The notes below the pieces were generated by a model, which was given only the letters and a program-made list of their open reading frames with translations, searched no databases and was not told the origin of the DNA. From NCBI GenBank assembly GCA_027625915.1, contig JANTQA010000063.1, forward strand, positions 6,219,501 through 6,283,500: a stretch of DNA of 64,000 bases, given 5' to 3'. This DNA is from Anaeramoeba flamelloides. Lineage: Eukaryota > Metamonada > Anaeramoebidae. Below, piece after piece: positions 1 to 64,000 of the stretch. A program made the translations under genes and the position numbers. The first letter of the stretch is position 1. Every line of letters begins with the position of its first letter.

Positions 1-640
1 ACAATCGATAAAGAAAGCGATAACAAACGAACGGCTGTGAAAGAATTTAATTGGAACGCACTTGAGTATGTAGACAAACGATGAAGGATGATGTAAACAA
101 GAATTTTGAAAAATCCAAAGATTTGATACCAGAACATCCAAAAATAAAAATCATAAGACTTGGGTGTAATAACAAAGAGAATAAAAATCTGTAGCCTAGT
201 CATGAAGAAAAAAGTGTTTTTTTTCAATTTGAATTGTTCAATTTCGGTTGCTGCGCCAAAAAAGATTTTGAAAAGGATCATCCCAATTAAGTGCAACAAA
301 TGAAACAAAGAGAATTGAAGTGTGACTAAATAATATTTGGAATTTAGAATAAAGGCCAGTGAAGACTCAACAGTGCCACATTTGCTATAAATATGTAAGA
401 ATTTGAAAATGTGGAATGAAACGATCAAAAGGGTGATTGGTTTGTTGAACATTATGATTTTTTTGTTTGCAGATCCTTCTTGAAATATGTTTGTTTCGGA
501 AATGGGTTTGCTTTTTGTTCTCAAATTATTACACCAAGGATTATGTTCAAAATTTGTGGAATTTCTTGTAATTTTGTTGGTATTGGGCTGTTAGTGGAAT
601 GTGTTCGAAAAGAAGAAAAATGATTTAAATTTAAAAGAGA
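1..640 (+). pseudogene. Decayed coding remnant, family not recognised
   Basis: This segment is richer in G+C than the DNA that follows. From about base 93 one frame reads protein-like sequence (for example FQFELFNFGCCAKKDFEKD near 220-275) to about 632, interrupted by several stops; the first 80 bases read best in another frame. A possible splice acceptor (TTTGTTTGCAG) lies at about 473. Just after it, in the alternative frame, YYTKDYVQNLWNFL resembles the S2-S3 region of voltage-gated cation channels. That resemblance is weak and rests on pattern recognition only. It may be a broken host gene cut by the window edge. It is not an intact gene. Confidence 0.3.
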
Positions 641-1977
641 TTGGCAAATAGAATAGTAATTATGAAAAAATGTTTTGTTTGCTTGTCTAAAAATGTGTTT
701 ATTTGAAACTAAAAAAGCGAGTGTAGATGTTAGAGGGTTAATATATTCTTTATAGAGTCGATACTTTTTATTGATAATCTTCTTTTTTTTTACTAGTCGA
801 ATATTTAAGGCTGTACCACTTATTTAAGAACAACATACCCATCATGGGTATTGATGAAGGATCTTTATTCACCACTTTTGTTTGAGGTTTGGGTGATCAA
901 TGAGTGGGAAAAAATTTTGAAAATTATTCTAATTAATAAAATTTTAAAATTGTTAACCTTTTTTTTTTTTTGTTTTTTCTAATTTTTTGAAAGATTTTCT
1001 TTCTTTTCAAATTTACACATTTTAATTTAACTTCAAGAGATTTTGTATGTTTATCGATAAATATAAAGTAGCTAAAGGAAATTATTTTGTAATTTTCAAA
1101 AATAACAACAAGTTTTAATATACAATTTACGAAATTTGATAAAGTTCGATTTCAAAATATTTCCAAAACTTATCTAAGAATAAATTTAAATATTAATACT
1201 TAATGATAAAATTCAACTAAAATATTTTTTATAGAAGTTTTTCATTTTTAACAATTTTTGAAGATTTATATTTTATAAAACTAAAAAGATTTTTAGAGTG
1301 GCTAAAACAATTAAATTAAAAACTTAAATTCTATAAGGGATGAAGAATGAAAAAATATCATATTTTCTTGGCCCAAATTCTGAATTAAAGAAAATAAATG
1401 ATAATTCTTATTGTAATTCATTTTGGATTTTTATTTTAGAAATACCAGGCTATTTATTTCGAAAAAAATTTTTACAATAAAAATTAATTTTTGAAAAAAT
1501 GTATAATGTGAATAATCACTAAAAGCTGATTAGTGTGGTTTATTACGATTACAAATTTTTGTTTTAGTAGAACAAATAAAATTTTTTTTTGGTTAGATTA
1601 ATTATTACCTAAAAATTTTTGATTTAAATAACTTTTTTTAATTAAATAATAATATCATAATTAAAATTTTTGTAAATTTTTTTGGATTTATTTTTAACGT
1701 TTAAATTGCATTCTTGAAATCATTAGACTTTAATTATCTTTTCAGAAATTTTCAAAATGTAACCAGAGAATCTAAAATTATAAATTAATGAAAATAATTA
1801 CAAAGTATCAAAGTATAAAATAAATTAATAAAGATTTATTTTTTTTAATTGTTTTTTTAAAATATTAATCTTTTTTTTTTTTTTTTAATAGTAAGGGCAT
1901 ACCCAGAATAAAGGATAAAAGTTTTCTTTTTTTTTTTTTTTCCTTATGTAAAAATTTTGTCCAAAAAAAGATAAAAT
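641..1977. other. A+T-rich intergenic DNA
   Basis: No gene, RNA or clear repeat boundary is visible. The segment has long T and A runs and no open frame of note. Confidence 0.5.
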
Positions 1978-3554
1978 TAAACTCCATTCCAAAAATTTGG
2001 ACACACCCAAAATCAAAAATACGCAAAAAAAAAAGCCCGATATATTATATTTTTCCAAATCTAATATAAAATCATATTTAAGTTACCCAAAATTAATGTT
2101 TAAATAATTAACCATTTTAATCCAAATAAAAGAAAACAATATAAAACTCAAAAATAAAAAAAGGTGTGTCCAAAATAATGAAATGAGCAGAACAAAAAAT
2201 ATATTGGTAAATTTGTTGAAATTTCACCAACAATTGTTGATCGATCAAATGTTAAGATACTATATACCAATTGTATGTTGTTTTTTTAATTGAACCAACT
2301 CAACACTAATCTTCTATCAACCATTGTAAAAAATATTCAGATCGAAGGAAAAAGATTACGTAACTGCAATAAAGGAAATGAAAACAAAACAAAAAAGACA
2401 AAAAATAAAATTGTTTGTAAAATCAAAATTAGAGTAGTTGTGTAATTTATAACAAACATTGTTTAAAAATACAAACAATTGCTTAATTTAAAATATGTAT
2501 TGCTTAAAAAAAATATTTTTAGGAAATAATATCTATTGTCCAATTTGTAATATTTTGAACAATAATATGTTATGTAAGCAAAAAGGATTGAAACTATTGT
2601 AAACAATAGAAAAATATATTTATAAAAAGAACTTGTTTTGTAATATAACAAATATCCAAAAATTGATCATAAAAGAATCATTTTAAAAAATTCAAAAAAT
2701 AAAAATTTACTATTATGTACTCTAAAATGTTAAACATTTCAAATATAAAATTTTTTTGATCAATATTCCAAATTTTAATTTTTCATTGATAAAATAATAT
2801 CCAATAGATATTAAATTTATATCTCCCATATAAGATTTATTTATTTTTAAATTATAACTAATTATTAAATTTTTTTGGAATAGTTAAACAACAAAATAAC
2901 AAAATAACAAAAAAAAAAAAAAAAAAAATAAAATAAAAAACACCCAAAAGATAAACATAAATTAATGTTTTATAGAAAAATGATTTTAGTAAAATACATT
3001 TTTAATAACTTTTAAAAATTTTTATTACGAATAATAAAGCGAATGAAAGGCTATCTTATCCTTTAGCTCCTTTATTATTAAAAGTTTTGATTTGTAGTAA
3101 AATTCAAAAAAAGAAAAAAATGGCAAATAATCCAATAAAATTGAGAACTTATAAAAGAAAAGAAAAAATTTTTTTACAACTAAAAATTATTAATAAATCT
3201 TAAATATAAAAATAAAATCTTGAATAAAATTGAATTTATGGGGAATAAGTACAATTTTTTGAAATATGTTCTTTCTATTAAACAAATGATTTATTAATTG
3301 CTCAATAATTGTCTTAATTGTTCAGTTTATCGAATGATTGTGAATAAAACAATCAATTGTGTAAATTATTTTTATTTCGCAATAGAATATATATTACACA
3401 ATATTAATTTTTTATTACGCAACCACTGTTTCTTTTACACAAACCAATTATACTTTTACGAAACTACTCTATTCTTTTCAAATTGAATTTAAATTGCAGT
3501 ATTGTTATTCTTCCAACTGTTTAAACTGTGCCCAAATTTTTGGAATATAGTTTA
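1978..3554 (+). mobile_element. Tc1/mariner-like element family B, copy B1, split by insert C
   Basis: The left end reads TAAACTCCATTCC followed by TTTGGACACACCC; the right end at about 3527-3554 is its imperfect inverted copy (GGAATATAGTTTA). The interior matches copies B2, B3 and B4 over most of its length, including the shared ATTGTTGATCGATCAAA stretch. TA-flanked termini with a GGACACACC block are typical of Tc1/mariner non-autonomous elements. No transposase is encoded. The element is interrupted at 2432-3469 by element C; family B sequence resumes exactly after it (CAAATTGAATTTAAA). Confidence 0.7.
2432..3469. mobile_element. TA-flanked TIR element C, nested in B1
   Basis: The 1038-bp insert starts GAGTAGTTGTGTAA and ends with the inverted TTACGAAACTACTC, flanked on both sides by TA. 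Both arms repeat short GTGTAA and CAATTG-type motifs. No transposase frame is visible, so it looks like a non-autonomous mariner-like element. The border is defined by comparison with uninterrupted family B copies. Confidence 0.65.
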
Positions 3555-3884
3555 ATTTCTTTTTATTGACAACATAACAATATCTATTCAAGTAATTATT
3601 AAGTTACCTGGATTTTGGAATTGTTTTAGTATAAAGAGAGATGAAAACCATCTAAATTTTTAATGTGAGAATTTTTAAGTGACTAAATTTGAGTTTTCCA
3701 ATTGAAAGAGTGTTTAAGACAAATACAATCATCAGAAACAATCGAAGCTTAAACTAGTTTTCTGGAATTTTAAATTTTTTAAACTCTGTGAATAATTTGA
3801 ATTTCTTGATTTGTAAATAAAGAATTTTGATTATTTTATTATTAAGAAATATTTTGTGAGGTGTAATAAAGTAAAAGTAAGGAC

Positions 3885-4440
3885 TGTAGAGTACCTAGGT
3901 TTGTTGTATCTGATAAAAAAAGCTCTTAATAAATTTTGGGTTGCAGAAGGTGCCGTGGGATTTCGTAGAGTATCTGTATTTTTCAGAAAATCAAAGAATA
4001 GAGTAAAATCAAAGATTTTTCATAATTAATTCAAATTCTAGAAAAGCTAAAGGTGGTTTTTTGTAATTTTTGGAATAAACCGAAATTTTCTTAAATTTTC
4101 TGTTTATTTCAAAAATTAAAAAATCCTAACAAAAAGTGTCCATCAAGTGACGTAAAGTGTCGTAAAGTACATACGGTTTTTTTAATTTACATAATAAATG
4201 GAAAATTAAATAAATTTTCTATTTATTTTAAAAAGTAAAAAAAAAAAAAAAAAAAAAGGCTAAGCCGTGGACTTTTTCAATACAAGAAATATCTGTAAAT
4301 TTAACAAGTTTTCTATTAATTTCTCAAATTAAAATAAAAACCAAAATTGGTTTTACAAAATTCTAAGGAATTTAGTAAATTTTTGAAGTTTTTTCTATTC
4401 TTTGAGATCCTGAAAAATCTAACAGCATTTTTAACTTTTA
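3885..4440. repeat. Modular repeat R10, copy 1
   Basis: The segment contains GTGTCGTAAAGTAC-type units and blocks such as AAAGCTAAAGGTGG and AAATCCTAACAAAAAG between A/T runs. The same modules recur at about 28180-28770 and 50440-50630. The element type is unknown and no gene is visible. Confidence 0.45.
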
Positions 4441-4774
4441 GTAATCAATAATTCATTATATCGATACATATAGATTTCTTCTATTTGTTCTTCTTCTTCT
4501 TTGGAGTTCAATTAAATCTTTTGAGTTCAAGTTAATTTTATTGTTTATTTCTTTGATTAATATTTAATAATTATACTGAATAAGGGAGAAATAATTTTTT
4601 TTAATTTATTTTTGAATTTTGAAGATATTTTTCTATAATTGAAACTAAATTATTCTCAATTTTAAATTATGTTTTGTAAATAAGAATTTGGTTTTTTTGT
4701 TTAGTTAACAGTAAATTAATGTCTGAATTAATACAATAGAATAAATAATTTTAGTTTTTTATTATATCATTATA

Positions 4775-5065
4775 TAAACTAAAATTCAACTTTTACCACA
4801 CAGCTAAACCGTTCCAAACAATTCAAATAATACAATTTCATTCAAATTGGAAACAAATTTGATTTTTGTAAAATATGAAAATCATTTTTTCATCTTTTAG
4901 TTTTTTGTATTCATTTCATTTTTTGAATTACGAAACTTGTTTGGTACGATCAAACATTTTTTTGAACCATTGATATTCTGTTAAAGTTGAGTTGTTCCAA
5001 ATAGAAGAACCCAAATAAAATTAGTTGGTAGTATCTAACCATTTCGTTGATCAATATTCCTCAGA
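4775..5065 (-). mobile_element. Diverged family B fragment B5
   Basis: Read on the minus strand, this matches the right half of the diverged copy at 48895-49230 and ends in a family B-like terminus. A separate plus-oriented terminus-like block (TTCTCCAAAATTTTT then ACACACCC) lies at about 5107-5133. Its matching remainder was not found. Confidence 0.45.
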
Positions 5066-5133
5066 GAATTAAAACAAATTTACTAATGTATTTTTTTGTT
5101 TAGTCCTTCTCCAAAATTTTTAACACACCCATA

Positions 5134-6166
5134 ATTTATTTGTATTGATAATTATTTATTTATTGTTTTATGAGTATTGTAATTTATAAAAAAGTGTTAA
5201 CATTTCAATTAGTTAAAACCTTCTAATTTGGTAAATCTTCTTGAATTGATTAAATAGGTTTTTTTTTTTCACAAATCGAATTTTGGTGTTTTATCAATTT
5301 TGATTTCTGAGTTTATTTCTATCCCGTATATTAATCTGATTTTTTTAAAAAAGTTTTTGTTCATCTAATTTCCAAATTATTATTCAAAGGGGGTTGTTAT
5401 TAAATAATTGTTTAGAGCTATTAAATGCTTTATTTAAATTTTTTCAAAGTATAAATTTATTATATGAATTTTTATCCAAATAAATACCCAAATATTTAAT
5501 TTTTTTCAATCTTTTGAAAGATTAAAATTTGGGCTAATTAGACAAATTAAAACTCAATCAATTCTATTATATCTTTTCGAAATTAAAGTTTGAGATTTAA
5601 AAGTTGATAATCGGAAATTCCAATTTGACAACGGTACTATTTATACAACATTGAAATAGAACAAAAATAAAAATTTTTATCATGTATGGGAAATGTGTTT
5701 AATTCTTAACTTTCTTAAAGTAGCTGTTATTTAATTTGCCGTGAAAGTTATGTTCTGACGAACTCCGAAACATTTTTTCTCACAAAATAATTTTGATAGG
5801 ATATACTATTTGTTGAAAAAAAAAACGAAACAAAATTTTCATTCAGCATTCCTAAAAAACTTTTAAACAACCAAAGTAAAATTTCAACTCGTTTTTAATT
5901 CTTAAAATCGGCTTTAATTATTCTAATTTCTCCTTTTAGGGTATGTTTATGATTTCTTTGTATTCGTGACCTTTTTACAATTTGTTTTCGGAAAGCTAAA
6001 TTAAAATTTTGTTCAATTTATTTTTCCATTAAACATATATTCTGTAGACTATTATCATCCAATTAAGAAATGAAAATTTTTGTTTCTAGTTCTAAAGATT
6101 TGAAGAATTAAAAGTCGAAAAAACCAAAAGATCTTGACAAAGTCAATTATAAATGATATTTTTTGA
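5134..6166. other. A+T-rich intergenic DNA
   Basis: No supported gene or repeat boundary. Confidence 0.4.
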
Positions 6167-6615
6167 CTGTTGAGAGAAAAATGTTTGACAGAGAAAAATA
6201 GTTTGACTGCAATTTTAATTAGGGAACATTAATAGAACCTGAAAATGATTTTAAATTTCTATTGTTTGTGAAATAACTAAAGAAAATAACAATAATCTAC
6301 TTATTAGAATAACGATTAATGTAATTCTACTTGTTCAAAACCTTATCTCTTATAATCTAAAGTAAGTTTAAAAATTATCATTTTCAGAATTAATAGTAAA
6401 CTTTACTAAAACAAGGATTTTTGTTAAAATAGCATGATCTACTTTAATTATCAACCATTCAAATAAGTATTCTACACAAACCACAGATTAATGAACTTGC
6501 AATACATTTAAACCTGGATTTATATAAAATTCACCTAGTTATCAATAGGATTTGATTTTCAATTTTACTAATGTTCCCAATTGAAAATCATGTCCAACCA
6601 TTTTTCTCTCAACAG
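6167..6615 (+). mobile_element. TIR element family E, copy E1
   Basis: The 449-bp element has ends CTGTTGAGAGAAAAATG and the inverted form ending TTTCTCTCAACAG. The inverted homology reaches into AATTGGGAACATTA on both sides (~45-65 bp arms). A second copy in the opposite orientation lies at 35304-35766. No coding capacity. The target duplication could not be decided. Confidence 0.6.
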
Positions 6616-7075
6616 TAAGATTTAATTAAGCTTCCTTATTGAACTTTAAGACAAAGCTTTATTTCCGAGAATTGGACTTTAACGGTACTATCAATAATTT
6701 GAAGATTTTTGATTTAACAAATCATTTAAAATTTTTACAAAATGTCATTTGTCGAAAACTGTCCAAAGGATAGGAGTGAAAATTGTTTATATAAAAGAGC
6801 AAGAAAACAATTTAGTTGTTAGTGGTTTGAAATGTGTTTGTTTTTGGTTTTCGGTTTGTTGTTTGTTTTTTTGTTTTTTTGTTTTTTTTTTTGTGGAGAA
6901 AGTAAAAATCAAAAAAGAAAAAAAAAATAATTAAAAATAATTTTTATGAATCTATTGTGTTGTTCATTTGTCTTTTAATGGCTTTTTTTCCTTAAATTTT
7001 TTAACCAAAAAGAAAAAGCAAAAATAAAATCAAGAAAAATGTTTTTTTTTTTTGTTTGTCAAAAGTTTCAGAAAA

Positions 7076-8005
7076 TTATTTTTTTTCTTCTGATCCTTGT
7101 TGTTGGTTATATCTTTGTTGTCCTCTTCCGCCAAAATTACGAGGTCTATATCCATCCTGTCTTTGTTGATAGCCTCTACCTTGGTATCCTCTACCTCTAC
7201 CTCTTCCACCACCCTTTTGTTTTTTTCAAAAAAAAATCAAGATGAAAAAAAAAACAAAAAAAAAAAGTAAAAGGATTGAATTTAACAAAAAAAAAAAAAA
7301 GAATAAAAAATTGAAGAAAAAGATTTACAAATCTTGGTCTGAATCCGTCAGATGGTCCCATTTTTTTATCACCTAAGAATCCTCTACCTCTACCTCTGAA
7401 CCCTCTTCCTCTACCTCTTCCTCTACCTCTAAATCCTCTTCCTCGACCTCTTCCTCTTCCTCTTCCTCTACCTCTTCCACTTCTTCGTTGATCTCTGAGT
7501 GGTGCTCTTCTTTTTCTTGGTTTGTATGTATCTGGAACAACTTCTTTGGGGAAATGGAGGTATTCTCTTAAGTATTCAATACCTTCATTATTTAAACGCC
7601 TTTTTAAAAAGACAAAAATTAATATCAGAGTTTTTGTTGTTTTATGTTTTTGTTATTTTTTTGAGTTTTGTGTTTTGTGTTTTTTGTTTTTGTTTTGAAA
7701 AAATAATAAAACAAAAGAAAAGAAAAAAAAAAAGAAAAAATTAAAATTAGATCCAAAGAAAAACAAAATAAACTGTAAAAGTAGAAAACAAAAAAAGATC
7801 AAAAAGCCAACCAGTAGTAATATTGCCAATTGAATTGTTCTTCGATTAAACCACGAGATCTGAGTGATTTCATGATTTTGTAGATTGCTCTTCCTTCGAG
7901 TCCAGTTTCCTTATGCTTTTTTTTTGGATCTTTTTTACAGACAAAGACACCTGCTTTGAAAAATAATGTATAAACTTTTTTTAAGTCCTTTTTAGCAATA
8001 ATCAT
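7076..8005 (-). CDS. RPS10: 40S ribosomal protein eS10
   Basis: This is the small-subunit ribosomal protein eS10, which sits on the head of the 40S subunit near the mRNA entry side. Three exons are read on the minus strand: 8005-7812, 7599-7329 and 7213-7076. Introns are 212 and 115 nt, with GT-AG borders, and phases agree throughout (603 nt, 200 aa). The N-terminal winged-helix domain is clear: the start MIIAKKDLKKVYTLFFKAGV, then LIEEQFNWQYYYW, then LNNEGIEYLREYLHFPKEVV after the first splice, all matching the family. The C-terminal half is an Arg-Gly-rich tail (runs of RGRGRG and FRGRGR) longer than in animals. It ends RYNQQQGSEEKK. The ATG at 8005 gives the family's normal start, and the stop is TAA. 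No operon-like neighbours. Confidence 0.95.
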
Positions 8006-9881
8006 CTTTATTAATTTGTAAATACAAGAGTAAACTAAAAAAAATAAAACTTTAAATCATAAATTTCTTTTTTTGGAATGTTGAATTATAATTTTGTTCC
8101 TTTTATTTTTCATAAAATAACTGTATGTAATATGATTTTGGAATTTTTCTTGTTTTTTTTTAAATTAATGTTGATCCATTTTGTTGAATGACCCCTGTTT
8201 ACTTTTTTTTTTTTTTTTTGTGTTTTTGATAATTCTCTGTGTTTTTTTCGTAAATAACTGTTGGTTGTTTTTTGAAACATTCTCTCTTTTTAACTTTAAG
8301 ATGTGGTTTTTGTTTTTTCTTTTGTGTTTAATAAAAAATAGTTTTCAGTTTAACTATTCTTTCAAATCAAACAATATTTAATAGATCATATTATCAAAGT
8401 GTTTTTCTACAACCTTCAAGGCCAATCTCCCAATAAAAGAGATCTAATTCAACAAAATTTAAACAAAACAACACCAAAATTCACAACAACTAAATCTTTC
8501 AATTTGATGAAATTCAAAAAACCAATAAAAAGGATAAAAAGAGTTTCTTAAAAACTTTTTTGCTTGTTGCCTTGGCATGAACAAAAATGATATTAATTTT
8601 TCAAAGTTTTTGAGAAAAATGATTGAATAAAAATTTCATATCAATTTCCTTTTTTCCTTTAGTCAATAACCTTCAAATCTGATCTAGTAATTAGATGATT
8701 TTATTTATTTGATTCTATTTTTTATATATTTGATGAGATAAGAAACCATAGTGAAGCAATATCTAAAATTGAATCAAAAGTTGAATAACAGAATATTTGA
8801 TCTGATTAAAAGCCAACAAGAACACGCTCAATGACCAAATTATTTAAAAATCGATTCTTTTTCAACAATTTTCATAATGAAAGCAAATTAAGTCTCTAAA
8901 AAGATCAATTTTGAATGATTATATCAAGATCTTTCGATTTTTCAATCAAAATTAGTGAGAAATTTTTATTTTGAAAACTTTGAAAAAAAAATATCCTATA
9001 TGACTTGAGAGAAGGACAGTATTATTGTCAGTACATACTTGGCTGTTAAAAAGAAAGACATTCTTGAAAACTTTTTATTACAACAACAGATAAAAAAAGA
9101 AAACAATATCAAAAAAGTTGGAAAACAACACTTAAAAACACTTTTTGGTATAAAAGCCACAGGAAAAGTTTGAAAAAAATATTTATTGAAGTCAACACGG
9201 GTTATTGAACAAACTGAACTTTTCTGTTATACTTCCAAGAGTCAAGAAATGTGTCAGTATTTTTGGTATTTTGAATGACAACAAATTCCATTTAATAATC
9301 GATCAAAGATGTTTACGTTTATGTGAATTTGAAAAAAGTATTTTCGATTTTCTCTTAACTTTTCCACTCGGATAACTTACTTTCTTTTTTAAGGGACAAG
9401 TAAACTAAAAAAAAATATTCAAGTAAATTTAATAACAAATTCAAAAAAAAATTACCTCATCTTTAGATAGAAAAAAAAACGTAAAAATATGATTACTATA
9501 AAATCAAACTTACTTTTAAAAAGTTGTTCTCTGAAACGAATTATTGTTTTTTAAAAGTTGGATCCATTTTTCATATTTTAAAATAAGTTCAAAATCCAAC
9601 ATATTTCTGAATTATTTAAAAAAAATATTGTTTTTGAAAGAAGATTGAAATTTTATTGTGTTCAAACGAAGTGTACCAAAATACACTTTAAAAATAAAAC
9701 CAAATAAGTTCTACAATAATTAAACATAATAAATCTACTTAATTTCAAAAAAAAATTAAAATATTTTTTTTATTCACAAAACAGTTTAAATCGATTTTTT
9801 CTTTTTTTTTTAACAAAAAAACTGAGAATAATTATTAAAGAAAATAAATGAAAAAAATTCCGCACAATATTTTTTAAAATA
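8006..9881. other. Upstream of eS10; no supported gene
   Basis: This contains the upstream region of the eS10 gene. At 8700-9400 the base composition is less A+T-rich and one plus frame looks faintly protein-like, but it has many stops and cannot be separated from chance. No repeat was assigned. Confidence 0.4.
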
Positions 9882-10080
9882 CAGTCAGTTTCACTTTTAA
9901 GGCACAAACTTTCAACGAAATTTAAGGCACAAAAAAAATCTCAAATTAAGGCACAAAATTTGGAATTTTTTTTTTTACAATTTATTTTTACTAGAATTTT
10001 GAATTTTGTGCTTTAATTTGAGATTTTTTTTGTGCCTTAAATTTCGTTGAAAGTTTGTGCCTTAAAAGTGAAACTGACTG
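9882..10080. mobile_element. Palindromic MITE family A, copy A1
   Basis: The 199-bp element begins CAGTCAGTTTCACTTTTAAG and ends with the inverse, flanked by TA on both sides. The two ~80-bp arms are nearly perfect inverted copies around a short A/T-rich centre. The TA duplication and CAGTCAGTT ends indicate a Tc1/mariner-type MITE. Confidence 0.8.
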
Positions 10081-10350
10081 TAAGAAAAATTCAATCTCAA
10101 ACATAAAGGAAACCTTTGAACGTGATGATTAGTAAATAATAATTAAGAAAGTCATGTTCGTTATTTCAATTGGTTATTTTTTACCCTAAAGCTAAAATTA
10201 TAAATATATTTTTTTACTATTATTTATAATCTTTAAAAATATTTCCAGATGAATAAGATTTAATAAATAAATAGATTTTATTATTATAAATTATTTAAAT
10301 AATAAAGAAGGGTATAATCTAATTATTGGAAAAAAACTATTCTTTAATTA

Positions 10351-10547
10351 CAGCCAGTTTCAATTTTAAGCCACAAACTTTCAACGAAATTTAAGGCACA
10401 AAAAAAATCTCAAATTAAAGCACAAAATTCAAATTCTAGTAAAAATAAATTGTAAAAAAAAAAATTCCAAATTTTGTACCTTTATTTGAGATTTTTTTGT
10501 GCCTTAAATTTCGTTGAAAGTTTGTGCCTTAAAAGTGAAAATGACTG
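10351..10547. mobile_element. MITE family A, copy A2
   Basis: The 197-bp copy with TA flanks begins CAGCCAGTTTCAATTTTAAG. It is slightly diverged from A1, 270 bp away. The arms remain inverted repeats. Confidence 0.75.
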
Positions 10548-11093
10548 TATTTAAATTTCAAGTAATTTAATAAATTTTGAAAATAAGTTAAAAGATGAAT
10601 ATGTTCGCCTTCCCTAATAATTATTTATTTTTTTTATTGTTAAATATTTACCATTTCAAATATATTTTTTTTGATAGAACCGTTTTTTTTTTTTTGCAAA
10701 TGAATAGGTAAAATCTAATTGAAATAGTAAATTAATATAATCATTTTAACCCTTTGACTTTTTTTTTTATCTAAAATATGGCCAAATTAAAAGAATTTTT
10801 ACATAAAAACTAAAAGAATAATAAATGACAAATAAATAAATTAACTTATATTATTTTTACTTCATTTAGAAATCAGATATATTTTTTTGTGGTATTATCA
10901 AGATTATTTATTATTTGATTATCAATGGTAAAATCTAAATAACAGATAATTGATATTTAATTTTTTTTAGAATCTAATTATAGAAATAAAATTTATATTA
11001 AACACAATTGTGTGAAATTGATTTATTGTTAACCTAATCATTTTTTTTTAAAAATGTACTCGTTTTATTATTATTTTTTTTTTATTATTATTA

Positions 11094-11291
11094 CAGTCAG
11101 TTCCACTTTTAAGACCCAAACTTTCAATGAAATTTAAGGCACAAAAAAATCTCAAATTAAGGCACAAAATTTGGAATTTTTTTTTTTTTACAATTTATTT
11201 TACTAGAGCCAGGATTTTGTGCCTTAATTTGAGATTTTTATTGTAACTTAAATTTCGTTGAAAGTTTGTGCCTTAAAAGTGGAACTGACTG
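11094..11291. mobile_element. MITE family A, copy A3
   Basis: The 198-bp copy with TA flanks begins CAGTCAGTTCCACTTTTAAG and ends with the inverse. It is the third copy within 1.4 kb. Confidence 0.8.
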
Positions 11292-11453
11292 TATTATTAT
11301 TTAGAGTATCAAAATTCTAATTCTAATTAAGTAAAAAAAAAATCAATATATCTTATTTATTTTACTAGATGTACAATTTACACTCTAAATAGTCAATTAC
11401 TTAATTTTTTTCAAACGAAATTTAAGCGTATAATTATAAATTCAGCGATTTTC

Positions 11454-11485
11454 GGGGGGGGGGGGGGGGGGGAAAAAAAAAAAAA
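11454..11485. repeat. 19-base G run followed by A run
   Basis: Nineteen consecutive G (11454-11472) are followed directly by thirteen A. A G run of this length stands out strongly in DNA this poor in G+C. It may be real (a G4-capable tract) or a sequencing/assembly artefact. Confidence 0.7.
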
Positions 11486-12640
11486 GCTTTTTTATCTTTA
11501 AAAAGTAAAAACAAAAAATTGAAAAGAAAAAAGAAAAAAAAAAAAGAAATTTAAAAGGGCTTTATAAGAAGCAATTGATAAAATAATCACAAAAAAACAC
11601 CAATACTATTTTTAATTAAGAACACTCAAAAACTTAGTCACAATACTTTTCGTTAATTTAATTTAATTTAATTTGATAAATGATCATGAATGTACATTTG
11701 GAGTTCATTATTTATTGTTGTAATTTCTTTTTTTTTTTTTTTTGATCTGATTTAAATCTTTGTTCATTTTTACCCTTTGCCTTTTAGTTTTTAATTTTCA
11801 AGTTACTCATGCTTTTGTGTTTTAGTGTCACATTATTATCATTAATCACTTGTTCTTTTTTATTTTGTAACTCTTCTTCCCAATATAAAGAAGTTTCAGC
11901 CTAGGATAAAAATGGAAAAAAATAAAAAATTTAAATATCAAACTTGATTCATAAAAAAAAATATTTTAGCTTTGAAAGGATTGTAAATATTTTTTTTTTT
12001 TTAATTTGTAATATTTTCAAAATTTAAATTGAAATATTCAATATGAGCTTTAGTATTTCCTACAATTCAAAATAATCTAGGAATTATTTATATTTTTAAC
12101 AATTTTTTCTCACCTCGTCCCAAAATAAAAAAAGCTTAATACTTTTAGACACCCTACAAAAACGAAAATAATAAAAGTTAAAAATAATTAATTCCAAAAA
12201 AACCTTTTTAATTTAATTTTTGTAAAAAATAAAAACAATTTTTTCAATCAGGTTTAATGCTCAAACCCTAAAAATTTAAAAAAAAAATTAAAATAATAAA
12301 AATTTTTGAAAAGTTAGTTGAACATTGTTTTTAATTTCGAAATAAAAATCATAATAAAAAGTAAAAGTAAATGAAATTTTGAAAAGTATTTCATTGTATT
12401 AAGAATCTGAAATTCATTTTTTACCATCAATAAATAAATAAATAAAAGTAAACGAAAAGAATTGTAAGTAATAAATTCATACAATTCAAATTAAAACAAA
12501 ATAATAAATAAAAAATATATTTTGTTTTTTTTTTTTTTTTTTTTTTCAATCAGTCAATCAATTGTGATAATAAATGAGAATATTGAATCAGGAAATTGTA
12601 AATTGTGAACGCTTTATTCTTAATTAAAATGAAAGGTAAT
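11486..12640. other. A+T-rich intergenic DNA downstream of the SERBP1-like gene
   Basis: No gene or repeat boundary is supported. Long T runs lie at about 11728-11744 and 12527-12546. Confidence 0.4.
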
Positions 12641-15411
12641 TTATTTCTTCAATGATGGGAAGTCTTCATCATTATCGATTTTTGGTGGGGTTTTGACAGT
12701 TTCTTCTTGAATTTTTTTCGTTTCTTCTGTATTTTTTTCCTCCTCATCTAAGTCATCAATCTCGATCGTTTCTGGTTTATTTTTTTTTGGTGTTGACTTT
12801 TTTTTTTGTTTTTCATTTTTTTTTCCAGACTTTTTAATAAGTAAAAGTTGTTAGTTGAAAATAAAAATTTAAAAAAAAAAAAAAATGATAGAAGAATATA
12901 GAGAAAATGGAAGAGAATAATTAGACAAATTGAAACAAAGGAGAAACAAAATCATAAAAAAATTCTAACTAATTATATATTATATTAAAATTGAGAGAAG
13001 ATATATCAATATGTATGTGTGTACATACATCACTTTAAACATACAAAAAATCTACAAAAAAAGTTTTTCAATTAAAGAAATACATTTAAGTAAAGTTTTC
13101 CTTTTTTACAGCCTTTGATAAAAATGAAAAAGTCAAATCTTGGATCAAAAATATTTTTCTTATCCTAATCAAAATAGCAATTTATCTGAGGATATAAACA
13201 TGATAAAAGAAAAATAATTTGTATTATATATACTAAATGTTACTCGTACTCCTTTTACAAAGTCATAAATTGGATTCTAGATTTTATATTTGGGTTTAAT
13301 TTTTGAGTTGAATTTATGATTATTTATTTATATCATTTAGAGTTCAACTCAATATTAATTCCAAAAGTTATACTAATTTATAAAATACTTTTCACTAATA
13401 CTGTTTTATCTTCATTTTTTATATCTTTCTGTTAAAAAAATCAATAAAAAAAAAATGAAGCAGACCACTTGGAAATAAAAGAATAATTTTTCTGGAAAAA
13501 GATTTGTAATAAAGTGTGTCTTGAAATATTTTTAAATAACAATCGTACAAATTAATAAATTTTTTTTTCGGAATTTGAAATTTTTCCTTATCAAGATTCC
13601 TAATTGTAAGTATGTAGTGTTTTACACAATCCAAATATTATTCTTCTTAGGTAAATATTATCTAGTTTCTAATAAAAACCTCTGAAATAACCAAAGTGTT
13701 GTCAATAATGATTGGTTTTCGATCTCAATATCAAAAAAAAAAAAAAAAAAAAATAAAAAATGATCAAGGAAAAATTGCTATATCTTTTTTTTTTTAATTT
13801 TTTATGACCGCGATTGAATAATGACCTATTGCCCTTGTATGGAAGCAGTTATTTAAGAACTTAGTCGTCGGTAAAATTGCTATATCTTAAAAATTGGATA
13901 TTTAAAAGTTTTCCTCGATCTCAAAATATTATGTCTACAAACCCTCAATATTTTGGGCAACCTACTCTTCGAAGTAACTTTATTTGAAATAGACTGTAAA
14001 AATGTTTTAATCCTTACAGTCAAAAATGGTTGGGTTGTCGTTTTTACTACTAACTAACAATCGAAGAATTTCAAGAGCAAAATTTTCAAAGCACTAAAAT
14101 ATGCAAATAAATAGTTCTTCTGGATCTCAAGAGATAAAGAGCATAATTCAAACAGGTTTTTAAAAAACGCCACTCTCATGATGGCTTTATATTGGTTAGC
14201 TCATTAATCGAGATTGAAAGAAATTTATTACTTTCTAAAGCAAATAGTTTGTTTGAAGTTATTTTTAAATATTTGTGGGAAAGGTATTTGAATATTTTTG
14301 CTCAATTTATTTAATTCATAAAGGGGGCTTTTTTTTTTACGTTTTACTGTTTGGCGGAAAATATAGACAACACGTTTCCATTTAGTTGGATTTAGTGACA
14401 AAAAAAAAAAAAAAAAAAAAAATAAAATAAAAAAATAAAAAAAATTATAATTTTTGACATTACAAATTCAGTAAGATCTTCTTCTTTTTTAAGTGGCTTG
14501 AGATCTTTGGTTAGTTCAGTGTTTGGTTCCCTAATTTTTTGTTTTTTGAGATTTGTAACTTGTTTTTTTTTATTTTTGTTAAGATCATCAAGTGTAACAA
14601 CAGTTTCGTTTTGTTCTTCTTCATTTTCAACTATTTCTTCTTCTATGTTTTCAACTTCTTCATCAGAATAATTCCCTTCTTTGCCCCAATTGTATTTTCC
14701 GCTTCCTTCTCTTTTTTCTTTTGTTCTAATTAAAGAAAGGGGAAGAAAATTCAAAATAAATTAAAAAAAATTAGATTTAAAATAATGAAGAAAAAAAAAA
14801 AGCGAAAAAAATTGAGAAAAAAAAAGGATTAGTTTGAGTGAAAAATGAAGGGACAATTTCAAAAAACGCAACCGAACAAAATTGAACAGTTGAATTTTAA
14901 TCAAAAACTCTTTATTTGTTTAAAGCGGAGAGAGAAAAAAAAAAAAAAAAAAAAATAAAAAAGATCACAAAAAAAATATAAAAATTTTTTCAAGTTAAAA
15001 AACAATCAAAGCTTCGTTTGTCTGATTTTGAATTGAATAAAAAAAATGAAGAGAATTGTTTCTTGTGTCAATTTCTTTTTTTTCTTCAAAGTAAAAAAAA
15101 AAAAAAAAAAAAATAAAATAAAAATTTTTGAAAAAATAATAACGAAAACATGTTCATAAAAGAATGTAAAGAATTTAAAAAGAGAATTACTGTAGCCCAG
15201 ATCCGCTTTTTCTGTCTTTGTCTCTTTTACGTTGTTTAGGTACTTTTTTTCGGCTTTCCTCTTCTTTTTGTTGCCTGTGTGAAATTTCTCGTTGTTCTTG
15301 TTTTTCAAGCTCTTTTTCTTGTTTTTTCAGATCCGATTTTGCAATTTTCAAAGGTGTTTCTCTTCGAGGCTGTTTTATACCCTTTTGAATTGGTTTTTTG
15401 ATGTTGCTCAT
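12641..15411 (-). CDS. SERBP1/HABP4/Stm1-family ribosome-binding protein
   Basis: Proteins of this family bind the mRNA channel of idle 80S ribosomes and protect them during dormancy. Exons on the minus strand are 15411-15191, 14725-14464 and 12829-12641. Introns are 465 and 1634 nt, GT-AG, with matching phases (672 nt, 223 aa). Family marks in order: a basic N-terminal region; DRKSGSGLQTKEKREGSGKY followed by NWG across the first splice, matching the FDRHSG...SGL...GSGxxNWG core of SERBP1; an acidic stretch (EEVENIEEEIVENEEE); TVVTLDDLNKNKKKQ, matching the TLDEW segment; IREPNTE, matching IRKPNEG; and a C-terminus DNDEDFPSLKK, matching the DDPEAFPAL ending. It is much shorter than animal SERBP1 and has no RGG boxes. 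The long second intron holds coding-like DNA on the other strand (13.9-14.3 kb). Confidence 0.85.
13900..14340 (+). pseudogene. Coding-like remnant inside the SERBP1-like gene's intron
   Basis: Opposite in strand to the host gene, one plus frame reads about 100 codons of protein-like sequence (CLQTLNILGNLLFEVTLFEI, then VKNGWVVVFTTN and LKNATLMMALYWLAH) with only a few stops. This patch is less A+T-rich than its surroundings. The family is not recognised. It could be an old gene fragment caught in the intron, or chance. Confidence 0.3.
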
Positions 15412-16667
15412 TATTTTATAAAAGGAAAATAATAAATAAATAAAAAATTTGAAAGTATTTTTAAAATGATTATTAAAAAATGATCTTTGTGAAGAGGTTG
15501 TTTTTTCTTTTTAACCAAAAGAACAAGATTAGAGTAAACACTCAAAGATAATTCATTACTTCAGATCTCAAAGTAGTTGTTTTCTGAACACTTGTGTCGT
15601 TTTTTGTTTATTTTCAGTTTTGGTCTTAATTTTTTCCTACTTCGATTGAAAGGTCTTTTGTCAGTTTTTGAAACAGAACAAATTTCTTCAAAAATCTGTC
15701 AAATTATATTTATTAAAAAAGATCACTTTATTATTTTTAACTTGAAATTTGTTTTTAAATCTTGATTTTTGTCATTCATTTGAGAATAAAGAGGAGTTAA
15801 AGAAATAAATTTGAACCAACAGTTCAATTAATATTTATGAACAAAAAGTCAGTCATAAATAACTCAAAATTTGTCATTATTTGCAACACTTTTGATTTTT
15901 TTTCCATCTTTATGCTGGTTTTCTTTCCAATTCTTGATAAAATTGATCACTAAAACTTTTAAATTTTGCAAATAAATTTATATTTTTGGTACAAATTTAA
16001 TCAACTGGTTGAGTCTTTAATTTTATTGTGATGCACTTTTCCAATGTACTATTAAATTTTAAATCAAAAGAAATGGTGTGATCTCTCTTTTTTTTTAACC
16101 TAATATTTTATTTTGGACAAACACTAAAATCTTCAATTGTCTTGTTCTTGAAAGTGACATTTTAACCATAAAAAAAGAGTGTTACTTGAAGAATTGTAAA
16201 TTTGAAACTCTAAAAAAGAGATAAAATTTAGTGAACAAAGTCAATAATAGAATATAATATAAGACTCAAAAGGGTGATTTAGATAGACTGATAAATTCAA
16301 ATATATTTAATAAAATTTTTAGATCAATTTCGATTTTGTAATCTCAATGGTTAACTTTGAAAACAACTCAAGAGAAAGCACCTTTTGAAGTACACCAATT
16401 TTACAAAGTTTTTTAACATTTAAATAAATAAAATACTTTCTTCAAAGTTTGTGAAAAAAAATTTATCAAATTGCAAATGAAGTAAAAATTTTACAGATAT
16501 TTATTTGAATTTATCAGTAACAGTGATTTTTTTTCTTATGTTGTTCAAGACAACATCTAATCAAGTACGCAATAGTACACATAAGAGTTAAAACAATTTT
16601 GGGTTTAACTGGTTGACGTTTAAAGAAGATGTAAAATATTGAATTGAATTTGTTGAAGGAAGAAAGT
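15412..16667. other. Intergenic DNA upstream of the SERBP1-like gene
   Basis: A 62-codon frame at 15577-15765 opens at TTG and has no recognisable domain. Nothing else is supported. Confidence 0.35.
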
Positions 16668-16895
16668 ACATTCTTCCATTTAGAAAAATTTTAATTGTGT
16701 AAAACATTACAGAAAAATATTTTTTGAGCGTTAAGGGAGTAGTCACGGTAAAGAAAAATTTTTCACTTTTTTGTAATTCTGAAAAGGATCAGAAAATAAC
16801 ATTTTTTACTCTGGTTGTACCTCATTGATTTTTATTATTTAAAGTACTTCATTCATTAGATTTTTAAAATTTTTTTTTCAAAGTCTCAAAGAAAT

Positions 16896-16990
16896 TGCCA
16901 CAATAGAATGTTGAGTTGAATTGCAAAAAATAGTGTTTTGAATGTTGAATAACTTATCTTTTATCCTTCTCTCAACATTCTATTATGGCA
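16896..16990. mobile_element. Small palindromic MITE family F, copy F1
   Basis: About 95 bp, with ends TGCCACAATAGAATGTTGAG and the inverse CTCAACATTCTATTATGGCA. A second copy is at 44098-44193. The central part differs between copies. Confidence 0.6.
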
Positions 16991-17347
16991 TTTAATTTTT
17001 TCATTTTTAATTTTTTCAGCATTTTTGTGATATTTTAATCCTGACAACATAAAGCAATTAGAAATATTTTAATATTAGTGGCATTTGGGATTAATGGATT
17101 TTGTTTAAAAAGAACAACAATATTACAATTGAGAGAATATAAAAGGAAACATAAATGGGACTAAAATAGCTAGAAGATTCCAAAATTAGAATAATTAAGT
17201 CAAATTATTACTTGTTAGGATTTTAAATCGTTGGGTTTAGTGGAATATGAGAAGTGAATATGATTATATGTTATCAAAGTTTAAACCAAAAAAGAGCCAA
17301 AATTTTTATTCAAAGAATCTGAAATTATCTTCTCCCAAAAAAAAAAC

Positions 17348-17898
17348 TAAATCTCATTCCAAAAAATTGGCCACATCAGAAAATCAAAAATAGGGAAACA
17401 AAAACTCAATTTACTATATTATCCCAAACCTAATATAAAACCACATTTAAGTAACATAGTATTAATGCTTTTTTAAAGTAATCATTTTCATCCCAATATA
17501 AGAAAACAATATAAAACAAAACATTAAAACAAGTGTGTCCAAAAAAAATGAAACGAGCTGAAATGAAAGAGTTTGAACAAAAAATATATTGGTAGATTTG
17601 TTAAAATTACACCAACAATGGTTGATCGATCAAATTATAAGATACCATGTACCGGCTGTATGTGGACTTTTCAATTTTTGAAACTCAACTGTAACCATCT
17701 ATCAACCATCTATAAAAAATTTTCAGATCTAACTAAACCGATTAAGTAACTGAAAAATTGAAAATGAAAACAAAAACAAAAAACACAAAAAATGAAATAG
17801 TTTGTTGAATTAAAATATATTTCCAATTGGATATAAATCATGTTATTGTTATTTTTCCTACTATTTAAACTGTGTCCAAATTAATCGAATTAAGTTTA
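17348..17898 (+). mobile_element. Family B element, copy B2 (inside element G)
   Basis: About 551 bp. The left end TAAATCTCATTCC and right end ending AAGTTTA are diverged family B termini, and the interior matches B1, B3 and B4. No coding capacity. Confidence 0.65.
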
Positions 17899-18725
17899 TT
17901 TTAATAAAAAAATAATAAAAAAAAAAAACTATTTTATCAATATAATCTCAATTTTTTAATTGTTCAACATTACTAAAATTAAAATATCAAATAATTTTTT
18001 AAAAAAATTTTTTAGAGAATCTACGATCACACCCCACTAAAATAAAATGTTCTTATCTCATCTCTCTCAAATTTTTATCATGTCTTATGGTGTAGCTACT
18101 CCCTTAAGGTATATTGAACTTTGAAACCAAAACATCATTCACTTTTCTATTTGTGGAAAGATACAAAGAAATCCTGAGTTGAATTTTCCTTTTTAGATTT
18201 TTTGAAACATTTTATTTGATGAAATTTGTTAGTTTTATTAAATTTGGTTTTTGAGGTTGGAAATGTGTTTATTGGAGGCTGGAAATTAACCAAAGGGTAA
18301 ACTTAAAAAAAAATAGAACTGAAAGATGTGTATTTGAAACAAATCCTTTCTTTTCGAAAACTCAAAAGATCACCTTTCCAAGAAATTTGTTTAAATCAAA
18401 AAAGAAAAAAAAAAAAACGATCAAAACCTATTTTCGAAGATTTGTTTTATTTTTCATCTTAATTTGTATGAACCCAAACAATTATAACTTTCGATTCCTT
18501 ACTCTATTTCTCTTTATTATTATTTTACAAATCTTTTTTTTTTAAATTTGTTTTCAAAATTCTAATAAACTAATATTTTTATCAAACAAAACCAAAAATA
18601 AAGAATACTATTTCAAAAATTAAAATAAAGGGGTTGAATACTCAAAATCAAAAAAAACAGTTACAAAAGATTCAATCGGAAATAAATAGAAAAATTTAGA
18701 AAAAATTTCAATCTAATTCACAATT

Positions 18726-20125
18726 ACTATGATCAAAATAATGTGTACCCATAACAATAATTATCAAACTATGATTTTTAAGACATCATTCAATTCGAAG
18801 CCATGTAGAACTTTTTTGTCACAGATTATAAAGAGTTTTTAAAAAGTTAAACAAACATTCTTTTAATAAGGAGAGACTCAACTCGATATTGACAATTTTT
18901 AAAAACTAATATTCTTCGTTGTAACCATAACTCAGAAGGGAAATTCTTTGACAGTACTGTTTGGCATATACTTGGATCTAAATATCACAAGTAATCGCAA
19001 TTGTTACGGAACTGAAAAGTTTTATGACATTAGACGATATGCTTGAATAAAGAATTCACTTTCTAGAATTTTTTCCCACACAACAAGAATAGCACAATCC
19101 ATCCAAATACTTTCAAGACTTTTTCGACCTTTCAGACTGACAGTCTGCAAGATTTAATTATCTGATATCCTTTCATATTTTTTCAAATTTCAAATACTTG
19201 ATACAAACTTTTGTAAGCCAAAAAAAGGGTAAAAAAAAATAATATACTCAAAGATTACATTTTGAATTTAATTGAAATTTTTGAAAAGTTATCTGAAAGA
19301 AAAATATTTGTTTACTTTCAATAACTTGAAACTCTTTTTAAAGAAACCTAAAAGTGGAAAGTTATTTAAATTAAATGTTTTTAAAAGTTTGACTTGTAAA
19401 AAACTTTCACATTGAAAGTTATTGAATTCTGAACTTGTAATTCCTTTCAAAATTTGGAACAATTTCAAAAAAATAAAGTGTTTTGAAGTAAAAAAAGTGA
19501 CTACAATTTTAGTGCTATTCTTGTCGTGCAACAATCCCATTTTCTCTGTAAATTCGAAATAAAAAACAAGACAATTGTCTTTTTTTCAATGAGTCTGTTT
19601 TTGTCAAGAAAATCCGTGCTAAAGTAAAAAGAATTCGGAATTCCTTTGAGAACCTAACTATAAAAGTTGTCAAGAATAAAGTCTCAGTCGTGTGGTTGTT
19701 AATGTTGTTGTCAAATTAAGTAAAAAAAATTAAATTCTCAAGTGAAAGATTTAACGAATTCTTTGTTGAAAAACCCTAAAAGATCTTTACAACCCAAATA
19801 GATATGAAAATTTAGTTTCTTTAGGAAAGCCTCTTAGGTATTTTTTTGAATAAAATGGTGCTTTTGGTTTTTTAGTTGTCTGTTTGTGAAACGAAAATAT
19901 TTTTTAGAATTCAAAATCTCTGAAATTGGGTTTGACAATAATATTTAGGAACTTAAAAAATATAACCAACCAACTCTTTGGTGTTTAGGTCACTTAAAAT
20001 AAATATTCGATTTTTTTTTTTTCAGTATAAAAGGAAAAGTGAAAAGATAAAAATCATTTTTTTTCAAATTACTTTTCCAATTTTTTCCATCAAAATTATT
20101 TTTCAAAACTTTTTTATATTTTTTA
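18726..20125. other. Intergenic DNA upstream of RAD1
   Basis: At about 18925-19160 one plus frame is protein-like (TQKGNSLTVLFGIYLDLNIT, then YGTEKFYDIRRYA) with few stops, and may be a decayed exon. The last 150 bases before 20126 are T-rich and presumably contain the RAD1 promoter and leader. No motif can be named. Confidence 0.3.
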
Positions 20126-22337
20126 ATGGAGACTTTATCACAACAAGGACTTACAGAAGAAATTCCTATTGAAATTTTGGAAAAAGAAGAAGTTCGAACA
20201 TTGATACAATCTCAACAATCCCAAGAACTCGAAAAAGAACTCGAACAAGAACAAAACAACCGCCAAGAATATGAGCAATATGAAAACGACGAAGATGAAG
20301 AAGAAGACGAAGAGGATGAATACGAACTTGAATTAAAGCCTGTTTTAGAGGCAAGGGTTACTGACGTGTCACTGTTAGAAAACAATTTAGCACCTCTTTG
20401 CCTGAAAAAGGATCAAATGACAAAAGTACTTATTTCATCCAATGGCTTATATTTCAATGTTGAAGGAGACAGCAAAAACATCCAAACAACTACTTTCATT
20501 GACGCATCTCTTTTTGAAAGGTATGAATATAATTTAACCCAAGAACAAAACGAGAATGAGATCGAAATCGAAGAGTACAAAGAAAAAGAAAAAGAAAAAG
20601 AAAAAGAACAAGAACAAGAAGTTGAAACAGAGCTGGAAGAACAAACGAATAAAGAAGATGTTGAAAGGGTTACAATGCTAAGGATTAACTTGTCTGTTTT
20701 ACTCGATTGCCTGGGCATTTTTAAAGCGAAAAAAAAAAATTACCATTTGAACGAAACTGTCGCGCAATTAATTTACCCAAACCAAACAGGAGCTTTTGAA
20801 ATCGATCTTGAGGACGGAGGAGTTGTAACTTGGTGTAGCCTTGCAGTCAACAGCATTGACGATAACTATGTTCAGCCACAAGACGAAATGAAATTTGATG
20901 CATCATCAGTGACCAATACCATTGTGATGGATTCAATGGGGCTAAAAGTAGCATTGGGTGAATTGGATTGGGCGTGTAGAACAATTGGTGTGTTTATGTT
21001 TCAGCAACCATCGATGTTGTCTATGCAAACAATTGGACAGAACGGTATCTGCAGGGTAAGATTCCTACATTTTCATAGTTTTTTTGTTTGGCTTTTAAAA
21101 ACAGAATTCAACTTTATATTTTTTTTTTTTTTGTAAGGTGGTAAATCACAACAGCAAATATTTTTCATACTCAAGTGGTGAGTTAATCTCGAAAAACGGT
21201 ATTGTAAAAGTTGACTTCTTTTTGTTGAAAAAAACTCAAAATAAATACAGATAGCATCACTTTTAGGCACAAACTTTGAACGAAATTTAAGGCACAAAAA
21301 AATTCCAAATTAAGGCACAAATTTTGGGAATTATTTTTTGGTGTGTTTATGTTTCTAGAATTTGAATTTTGTGTGCTTTAATTTGGAATTTTTTGTTTGC
21401 CTTAAGATTTCTATGAAAGTTTCTTCCTTAAATGTGGAGCCGAGTGTAATAATTTAAAATAAAAATTTGGTGGAATTAATAGCGAAATTGGAATGTTAAA
21501 TGTGAAAAAAATTTAACTTGATCTTCATTTTCCGATTATTCTTTTACAAATAGAGTTTTCAAAGAAACAAATTCTAATTTGTGATCGAGATTTATTTCTT
21601 TGCTATTTTTTTTTTTGATGATATATATCTCGAGAAAATGAAACATCCAAAATGAAAAAAATATTTCAGAATTGTAACAAAGTAATTGAATCAAATTTTC
21701 ACTCATTTAAATACTCAAACATAAGTAGACTTTTCCAAGAAATAGAATATAAATTTGGTGATCTAGAATTTTAATTTAAATTTTACATTTGGATTAATTT
21801 AAGTTGAAATTTAAAATAATATTCATGATCAGCAAAAAAAAAAATAACATTAACCAAAAGATTTTTATTTTATATTTTTGTTTTTATATCTTGAAAATTG
21901 AATTTGCTTATTCTAACAATTCTTTTATTATTTTATTTTATTTTTAGATTGATTGTCCTTCAGACTCTGAGGCCGTTGAAAGATTAGACTCATCACAAGA
22001 CCAAAGCTGTTCATATTTATCTTCCCTTCTGAGAAGTTGTGTAAAGGCCTTACAATATTCAACAAAAGTCTCAATCCGAATGAACATGGAAGGAATGCTA
22101 TCTGTCCAATTGATGATTAAAAATCGTCAAAATATTCAAACATTTGTTGAATTTTTAATAAACCCTGAAGAAGAGGGCGAAGATGAAGAAGATGACGAAG
22201 AAGAAGAAAATTATGTTAAAAATAGACAAGAAGATGAACAATTCATAATAGGGGAAGAAATTAATGAAAAAAATCCTCTCCAGGATGAAGAACATGAAGA
22301 GTTACGGCTAGAATCACATAAATTGAATCAAAATTAA
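20126..22337 (+). CDS. RAD1: DNA damage checkpoint clamp subunit Rad1 (9-1-1 complex)
   Basis: Rad1 forms the PCNA-like 9-1-1 ring with Rad9 and Hus1, which is loaded at damaged DNA to activate the ATR checkpoint. Exon 1 is 20126-21055 and exon 2 is 21948-22337, joined in phase 0 through an 892-nt GT-AG intron (439 aa; animal Rad1 is about 280). Diagnostic segments are GLYFNVEGDSKNIQTTTFID then ASLFERYEY; RINLSVLLDCLGIF (Rad1 has RINLTVLLDCLSIF); FEIDLEDGGVVTWC; and, across the splice, IDCPSDSEAVERL. After it comes KALQYSTKVSIRMNMEGMLS, then LMIKNRQNIQTFVEF. The extra length is an acidic N-terminus (about residues 54-70), a Lys/Glu insertion at about 137-182, and an acidic tail. The intron holds MITE A4 and an R11 repeat. 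The neighbours are unrelated. Confidence 0.93.
21248..21446. mobile_element. MITE family A, copy A4, in the RAD1 intron
   Basis: A 199-bp degraded copy with TA flanks. The arms still pair (AAATTTAAGGCACAAA against its inverse). It is more diverged than A1-A3, so the insertion is probably older. Confidence 0.65.
21455..21745 (+). repeat. Dispersed repeat R11, copy 1 (RAD1 intron)
   Basis: This shares a diffuse but co-linear pattern with 27115-27435 and 55560-55870: a CTTGAT..TTCATTTTCC block, then TTTGTGATCGAGATTTATT, then a TTTCACTCATTTAAAT-like block. It is an old repeat of unknown type. Confidence 0.4.
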
Positions 22338-22612
22338 TTCTTATTCAAAAATAATTATCTTTGGCATTAGTGATTTGGATTTTACTCTAAATTATTATTT
22401 GTTTTTTTCTCATTTTGTTCCTTTCAAAATATCAATAATTTTGATTTATCTAAACTGGACATAACAATGATTGGAAGATTTTTCTCTCCATTTTTTGATA
22501 AAAACTAATCAATATACAAAATTTTAAAAATAAAACAATTAAAAATACATTTTTTTTTTAATTATCATTTTATTATCTTATTATTTCCAATGAATCTAGT
22601 TATAATTTTCTC

Positions 22613-22614
<2 letters not shown>

Positions 22615-22659
<45 letters not shown>

Positions 22660-22667
22660 TATATATA
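22615..22667. repeat. (AT)n microsatellite
   Basis: About 50 bases of alternating A and T with one interruption, running directly into the R6 element that follows. Confidence 0.85.
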
Positions 22668-23253
22668 AGGTATTTCCAAAAAAGCGGGGAATTTTTTTTT
22701 ACATTTCATAAAAAATAATCTTAGTTAGTGTTGGTATTCATTAATTAACTATACCAAAAAAAGTTTAATATTAATAATGATTGAATAAATACCTTGGGTA
22801 TTTATTTCAAAATTTGTTGGATGAAATATTTTCTAAAAAATGAAAAAAAAAAAATAGTACTTTTTTTGGAGAAAACAATTCAAGTCCAATTTCAATAAAA
22901 AACTGGAAATATGGAAAGGGTACAAATTTTTTTTAAACAATCAGATGTATTTATATGTTTTCAATTCTATTTGATAATTTGTTGAGATTACACAAGATAT
23001 GAAAAATGATTTTTTCAAATAAAAAAGAATATAATAAACACCAATTTTCACCCCTAAAAAATATCAGATAAAATCGAGATCAGAAAATTTAATATATTTT
23101 ATTTATATAATACAATACTGAGAAACAAATTGAATTATTATCAAGATTCTATTAACTATGGTTAATGATTTTGGATATTTAAATACTTTTTTGAAGATTT
23201 AGATTAAAAAATAAATTTTAAAATATATTTGTCCCACTTTATTGGTTAAAGCT
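22668..23253 (+). mobile_element. TIR element family R6, copy 1
   Basis: The 586-bp element is flanked by TA, with left end AGGTATTTCCAAAAAAGCGG and a diverged inverted right end (CCCACTTTATTGGTTAAAGCT). Other copies lie at 32985-33563 (inverted) and 59630-60787 (interrupted). It is mariner-like and non-autonomous with no coding frame. Confidence 0.6.
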
Positions 23254-23267
23254 TATAAAAGTATATA

Positions 23268-23806
23268 TAAACTCCATTCCAAAAATTTTAACACAACCAA
23301 AATCAAAAATATGCAAAAATAAACTCAATTTATCAGATTTAATTAAATCGAATATAAAATCACATTTAAGTTACCCAGTATTAATGTTTTTATAAGAAAT
23401 CATTGTAATCCAAATAAAAGAAAAAAATATAAAACGAAAAATCAAAAATTGATGTGTCCAAAATGATGAAACAATCTGAAGAAAAAATGTATTGGTAAAT
23501 ATGTTGAAAATTACACCAACAATTGTTGATCGATCAAATGATAAAGTACCCTCGGCTAATTGTCTTTAATTTCCCAAATTCCCAAATTCAACACAAACCT
23601 TCTATCAGCCAACTAAAAAAATATTCCAGATCTAACCAAACAGATAACATAATTGGATAAAAGGAAATGAAAAAAAAAAAAAAAAAAAAAAAGACAAAAA
23701 ATGAAATAGTTTGTAAAATAAAAATTATTACAAAATGAATTTAAAGTGTAGTATTGTTCTTCTTTCGTTCATTTAAACTGTTTCCAATTCTTTGGAATTT
23801 CCTTTA
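23268..23806 (+). mobile_element. Family B element, copy B3
   Basis: A 539-bp copy starting TAAACTCCATTCC, only about 15 bp after R6. The interior matches B1 and B4, including CAATTGTTGATCGATCAAA. The right terminus is diverged. Confidence 0.7.
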
Positions 23807-23890
23807 TTTATATATCTTCCTTAGAACTCAAAATATTCTAACTGTCTCAGAAATGAAAATTTTCATTTGGATTGTTATCGAAGGATTATA

Positions 23891-24085
23891 TCAGTTCAAT
23901 TTTTAAGACATAAACCTTCAAAAAAATTTAAGATACAATAAAAATGTCAAATTAAGATACAAAATTCAAATTCTAGGAAAAAATTTTATGTAAAAATAAA
24001 ATTCCAAATTTTGTGCTATAATTTGAGTTTTTTTTTGTGTCTTAAATTTTTTTGAAATTTTATGTCTTAAAAGTTGAATTGATTG
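23891..24085. mobile_element. MITE family A, copy A5
   Basis: A 195-bp diverged copy with TA flanks, starting TCAGTTCAATTTTTAAGACA and ending with the inverse. It is the third DNA transposon in a row (R6, B3, A5). Confidence 0.65.
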
Positions 24086-24424
24086 TATTAAAAACGGAAG
24101 AGATGGGGGAATAGAAGAAGTGTGGAATTACCTGGAATCTTAATTTACCAGTTAGGTTTTTTATTCAAACAAACAAATTTTCGAAATGTTTTGTTATTAA
24201 TGAGTATTAGCTATTTTGGGAGTTTAAAATTGATGAAGAAAATAATTTTTTAAAAAGGTTGAAATTTAGAAACAATTATTTTTTTGATTGAGAGTCTCTT
24301 ATTTTAAAACAGTATTTAGAATACAATAATTTGTCTGTTTTTAAAGATCTAAAAATAATGAAAAAAAAAAACTAGATAGAATTATTTTTATTTTTATTTA
24401 TTATTGTTCAAACTCAAATCAATG

Positions 24425-24755
24425 AAGAAATTAAAGATTTACTCAGTTTAATATAGCAGAACAACTTATCAATAAAACCATGGAAGACATCTAATATAAA
24501 TGATGAGATGATGAAATTTTTAGATCAATTTTTTGAAAGGGGATAACAAGGAAAGGAAAAGAGTGAGGAATAAGAAACAATCAAAAAAATAAAATGAAGA
24601 TCCAATTGTATTGTAGGAAGAAGACAAACAAATTTTGAAAAGTCAGCTAGATCGAATTTACCACCCTATCCTTTAGAACAGGTATTACAAAATAATGGTA
24701 ATGGAAGACAACCACTATTTGTTAAGTTTGGTGATATTATAAAAATGTAAATAAT
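24425..24755 (+). pseudogene. Decayed gene fragment, family unknown
   Basis: One plus frame reads NINDEMMKFLDQFFERG early and a stop-free 45-codon run at about 24617-24750 (NLPPYPLEQVLQNNGNG, then RQPLFVKFGDIIKM). The proline- and glycine-containing composition is unlike random A+T-rich DNA. Several stops break the rest. I do not recognise the family. Confidence 0.4.
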
Positions 24756-25074
24756 TATACCCAAATTAGTTTAATCAAAATAAAGAGAGAATTACAAAAA
24801 GAAATAGAAGAAAAAGAAAGGGGAGAAGAAGATGAGAAGAAGAAAACTAAATTGAAAAAAAAAAAAAATAGAAAAAAATAAAAGAAGAAAAGAAGAAATA
24901 AAGAAAATAAGATAAAATAATGAGAAAGAATGAGAGATTATAATTATATAAAGAAAAAGAAGTTCTTTTTATTTTTTAGCTTTTGTTATTATTATTCAAT
25001 TTTCTTTGTTTCTACGAAGCAAAAATAAACAGATTTAAACAAAAACTTCTTTTTATTGTGTTTTTATTGTTTTT

Positions 25075-25530
25075 TTTTTTTTAAATTTAATTCCTTGAAG
25101 ATCCTCGCTATTTCAAAAAATAATAACTCACGTAATTTAACTCATTGTTCCAACAACTGGCAAAATATTTTTCAATCTGGGCGATATATAGATCACCCTC
25201 TCAAGAAAAATATATTTATTAGTTTCTTAACTTCACACAAATAATTCCAGATATTTTTCAACTTTGAAGTCAAAGTATTGAAAATCCAACCTTAAAATTT
25301 TTGTCAAAATTCAGATTTTTCTCCTCAAATTTTTAAATTTTTTTACTAAAACAAGAACCTTTAGAATTGATGAGAACAACAAATAGAAGTACTTTACTAA
25401 TCAATTTTTAGAGACATTTGAACCATGGGGAAATGATGTGATTAGCACGAAATAACAACATAATTTAATCTTAGCCTTCCCCTTGCAAGATGATAATCCC
25501 TTTAATTTCTATATTTGCTAAATGAACTGA
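25075..25530 (+). pseudogene. Degenerate copy of coding repeat R9 (copy 1)
   Basis: Protein-level traces such as FLETFEPWGNDVI at about 25407-25445 and NSLKILAISKNNNSRNLTHC near 25095 recur, in part, at 33830-34110 and 47330-47935. The copies differ more at silent positions than in the peptide, which points to an old gene family rather than a recent DNA duplication. This copy is broken. Confidence 0.4.
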
Positions 25531-26128
25531 TTGAAATTTTGTTTCAATTTAATATTAGAAATTTATTTTAATTTGAAAATTTAATTTAATTTTCTGTTAA
25601 CTTATTGCTTTGGTTTTTGTTTTTAAAAAGTAGTGAAAAAAATAAGTTTTATAATATTTAGAAAATGAGAACTTATAATTTAAATTAACTTTGATATTTT
25701 TTTACTGATAAATTCAAATAAATATCTAAAAAGTTTTGCCTCTTTTTCCTTTTTAAATCTTTTTTTAATCATTTTGAAGAGAGCATTCTATTGGCTTAAT
25801 TGTTGAGAAACTTTGTAAAATTAGTTATTTCTTCAAAAATATTCTTTCTCTTGAGTTGTTTTCAAAGTTGATCCCCTAGATTATAAAAATGGAAATTGAA
25901 TTAAAAATTTCATTAAATAAATTTGAATTTATCAGTATTATATGGCACCATTTTGCAGTAGATTAACAATGTTCCACATAAAGGTGGTTTGAAAGGAACT
26001 TTAAAATATCAATTTGTTTTATTTCTCTTTCTTCCTTATTTTTAATCATTTTTAAAAAAGAATTAAAACATTTTGGAATTTCATTTTTTCACTTATTTCC
26101 TTCCTTTCAAAATTAAATTATCAATTTG

Positions 26129-26402
26129 ATGGAAAACCTTACAAAGATGAACAAGTGTGAGCAAGCAATTGTTTTTGCATCAATACTCCTAGATTCTTGT
26201 AATAAAGAAATCAATGCTGATTCGATACATGATGTGCTGAAAAAAACAAACAACAAATGTTCAAAATTACTTATAGGTTGCTGGATTTCATACCTTAAAA
26301 AAATAGATATTAAGGATCTTGTGAAAAATTCTGCTTCTTACAGAAGTAAATTACTTCTTTTAATCTTTTTTTATTCTTTCTTTTTTTGCAGAAAAAAACT
26401 AA
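26129..26402 (+). CDS. Ribosomal stalk protein P1-like, without the acidic tail
   Basis: P1 pairs with P2 on the stalk of the large ribosomal subunit and recruits translation factors through a conserved acidic C-terminus. The N-terminal domain aligns without gaps to P1 over about 57 residues: CEQAIVFASILLDSCNKEIN, then ADSIHDVLKKTNNKCS, then LKKIDIKDLVKN. In P1 these correspond to ELACIYSALIL, ITADKI..LLKAA and NVKDLL. The start is the ATG at 26129. A GTAAAT...TGCAG pair defines a possible 46-nt intron (26346-26391), giving 75 aa. If unspliced, the frame runs to 26434 (101 aa). Neither version has the usual Ala/Gly hinge or the GFGLFD tail. It may be a divergent paralogue, a tail-less truncated copy, or a young pseudogene; the main P1 gene is presumably elsewhere. 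Confidence 0.55.
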
Positions 26403-26439
26403 AAACTAACAAAAAAAATCAAAAAGATTCTTAGACACA

Positions 26440-27085
26440 TATTTTTTTCGAGTCAGCCAAAAAAAAAAAAAAGAAGACATTGGATCAAATAAAGTCATTT
26501 CTTAACAGACTGATAGTGCCATCAGAAAAAAAAAATATTACTAACAAAAAGAAATTTCTCGAAATAACAAAGGATCCAAAATGAACATTCTTTTTCATCT
26601 TTGGATCTAAGAAAAGTGAAATTGTGATGAAAAAAAATAGTTCAACAACTCAAATGAAGCTTTAATGATTTTTCTAGGGAGCTATGTGGTTTCTTAGGGG
26701 TTGTACTGTGGCGGTTCTATTCACTGCCTCATATTAAGTTATTGCATTAATGGGAAAGAAGGTAGAAAAAAAAGTGAAAATTTTTTCATTTCTTCGTGTT
26801 TATTCAATAAAACAAGTAAATCGCCACTACGACGAATTTCTTTCATACCCAAGGCGTGTCTTTGCACTAAAAATGAGATTTGAAGTTTTCTATTCTTTTG
26901 ATTGAAAAAATTAAAACAAAAAAAGAAAAAAAATTCTCAAGATCTCAAGAACAAAAAATAAAAGAATTTTTGTTAAAGATCCAAAGGATACCAAGAAAAA
27001 AAAAAATTCAAATCGCAAAAAAAAACAATTTGTGTTTTTTTGTTTTATATTTCCAATTTGTTCTAAATTTCTTCAATTGGGAATA
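26440..27085 (+). pseudogene. Decayed membrane-protein-like remnant
   Basis: Plus-frame stretches with few stops lie downstream of the P1-like gene: KTLDQIKSFLNRLIVPS at about 26477. After a TTTTCTAG acceptor-like site at about 26680 comes GAMWFLRGCTVAVLFTASY, then VEKKVKIFSFLRVYSIKQVN. One hydrophobic segment is visible. The family is not recognised. It may be exons of a broken gene. Confidence 0.3.
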
Positions 27086-27114
27086 AATTGCTTTTTACTG
27101 CTCAAAAACGATTT

Positions 27115-27435
27115 AATTCATTTTTTAGTAAAATTTGTAGTTGTTACTGACATTTGAAGGGTAAATGGGAAAAAAATTTCACTTGATCTATTACTTCATT
27201 TTCCTTTATCAATAAAGTTTTTAAACAAATTAATTTAAAGAAATAGATTGAAAATTGTGATCTCGAGTTATTTTTTTTGTTTGTTTGGTACTTTTTTGAA
27301 TTTAAGATTCATTATTTTTTGGGTGAACTAAGAATCCTAAAATGAAAGTCTTATTTACTAATTGTAAAAAAAAGATAATCAGCTGAAATTTTATCCCATT
27401 TAAATTTCAAAATATCAGTATATAATTCTCGACAA
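27115..27435 (+). repeat. Dispersed repeat R11, copy 2
   Basis: Co-linear with 21455-21745 and 55560-55870; best preserved in TTTTATCCCATTTAAATTTC near 27391-27410. Confidence 0.4.
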
Positions 27436-27540
27436 TTGTCAAGTAATGGTTTTGTTAGATTCGTTTATTAAATTATACTCATTTGAATTAAAAAACAATA
27501 TAAAAACCTTGTATTTATTTATCGATAGAAGGGAGTAATT

Positions 27541-27825
27541 TTAGAAAAAATTAACAAAATAAAAAAAAAAAAAGAGAAGAAAAAAAGATAAGATACTTTT
27601 AAGAAAAATAATATCATTTTGTATAGACAAATTAAAAAAACATGGGAGATTTGTGTCAGCTCTACAGCACTTATCCCACATTAACAGGTGTAAAAACCAT
27701 AAAAAAAATAAAAAATAAAATAAAAGAGATCTCAAAAAGTACGCAAAGGAATACCCTTCGAAACTACCATTCTTGTATTCACAATGATAATTCTTCTCCA
27801 TTTTAAATTTGAAATTGACTGACAC
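27541..27825 (-). CDS. Small open frame, doubtful
   Basis: A minus frame of 94 codons. The part MEKNYHCEYKNGSFEG (from about 27801) looks protein-like and is followed by a GTATTC donor-like site; KCCRADTNLPCFF lies after a possible acceptor at about 27669. The remainder is Phe-rich translation of T runs. It could be a two-exon Cys-containing small gene, or nothing. No family recognised. Confidence 0.2.
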   Translation of the reverse strand: MSVNFKFKMEKNYHCEYKNGSFEGYSFAYFLRSLLFYFLFFLWFLHLLMWDKCCRADTNLPCFFNLSIQNDIIFLKSILSFFLLFFFFYFVNFF

Positions 27826-27865
27826 TAAAACAAATTTTTTGTAAAAATGTAATATTTTAAAGAAT

Positions 27866-27944
27866 CAAAAATATACCAGTGGTTAACTGCCCGACTTGCG
27901 GTCCGAAAGTTGGTGTTCAATTTTTCTAAACCACGTTATTTTTG
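27866..27944 (+). tRNA. tRNA-like sequence, probably a pseudo-tRNA
   Basis: The sequence has an A-box-like ACCAGTGGTTAACTGC and a B-box-like GTTCAATTTTTC at about tRNA spacing. A possible 7-bp acceptor stem pairs CAAAAAT with ATTTTTG, and a D-stem pairs CAG with CTG. The central CTTGCGGTCCGA resembles the loop and 3' half of an anticodon arm with anticodon TGC (Ala), but the 5' half (CCCGA) pairs in only three of five positions. The T arm seems to carry extra bases. It may be a decayed tRNA or the tRNA-derived head of a SINE. Confidence 0.3.
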
Positions 27945-28179
27945 ATTGCACAAATAGTTACAAAAAACCACCAAGATGGAATTTTCATTAAAAATCAGGC
28001 TCAAGTTTAATCGAAATAATAATTCTTTGAAGAAATCGTCTGACTGATTTATTCTTTTTGACTATTATAAAATTGAAGAAGAATTAGGATTGGAACAAAA
28101 TAACTCTTAATTTATGGAGTCGGACCGATTCTTGAGAGGTTTAGCCCCCTAGCCCGATTCGACAATACCTCTAAGTAAA

Positions 28180-28770
28180 ACCAGGTATTTCAGGGGTACT
28201 GTTGGACGCTGTTGAGTGATATCAATTACCATAGAGTGCCGTCAAGTGTCGTAGAGTGCCTAGCTTTTTTTTAATTTAAGACATTAAAAGAAAATTTCAA
28301 AAATTTTCTTTTTATTTCTCAAATTAAAAAAAAAGCTAACGACGGTTTTCCAGAATTCAAAAAAAAAAAAATTAGAATAAAATCTTTGATTTTTCTCTAT
28401 TCTTTTGAATTTTGAAAAACCTAGCGGCAGTTTTCTTGAGGTTTTCTGTTTTCTCTGTGGAGTGTTCTAGGTTTTTTTTGAGTTTTCTATTTTCTTTGTA
28501 AAGTGTTCTAGGTTTTTTTTTACTTTTTGTTTTTCTTTCGAAAATCTATTGATTTTCTAATCAAAACAAAAATTGAAAAAAAAACTTAGAACACTTTACA
28601 AAGAAAATAGAAAACTCAAAAAAACCTAACGAAAATCAATAGATTTTTCAAAGAAACAGAAAATTTTGGAAAAGCTAACGACGTTTTTTTTTACTTTTTG
28701 GAATAAACGGATAATTTATTAAAATTTTCAGTTTATTACAAAAATTAAAAAAAAACTAACAGCAAATAGA
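28180..28770. repeat. Modular repeat R10, copy 2, with a strong inverted repeat
   Basis: This contains AGAGTGCCGTCAAGTGTCGT units and GCTAACGACG blocks as in copies 1 and 3. Within it, about 28475-28520 and 28579-28625 form an inverted repeat of roughly 43-45 bp (GTTTTCTATTTTCTTTGTAA on one side) around a ~60-base spacer, able to form a long hairpin. No gene. Confidence 0.55.
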
Positions 28771-28875
28771 TTAACTTTTCGTATTCTCTCTTTAATGAAA
28801 AAAAAAAAAAAATGTAATAGTTTCAATGTTAATTTTTAGAAATCTATTATAGGTAACAAATTGATTTGTTTTTAG

Positions 28876-30236
28876 AGAAAATTAGAAGCCCACCCAGCAA
28901 AATTAATTAAAGTTTTTTTCCAACATAATTAGTAGTCCCTTAACCTTTCTTATTTTATCCCTTTTTTTTTCTTTTTTTTTCATATGTTTATTCTTTGTCA
29001 AAATTTGTATCACATTTATAAAAAAATTCAAATAATGAATATATCTAACAAGATCAATTAGATCTTTTGATTTTTGTGAAAATTTCTTGGTAAATTTAGA
29101 TAAAAAAATTTTCAATTAAATTTATGTTTTAGATCTCAATAATTGATTATAATTATAGCTATAATTTTTCTTTTTTTTTTTAGGAATCTGTAATTTTTTT
29201 ATTTTTTTATTTGATTAAATTGTGTTTATTTTTCAAAATAAGGGAGAGACAATTTTTCTAATGGCCATTTTTGCGAGAAGGTGCCGATTTTGAACCTGCC
29301 ATATTCTCGTAAAAATAATCATTTAATGTGCGTCTTAACATGAATTGATGGAATTTCAGTAAAAAAAAAATTTTTTTTAACAAATAAAATAGAACCAAAA
29401 GTACAATTTTACCATTTTAAAAATGGAAATTTCATTTTTTTTATTTGAAAAGCTTAAGGAATATTTCAAACAAAATTAAAACAATAAGAAAAAAATAAAA
29501 GTGTGTTAGTCGGACCACGAATTTTTCACAAAAATTAATTTAAATATTATTAAAAAATAAAATAAAACATTGAAACAAAAAATGCATTATTTTGTATATA
29601 TCCCTTTGGTGAATGGAGAAAATGTATTTAGTTTAAAAAAATTTTTTAATTGTAAATTTATTAATCAAGTCGAAGATGTATCTCTTTAGTTTGGTTTCAA
29701 AAACCCTTTGGTAATTTTCCAACAACAATGTAAATTTAGACATTTCATTTGTTTTTTCGAATTGTTCATTTTTAAATTAAAAAAAATTACTAGTTAAAAA
29801 AAAATGATTTTAAAAAGAGATAAGTTTGTCCTTATGGGATGCAAGGCTATGAGATAATGGGATGTGTTGTTGGTGAACATTTTTTTATGAGGGGGGATAT
29901 ACCCAATTTGTAATTGGCCATCTTTTGGTGAAAATGGTCAATTTATTCTTTAAATTTGATTGTTTTTTATATTCATTGATATTTACCAAATTTTCAATTT
30001 TGAATTCCCTTTTGTAAATAAGAATTGGCGTGTTTCTGTTTATTTTGCATATTTCAGCAATACGTAAATTAATTCAAGATTTTAAATAATTCATTGTTTT
30101 TATTTTATAATTAAAAATTTCAAACTTATATGTTAATTGAATTTAATTTGATTTTATTTTGGGATAATAAATTATATTTAAAACATTTTTTCTTCTTAAT
30201 TTCTTTGAAAAAAAAAATAAATTAAAAAAAAAAAAC
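28876..30236. other. A+T-rich DNA without a supported gene
   Basis: A short acceptor-plus-ORF pattern at about 28876-28930 (KLEAHPAKLIKVFFQ) is too small to call. A diffuse repeat shared with about 4580-4760 lies at 29940-30130. Nothing else is supported. Confidence 0.35.
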
Positions 30237-30242
30237 AAATAG

Positions 30243-30344
30243 TGATCGATATTTTCAATGAAGAAAATGATGGTATTCCTGATCCTTTCCATGCATTTTT
30301 AACAGGTGATGTTAGTGGCAGTGAAGATGATGATCTTTATTAAT
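30243..30344 (+). CDS. Possible acidic 3'-terminal exon
   Basis: After a CAAATAG acceptor-like site the frame reads DIFNEENDGIPDPFHAFLTG followed by DVSGSEDDDLY and TAA. The composition is clearly protein-like compared with the DNA around it. No upstream exon could be joined, so this is either the last exon of a gene with a long intron or a remnant. No family recognised. Confidence 0.35.
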
Positions 30345-31134
30345 TAAATAAAATTCAAAAAAATTACAAAATATCCAAAAAATAAAAATAAAAATAAAAA
30401 ATAATTAAATTAAAAATAATATTTATGAAATTATTCTTAATTTAATGAAAAAAAAAAAAATGGCAAAAAGGATTTCAAACGCACATTAATAAAATAAAAA
30501 CCATAAATAATTTTCTCTTTTAAAAAATTTTTTTCAACTATAAACTTTGTTTCAGTCAAAGGGGTATTCAAAAAAAAACATTTTTTTCATCAAAATTACG
30601 AAATTTATTGTTCTTGTTGAGAATTTTTCATGAAAGCTCTTATGGTTAGAAAACTTAAGGTAATAAAGAAAAAATGAAAAAAGAAAAATTGAAAATAAAA
30701 AATACTTAAAATAATTAAAAAATATACAAATTCGGGTACATAGTGCCACACTCTTCGGAGGTAATGTCTAGGGTTTTTTTAATCACAGATTGTGAAATTT
30801 TTATCTAGATGCTGATAATCTTTCTATCGTGTTTTTACTCCTCCTGTTTCAGGACGTGGATAATTTTCTATTTGGTCATGAAAATGATAATATTATTTTT
30901 TACGTTAATATTTTTATTATTTTTCTTCTTCTCTTTTTTATTTAGTAAATTTTCTTTGATTACTCCTTTCTCACAATAAATAAATCAATAATAAAACATT
31001 TTTTTCAAAGACTCATTATTTTTTATAATTAACCTTTGAAGAACAAATAAAAAAAAAGTAAATTAATATGGCATCAAAGAATAGTTGATATATCCATCTG
31101 GTATGAAACTAATAAATCACTATATTTTTTTTAA
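30345..31134. other. Intergenic DNA; faint minus-strand coding trace
   Basis: On the minus strand at about 30720-30870 one frame reads VIKKTLDITSEECGTMYPNL with stops nearby. It is too short to assign. Otherwise A/T runs. Confidence 0.25.
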
Positions 31135-31310
31135 AAAATTGAAAAAATGAAATTCTTAGGGCAACGCCTATTGAGAAAAATCAAAAGGTTCATTTTGATC
31201 TTCAATTAAATCTTCAAAGAAAAATCCAATAGAAATAAAAATGATTTCTCTACAATAATTTTCACTGTTTCAATAACATTAGAATAATAGATTTTTACTG
31301 AGTAACTATA
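31135..31310 (-). pseudogene. Degenerate coding repeat R8, copy 1
   Basis: The minus strand encodes EIIFISIGFFFEDLIEDQNE then PFDFSQ. Copies at 41860-42300 and 59280-59560 preserve the same peptide signature (EDQNEPFNFF and GDQYEPFCFSQ). Broken. Family unknown; it may be part of an old element. Confidence 0.4.
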
Positions 31311-32344
31311 CGATCTTGCAATAATAATAAAATTTGATAAGGAATTACTTGTTACAAAAATCGAATAAAAAAATGAAAAATGTAATGTAAAAAAATGTGA
31401 TCAATTTTGAAATTTCAATAATTAATGAAATTGTTCTAATATTTATTCAAACCCTAAAAAACATCTAATTTACTCCCCACAGATGGGACCCTTTGACTGG
31501 AAATGGTTTAAATTGATTTGGAAAATAATATTAAGATTTGATTGTTTAAGAAATTAACTGAAAAAAATTCAGATATTGTTATTTGCGGCTGATCTAAAAA
31601 TAATTTTTCAAAATTTTTAGAGATTAAAATATAAAAAAAAAAATTGTTTCAAAAATAATTTGCAGACTTTGAGGGGTGTAATTTTACATTTAAAAGTTAT
31701 TTAATAGTTACCAAAAACCTATTATTATTTTCCTAGAATAATAACTTGACAACTTTGATTTCTAATCAAATGGGAAATTCATTATCTCGTTTTTTTTTTT
31801 TTTTTTTCTAATAATCTTAAGAATGATTTTTATTTCTTATTTTAAAAAGAAAAAAAAAGGAAAGTTAAAAATATTTCTCTTAAAATAAAATCAACCAATC
31901 AACATTTCGAAATTGTTGATATTTTGATATGGATAATGAAGCATGGGCATTGAATGTGTAAATTAATAGAGAAGTGGTTGCAGCTCAAAAACAAAAAAAT
32001 AATTACTTTTATAAGATTGTTTTGAAAAAAAATAACAAATGAAATAAATTTCATAAAGTAAAATAAATCCTTAAAAAGCCGTATATATTTGGATATTTAA
32101 TCAATAATCTTTGAGTTGTAAATACGATTTTTTTTTTTCTTCTTAATTTGAAAAAATTATATACATCAATGATTTTGCTCAATGTTTAAAGTTACACAAT
32201 AATAACTCTCAATTTTTTTGTAAACCTAATAGATTTTAGCTATGTATTTTTTTTTACTTTAAGAAATCTAAATTAACTTTTTCAAACAAATAATTTAAGA
32301 AATTACATTAAAAAAAAAAAAATTAAAATATTTTTCAAAATTTT

Positions 32345-33740
32345 TGACTTGTTTTTGAATGTCATTGGAAGACTTTTGTTCCGGGTTTCGAAATATTCTT
32401 ATCAGAATTATTGTTTATAATTTTATAGATCAAAATTATTTTTTCTAATTTTACAAATTTTTAATTTGCTTATTCAAATTTTTGTTTTTCTTTTTCTATT
32501 TCTTTTTTTGCTTTTCTTTTTTTTATTTTCTTGTTTTTTTTTTTTTGCTACTTTTTTTTTTGCAATAGATTATGTTGAGAAAAAAAATCTTCGAAAAGAC
32601 AAATAATCACTATGAAAATTGAGACTTTGTAATATATTCTAAATTTTAGTTAATTATTCAGCAAAAAGTCTTCTTGTTAACCTTTTTTCAGTGAAAGTTC
32701 AGTAATAAAAAATTCATAATGCTTATTACGTAAATTGTGATTCACTTTTTTTTAGTTTTTTGGTTTTATTTTTTTTTATTTTTAAAATATCAGGTTTTTA
32801 TATATTTAGAATGATTTAAAATTGAAGTAAAAACCAGATTTAATTATTTGTTGTTCTTGAATACTAAATGATATATTTTTTTCCAATTTATTTTTTCAGA
32901 GGGTCAGAATTTTTTAAATGGTATTTATATTACTGAAAACTTGTTTTTTGTATTTATAATTATTTTAATAATCTATTCGAAGTAAAGCTGGGCAAATTTA
33001 TTTTAAAATATATCTTTTAAACTAAATCTTCAAAAAAGTATTTAAATATCTAAAACCATTAACTACCATTTCTCGATTCTTGATAATAATTAAATTTGTT
33101 ATTTAGAATTGTATTATATAAATAATAAAATATATTAAATTTTCTGATCTCGATTTTATCTGATATTTTTTAAGTGTTAAAATTGAGATTGATTATTTTC
33201 TTTTTGATTGAAAAAATCATTTTCATAACTTGTTTAATGACAAAAAATTTTCAAATAAATTGAAATACATAACTGAATTTTATTGTTTAAACAATCATTG
33301 ATACCCTTTCAATATTTCCAGTTTTTTTTTTTTGAAATTGGTCATACATTTTTTTCTGCAAAAAAGTGCTATTTTTTTTTTTTTTTCATTTTTTGGAATT
33401 ATTTCTACAAAGATATTTTGAAATAAATACCTTAGCAATTTATTCAATAAGTATTAATTTTAAACATAATTTGGTATTGTTAATTAAGAAATACTCATAC
33501 TAACTAAGATCATTTTTTATGAAGTGTAAAAAAAAAATTCCATACTTTTTTTTGGAAATACCTTAGTTATACTGATTAAAAAGTGAATTACAAATCAGAT
33601 TTAATTATTTCTTGTTCTTGAAACCTAAAATGATAAATATATATATATATATATATATATATCAATTTATTATTTCAGCTGGGTCACAATTGTTGAAATC
33701 GTTTTTAGTTGTATTTGTAAATTATTTTCAATATTTGTAA
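32345..33740 (+). repeat. Dispersed repeat R7, copy 1, interrupted by R6
   Basis: 32345-32984 matches 42478-43090 in the same orientation (for example AATCTTCGAAAAGACAAATA near 32588). The 3' part of the repeat appears again at about 33575-33740, beyond the R6 insertion at 32985-33563. No coding frame. An (AT)n run lies at 33635-33662. Confidence 0.5.
32985..33563 (-). mobile_element. TIR element family R6, copy 2 (inverted)
   Basis: A 579-bp copy in the opposite orientation to copy 1, flanked by TA. It starts AAGCTGGGCAAATTTATTTT and ends TTGGAAATACCT. It is inserted in repeat R7. Confidence 0.6.
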
Positions 33741-33829
33741 ATAATTTCTCAAAAAAAACTCCGAATTAATTATTTAATTTTAGAAAAAAAATTTAACAAT
33801 TTAACAGATACTAATTTACCTTTCCAGAC

Positions 33830-34110
33830 AATTTTAAAAACGATATTTGACAACTTTTAATTCTGAATATTGATAATTTAACCTTTAAATCTATCACGAA
33901 ATGTATATTTTTTTCTGAAATTGTTTATTTTAGTAAGACTAAGAAACTTTTCTAATTGATGAGGATCAATCTTTTTACAAATATTCGACTAATTGGTTTT
34001 TCGAGACATTTGAACAATGGATTATAAAGAAGATTTACCTTCAATAATTAAATACTTTAATTTTGGATTTCTAATACGAAAGGCTAATACCTTAATGTAT
34101 GAAATTTAGA
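33830..34110 (+). pseudogene. Degenerate coding repeat R9, copy 2
   Basis: Reads GFFETFEQWIIKKIYLQ and NTLILDF at about 34000-34070, matching the peptides of the copies at 25075 and 47330. Broken. Confidence 0.35.
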
Positions 34111-35303
34111 TTCTTTTAAAATAATTTTATAAAAAAAAAAATTTATAATTTTGTTCCTTAATTGAGATTTTTTTTCATTTTTTCTCTTGTTTTTTTAAAA
34201 GTATCTTATTCCAACAGATAAAAATCATTATTTTAGTGTTTTTTTTCTTTCCAATTGTAATAAACAACATTATAATTTTTGGACATTTCAAGTTTTTTGA
34301 ATTTTTTTTGACTTATTTTTGATTAAATTATTTACCAAGAGAGATTTACCTTACAGTTTAATAATGATAATATGAGAGAAATCAAAAAAGGTCAAAATAT
34401 TTACCCTCAAAAAAGGATGTTGTTGAAAAAGGTAATGTTCAAATTTATATTCAAATATAATAGTATTGATTCTTAACTTTTTAAATCCTTTTTGTTTAAA
34501 TTTGTATTTTTTCAAATATCTTCTGTCTCTTTTCCAGTTTACCAAAAGAAGAGACACTTTTCAATACATTCTGGGCTTTCTAATAGTTAAAAATTCAATT
34601 AAAGATAAGGGTAAAAATGTTTTGGTTTTGGTTTATGATTTTTGAGAGAAATTAATTTTGTTTTTGAAATTTCTTTTCATTTTTCTGCACTTTTACGACT
34701 TTTTATCAAAGTTATTAGATGTCTTTAAAATCAAGACCTCAATTTTAAAAAGTTTACTCTCTTATTTGGGCAGAACGAAAAAGTGTCACAATTTTGAAGA
34801 ATAATTAAAAATTTAAAAAAAAAAACTTGACTTGAATTTAGACTTTTTCATTTTGGAAAACTATTACTTTTTAATTGGATAAAATTTGTAAATCATCTCA
34901 GTTCTTATAGTCCAAACCGTTAACTAATTTTTTTTTAACATTTCCATTACCTTAATGATCAAACAGTAAAAAATGTTGAAAATTTTCTAATTATTTGAGG
35001 AAAAATGGAATACTTTTAAAAAAGAAAATGAAAAATAGTTTTCTACTTTCAACCCCATTATCAGAAATAACAGGAAACAAAATGAGAAAAAATGTTGTGG
35101 TTTGACTTTACTCAAATGTTTAGAAACAAACTGCGAACTATTTAAATTTTGATTGAATGATAAATTATTTTTTTGAAAAACATTAAACCACTGACAGAAG
35201 ATTCTGAATTTTTGTCAACCAAAGAACAACAAACGGTTTTAGTTGAAAAAACCAATTCCTTATCTAGAAGAGTAATTTTTTTTATCGGTTGTAGTTTTCC
35301 TTA
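34111..35303. other. Intergenic DNA
   Basis: No supported gene. A 68-codon minus frame at 34351-34557 is stop-free but A+T-driven. No repeat border seen. Confidence 0.35.
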
Positions 35304-35766
35304 CTAATGAGAGAAAAATGTTGGACACAGAAAAATGGTTGGACACCATTTTTAATTGGGAACATTAGTAAAAATTTCAAATCAAATCCTATTGATAACT
35401 AAGTGAATTTTTGATACAAATCCAGGATTAAAGGTGTTACAAGTTCATTAATCTGTGGTTTGTGTAGAATACTTATTTGAATGGTTGATAACTAAAGTAG
35501 ATCAGGTTATTGTAACCAAAATCCTTGTTGTAGTAAAGTTTACTATTAATTCTGAAAATGGTAATTTTTAAACTTGTTTTAGACTATAAGAGAGATAAGG
35601 TTTTGAAAAAGTAGAATTACACTAATCCTTATTCTAATAAGTAGATTATTGTTATTTTCTTTAGTTATTTCACAAACGATTGAAATTAAAAATCATTTTC
35701 GGTAATGTTCCCAATTAAAATTGCTGTCCAACTATTTTTCTCTGTACAACATTTTTCTCTCAACAG
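35304..35766 (-). mobile_element. TIR element family E, copy E2
   Basis: A 463-bp copy in the opposite orientation to E1 (6167-6615), with ~65-bp inverted arms (GAGAAAAATGTTGGACA and AATTGGGAACATTA on both sides). No coding frame. Confidence 0.6.
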
Positions 35767-36538
35767 TTATTTGTATTCTTGATCACCAAAAACTTTGAAA
35801 TTCTGTGTGCATTGTTTTTTTCATAATATGTCTATAACATCAAAAGTGTAAACTAAACAAACAAGTATTTTTGTTGTAAAAGATAGTTGGAAATATTTTG
35901 TCAAAAAGGATGAATTTGGTCTAGCAATCAAAATCCTCAAGTATTTGTACATTACTTTTTTTAAACGTGAAACGGTTTCTTCTTTTTGAAAAATCCGTAT
36001 TGACAAAAATGGAAAGAACCATACAAATACAAAAAAAATCAATACTCAGTACTTTTTAATCCTCTACTTCATCAGAATTTTTAATTTTAAGAAATGAAAA
36101 TTTTGTTGATCATTTTAGAAATTTTTGATATGATAAAACGATTATGTCTTAAATTGGTTGCAAAAACTTTGCTTGTTTGTGAAATCGAGAAGCATTTCTC
36201 TAGAGTAATCCTGAAAAAAAATTTTAATTTCCCTTTTAATCTTGCATTCAATTGAATTCTTTTTTATGAGCGCTCTATTGAAATTCAACCAAATCGTAAA
36301 AGGTTGAAAAAAAAAATTGTAAATTTATCTTTAAAAAGTTTGTTGATGGAAAACAAAATAGCAAATGTTTGAAAAGGGACAATCCATTTGAAAGAGTCGA
36401 ATTTTTTCATTTTTATTTATTTTCTATTTAAAAATTTCCCTTCAATTCTATTTTTTTTTCTTTTCAAAATCAAAAAAAAAATTGGATCTTTAAAACCATA
36501 TTTCTCAACACTTAGCTTTGGACAGAACTAAAAAAAAC
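35767..36538. other. Intergenic DNA upstream of the 36.5-kb gene
   Basis: A 73-codon minus frame at 35821-36042 has some protein-like sequence (VSRLKKVMYKYLRILIARPN) but no domain. The last ~200 bases are T-rich and presumably promoter/leader. Confidence 0.3.
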
Positions 36539-37267
36539 ATGAGTAGAGTATTTTTAAAAACAATTTCAACACCTGTCGAGATACCTTCCTTTGCCAAAAA
36601 AAAAAAAAGAAAGTTCATACGACCAGTTCGATGCAAAAGTGATCTAACTTCGGTTCGCCCCTACAGTGGGCTTGTAGTTCCTGAGCCAATTAAAATAAGG
36701 ACAAGACGGTAATTATTGTTTTTTTTTTGTCTTTTTTTTACAATTTTCGAGTGAACGGCTTTCTTTTTTTTTTTTTTTTTGATCTTTCTTTTTCTTTGAA
36801 GATCAGTATTTAAACTCAAGAAGTTACAGATACTCATTAGGTTATTAATTTTTGAATTGGCAAAAATTTCCTCATTAAAAAAGTTTTATTTTTTTTGATT
36901 GTTAATTATTTTCCATACTTTATGTTATTAAATAAAATTAAAAGCCCACCTTCAATAAAATGGAACTATGAAAAATTTTCACTTGAAATTGACGATATAA
37001 TGTCCTCAAATCGAAAAAATAATATTTTCTTCCCTTCTTTTCAGAAGGCAAAAAAAAAAAAAAAAAAAAAATTGAAAAGGAAATTAAAAAAGAAAAAGTC
37101 TTCGAAAGACAAGAACAAAGGCAATAACAAAAACAAAGGCAACGATAAAACAAATCTAATTTTTAAAGAGATAGATCATGATAATTTAAATGAAATAAAC
37201 AAACAAGAATATTCGCAAAAACAAAAAGAAAAATATTCACAAAAACAAAAACAAAAAGAAAAAGAAA

Positions 37268-37340
<73 letters not shown>

Positions 37341-37671
37341 ACAAAAAGAAAAAGAAAAACAACAAAACAACCAAAACTATTACGATTTTATCGAAACCGA
37401 ATCCTCAACTTCAAATTTTTTAAACAACCACCCGGTTTTTAGCAATGAAACTCTCAGCATTTTACAATCTGAATTCGAACTAGAAATGGACTTAGATCTG
37501 GAAGAAAGCATTCAACCACTGGAGGACGAGGACGATGAAGACGACAATGACAATAACAACGAAAACTTTTTTTTTGATAACCTCCCCTTTTCGCCTCCAA
37601 ATCGAACAAAATGTCCACTTGTGATGGACAACAACTTTTTAAAAATTGGCCAACAAATTGACCAGAAATGA
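36539..37671 (+). CDS. Low-complexity protein of unknown function
   Basis: Exon 1 (36539-36708) starts at the first ATG (MSRVFLKTISTPVEIPSFAK). It runs to a GTAATT donor directly after a run of basic residues (IKIRTR). Exon 2 (36945-37671) follows an AAAAG acceptor and opens with PPSIKWNYEKFSLEIDDIMS. Phases agree across the 236-nt intron (298 aa, stop TGA). Order of parts: basic N-terminal ~57 residues; a short conserved-looking segment; a poly-Lys region; long KE and NE repeats (about 37255-37340); an acidic stretch (EDEDDEDDNDNNN); and a tail FFFDNLPFSPPNRTKCPLV. It is probably mostly disordered, and its basic and acidic blocks would suit a nuclear protein. I recognise no family. The splice is inferred from phase and borders only. 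Confidence 0.6.
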
Positions 37672-37788
37672 TTGGAAAACGAATTCTTCTTTTCTTCTAT
37701 TGATTTCATTTCATTGAATTTAATAAATTAATGAATAAATGAAGAAATGTTTAAATGATGGTATCAATAACGAATCATCTAATTAATT

Positions 37789-37820
37789 AATTAATGAATG
37801 AATGAATGAATGAATGAATA
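37789..37820. repeat. (AATG)n microsatellite
   Basis: About seven AATG units about 120 bp downstream of the stop codon of the preceding gene. Confidence 0.7.
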
Positions 37821-38127
37821 CATTGATTCATTAATTGACCAATCGGCGATCAACGAGCTTGTTTTGGTTTGTTTTATAAACACAAATCTATAAAATTAAG
37901 AAAATACTCTTTGTTTCTTATTGAAATAGAGAATTTTTAATGTATGACAATAATAATTTTATTACTTTAAAACAATTTTTTTTCTTAAATTTTTTTACTT
38001 TACGGGCTATCTGAATTTCTTAGTAAGTGGACCTTACTTTTATGTTCAACAACATTTTTGTTGACTTAAAAGAATTTTGAGACAATAAATGGTGTTAATA
38101 TTTAAAATTGTGTTTTTTTTTCCAAGA

Positions 38128-39883
38128 TAAACCCCATTCCAAAAATTTAAACACACCCAAAATCACAAATAGGCAAAGAACAAAAAAAAACCCAATTTAT
38201 TAGAGGTTTTAATGATAACATATATTATCATGATATTAACAAAAAAATCACGATAGTATTAAAAAATCGCGATTAGTTCAACTTTATCATGATATTCAAC
38301 ATTATCGCGAAAAAATGAAAAATTATTATTTTGATTTTTCCTTAAAATAATCTCTAGACTTTTACAAAGCCTTGAAACTTTTACAACACTAACCCCTTTA
38401 ATAAATTTTTGAAAGTGTTTGTCAGTGTTGTGAACTGTCTTCAAGTGTTTGAAAGTTTTGAAAGACAGAAAACTTTTTTAAAGGCCATGAGTTTAGTTTG
38501 ATATGGAAAAAAATTACTTTCTTTTCATTTTTTTTTTAACAAAATATAAAATTGCAAACAAAGTTTCTGATCAAACTAATAACTACCCATTTCAACAATA
38601 CACTTGAATATAAGATAGAGGTGTTTTCTTACAATCGAGTTGTTACATTCACAATTTTATATAGCCAAAAAGAATAAAGAATAATTTTCCTTCTTATGGT
38701 GATCAGTCAAACAATAACCTCTAAGCTCTAATTGTGTTTTCTGTTCAATACAAAGATGCTCAAAGAAGAAAAAGAACAAGAAGAAAAGTCGATAAAAAAT
38801 CTTAATAATAGGTGATCATATGGCAAGGATGTTGTGAAAGCTTTTGAAAAGTTTACCAACCCCTTTTAGCTTTCGGAGAATATTGAAAATGTTTTAACCC
38901 AAGAAAACATTCTTTAAAGAACGGATAAAGGGTTGGTTGTTTTAGAAGATCTATTTATTCAAATCAATTTACAACACCACGATTAACCGAAAAAATATTT
39001 ATTTCTCTTTAGTTCTTATTGTTGTTGATCTTAAAGGATCTATAGGTTTGTCAACCAAATAAAATGAAAACACAATAAAACTCTTGGCTCTGATACTTGA
39101 TCCAATCAAGTATCTTTTTTGTTAGTTTTTCAAAGAATGACTTTTTTTCAAGGATCTGTTTTTTGATCAAAAAAAAAAATTTCGTTGTAAAAATATTTCT
39201 CAATTAACTCAAAAACCCATCAACTATTATATCGCGATTACTTTTTAAACACGGTATTTTGGCTTTTATCGCGATTTTATAGAATTATCACGATTTGTTC
39301 TATTATCGCGTTTTTCTGATATCTCGATTTTCTGATATTATCGTGATTTGAAAGAAATTATCGCGATTTTTGTAACTTTATCGTGAATATTAGCATGTTA
39401 TCATCAAAACCTCTATTGTATTTTTCCAAACCTAATATAAAACCACACTTAAGTTACACAGTATTAATGTTTTAATAAGTAACCACTTTAATCCAAATAA
39501 AAGAAAAAAATATAAAACGAAAAAATAAAAACCAGTGTGTTCAGAATAATGAAACGAGCTGAACAAAAAATGTATTGGTAAATTTGTTGAAATTTCACCA
39601 ACAATTGTTGATCGATCAAACGATAAGATACCATCTACCAATGGTATGTGGTTTTCCTAATTTAACAAACTCAACACTTAACCTTCTATCATCCATTCAA
39701 AAAAAATTTCCAGATTTAAGGAAACAGATTATGTAACTTCAAAAAAGGAAATGAAAAAACAACAAAAAAACAAAAAATGAAATAGTTTGTAAAATTAAAA
39801 TTCTTTCCAAATTGAATTTAAACTACAGTATTGTTATTCTTTCAACTGTTTAAACTGTGTCTAAATTTTTCGAATATAGTTTA
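38128..39883 (+). mobile_element. Family B element, copy B4, split by insert D
   Basis: The left end TAAACCCCATTCC and right end CGAATATAGTTTA bracket family B sequence. It is interrupted after CCCAATTTATTA at 38202 and resumes at 39414 with TATTGTATTTTTCC, the expected family B continuation. Combined family B length is about 545 bp. Confidence 0.7.
38203..39413. mobile_element. TA-flanked TIR element D with iterated arm motifs, nested in B4
   Basis: The 1211-bp insert begins GAGGTTTTAATGATAACAT and ends with its inverse, with one mismatch over 19 bp. TA lies on both sides. The right arm (39230-39400) carries about eight units of TATCGCGATTTT or one-base variants spaced about 20-25 bp; the left arm has about four. 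Such iterated subterminal sites are usual transposase-binding sites. No transposase frame; the centre (38340-39170) is featureless. Confidence 0.7.
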
Positions 39884-40461
39884 TCTAATAAAGTGAAGGA
39901 TTATTCATATTTAATCGTCAATATATACACTTTTCATATGTTTAAACATATTTATTAGCTTAAAAGAATATTGAATAATAAGATTTGTTTAAATTTCAAA
40001 ATTTAGGTTTGTTTTTTTCAAAATTTTTCAGTTGTCTGGTAAAAAACATTTTCACAATCCAAATTCAAAAAATTACCTTGAAAAGATTCCAACAATTTAA
40101 TTTTCATTACAAAATGTTTACCCAAATTCTTTTGAAGTATTATAGAGTTTAGGTTGAGATTACGTATAAACTTGGGAATACAGTGTGGAATAAGAAAAGT
40201 AAGGGGTCAACAATAAGTAATTTAATTTTAACTTTTTTTTTTTTTTTTGAAATTTCAAAAAATTTTTATATCAATAGATGTTTTTTTTTTAATTTTTTTA
40301 TAAAAAAAAAACTAAACATTTTATAATTATTGGATTTTCTGTGAAAAGGGAATCTTTTAAACCATTGTTTATATACCCAACATTTTGTTTTAATCCCCAT
40401 AGAACCTAAATTTTGATTTTTCTTTAACATACAATAATTAAAAAAAACAGATTCAATATCT

Positions 40462-41082
40462 TTACTTTCCTTGAGTTGATAAATTTTTAAAAAGATTTGA
40501 CTGACAAATATAAGTAATTATCACCATGATAGAATTTACAAATTGTGTCATATGTAACAAATAATGAAAGAATGCCCATAAAAATTTAATCTTCTTTTCA
40601 TTAGTACTGATGTAATACGGTTTTGAAACGCTATTTATAAGCAATTTTTATTTACTTGAGAATATTTGATACAGAATAAAAAAACATATAGCATTTCTGA
40701 ATTGGCGTGAATCATTCATATGTTTGTTTACATAATTTTGAAAATAAAAATTTCACAAATTAAATAGATGTAACAATTTTTTGATTTTTTACTGATTAGG
40801 CGCTATTTAGACAATTATAATTAAAAATTTTTTTGCAGTAATAATATTACTTTTTTGGCAATTCATTGTCAAAAACGGACTTGCAAAATTAGTAACAGTT
40901 TGAGGTGTGAATTCACAAAACAACTTGGTTGTTAAAATAATATGACTGATTTTGTTGATTACTGATTCTACTTTCAGGGGTGTATTTGAAAAATTTAAAA
41001 TTTTATTAACTATTTTCATTTTGAAGAATTTCTTCACATCTTTATTCAGTTTGATCATATTTTTGGTAAATGGACCTATCAA
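40462..41082 (-). pseudogene. Coding-like remnant or unrecognised exons, minus strand
   Basis: After a TTTTTGATAG acceptor-like site the minus strand reads a stop-free 91-codon frame (41082-40807; GPFTKNMIKLNKDVKKFFK, later FCEFTPQTVTNFASPFLTMN). Further on, at 40644-40462, is a 60-codon frame (SVSKPYYISTNEKKIKFLW then AFFHYLLHMTQFV) faintly like the RhoGAP helix P.N...LKFLL.FLH. The resemblance is weak. Either exons of a divergent gene or a decayed one; the two frames were not joined. Confidence 0.3.
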
Positions 41083-41512
41083 AAAAAGGAATAAAAAAAA
41101 GAATAAATGATTAAATTTGTTAATTTTTTATAATCACCAACGATATAATAAATTAATATTTATATTTTTCCATTTTGTGAATCCACATTTCAAAATGTTA
41201 CCATTTTTTTGAAAAATAATATTTGTTTGAAAAATTAAAATAGAAACCTTGTAGAATAAAACAACTACAATCAAAGAGAAAGAAATATATTGAATATAAT
41301 AATTAGGATATTGAAAATATCTTTTTCAATTAACAATTAAGTTTACAAAAATATAAATAATTTAAAAAAAAATCAAATTTACAAAAAATCACAAATTAAT
41401 TGGAAATATTGTAATGTCTAATAAAATATTGATTATTATCAATATATTCTGATAAAAAATTCTAGTTTATGTAATAAAATATTTCCAAATGAAAGTTTCC
41501 AATTTTAATAAA

Positions 41513-41705
41513 GAAATAATTCCACCTTTAAGTTACAAACCTTCAACTAGATTTAAGGTAGATGAACAATTCCAAATTAAAGCATAAAATCTAGATTCAA
41601 GGGGATTAATTTGAGTTTTTAAAAAATCGGGAAATTGATCCTTTAATTTTGGATTTTTTTGATTAAATATTGATGAAAGTTTGTGTTTAAAAAGTAGAAC
41701 TGGGT
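41513..41705. mobile_element. MITE family A, copy A6 (heavily diverged)
   Basis: Arms CCACCTTTAAGTTACAAAC and the inverse side near 41680-41705 are recognisable, but ends and flanks are eroded. Confidence 0.45.
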
Positions 41706-41859
41706 ATATTAATTTTTTTTTTGAAAAAAAGGGTTGAATGGATATTTAAAATAAAAATTCTATTTGAAAAATTTCAAAATTGAAATCATTTTTTTACATT
41801 TTAGTTGTTTTTTTCAATTATTTTAAATACTTTATTATTTTGTAATTTTTTTTATTATT

Positions 41860-42300
41860 GTAAGTTCTATAACCACTTGGTAAAAAGGTGCCATAAGAAT
41901 GTTAGTGAACACATGTAAATGTACTGTTTAATATCTTATTGACCCATATTGTACAGTCAGTTCCGCTTTTAAGACACAAACTTTCAACGATATTTAAGGC
42001 ACAAAAAAATCTCAAATTAAGGCACAAAATTTGTAATTTTATATTTTACAATTTATTTTACTAGAATCGGAATTTTGTACCTTAATTTGAGATTTTTATT
42101 GTGCCTTAAATTTCGTTGAAAGTTTGTGCCTTAAAAGTGGAACTGACTGTAATTTGATTTGGATCTTCAACAGAAGATCAAAATGAACCTTTTAATTTTT
42201 TTAAATTTTTCCCGAATAACATTATTTTATCAATTTTTATCAGAAAATCTAGTGATATTATTTTTTTTTTCATAAAGATATCAACATTTTTGATGTTTTT
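41860..42300 (+). pseudogene. Degenerate coding repeat R8, copy 2, interrupted by MITE A7
   Basis: Peptide traces HLVKRCHKNVSEHM before, and STEDQNEPFNFFKFFPNN after, the MITE at 41954-42149 match the copy at 59280-59560, where the two parts are contiguous. Broken. Family unknown. Confidence 0.45.
41954..42149. mobile_element. MITE family A, copy A7, inserted in R8
   Basis: A 196-bp copy with TA flanks, beginning CAGTCAGTTCCGCTTTTAAG and ending with the inverse. Well preserved, so younger than the R8 copy it interrupts. Confidence 0.8.
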
Positions 42301-42477
42301 TTTTCAATTTATTTTTAATATTCCCTTTGAAATAAATTCTATAAAATAATTGAATTTTATAATTTTTTTTGGTTTTCCTTTTTCAAAAATAAATTTTATT
42401 TTAAAGTAGATACCTTTTCTTCAACTTTTATGAAAAAATAAAGTTAGATATTAATGATAATATCTCAAAATAAACTA

Positions 42478-43090
42478 GATTTCAAAAATTTTGACTCATT
42501 TTATAATGTTAATGGAAGTTGTTTTGATTGTTTATTCCATATTCTTTTTTAAAAAATATTTTCAAATTTTTGGATCAGAATCATTTTTTCTAATTTTGTA
42601 AATTTTTATATTGCTATTTCAAATTTTTGTTTTTTTTTTTTTTGGTAATTTTTTTTTTCTTTTTGTTTTTTTTTTTCTTTTGGAGAAATTTTTTTTTGCT
42701 CAAGATCAGGAAGAAAAAAAAATGATCTTCGAAAAGACAAATAATCATAATGAAAATCGAGATCATCCAATAACTTATAAAATTCAGTTAATAATTAGCA
42801 AAATATTTTTGTTGTTCAACTTTTTTTCATTGAAAGTTCAGTAATAAAAAATCCTCTCTACTCATTTCAAAAATTATGACTCACTTTTTATTAAGTTTTT
42901 GGTTTTATTTTTTTTTCTAATTTTTAGAATATCAGGTTTTTATAATTTTAGAATGACTTAAATATGAATTATAAATCAGATTTAATCATTGGTTGTAATC
43001 GAATACGAAATGATATTTATTTTTTTTTCAATTTATTATTTCAAGTGTTAGACAATTTTTGTAATGTGGTTTATTATTAGGTTTTAAATT
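42478..43090 (+). repeat. Dispersed repeat R7, copy 2
   Basis: Uninterrupted version of the repeat at 32345; shares GATCTTCGAAAAGACAAATA and TTGAAAGTTCAGTAATAAAA. No gene. Confidence 0.5.
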
Positions 43091-43919
43091 TTTATTGAAT
43101 ATATTTATCTCGTTTTAATTCAATAATGTTACAAAATATATCCGAATAAATTAAAAAATCAAAAATTAACTTTTTTGTTACTTTTCCAATCTTTGAAATA
43201 TATTATTTGTTGAATTTTAATTAATCATTAAAGTTGTATTAATTATTTATTTAAACATGTTTCAAAGTAATTATCGTCTTTATTTCAATACCTAATCTAT
43301 TTTTAAAAAATGTGTAATTATTTGGAATTGTGAGATTCTATTTGATAAGATTAAATTGCAAATCATGATATTGATCTTCATATCAGTGTTAAAAATTAAT
43401 TTGAATTTCTTACTTTAGAACTTTTTAAGTAATTTTAACATATATTTTAGAATTAGAAAAATCATTATTTGATCAAAACAAAGATCTTTAAAAAAAAACA
43501 AACCAATTATTTTGAAAAATGATATCAAAAGAAAGAAATTCATCCGGTGATTAGATCAAAATATAATCTTCTTTTGCTTTGAGAGTTTGTTTTAAAAGTT
43601 TGTTGAACATTTGTACAGACTACAATTATCAATTAAAGAATAATCCTTGACTCTCAACCTATTATCATATTAAATAATAGATTTACTTAACAATAAAAAT
43701 ATATAGGATAATAGATATAATTAAGTGCAATTTATATTTTTATTCTCTTTGGTTAAAACAATCGGCTTGGCACAACCATTTTTTTGTAAACATCAGTTTA
43801 GATTGAAATTCTTTCTCAAAAAGGTTTAATATAAAATGATCGATGTTTAGATTGTTAATCATTTCTCTTTTTTTTTTTATTTCAAAATATTGATATTCCT
43901 TTGAAATTTGAGAGTATGT
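43091..43919. other. A+T-rich intergenic DNA
   Basis: No gene or repeat supported. Confidence 0.4.
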
Positions 43920-44600
43920 TCAATTAGAGAAAGAGAAGTAATCACAGAAGTCATGAATTTCATTTTTTTCTTCATTTTCAGTAGTATCTGAAAAATATTT
44001 TTTTTTATTTTCATTGTTTGTTATGTTGCTTTTTGAGTATTGAAAGTGCCTTTTCAAAAACAATTTAAAAAATTTTTTTTCCAACTTAAAATAAAAATGC
44101 CACAATAGAATGTTGAGATAGGAATAAAAAGTAAACTGTGTACCATTTCCAAAGGTAGATCATGATAATTTAACTTCACATTCTATTGTGCCATTTATTT
44201 GGCGTTAGAAAAAAAATTCAAAGTCATTATTTTTCAATAAGTACTTGAAATTCTAAAAAGCAACGAGACATAACTGTAAGTCAAAAATGTTGATTTTAGG
44301 AGACTTCCTGGAAAATTTTCAAAAGTGAAAATTTTGGCTTTGTGTTGATACTGCTTTGTATTACAATTAAAATTTATGTTATTATTTTTTGCACCTCCGT
44401 TATTTTTATTAAAGAAAGAAACTTTACAACATTTTTTTTCTAATTTTGTTAAAAAGGCGAATGGATTAGTTTGGTGCTGTTTCTTTCAAACAACAGATTT
44501 AACTTTTTCAAAGACAATAAATTTAAAGTTCTTTTTTCTCTCACTTTTGAATGAAACTTTGGAGATTTTTCAAAGTGCAATTCCCTTTATTTGTGCTTTA
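43920..44600 (-). pseudogene. Decayed coding remnant with MITE F2 inside
   Basis: The minus strand reads FSDTTENEEKNEIHDFCDYF at about 43985-43926, and farther upstream LLSLKKLNLLFERNSTKLIH then SPF near 44540-44460. The latter is faintly like the end of a protein kinase domain (LLERNP...HPFF). MITE F2 lies between. Weak; the plus strand also has a 75-codon frame here, so strand assignment is uncertain. Confidence 0.2.
44098..44193. mobile_element. Small palindromic MITE family F, copy F2
   Basis: About 96 bp with ends TGCCACAATAGAATGTTGAG and the inverse ACATTCTATTGTGCCA; pairs with F1 at 16896. Confidence 0.6.
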
Positions 44601-44911
44601 TAAAAATAAATTATGACGAGATATTTGTTAAAACCTCAATAACCAAAACAAAAGTAAGAGTCCTCTGATAGTAGTTTTTAGAAAACCCTTCCTTGTCACT
44701 CATCAATAAAAAAATAATTTTAAATTCAAAAGCAGAAATGAGGTAACTTTAACAAAAAAAGAGAAATGTTTTGAACAAATAAATTTCCGAATTATTGGAC
44801 AAATGAGTAAAGAAAAAAATATCCAAAGAGGATTATTTATTTTTTCAAAATCGCTTTTTAATCACTTTTTGCCTATTTGAAGTTGAAAAACAAAATACAA
44901 ATTCTTGTAAA

Positions 44912-47900
44912 ATGGGACAAACTTTGAGCACGTTTCCCAACATACCAAAACTCAGCAAAAAAAAACTCACTTCTCGAATCAAAAGATTGGATATTAGCAG
45001 TGAAGGTGTGTTACATATCCTTCCTTCTACAGCGATTATCCAAGCCAACAAAAAGTCTGTCGAGGTCTTAGGCCGAACCAGAACTTTAATTATTAACAAG
45101 TCGATCAAAAACATTCTACCTCAACAACAACCACACTTGAGTCTTTCCACAGATGACTTCTTGGTGGAAATGGGGAAAAAAATTCACAAAATCAAGCACT
45201 CTTTTCTTGATCTGGTTTTTGCTTTTCAAAAACTCGAGGGGAACACAGACAATAACAGAAATAATTGCCTTACTGAAATCCTTCCTGTCGAAAAGGATCA
45301 TAAAAATGCAAATGAAAATAAAAATAAAAATGAAAATGAAAATCAAAAAGAGAAAGATCAAAAAAAACAAAAAGAAAAAAAAAAAAAAAACAAAACAAAA
45401 AGAAAAATCAAAAGAAAAAGAAAAAGAAGCAAAAAAATTCAATATAAAAAAAGTCACAGTAAAAAAACTCAAAACCAAGGGGAAGAAAGAAAAAAAAAAA
45501 AAAAAAAACAAAAAACCCAAAAACAGGATCAAAAAAGACACATTAATATGGGTGAACGCTGTGGTCATACCCTTTTTAGTAAACCGCAAACTCTATTATG
45601 AAGTTTGGTTTCGGCCAACAAACCGACCAAAGAGGCTAATCAAAAAAAATGCAACTATTCAGCACCTTACGGAAAGTTGTTATAACTTACAAAAACAAAT
45701 AAAAAAATTTCAAAAACACAGACCACGATCCCCTTTAAATAATGATTTGGACAACACCCGAACGACTCTAACAGGTTGTGTTCAAAACAATAATTTGCTA
45801 ACCTCCCAAATCGATCAAATTAATTTGGAAATTAAAGAGCTTAAGAATTTAATTTCCAAAAGATCAGCCTCGTTTATCAACGAACACAATGAAACAATGG
45901 AGAACAAAAAGAGTAATAAAAATGGAAACGGCAATAAGAAAAATAACCACAAAAGAGTGAAACAAAAACAAAAACAAAAAGAAAAAGAAAAAGAAATTGA
46001 AAAAGAAAAAGAAAATTATAGCTTCAAAACAGAGTTAGAAACATACCTGTATCGATTGAACTTGAAAAATAAAAAATTGCAGTTTGAATTAAAAAAAAGA
46101 CAAGGCACAACTTTGTCAAGTCAAATAATGTATCGCGTGAATGAATTGAAACTCAAGTCAAACAAATTCAAGGGTGTAACGAAGAATTTAACAAACCAAA
46201 AAAAATTTATTGACACCGAAATCATCCAAAAAAAGTTACAAATGGAATACATCATCCAAAATAGAAACGAACGTTTTTGTAAAAGTGAAGAGTTCCAAAT
46301 CCTAAATCAAGAAAAAAAAACTATAAATCAATCTTTGGAAGAAACCCAAAAAAGAATCAATATTTATTTGAATTACTTAAAATCAACAAGAAATGAAAAT
46401 CAACAACAAAGTGTCCGAATGACTTTGTCGAATCAAATAAAAAAAATTATTCATAAAAACAACCAACTCATGCTCGAAATCAACAAGTTGAAATCCCATT
46501 ATCAAGATTTGCAAGACTCAACAGAATCAGATTCTCTTAATTTATCTTCAGTAAGATTATTTCTTTTATTTCTATTTTTGTATAATTGTAAACCCTTTTC
46601 AGGTCTAGCTGCCATTTCGAAAATTACTACCACTGTTAGATTAAAATTTCCATTTTTTACTAAAGTTATCCTCAATAACCATTTCATCTTGAAAGAACAA
46701 AATTTTTTTTTAAAAAAGAAAGTTTCTTGTACAATTAAGATTTTAACTTTTTGGTTTTTTCGTTTTGTTCAGAAAGCACAATAACAAAATTTGTTTAATG
46801 TCTGGACCTAACCCTAGATTTGTCTATAATTAAAGTTTGTTGCAATTTAGGTGTAAATTATATTAGTTCTACATGTTTCAAATGGTTTCTGTGACTCGAA
46901 AAAATCTGTTAAAATTATTATTAAATAATAACCTATTGCATTTTTTACGATTGGATCACAATTATAAATTTATGATTTTCGAAAATTGTTATTTTGAACA
47001 AAGTCGTAATTACATTTTCTCAAATCCTAAAAATAGAAACTCAAAATATTATTATTAAAGTATTTAATAATTCATTCTTTTGAACTTTTAAAAAGTAACT
47101 ATTTTTTCAATTTTTTAATTTCAAAGATTAATTCATTAATTATCAACATAAAAACCTAAAATATTGATTATTTTTTGGTTTCCTTTTTTATGAAACTTGC
47201 TCTATTCTCAATATATTCCCAATATGTGAAAATAATTTATCAAAAAGAATCTATTGATTAATTCTAAGAATTCATTATTTCTTTTTTTAAAAAAATCAAA
47301 TTTTTTTGTTAATAATTTACATTTCAATACAAATTTAATAAAGATATTGCTTCAACTTTGAAGCTCTGAAGGTTGATGGTAAAACCTTTAAATTTTTCTC
47401 GAAGTGAAATGAAAATTTTTCTCTGAAATTCCTCGAGTTTTTATGAATACAAGGATCATTTCTAATTGATGAGATCAACTTTTGAACTATTTTACTAAAT
47501 TAATCGAGGTGAATGGATATTAATTTGTAAGAAATTTGTGACTGATTTATTGATAAATCTATCAATTCTTTCAAAATCATTTTGTTTCAAGTCAAATATT
47601 TCAAGACCAAAAATGTAATAATTTATTGTTCAATAAGATTTATAATAGAATTTTTAGAGACAATTGAACCATGGTGCACTAATGTGATTTACATTCAATG
47701 GCAACATATTTTTATTTTAGACTTCTTCACGGAAGACGCTAATTCCTTAAAGATCGAAGATTTTTTTTATCTAGAAAAATATAAAATAGGACTAAACCCC
47801 AATTCAAAATTTTTAAGACACCAAAATTCAATACTTGTAAAAAAAATTTTATTTAATCAAAATCGAGAAGAAATATCAAAAATGAACCATTCACAAATTG

Positions 47901-49797
47901 GAATGTTAACAATGGTTTATAAATTATAATACCCACAAAACAAAAAATAAATAATTATCAAAACAAATAAATCAAGATTTGTGTTAACAATTTTGGAGAT
48001 AAGCCCAACAAAAAAATGTATTTTGATAAATTTTTAAGGGTTAGATAAAACCTCATGTAATCTGTTAAAGAGAGAATTTTGAATTTACTAAATTTGAGAC
48101 TTCTAATTCAAAGAGTATCTAAAATAGATACAGTCATCCGAAGTATTTGAATCTTAATTTAGTTTTCTAAAAAAAAAAAAAAAAAAAAAAGAAAAGAAAG
48201 AATAAAAAATAAAGAAGTGGGGAAAAAATGATGGAAAGAAAAGAATGAAGAGTGAAAAAATAAAGAGGTTTAAAATAATTGTTAGAGAGACCTGAAATTT
48301 TCTGGTTTAAGTGAATTTGCTGATAGTTTTTATTTTGTCTTGAGCTCGTTTTTCCTAATTGCGTGTTGAGTCATGTTGTTCAGAAAATATTCTATTGTAA
48401 CGTCATGGATTTCTTTTATGTTCATTTTCCTCAATAATTCATCTGTGTCTTTTTTGACTATTATGTTAAAGTCAAAAATTTTGATTTTTTTGATTTGTTT
48501 TTTCCAGTGTTTTCTGGTTCTCTCATATTTTTCACAGTCCCAAATAAAGTGGTCTATGTCATCAACTTTTTTGTAACAGCACGGACATAATTTGGAATTT
48601 ACTCCCTTTTCCCCATCTATATGTGTATCTATTCAATCCATTACAAAAGGATTTGAGTTTGAATAATGTAGTTGATGATTTCCAGTTTAAGTAGGGCTGT
48701 TTTTCTTTGAATTTTTCTGGGAACTGGCTCATCTTTAGGTATTTTTTTTTTAGTTTCCAGTTCTCGTACCCTTTGTATGAATTGACTTTGTCTTGTATTG
48801 ATTTTATATAGGCTTGATGAAATTTTTTCTTTATTTCAATTTTCCCCATGTCTTCTCAATCAATACCTGCAATTTCATCCAGTGTTAGGTCTTCAGCAAA
48901 AAAATGTATTGGTAAATTTGTTAAAGTTCTATACAATTATTGATCGATCAATGGTTTAGATACCCATTAACATAATTTTATTTGGGTTCTTCACTTTAAA
49001 AGAGCACAACTTTATACATAATATCAACTGTTGGAAAAAATTGTTTGATCAAACGAAACAAAGTTACGTAATTCAAAAAATAATCCAAACAATAAAAAAC
49101 TAAAAGAAGATGAAAAAATGATTTTCATATTGTATAAAAATCAAATTTATTTTTAATTTGAATGAAATTGTATTATTGTGATTCTTTTAACTGTTTTAAC
49201 TGTGTTGAAAAATTTTTGGATTTTAATTTAGAATTGGAATTTGAATTTAACCAACACTTAGTAGCATAAAGGACGATACCATCCCCGTAAAATTAAATAT
49301 TACTCAAATATATACTTATAATATACCCCATAAAATTATTGCTTTGTGATTAATATTGATTGGAAATTTTTCAAAAAATTTACATAAAAAAATAAATAAA
49401 ATGATTAAAACTGTTACATAATAAAAGCAAAATATTTTTTTTCTACAAAAAAATGAAAAAAGCGTTTTTAAAAAAACATGAAAAATTCAGAAATCATTTT
49501 TGCTCTTGTGAAAAACTGAAAGATCCCCCCCCAAAAAAAAAACAAAAAAAAAAATTAGTTTTAATTAATAGCAACCATCTTTATTTTTTAAACAACAAAA
49601 AAAAAAGGAATGTTTAAAAAATTATCAAAACTAATCAATAAAAAAAAAAAAAATTAGAAAATCAAAATTATTTAATTTGGAGATCTACGAAATGGATCAA
49701 ATTTTAAATTTATTACAACTTTTTGAACAACTGTTTTATAAAGAAAAATAAAATAAATCCAAAAACCTTTTTAAAAAACAATCATTATTTCTTTCTA

Positions 49798-49839
<42 letters not shown>

Positions 49840-52800
49840 TTTTGTCACCCATAATAACATTATAACCTATTACTAATCATATAAAAAATTATTATCTAAT
49901 TAGGATGAAGATGATCAGGTCACAGACAAATCAAAATTATTACATCCAATTATGGAGATAGTAAAAATGAGTCCAAAATCTCAAGATGATTTTTTGTTGA
50001 GAAAAAAATTATCAGGAATTAACAATATGAATCAAAGGAGACAAAATCTATTAAAAATCCAAGGAAAAGCACAATCCCCATTATCTAATGATTTTATTGT
50101 CCGTTCTCAATCTTTAAGGTAAATAATAAAAATCAAACAATTCTTTTTCTTTATTAATTATTTATTTTATATTTTTCAAAGTTAAAGATCTAAACAATAA
50201 CAATACCAAAACAATTTGTAAAAAAAAAAAAAAAATATTTTGATAAAAATTTAGACTTTTAAGAACATAATTTGGAAATGAGAAAATTATCTGCAAAAAT
50301 CAATTCTAAAAAAAAAAAATAATTTCATTTTTCGACTAATCTTTTAAATAGAGAAACAATATGAATTAGTGTTCAAAACTTTATCAAAAAAAAGAAAAAA
50401 AAAAAAATACTCTTTTTTATTGTTTATTACGAAAGGCGAATTCAACACAATTACCCCCGGTTTACCGTTAGGTTTTTTTTACTTTAAGAAATAAATAGAA
50501 AATTGAAGAAATTTTCGTTTTATTTTTTAAAGTAAAAAAAAAAGCCGTTAGCTTTTTTTTAATTTCAAAGAAATGCACTCTACGGCACTTTCTGAAACCC
50601 GAAATTTATTTAGAGCTTTTTTACCCTAGATCTAATGTAGGTAAGATTATAATCATCAGATAGCTATTCTTTAAAAAATGAAAAAAAATTATTTTTTTTT
50701 AAGCAAGTAAGCACATTCAACCATTTTGAAAAATTTTAATTGTGTAGAAACCGTACTGAAAAATATTTTTTGAGTACCACCAGATATTGGAACTTTGAAA
50801 CCAAAACATCATTCGCTGTTCTCTTTGTGAAAAGAAAACGAACGAACCCAAAGTAATTCAGAGTTGAATCTTTCACTTTTTCAATTTTTTGAACATTTTT
50901 TTTGATTACATTTTTGGATTTATTAAATTTGGTTTTGGATCTAGAAATGTGTTTATACGAACGAGCGAAATTAATCCAAGAGTAAATCCAAAAAAATAGA
51001 CCTGAAAGGTGTGTATTTGAAACAAAACCTTTCTTTTTTAAAACTCAAATACAAAAGATCACCTTTCCAAATAAATTTGTTGAAATCAAAAATGAAAAAA
51101 AAAAAAAAATCGATCAAAGACTATTTTCGAAGATTTGTTTTATTTTTCATCTTAATTTGTATGAACCCAAACAATTATAACTTTGGATTTCTCGCTTTAT
51201 TACTATTTATTATTATTGTACAAAACATTTTTTGACAAATTTGCTTTCAAAATTCTAATTTCAAATATTTCTTATCAAACAAAACCAAAATAAAGAATAC
51301 TATTTCAAAAATTAAAATAAAGGGGTTGAATACTCAAAATCAAAAAAACAGTTACAAAAGATTCAACCCAAAATTAAAAAAAAAAATTAGAAAAAATTTC
51401 AATCAGATTCAGAATTATTTTTCGTTCCCAATTTAATAAAAAATAAATAAATATAAAATCAAATGAATTCGTCCAATACATCTTTATTTTTGAGGAGGAA
51501 TTTAAAAAAACATCCTATTTTCTCAAACCAAAACTAAGAATTAGATGAATTCAATGAAAATATGATTTTTAAATTCATTTTGGAAATTCTTTAGAAATAA
51601 AAAGTAATTTGTTTCTCAAAGATTTTTCAAATATAAGTATTTCTATAAAGAACTAAAAATAAAACCAAATTAAGAATAAGTAATTGTGTTAAATGTTATA
51701 GATAAGATCTAGAAATAAATGATTTGTATTTATTTTTTCAAGCTCAATTTTTCCATTTTTATAGATTTCCATTTTTTTAGTTGGTATGAAAATATATTCT
51801 ACTCGGATATAGTCCACTCTTGTATTTATTAAAAAATCAATGTATTTTATTAAAGAAATGATTTGAAGAATTCAGTTTCACATAAATTGTGGCACTTAAA
51901 ATTTGAAAAATGCACTTACTTACTTCAACAAAAACAAGAAAAAGAGAAAGAAAAGCAACAAACAAAAGAGAATAAAAAATAACGAAAAAAAATAAAAAAA
52001 AGCAAAAATGTAATTAAAAATTTTTTTTTGCACCAGAGGTTTGGAACAGGTTGTAGGTTGTTTCCTTTTGATGTAGAAAATTATTTGTTCGCCACCATAA
52101 AACCACTTGTTTGTGTAATACCGTATTTGACAGAAGTTGATCCCACTACAAGGTATTATTACTGTAACTGTTAGATGTTACTACAAGTCAATTGTGCATA
52201 AGAAAAAAATGGATATTGCCACAGCCATTTCTCTTCTTCAATACTTTGCGCACCAAATTAGAACCACACTGTCAATTAATTTTCTTACTCTCTACTTTTT
52301 AATTAAAAATAAAATACAAAAACTAAAAGGAAAAAAAATTCTTTTTAAGAGAAAAAAAAGAAAAATCAAAAACATTAAATGGAAAAATGATTCAAATTAA
52401 TTCCTTCGAAACTTTATTAGAAGAAACTTAATTATTAATTTCATATAATAATATCTTATAATAATAAAAATAAAAATGTTTTTTTCTTACATTAACTTCA
52501 TGTTCAATTAAAAAAAAAAAATAAAAATGATTTTAAATATTCTAATTACTTGAATTATTTTCAATTCAAAATAATTTCTTCAAAAATATAAAGTATTTAT
52601 TCGATGAAAATTTAATAAATCTATCTCATATTTATAGAGAAAAAAACAAAATTAAATGCAAAATTTCTTTTTTTTTAATAACATCTAAATTTTTATTTCA
52701 AAACATTTATTATTTCTATTTCTAAAAAATTTATAGCCACCTACGGGAAAATAACAACAATATTGATTTACCAAATTTTACCCGCAAAAAGAAAAAATCA

Positions 52801-54421
52801 CTACTTTTCAAAGACATTTTAAAAGAAAACACATTTGAAGAATTATTTAATTATCCACTTGCAATTCAATATTATAAGGAATATCTTTCTGAAAGAATGA
52901 TAATTGAACCATTTTTATTTTATTGTGATGTGCAAGATTTCAAAAAGTGTTTTAACCAAGAAGTATAATTTAATTTGATTTATTTAATTTTTGTACTATT
53001 TTTTTTTCAATATAACACCCACATTCTAAATTAAATTTTCATTTATTTACCAATCATTTTTAAAAACATAATAATAATAAAATATATAAAAGGATGCTGA
53101 TGAACTAACAGCATATTTTTTAGACAATTATATTTATAAAATGTCAACATTTTCACTTGACATTAAAGAAGAAACAAGAAAGAATATTATTAAAAAATGG
53201 GCTGAAGATGATTTTAGTGTTGATATCTTTGAAGAAATTGAAAAAAAATATTATCATGTACTTTCAAATCAATATTTTAAAGAATTTCAAAAAAGTTATT
53301 TGTATTCTGAACTTGAAAAATGCACTATCAGTGAAAATTATAGATATACAAATAATAATTACTTTGATGCAGAATTATGCTCTCAAAACATTCAAAGTGA
53401 AACCTTAAATTCAATTATTAAATATAATAAAAATGAACAAAACCAACAAAATGAACAAAATGAACAAAATGAACAAAATGAACCAAATCAACCAAACGAA
53501 CCAAACGGACCAAACGAACAAAATGAACAAAATGAGCAAAAAGATCAAAAAGAACAAAATGAACAAAAAGAACAAAATGAACAAAACAAACAAAATGAAC
53601 AAAACCAAAAAAATCAACAACTACAGCAACTTCAAATCAAAGAAAAAAAAGCGAGCAAAATTGATAAAAATTTAATTTCTCAATTACTTTTAATGTTGAA
53701 TCATAATTATACAAATAATTATGGCAGTATAAATTGTGAAAAACTAACTTTATCACTTCCTTATAAAAAATTTTTAGTTAATTGTTCAGAATTGCAAAAT
53801 ATTGATTTACAAAAATTATCCCAACAGAGCATTTCAACAAAGAAGAGTTTTTTTATCAATTTATATAACATATTATTGGTGCATTCTTTGTTGAATAATG
53901 AAATTCCAAAAAACTACAATTCCTATAAACAGTTCTTAAATTATAGTAAATATAATCTAGGTGGCTCAATAATTAGTTTATCTGATATCAAATTTGGGAT
54001 TTTCAAATTGGGCTCATTAAAAAAAAATAAAAAATATTTATTGCCCAAAGAATTGAAAAAACTGGAATTTAATACACCAGATCCTAGAATACATTTTTCT
54101 TTAATTTCGCCGACCGAGCAATCTCCAATTCTAGATATCTTCGATAGCGATACTTTATATGATAAATTAAATCAAACCACAGAAAAATATATCTCTAAAA
54201 ATGTTTTGATCGATAGCGAAAAAGAAATCATTTCATTACCACCAATTTTTACCAAATACTATTCTGATTTTGGGTTAAATGTTTCCCAATCCATTTTTTG
54301 GATTCAGAATTATATAAAATCAAATAATGTTATCAATATGATCAATTATTCAATACAGCCAATGCAACTAAAAATAACCCAAGAAATTAAATTTATTTCA
54401 GATGATGAATTAACAAAATAA
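44912..54421 (+). CDS. PAS - coiled coil - RGS - DUF547 signalling protein
   Basis: Exons: 44912-46550, 49904-50118, 52737-52962, 53093-54421. Introns are 3353, 2618 and 130 nt; splice phases agree (about 1,135 aa). The N-terminus MGQTLST fits N-myristoylation. A PAS fold follows: VLHILPSTAIIQANKKSVEV to about residue 74, then, after a long Lys-rich insertion, the last strands WVNAVVIPFLVNRKLYYEVW near residue 220. Next come coiled coils (about 240-545). The RGS domain (52.78-53.32 kb) has NTFEELFNYPLAIQYYKEYL and IIEPFLFYCDVQDFKKCF, as expected for a G-alpha GTPase activator. After a Gln/Asn/Glu linker, DUF547 (53.69-54.37 kb) has KSFFINLYNILLVHSLL, LGGSIISLSDIKFGI, DPRIHFSLISP and YYSDFGL. 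Oddity: PAS halves are in different frames, with one extra base in the A-rich tract at about 45.37-45.5 kb. It probably acts at a membrane in G-protein signalling. Confidence 0.8.
47330..47935 (+). pseudogene. Degenerate coding repeat R9, copy 3 (in the RGS gene intron)
   Basis: A 116-codon stop-free stretch ends at 47929 (FLETIEPWCTNVIYIQWQHI, then ILDFFTEDANSLKIEDFFYL, then KMNHSQIGMLTMVYKL). It has no ATG at its 5' end and matches the peptides of R9 copies at 25075 and 33830. It is the best preserved copy. Family unknown. No evidence that it is an exon of the surrounding gene. Confidence 0.4.
48330..48897 (-). mobile_element. 5'-truncated LINE (non-LTR retrotransposon) 3' end
   Basis: On the minus strand the C-terminal part of a LINE ORF2-type protein is visible: KSIQDKVNSYKGYENWKLKK, then KSFCNGLNRYTYRWGK. 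In a neighbouring frame follows KLCPCCYKKVDDIDHFIWDC then EKYERTRKHWKKQI. The zinc knuckle C-x2-C-x8-H-x4-C and the following ExxR..W helix are typical of LINE C-termini. At least one frameshift (near 48605) and an early stop (near 48855) make it dead. Reverse transcriptase is absent, so it is 5' truncated. It abuts family B fragment B6 and lies in the first intron of the PAS-RGS gene. The frame ends in TAA at 48330. Confidence 0.65.
48895..49230 (+). mobile_element. Family B fragment B6 (right part only)
   Basis: Starts abruptly at AAATGTATTGGTAAATTTG, a sequence internal to family B, directly after the LINE. It runs to a family B right end (GGATTTTAATTTA). The left half is missing. It matches B5 more closely than B1-B4, so there are at least two subfamilies. 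Confidence 0.55.
49800..49838. repeat. (ATT)n microsatellite
   Basis: Thirteen ATT units about 65 bp before exon 2 of the PAS-RGS gene. Confidence 0.85.
50440..50630. repeat. Modular repeat R10, copy 3 (intronic)
   Basis: CCGTTAGGTTTTTTTTACTT and the inverted AAAAAAGCCGTTAGC blocks plus GCACTCTACGGCACTTTC match modules of copies 1 and 2. Confidence 0.45.
50706..51405 (+). repeat. Dispersed direct repeat R5, copy 2 (uninterrupted, intronic)
   Basis: Same orientation and order as the copy at 16668-18725 but without the TTAA element. Blocks at about 51125-51185 and 51285-51365 are nearly identical to the other copy. A 74-codon frame (51011-51235) is not kept open in copy 1. Confidence 0.6.
52030..52400 (+). 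pseudogene. Coding-like patch in an intron
   Basis: Two adjacent plus frames each carry protein-like sequence (FGTGCRLFPFDVENYLFATI near 52040; MDIATAISLLQYFAHQIRTT near 52209). The second is stop-free for 87 codons to 52400 but opens at TTG. No family recognised, and no fit to the splice phases of the surrounding gene. Confidence 0.25.
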
Positions 54422-56823
54422 TTATTATTATTATTATTATTATTTTTTTTTTTTTTTTGAAAATAAGTTAATAAATTAATCTGAATTTGTTTATTTATTT
54501 ATTCATTTGAACTTTATTCGTGTTTAAATCTTTTATTAATTTAATAAATATTATAATATAACTAGTTATTGATCCTGTTAGATAGAGACATAAAATGAAA
54601 AATTTTTTAAATTAAATTTGAAAAATAAAAGATGTTGTTTCAAATTTACTATTAAACAGCAAAATCAGAATTTGATACAAAATAAAATATCAACAAAGAT
54701 AACTGCTTCGTATTTACTTGTATTTGACACATTAATTGGAAAAAAAAATTTCTTTTCTTTTCTTTTTATTTTTTATAAATGACGGCTCCGAATTTAGAAT
54801 TATTAAATTTATTTCAAAGAGATGTTATATTGTAAAATTCTATTTTGAAATTGGTTTTCTAAAAACCAAAATCAAACAAACCAAATATAAATTTGAACTC
54901 CTTTGAATATGAAAATAAATAAAATATCAAAACGAAATTTTATGTTTTATCACATAAAAAACATAAGGGATATAAATCAGAGTTTTTGCTTGATTTTGTT
55001 ACTTCTAAATTTATTGGAATATTATTATTAACTTTATCTGACTAGTTAAAAAAGTTGAGAGTTAATTTTTAATAGAAAAAAATCACTTTTTTTTGATTTT
55101 CATCTGAAAACACTTACAAATATCCAAAAATGATTTTAGAAAACAAAGATAAAATATACTTAATCAGTGAAATACAATTGTCAATAAGTTTACCTGATAA
55201 ATCATAATACCCTTGTATTTTTATTTACTAAAAATCAGGAGGAAATTAATCAAGTGTGTCGGTGCTTATGAACTTGAAAAAATCACAATTTATTCTTTGC
55301 ATTATAAAATAACAATTGAAAAAGAATTAAAGATAATTTTTTATAAATTTTTATTTGAACAAAATAACATCTAAAAACCAATCAAAATGTGATGTACAAT
55401 CGATCTCGAAAAATAAACCTTGAAAAAAGAGGAATTTTTGTGAAAAAAGTGTCAAAGAGATCAACTCTATTTTCATTATAAATTGTTGTCAATTATAATT
55501 TTGAAAACAACTATTTTTGTTTTGAAGTGTCTGTTTTTTGCACTTTTTGAGCCCTCAAAGATTTATATTTTTACTAATATTTGAATAATAAATGGGAAAA
55601 AATTTTCAATTCATTTTCCTTTTTTTTTTCTTTGAACCGAGAAACTTTAAAAAAAAATAGTTTGAAATTTGATCTCTATTTGTTTGTTTGGTACTTTATT
55701 TGTTAGATACTCTGGTTCTTTTTTTTTTGGTATATTTAGGACTAATTAAGAGTCCAAGATTTTTGTTATGAAAAGGGAACTATCAGATGAAATTTTACCC
55801 CATTTAAATTTCAAATACCAGTATTTTCCAAATGAACTACTATTTGTTTCAAAATAAAAAGATTGAAATTTTCATTCAACTTTCCAAAAAAATCTATCAA
55901 AGAAATAAAATGTCATATATCAAAGTTTCTAATTCTAAGAAGGTGAATTAATTATTTAGACTTCTCTATAGAACTAAATCTTTAAAATGTAACATGATTG
56001 AAAAAACTATTTGAGGAAAGCAGAATGAAAATTTTGTTTCATTTTATTTTGTAAAAAATAGTATTTTCATCTCAGGAATGTTACAAAATCCTTACTTTTT
56101 TAATATATAAAGAGTTAAAAATAACCATAAAGTAGATTATATTAAATTAAATTGATTGTGCAGTTTTAGAAAACAATTTCTTTTAAATTGAAGAAATTTA
56201 AGCATTGGGAATATAAAAGAAGAAACTAAAGTAATTATTTTTTTAAAAATTGGATTTTTTTAATTGCGAATTCTTTTAAACTATTTTTTTGTTTAAATAT
56301 TAAATTTTTTGCCAATTAAGATCCTTAGAACATTTTTTTTCGTTTATTTAAATTTTGTATTTTGATAATTTTTTTTTCTTAATTACATTTTTTCGAAAGA
56401 TCCTTTAAATTTTTTTTTTTTGTTAATTGAATTATTCAATCAAAAGAAGTGTAATTTAACAATATCCTTTTTTGGTGGTAATCCAATTATATTTGTGGAT
56501 CAAATATATGGTAACAAACTCGAACCTTAAGATTTTTTTTTTAACATTAATTGGAAAATAACAGTCTTGAAATAATTATAAATTTGCGAAAGATTAAAAC
56601 CTTGAATAGAGATTCTTGTAAATTTTAGTTTACAAAATAAAAAAAGAATTTATACTTCGTTCATTCAACAAACAGAAAGGATTGATTTGTTTGGAAAAGC
56701 AAAAATAAAAAAAAAGAACCAAACAAAAAAATAAAAAAAACAAAAAAAAATTTAATTTTGATTTTTCACCTTTTGGTCAAATAAAAAGAAAAGAATAAAA
56801 AAAGAAAAAATACTTTTTTTAGT
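54422..56823. other. A+T-rich intergenic DNA between convergent genes
   Basis: An ATT run follows the RGS gene's stop codon. R11 copy 3 lies at 55560-55870 (TTTTACCCCATTTAAATTTC shared with copy 2). No gene. The RGS gene and the CLCC1-like gene converge on this segment, so it holds both 3' ends. Confidence 0.4.
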
Positions 56824-57750
56824 TTAGTTATGAGGAATGAATGCCTTTAAAATTGTGCTCCAGAGCATTACTACTGAAAAGAAAAAAAGAATTGATTTCC
56901 AGCAAACACTAGAGATTAAAGTAAAAAAGAAGTTGAGAATATTGCGATTTTCATTTTTCATTGCAGTCTCAAAGGAGTTGCCGATTTCTTCAATGATAAT
57001 TTCGTATGGGAGAGTGAGGTGCGGCACACTGTGTTGAATCTCGTTCTTTAAAGAGCAACATTTCTGATTAAATTTGTCACGATCCTTCGATTGTGATCCG
57101 CCATTGATAAAATTTTTGAGGCGCTTTGCCCAACTAGAGGATTTTTCGAATCCAATCGAACAATACTTTTCAAACTGTGCTTGGAGTGACTCTTTTCTTT
57201 TTGGTAGGCTTCTCCACTCGTTAATATATAATGCAAAGTAAATTAAAAGAAACAAGAGTAGGCCAATTACAGTTTTGAGAGATATTTCTGAAAAGCGATT
57301 TAAAAACCTTAAATTTGATTTTTCTTCTTTAACAAGATCTTTCTTTTGTGTGATGTGTTTGTTGTGAGGAGAATTGTCTTTGTTGTTTTTGGTTCCTGTT
57401 TGCTTTTGTGTTTTCTGTTTCTTGGACATTTTCAATAAAAACAAGATCTTAAATAGCAATGTTTCTTTTCTTCTTGAATGTTTTTTTGAGAGCCCCTTCC
57501 TGCTTAATGGCAAACAGTCATTTGAAAGCTTACTGGCATAATATGTTAATAAAAATACAAGAATTCCAAATGGTAGAAGTGTTGTAGTCAAAATTACTTG
57601 CCCTGTTCTTCTTCTGTTTTCTTCTTGTTGGATTGCTTCTAAAAAATCTCCTTGTGGGATTTTTTGGTTGTGGGTTTCTGGGTTGTTTCGTTCTAGAAGG
57701 ACTGGGCTGATGACAAACAAAGTGAAAAGTATGAAATTTGATATTATCAT
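56824..57750 (-). CDS. CLCC1-like ER membrane protein (tentative)
   Basis: One exon, 308 aa, starting at the ATG at 57750 (an upstream in-frame TTG is ignored), stop TAA. Membrane segments: about residues 5-20, 52-72, 159-176 and 271-301; a basic Lys/Asn-rich loop lies between the second and third. The segment after the third helix matches the pattern of CLCC1: W..L near INEWRSLPKRK, a cysteine (KYC), SSSWAKRLKNF, charged SKDRDKFNQKCC, then a HSVPHLTLPYEIIIEEIGNS region before the last hydrophobic segment. CLCC1 is an ER membrane protein linked to ion flux and lipid/nuclear-pore homeostasis, related to yeast Brl1/Brr6. It is shorter than animal CLCC1, with no long acidic tail. The call rests on remembered pattern similarity; otherwise it is an unknown four-helix membrane protein. 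Confidence 0.55.
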   Translation of the reverse strand: MIISNFILFTLFVISPVLLERNNPETHNQKIPQGDFLEAIQQEENRRRTGQVILTTTLLPFGILVFLLTYYASKLSNDCLPLSRKGLSKKHSRRKETLLFKILFLLKMSKKQKTQKQTGTKNNKDNSPHNKHITQKKDLVKEEKSNLRFLNRFSEISLKTVIGLLLFLLIYFALYINEWRSLPKRKESLQAQFEKYCSIGFEKSSSWAKRLKNFINGGSQSKDRDKFNQKCCSLKNEIQHSVPHLTLPYEIIIEEIGNSFETAMKNENRNILNFFFTLISSVCWKSILFFFSVVMLWSTILKAFIPHN

Positions 57751-59279
57751 TCCTAACAAAGAATTACAAAAATGATGGACTTTTTTATTTTTCAGTTTTT
57801 AATCTATTCAATCTCTTTTCCCTGTTTTGGGACTAAGTATCTTTATATTTTGAAAATCAATTTAAACAAGCTTTTTCTTGAAATTTCATTTAGTTAATTG
57901 TTTGATTTTTCATTGGGTACTATTATAAAACTATTTTATTTCTTTTCTAAAACACTTATTCTTAATTTAGTAGTTAAGACTAGCAACTAGTTTGAAATCT
58001 TGATTTGTTTATTGAACATTGGAGTCGTAATTTAATTTTCATGGTTGGAATCTGGATAAATATTTTTTCGAAAATGATCAACAAAGTAATATTTCCTTTT
58101 ATAAGGATTTTACTCAATAGAATTAATTATTAACTTTATTTTCTATAAGGTGAGCTGTTTCTTGTCATCAACTTATTGTTTCTTGAAACAATCAAGTTAC
58201 TTCTCGAATAATTCAATTTTACAACAATTAATTTCTTTGAATATTTAAGGGATTAGCGTCAACATAGATTTCTCTTTAATCAAAGTATGATGAAATTCAT
58301 ATATAATGTCTCGGTAAGTTTCTATGACTCTAAAAATCTATCCTAAATCTTATTGCACAATAAATTCTACATATTGAAAAACTTTGTGGAAATTTTTATT
58401 TAATGAATATCTTTTCCCTAATTTTTTGTAAATTAACAACAATTAAATTGTTTCATATTTAAAAAATTAAATCAAAATTATTAAAATTAAATGAAATCAA
58501 AATAAAAAAATCAAGTTCCATTTAATAAAAATTTTTTCTAATAGGAAATAAATATACAAATTCTTTTCTACAACTAAAATAGTTTAATGAATAATAATAA
58601 TACACTTTTATAAAATTTGTTATTATTTTTTTGTTTCATCCAAATAAGAAAACTTTTTCATTTTTTATATGTAATCTTTATTTTTTTCATTATTATTTGA
58701 TTTTTTCAAGTTAGTGAATAGTTAAAATTCAATATCAATTTTTTTTTTTTTTTTGAATAATTGATGTTCATTTTAAGTAGAGTTCTCTTCAAAAAGGAAA
58801 TACAAATTAAGATTAGTTGATTATTTTCTAACCATTTGATCGATCAATTATTTATTTGTTGAAATTTAAACAAATTATACAATAAATTTTTTTTTTATAT
58901 TCAATTCCAAAATTTTTGTAAAACAAATTATTATTCAATTTCACCAAGAACTGTATTTTTTACTCTAAAAAATATCTGAATTAGAAAAAACAAATTTTTT
59001 CACTTCAACCCCCCCTTTAATAGTCTAAGTGTTTATTAACCATTTAATACTTGAAAATAAATCCCCACTCTTATAATATTGAAATTAAATCATTTTCAAG
59101 TCAAAGCTGTATAGTTTTTATTGAACGAATAAAATTTTTAAATAGTTTGTATGTAGATTGAAGAAAAATTTATATTGAAAATACAAAATTGAAATAATTT
59201 TTTTAACTTTTTGTTTTTTTTCTTTATTTCAATTTTTTTTGAGGTAATTCATCTGTTAATTTTTTTTTTTTTTCAAGAT
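57751..59279. other. A+T-rich intergenic DNA
   Basis: The upstream region of the CLCC1-like gene is included. No other gene, RNA or repeat border supported. Confidence 0.4.
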
Positions 59280-59560
59280 CGATAGTCACTTGGTAAAAAC
59301 ATGTTATTCTGAGGTAACTAAAACATGCGAAAATGATTGTAGAAAAACCATATTAGTTTCTATTGGGATTGTATTTTGTTTTTTAATCGGAGATCAATAT
59401 GAACCTTTTTGTTTTTCTCAAATTTGACCTAGGAAGTTAATTTTTTGCATATATTTAGAAAATATATTGATTTTTCTAGGTTTATTTCAGACATATATCA
59501 AGTACCCTTTGAGGTTTATTATTCTATTTATTTCTTATTTTTTCTTCAAAGGTCAATTAT
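59280..59560 (+). pseudogene. Degenerate coding repeat R8, copy 3
   Basis: The best uninterrupted copy: SHLVKTCYSEVTKTCENDCR, then KTILVSIGIVFCFLIGDQYE, then PFCFSQ. Two Cys-rich turns precede a hydrophobic segment. Broken beyond about 59440. Family unknown. Confidence 0.45.
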
Positions 59561-59629
59561 AAAAATAATTAATATAAGAAAAAAAAAGTTGGGTCCATTT
59601 GGTTGAAACAAAGTATACTCTGTCGAAGG

Positions 59630-60787
59630 CATTTCCAAACATGTGGTGTATTTTTTTTTTAAACATTTCATAAAAAATCCACTTTTTTAGTGAAAGTATT
59701 TTTTAATTGACATACCAAAAAATTACGTTTAATTTTAATACAGATTGAATTAATGACTAAGATATTTATTTCAAAATATGTTCATTGAAAACTTTTTAAA
59801 AAAATGAAAAAAAAATTTCACTTTTTTTAGTGAAAACAATGTACAACCAATTTTAATAAAAAAATGGAATTAAATGAAAGGGCACAAATGATTTTTTAGA
59901 TAATTAAATGTAGTTATAAGTTTTCAATTCTATTTGAAAATTTGTTCAGATTAAAAGTGTTAGGAAAACGATTTTTTCAAATAAAAAAGAATATAATAAA
60001 TACCAATTTTCACTCATAAAAAATATATTATAAAATCGCGAGCAGAAAATTTAATATCTTTGTTTTCGGTAATATGTCCTTAATAAAATTAAGCACTATT
60101 TTTTTCAGATTAATATTTTTCGAAATATAGCCTTCTAACTTAATTCAATTAACCCATATGATAATTTTTTTTAGAATAAAAATAATCTCAACTTTTGAAG
60201 ATCGAAAATATTTTTTGAAATTCTATGCACTTTTTTATTTTTTTTTAAAAAATTGGGGATGAGAAAATTTTATACAAAAGAATAAGTTAATGTATTAAAT
60301 TAGAATATATTTCCAGAGAGTTTATCTTTTTCGTTGAACTTTTTATAAAGTATACAATTTAAAAATAAAAAAAAACATTTGAAGACCAAATTAGTCCCTT
60401 TTGTGAAAATAAAATTCCCATAATTTCGAATTTTTTTTAGTATATGAGTTAAAACAAGATAGTGTATATAAAAATATAAATAATTTCAACTTTTAAATCA
60501 ATTATTTTGGTAAAAAATGTTTTCAAAATAAATTTAAATGGAAATTTTATTTATTTTTATTTTTTCATTTTGTTTTTTTAATTTTTTTAATGGAAGGTAT
60601 TTGATAAGTTTTCAATTTTTAGTGTTTTTTGGGTTGTAGGGACATATAATACTTAGAAAAAAATTAAATTATTATCAAGAATCAATAAATGGTTTATAAT
60701 TATTTTGTATATTTAAATACTTATTTGAAGATTCAGTTTAATAAATATATTTTAAAAGAAATTTGCCACACTTTCTTGGAAATAGCT
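59630..60787 (+). mobile_element. TIR element family R6, copy 3 (interrupted)
   Basis: The left part to about 60058 and the right part from about 60645 match R6 copy 1; the right end reads CACTTTCTTGGAAATAGCTT. About 590 bp of unrelated A+T-rich DNA separates them and shows no clear termini. Confidence 0.5.
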
Positions 60788-61998
60788 TGGTATGATTTAT
60801 AATTATTTAGTTTTTTTTTTTTTTTTTTCACATTTTCCCCTAGCTGAATCTTATTTATATTGGGAAGAAGAGTTACAAAGGAAAAAGATCAAGTGATTAC
60901 TTGCTAATACTGTGATACTGAAACACAAAAATATGAGTAACTTGATAATAAAAACAAAAAAGCAATGTGTAAAATGACCAAAGATTGAAATAAAATCAAA
61001 TCGAAAAAAAAAAGAAAAGAAATTACAATAATTAAACAACGATCCCCAAGTGAACATTCATTATCAATTATCAAATTATTAAATCAACCAAAAGTATCGT
61101 GTCTGTGATTTTGGGAGTCCTTAATTAAAGATATAATTGGATTTTTTTTTTTTTGATTTTTAACCAATTGATAATTATAAACCTCCTTTTTAAATTTCAA
61201 TTTCTATTTTTTTTTTCTTTTCAATTTTTTGCTTTTGCTTTTTAAACAAAAAAAAAAATTGGGTGTGTCTTTCACTTGAAAAATCGTGAAATATATGATT
61301 TTACGCTTAAATTAACCTTGAGCAAATTTAAGTAAAAGGGACATTTAGAGTGTAATTAACACTTCTTTCATCCATAATAATTATTTATTTTTTTTTTTTA
61401 GTGGGTATTGTGAATGATAAATTATCAAGAGCATTTACATAAGTTCAGAGTTTTCATTTAACATTTTCCAAGAATTTATTTCCAAAAAATTGAATTTTGG
61501 TTGGTAAAACATTTTGAATTTGAGTTTAGATTGAAAATGATCGACATTGAATTCATCTATCTGTTATTATTATTACCAAAATAAAAAAATATCAAAATCA
61601 TTAAAACAATTTTAATGCTTGACAAAAAATTTAAATTCAAAAAAAAACAAAAAAATTAAGAAAATAATAAAGTAAATAAGAAAATATTTATTGATCAATT
61701 TTTCTATTGTTAAAAAGTTTTTTTTTTTTTTTTTTTTTTTACGAGTAAGAAAGATTGAATTAAGAAAGGAAAAAAGAAAAAACAAAATTAAAGAATAATA
61801 GAAATTATTTTTATCCCCCTTTTTTTTTTTTGAAATTTAAATTATGTTCTTTTGTTTTTGTTTTTTTCTTTTTTCATTTATTTAATTTTAAATTAAGAAA
61901 TATATTATAAAATTAAAGAAAAATATTAATATTATTTTGAAAAATAAAAAATTAAAAATAGAAAATTCAAAATAAAAAAAATAAAGAAAATATTAAAG
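60788..61998. other. A+T-rich DNA downstream of the dymeclin-like gene
   Basis: No gene or repeat border. A 24-base T run lies at about 61717-61740. Confidence 0.4.
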
Positions 61999-62839
61999 CT
62001 ATTTTAATATTTTAACAATATCTTCATCCCAATACATACCAGAATATCTAGCTATCAAATCCCAAGTATATCCAAATAGATAGTGATTAACTTCTGATTC
62101 ATCAGTAATGTATCTAAAAATTTGTTTTTTATCCAAGTGTATTCCCTTTTCATCAAACTTCAATTTTGAAACAACTCTTTTCAAATGTGTAATAGCAATT
62201 TCTGTTGTATAATTTTTTTCAGGGAATTTTTTTTTTAATTCATTTTTAAAAAATCTAATGATAATTAAAGTATTTGAAACGAATTTATATAATCTGGGGT
62301 GGTGTTGATAATTTGATAATTGGATTTCATATGGAAACAAAGTATATAGCAATTTGATGTTTTTTAAAATATTGTGAGTCACCCCAGAATGGAGAATTTC
62401 ACATGTTATTACCAGAAGATCTGTATAAAAATTCAATTCATGTGTCATTTCTTTATAAGGGATATCAAATTTATTCACCAGCATTTTCTTAATTAATCTT
62501 TCCGGCCTCGTCAAGGTGGTGGGTGGCGGGTTTAATGTTTCAATATCTATCCATTCTGAATAAAGTGTTTCCCTTAGTTGGTAATCTCCTTGATCAAAAC
62601 TTATTTTTAAATTTTCTTGTAAATTTTTCTTTCTTCGAGATCTTTGTTTTTTTCTGCTTTTCTCAATTTTTTTTTTTTTTTTTTTATTAGCCTTTCGGAC
62701 CTTTTTATCTCTTTCATACATACTTGAAGTTGGATCAGTTTCATCATCATCGAGTTCAAATTTCCCTAATACTTGTAATTTTTTTGTAAGAAAATCAAAA
62801 ATAATTGCTATTTCTTCAGATGCATAAAATGAAATATCC
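61999..62839 (-). CDS. Dymeclin-family protein, 3'-terminal exon (partial gene)
   Basis: Dymeclin is a peripheral Golgi protein needed for Golgi organisation. This is the last exon on the minus strand: it follows a TTTTTATCAG acceptor, starts with one base of a split codon, and reads ISFYASEEIAIIFDFLTKKL (dymeclin: SPYAAQRIIKLFELLSKK). A basic insertion (YERDKKVRKANKKKKKK...) and a segment ELNFYTDLLVITCEILHSGV then THN follow (dymeclin: LEIINSCLTNSLHHN). Then come HHPRLYKFVSNTLIIIRFF and the ending YLFGYTWDLIARYSGMYWDE then DIVKIL, matching [20 protein letters not shown] then DIQLF. Stop TAG at 61999. The 5' exons should lie to the right; I could not join them with confidence. HID1 is a related alternative, but the WSLVY..GLYW ending favours dymeclin. 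Confidence 0.7.
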
Positions 62840-63113
62840 CTGATAAAAAGAAAAGAAGATAAGAATGAAAGAATATAAGAAGAGTTGAAAACAATTAAAA
62901 ATAAAAAAAGAAGAAATTATATTAATATTTAGTCATTTTTCGAGAATAAATTTCATGAAAATATTGAAAAATTATAAAATTTATTTTGTTAAAAAAATAA
63001 TTAGATTTTTTGAAATTTAATCGAACTTTTCATGGAAAAATAAATTGAAATTTTGATTTGAATTTGGAATTTCTTCAAATTAAAAGTTTTCCTTCAAACA
63101 AAAAAATTAAACC

Positions 63114-63260
63114 TCATGCATGAAAATTTTTTTGATCAAATTTGTTCGGGTATATTTCAACAATTATTATATTGACCATTTTCACAAGACGATGGTGATT
63201 TGAAAAATCAGCCACATTATCACAGTATTGTAAACAAATAATACTCTGTAATACAATAAC
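63114..63260 (-). CDS. Possible upstream exon of the dymeclin-like gene
   Basis: After a TTACAG acceptor-like site the minus strand reads ICLQYCDNVADFSNHHRLVK then MVNIIIVEIYPNKFDQKNFH before TGA. Its nearest donor does not give the phase needed by the last exon, so the link is unproven. Confidence 0.25.
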   Translation of the reverse strand, partial: VIVLQSIICLQYCDNVADFSNHHRLVKMVNIIIVEIYPNKFDQKNFHA

Positions 63261-63652
63261 AATCTGTATCTGAATGACAAAATTATCTCCAAATAAAATC
63301 ATTTTTTTCACTTTAATTTTGTTTTCAATTTGAAATATGACTTTTTATAAAAAGCATGATAAATTCTATATGTAATATTGTTGTTGAGTTTAGAAAGCTT
63401 CAGCAAAAGATCAAAGAAAATAAACTCTTGATATAAAATCTATAACATCACGATGTTTTTTTCTTCAATTCATAACAAACAGCGCAACAAATGCAAGTTA
63501 TTAAGAAACATAAAAGGTTTGAGAACATGATAATAATTTTTTTGTTTCAATTTTAAATGATTATTCATTCACATTTAAACCCACTTTTAATGAAAATTTC
63601 AGACTTTTATTTATACTGAATAATATTATTTCATTTTATCATTACTTTATCA

Positions 63653-63990
63653 GGAAATAAATCAAAAAAATAAAAGAGACAAAGATTATATTATTTTTAC
63701 CATTTCACCCAAGGCTATTGCTTAATATTTGAAAGCAACCAAGAATAACCAAATTGAATATCGATTAGATTTTCAAAATATTAATAGATACCCGACGAAC
63801 GAAATGATTACTAAAATAAAACCCCAGTGCTTAAAAAGGAAGAATCCTGATAGCAAATATTTTTATTGAGTTAATCTGAACCCTAACCGTCAGTAACTCA
63901 AACAATTCTTATTTATGAAACCACCCTTTCAATAACGATCCAAAAAATTCAAATAAAAAAAAATACTAAAAAAATTGAATTTGCATTGAG
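63653..63990 (+). pseudogene. Decayed coding remnant at the right edge
   Basis: After a TTTATCAG acceptor-like site the plus strand reads KNKRDKDYIIFTISPKAIA, then YLKATKNNQIEYRLDFQNIN, then KIKPQCLKRKNPDSKYFY, with several stops. Less A+T-rich than its left flank. Family not recognised; it may continue beyond the window. Confidence 0.3.
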
Positions 63991-64000
63991 ATCTTCTTTT

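Follow-up and report, generated by a model that had tools for sequence, protein, structure and literature searches.

The window, a stretch of 64,000 nucleotides from the free-living metamonad Anaeramoeba flamelloides, contains a four-exon gene that we read, with a probability of about 0.5, as encoding a peripheral membrane signalling protein in which a PAS domain gates the binding of G-alpha by an RGS domain without canonical GTPase-activating (GAP) activity. The parts visible in the predicted protein are a Met-Gly (MG) start, a PAS-like domain with a Lys-rich loop, a long helical region, an RGS domain and a DUF547 domain.

All exons lie on the forward strand and join in phase through GT-AG introns (phases 0/2/0), which agrees with the exon model and coordinates of the earlier note. 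Exon 1 (44912-46550) starts with MGQTLS (44912-44929; Gly-2, Ser-6) and continues through the N-terminal half of the PAS-like domain (45005-45235), a Lys/Asn-rich insert (45236-45536) with two homopolymer tracts, A16 (45375) and A19 (45490), and a frame break, the C-terminal PAS half as placed by family alignments (DTLIWVNAVVIPFL..., 45537-45638) and the helical region, a putative coiled coil (45639-46550), to a phase 0 donor, GTAAGA. Intron 1 (46551-49903) has 3353 bases and is followed by exon 2 (49904-50118), a linker (DEDDQVTDKSKLLHPIM...SQDDFLL), and by intron 2 (50119-52736; 2618 bases). Exon 3 (52737-52962) encodes a further linker and, from about 52834, the first part of the RGS domain, within which the 130-base intron 3 (52963-53092) falls. 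The remainder of the RGS domain (to about 53314), an Asn/Gln-rich linker, DUF547 (53834-54193 by Pfam, 53648-54418 in the structure model) and the stop codon are on exon 4 (53093-54421).

That a single protein spans 44.9-54.4 kb, as the earlier note claimed, is supported by P0001, the NCBI protein of the paralog L033. Its four pieces match L033 letter for letter and cross the three homologous junctions, with introns of about 3449, 135 and 259 bases. A search of the genome (254 Mb, 76 contigs) with the first 129 residues gave nine matches, the window included, and each of these PAS exons is followed, on its own strand, by RGS and DUF547. In seven the DUF547 lies within 12 kb, among the DUF547 matches listed, and in the other two (C46 and C51) both domains were found in the adjoining fetched stretches. 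About 0.0035 such DUF547 linkages are expected by chance per exon, versus nine of nine observed (including three near-copy pairs), so the join is far beyond chance. Two adjacent genes, one for the PAS and helical regions (44.9-46.5 kb) and one for RGS-DUF547 (49.9-54.4 kb), could be imagined from the 3.35-kb length of intron 1 and from the many RGS-DUF547 genes with no PAS match, but this is very improbable, as it is already contradicted by the junction that P0001 crosses, by the linkage in nine of nine PAS exons and by P0002, an annotated protein that unites PAS, helical region and DUF547.

Judged by sequence, at least nine genes, this one included, share the build and make up a family. In a midpoint-rooted DUF547 tree of 29 rows, the ten PAS-type rows, P0002 among them, are set apart from the others by a branch supported at 98/99, and the PAS-type architecture was likely gained once. 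P0002 has no RGS match despite its position in this group, which may reflect secondary loss or an exon skipped in annotation.

The length of intron 2 (2618 bases versus 135 in L033) is at least partly due to an interspersed repeat that it contains (about 1.2 kb, at about 50694-51925). The 47 rows listed for this repeat (40 scored out of 7230 first-look candidates) include at least 39 other near-full-length genome copies, 80-87% identical to it. The longest open frame listed inside the repeat has 102 codons. Other features of the window are a Rad1 checkpoint-clamp homolog at 20051-21136 (PF02144, 93.7 bits), a possible Dymeclin-like protein at 61999-62916 on the reverse strand, just under the cut-off (27.0 versus 28.6 bits), and overlapping open frames on the reverse strand at 48330-48855, with no Pfam match and with a Cys/His motif that, in our view, resembles the zinc-binding tail seen in the reverse transcriptases of LINEs.

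Exon 1 is not one open frame, which corrects the earlier note. The first PAS half is in frame from 44912, whereas the second half and the helical region follow a different frame, open from 45141, and the switch falls in the Lys-rich insert with its A16 and A19 tracts. The same stretch is open throughout in the paralog L034, and L033 has a similar break in poly-Lys. Excerpts of the genome paper (PMC11550330) indicate that the published A. flamelloides assemblies, among which this one may not be, combined Nanopore with Illumina reads; this and the position of the break make a homopolymer error likely. The break, the repeat inserted into intron 2 and a protein search that returned relatives (best 70%) and none identical to the window might also mark a pseudogene or decaying copy, with intact function residing in the paralogs. 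We consider this improbable, as the splice sites and the remaining reading frames appear intact, the break sits where reads of the published kind (assuming that they underlie this assembly too; PMC11550330, excerpts) would be error-prone, and L033, broken likewise, still has an annotated product, P0001.

The myristoylation-type N-terminus proposed earlier was borne out. N-myristoylation follows the rule of Gly-2 plus Ser or Thr at position 6, and the window combines MGQTLS with a genome that has two N-myristoyltransferase matches, so its protein is predicted to be myristoylated at Gly-2. Among the nine aligned exon-1 starts, eight have MG and one does not, and position 6 is Ser or Thr in four (the window, L034, L037 and L038; also in L033) and Gln or Val in four, which makes myristoylation weaker as a trait of the family.

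For the split PAS domain, the two PAS-like halves proposed were recovered, but the window's profile score (18.9 bits with PAS_9, up to 19.3) stayed under the Pfam cut-off of 27. When the Lys-rich insert was left out, three of seven rows passed (L039 and L040 with PAS_9, P0002 with PF00989); the window was one of the seven and did not pass, L034 reached 22.4 bits, and L035 and L037 gave no match. For the N-terminal half, a family profile matched 5fq1 (E 0.013) and the CitA PAS domain 8bjp (E 0.014) in the PDB; for the C-terminal half, the profile stretch 158-196 reached no better than E 0.24, against 2pr5, a blue-light photoreceptor. The helical region is 48% identical to that of L033 over 398 residues, a comparison that extends into the C-terminal PAS half and the last part of the insert, and residues 2-256 of P0001 were modelled as helical with pLDDT mostly 40-67. 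Of the coiled coils suggested for this part, the long helical region stands and is probably a coiled coil; it could carry a signal toward the C-terminal half.

The RGS domain expected from the first inspection was confirmed by profile (PF00615) at 41.7 bits against a cut-off of 23.9 for the sequence spliced across exons 3 and 4; exon 4 alone scores 24.2, and the removal of intron 3 raises it to the full value. Structure modelling supported the RGS fold in the paralog P0001, which stood in for the window's own spliced protein, and gave a confident DUF547 model (pLDDT 90.4), for which a structure search found no solved relative. We compared seven residues in RGS4 numbering (1agr_E): E87, N88, N128, L159, D163, S164 and R167. 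In RGS4, E87, L159, D163, S164 and R167 are G-alpha contacts that matter. The importance of N88 and N128 is taken from excerpts of PMC3688948 and PMC7572916, respectively. The window has E, P, D, V, Q, Y and E at these positions, so that E87 is the only one of the seven kept and an ordinary role as G-alpha GTPase activator, the "G-protein shut-off" of the earlier note, is doubtful.

Across the PAS-type genes (n = 9, including the near-copy pairs L033(P0001)/L034, L035/L036 and L037/L038), E87 is kept in nine, L159 in four, N128 in three, D163 in two, and N88, S164 and R167 in none. Part of the G-alpha face is therefore conserved. The other RGS-DUF547 rows (n = 13, with the near-copies L046/L051 retained) keep N88 and N128 in ten each, S164 in eight, D163 in two, L159 in one and R167 in none. 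This count left out the near-duplicates L010, L014, L015, L018 and L020 and the loci with a half-read RGS domain (L002, L003, L005, L007, L008, L045, L047-L050 and L052). Loss of N88 accompanies the PAS group, though it also occurs outside it (Pro in L041, Ser in L009, Leu in L019), and the 13 other rows likewise have D163 rarely and R167 never, so genes without PAS share in these losses.

The main alternative to non-catalytic binding is a GAP with a diverged interface. The model first proposed is a PAS-gated canonical GAP shutting off G-alpha directly. The RGS profile match and fold speak for it, as do E87 in all nine PAS-type genes, the many G-alpha matches in the genome and the catalytic motif intact in the best eight G-alpha loci (DVGGQR in 8/8; the switch-I T-x-G motif readable in 7/8). 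P0004, a PAS-like-RGS protein with no DUF547, keeps N88, N128, L159, D163 and R167, so GAP function is compatible with this type of layout, and the residues of mammalian RGS4 may be poor predictors for a diverged amoebal pair. We nevertheless think a canonical GAP unlikely, given the replacement in PAS-type genes of N88, S164 and R167 (9/9 each) and of D163 (7/9).

DUF547 was likewise verified by profile (PF04784, E 9e-22, 77.8-82.6 bits against a cut-off of 27). Nine of its columns are invariant across 22 rows, and two Asn and one His among them share one helix of the model; two prokaryotic DUF547 proteins keep the invariant Asn residues and not the His. DUF547 had been called an unusual partner, which does not fit this genome, where RGS is present in 35 of the 42 DUF547 loci read, a non-random set of best hits, long open frames, window relatives and 10 rows from a systematic sample planned at 38 (the count does not include L062 and L063). 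Among the seven without RGS (L021, L042, L006, L043, L044, L001 and L004), three (L006, L043 and L044) show an RGS match beyond the stretch read, 3-4 kb upstream, and L021 (1401-3737) is a RasGAP-DUF547 fusion (RasGAP 72.6 bits by Pfam). L042 is RasGAP-type by resemblance and by its position in the DUF547 tree, with Pfam support for L021 only. On this sequence evidence, RasGAP is a second GTPase-regulator partner of DUF547. The NCBI product name of P0001-P0003, "protein disulfide oxidoreductase", would make DUF547 a redox enzyme, a reading to which we give next to no probability and a name that the sequences leave unsupported: the cysteine pair of the archaeal P0006 is absent from 23 of 23 Anaeramoeba rows, with none within two columns. 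This test is weak, since the bacterial P0007 is also without the pair, which is thus not a fixed DUF547 feature.

The genome has at least 150 matches each to DUF547 (150 scored of 191 candidates) and RGS (150 of 472) and at least 124 to G-alpha (121 scored of 890), all counted as exon matches that include stop-bearing copies and not as genes. So many G-alpha matches are unusual for a single-celled eukaryote. Almost 400 Rabs are given for A. flamelloides in excerpts of PMC11550330.

In the PAS-gated, non-catalytic binder that we favour, myristoylation of Gly-2, aided by the Lys-rich loop, would anchor the protein at the membrane, and the helical region would dimerise it as a coiled coil. The PAS domain may sense a ligand or redox signal and relay it onward, and the RGS domain would bind G-alpha, or a different partner, with no ordinary GAP catalysis. 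The protein could then act as a signal-gated scaffold or as a competitor of catalytic RGS proteins, with DUF547 as a non-redox binding or effector module. More tentatively, and as a reading less likely than not, the PAS-type genes may represent a clade that evolved in A. flamelloides within a greatly expanded G-alpha/RGS-DUF547 network. Its products would be pseudo-RGS proteins, anchored to the membrane and gated by PAS, that keep hold of active G-alpha or shield it rather than switch it off, with DUF547 as the output module. If the favoured reading is right, a free-living metamonad has an intracellular sensor coupled directly to the control of heterotrimeric G proteins, and the RGS catalytic asparagine has been lost in every PAS-type RGS-DUF547 gene examined (n = 9). 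DUF547, an uncharacterised family, gains a testable context next to the GTPase regulators RGS and RasGAP, and its oxidoreductase product name in public databases is called into question.

The closest known RGS domains (PF00615) are those of RGS8, RGS4 and RGS17, which we take to represent the R4 and RZ type subfamilies. In contrast to these, the window's RGS domain is split by an intron, shares its protein with PAS-like, helical and DUF547 regions, and has N88, N128, L159, D163, S164 and R167 of RGS4 replaced. The RGS-homology domains of GRK2 and Axin bind partners without GAP activity. The window protein resembles them in having an RGS fold without ordinary GAP function, as predicted from its residues, and differs in its partners and architecture, with no kinase or beta-catenin module found in it. 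Among A. flamelloides proteins, P0004 (named "double hit isoform b") shares the MG start, long middle region, weak PAS (PAS_4, 16.2 bits versus 23.1) and RGS (89.7 bits), but differs in the absence of DUF547 and in its canonical RGS residues. P0003, L009-L020 and L022 share the order of long N-terminal region, RGS and DUF547, which in L009-L020 and L022 lies within one open frame, and differ in having no PAS match and in retaining N88 and N128, each present in 10 of 13 rows compared. Outside the genus, the PTEN of E. histolytica carries DUF547 according to excerpts of PMC9122207, and is likewise an amoebal signalling regulator with DUF547 attached, in which a lipid phosphatase takes the place of RGS.
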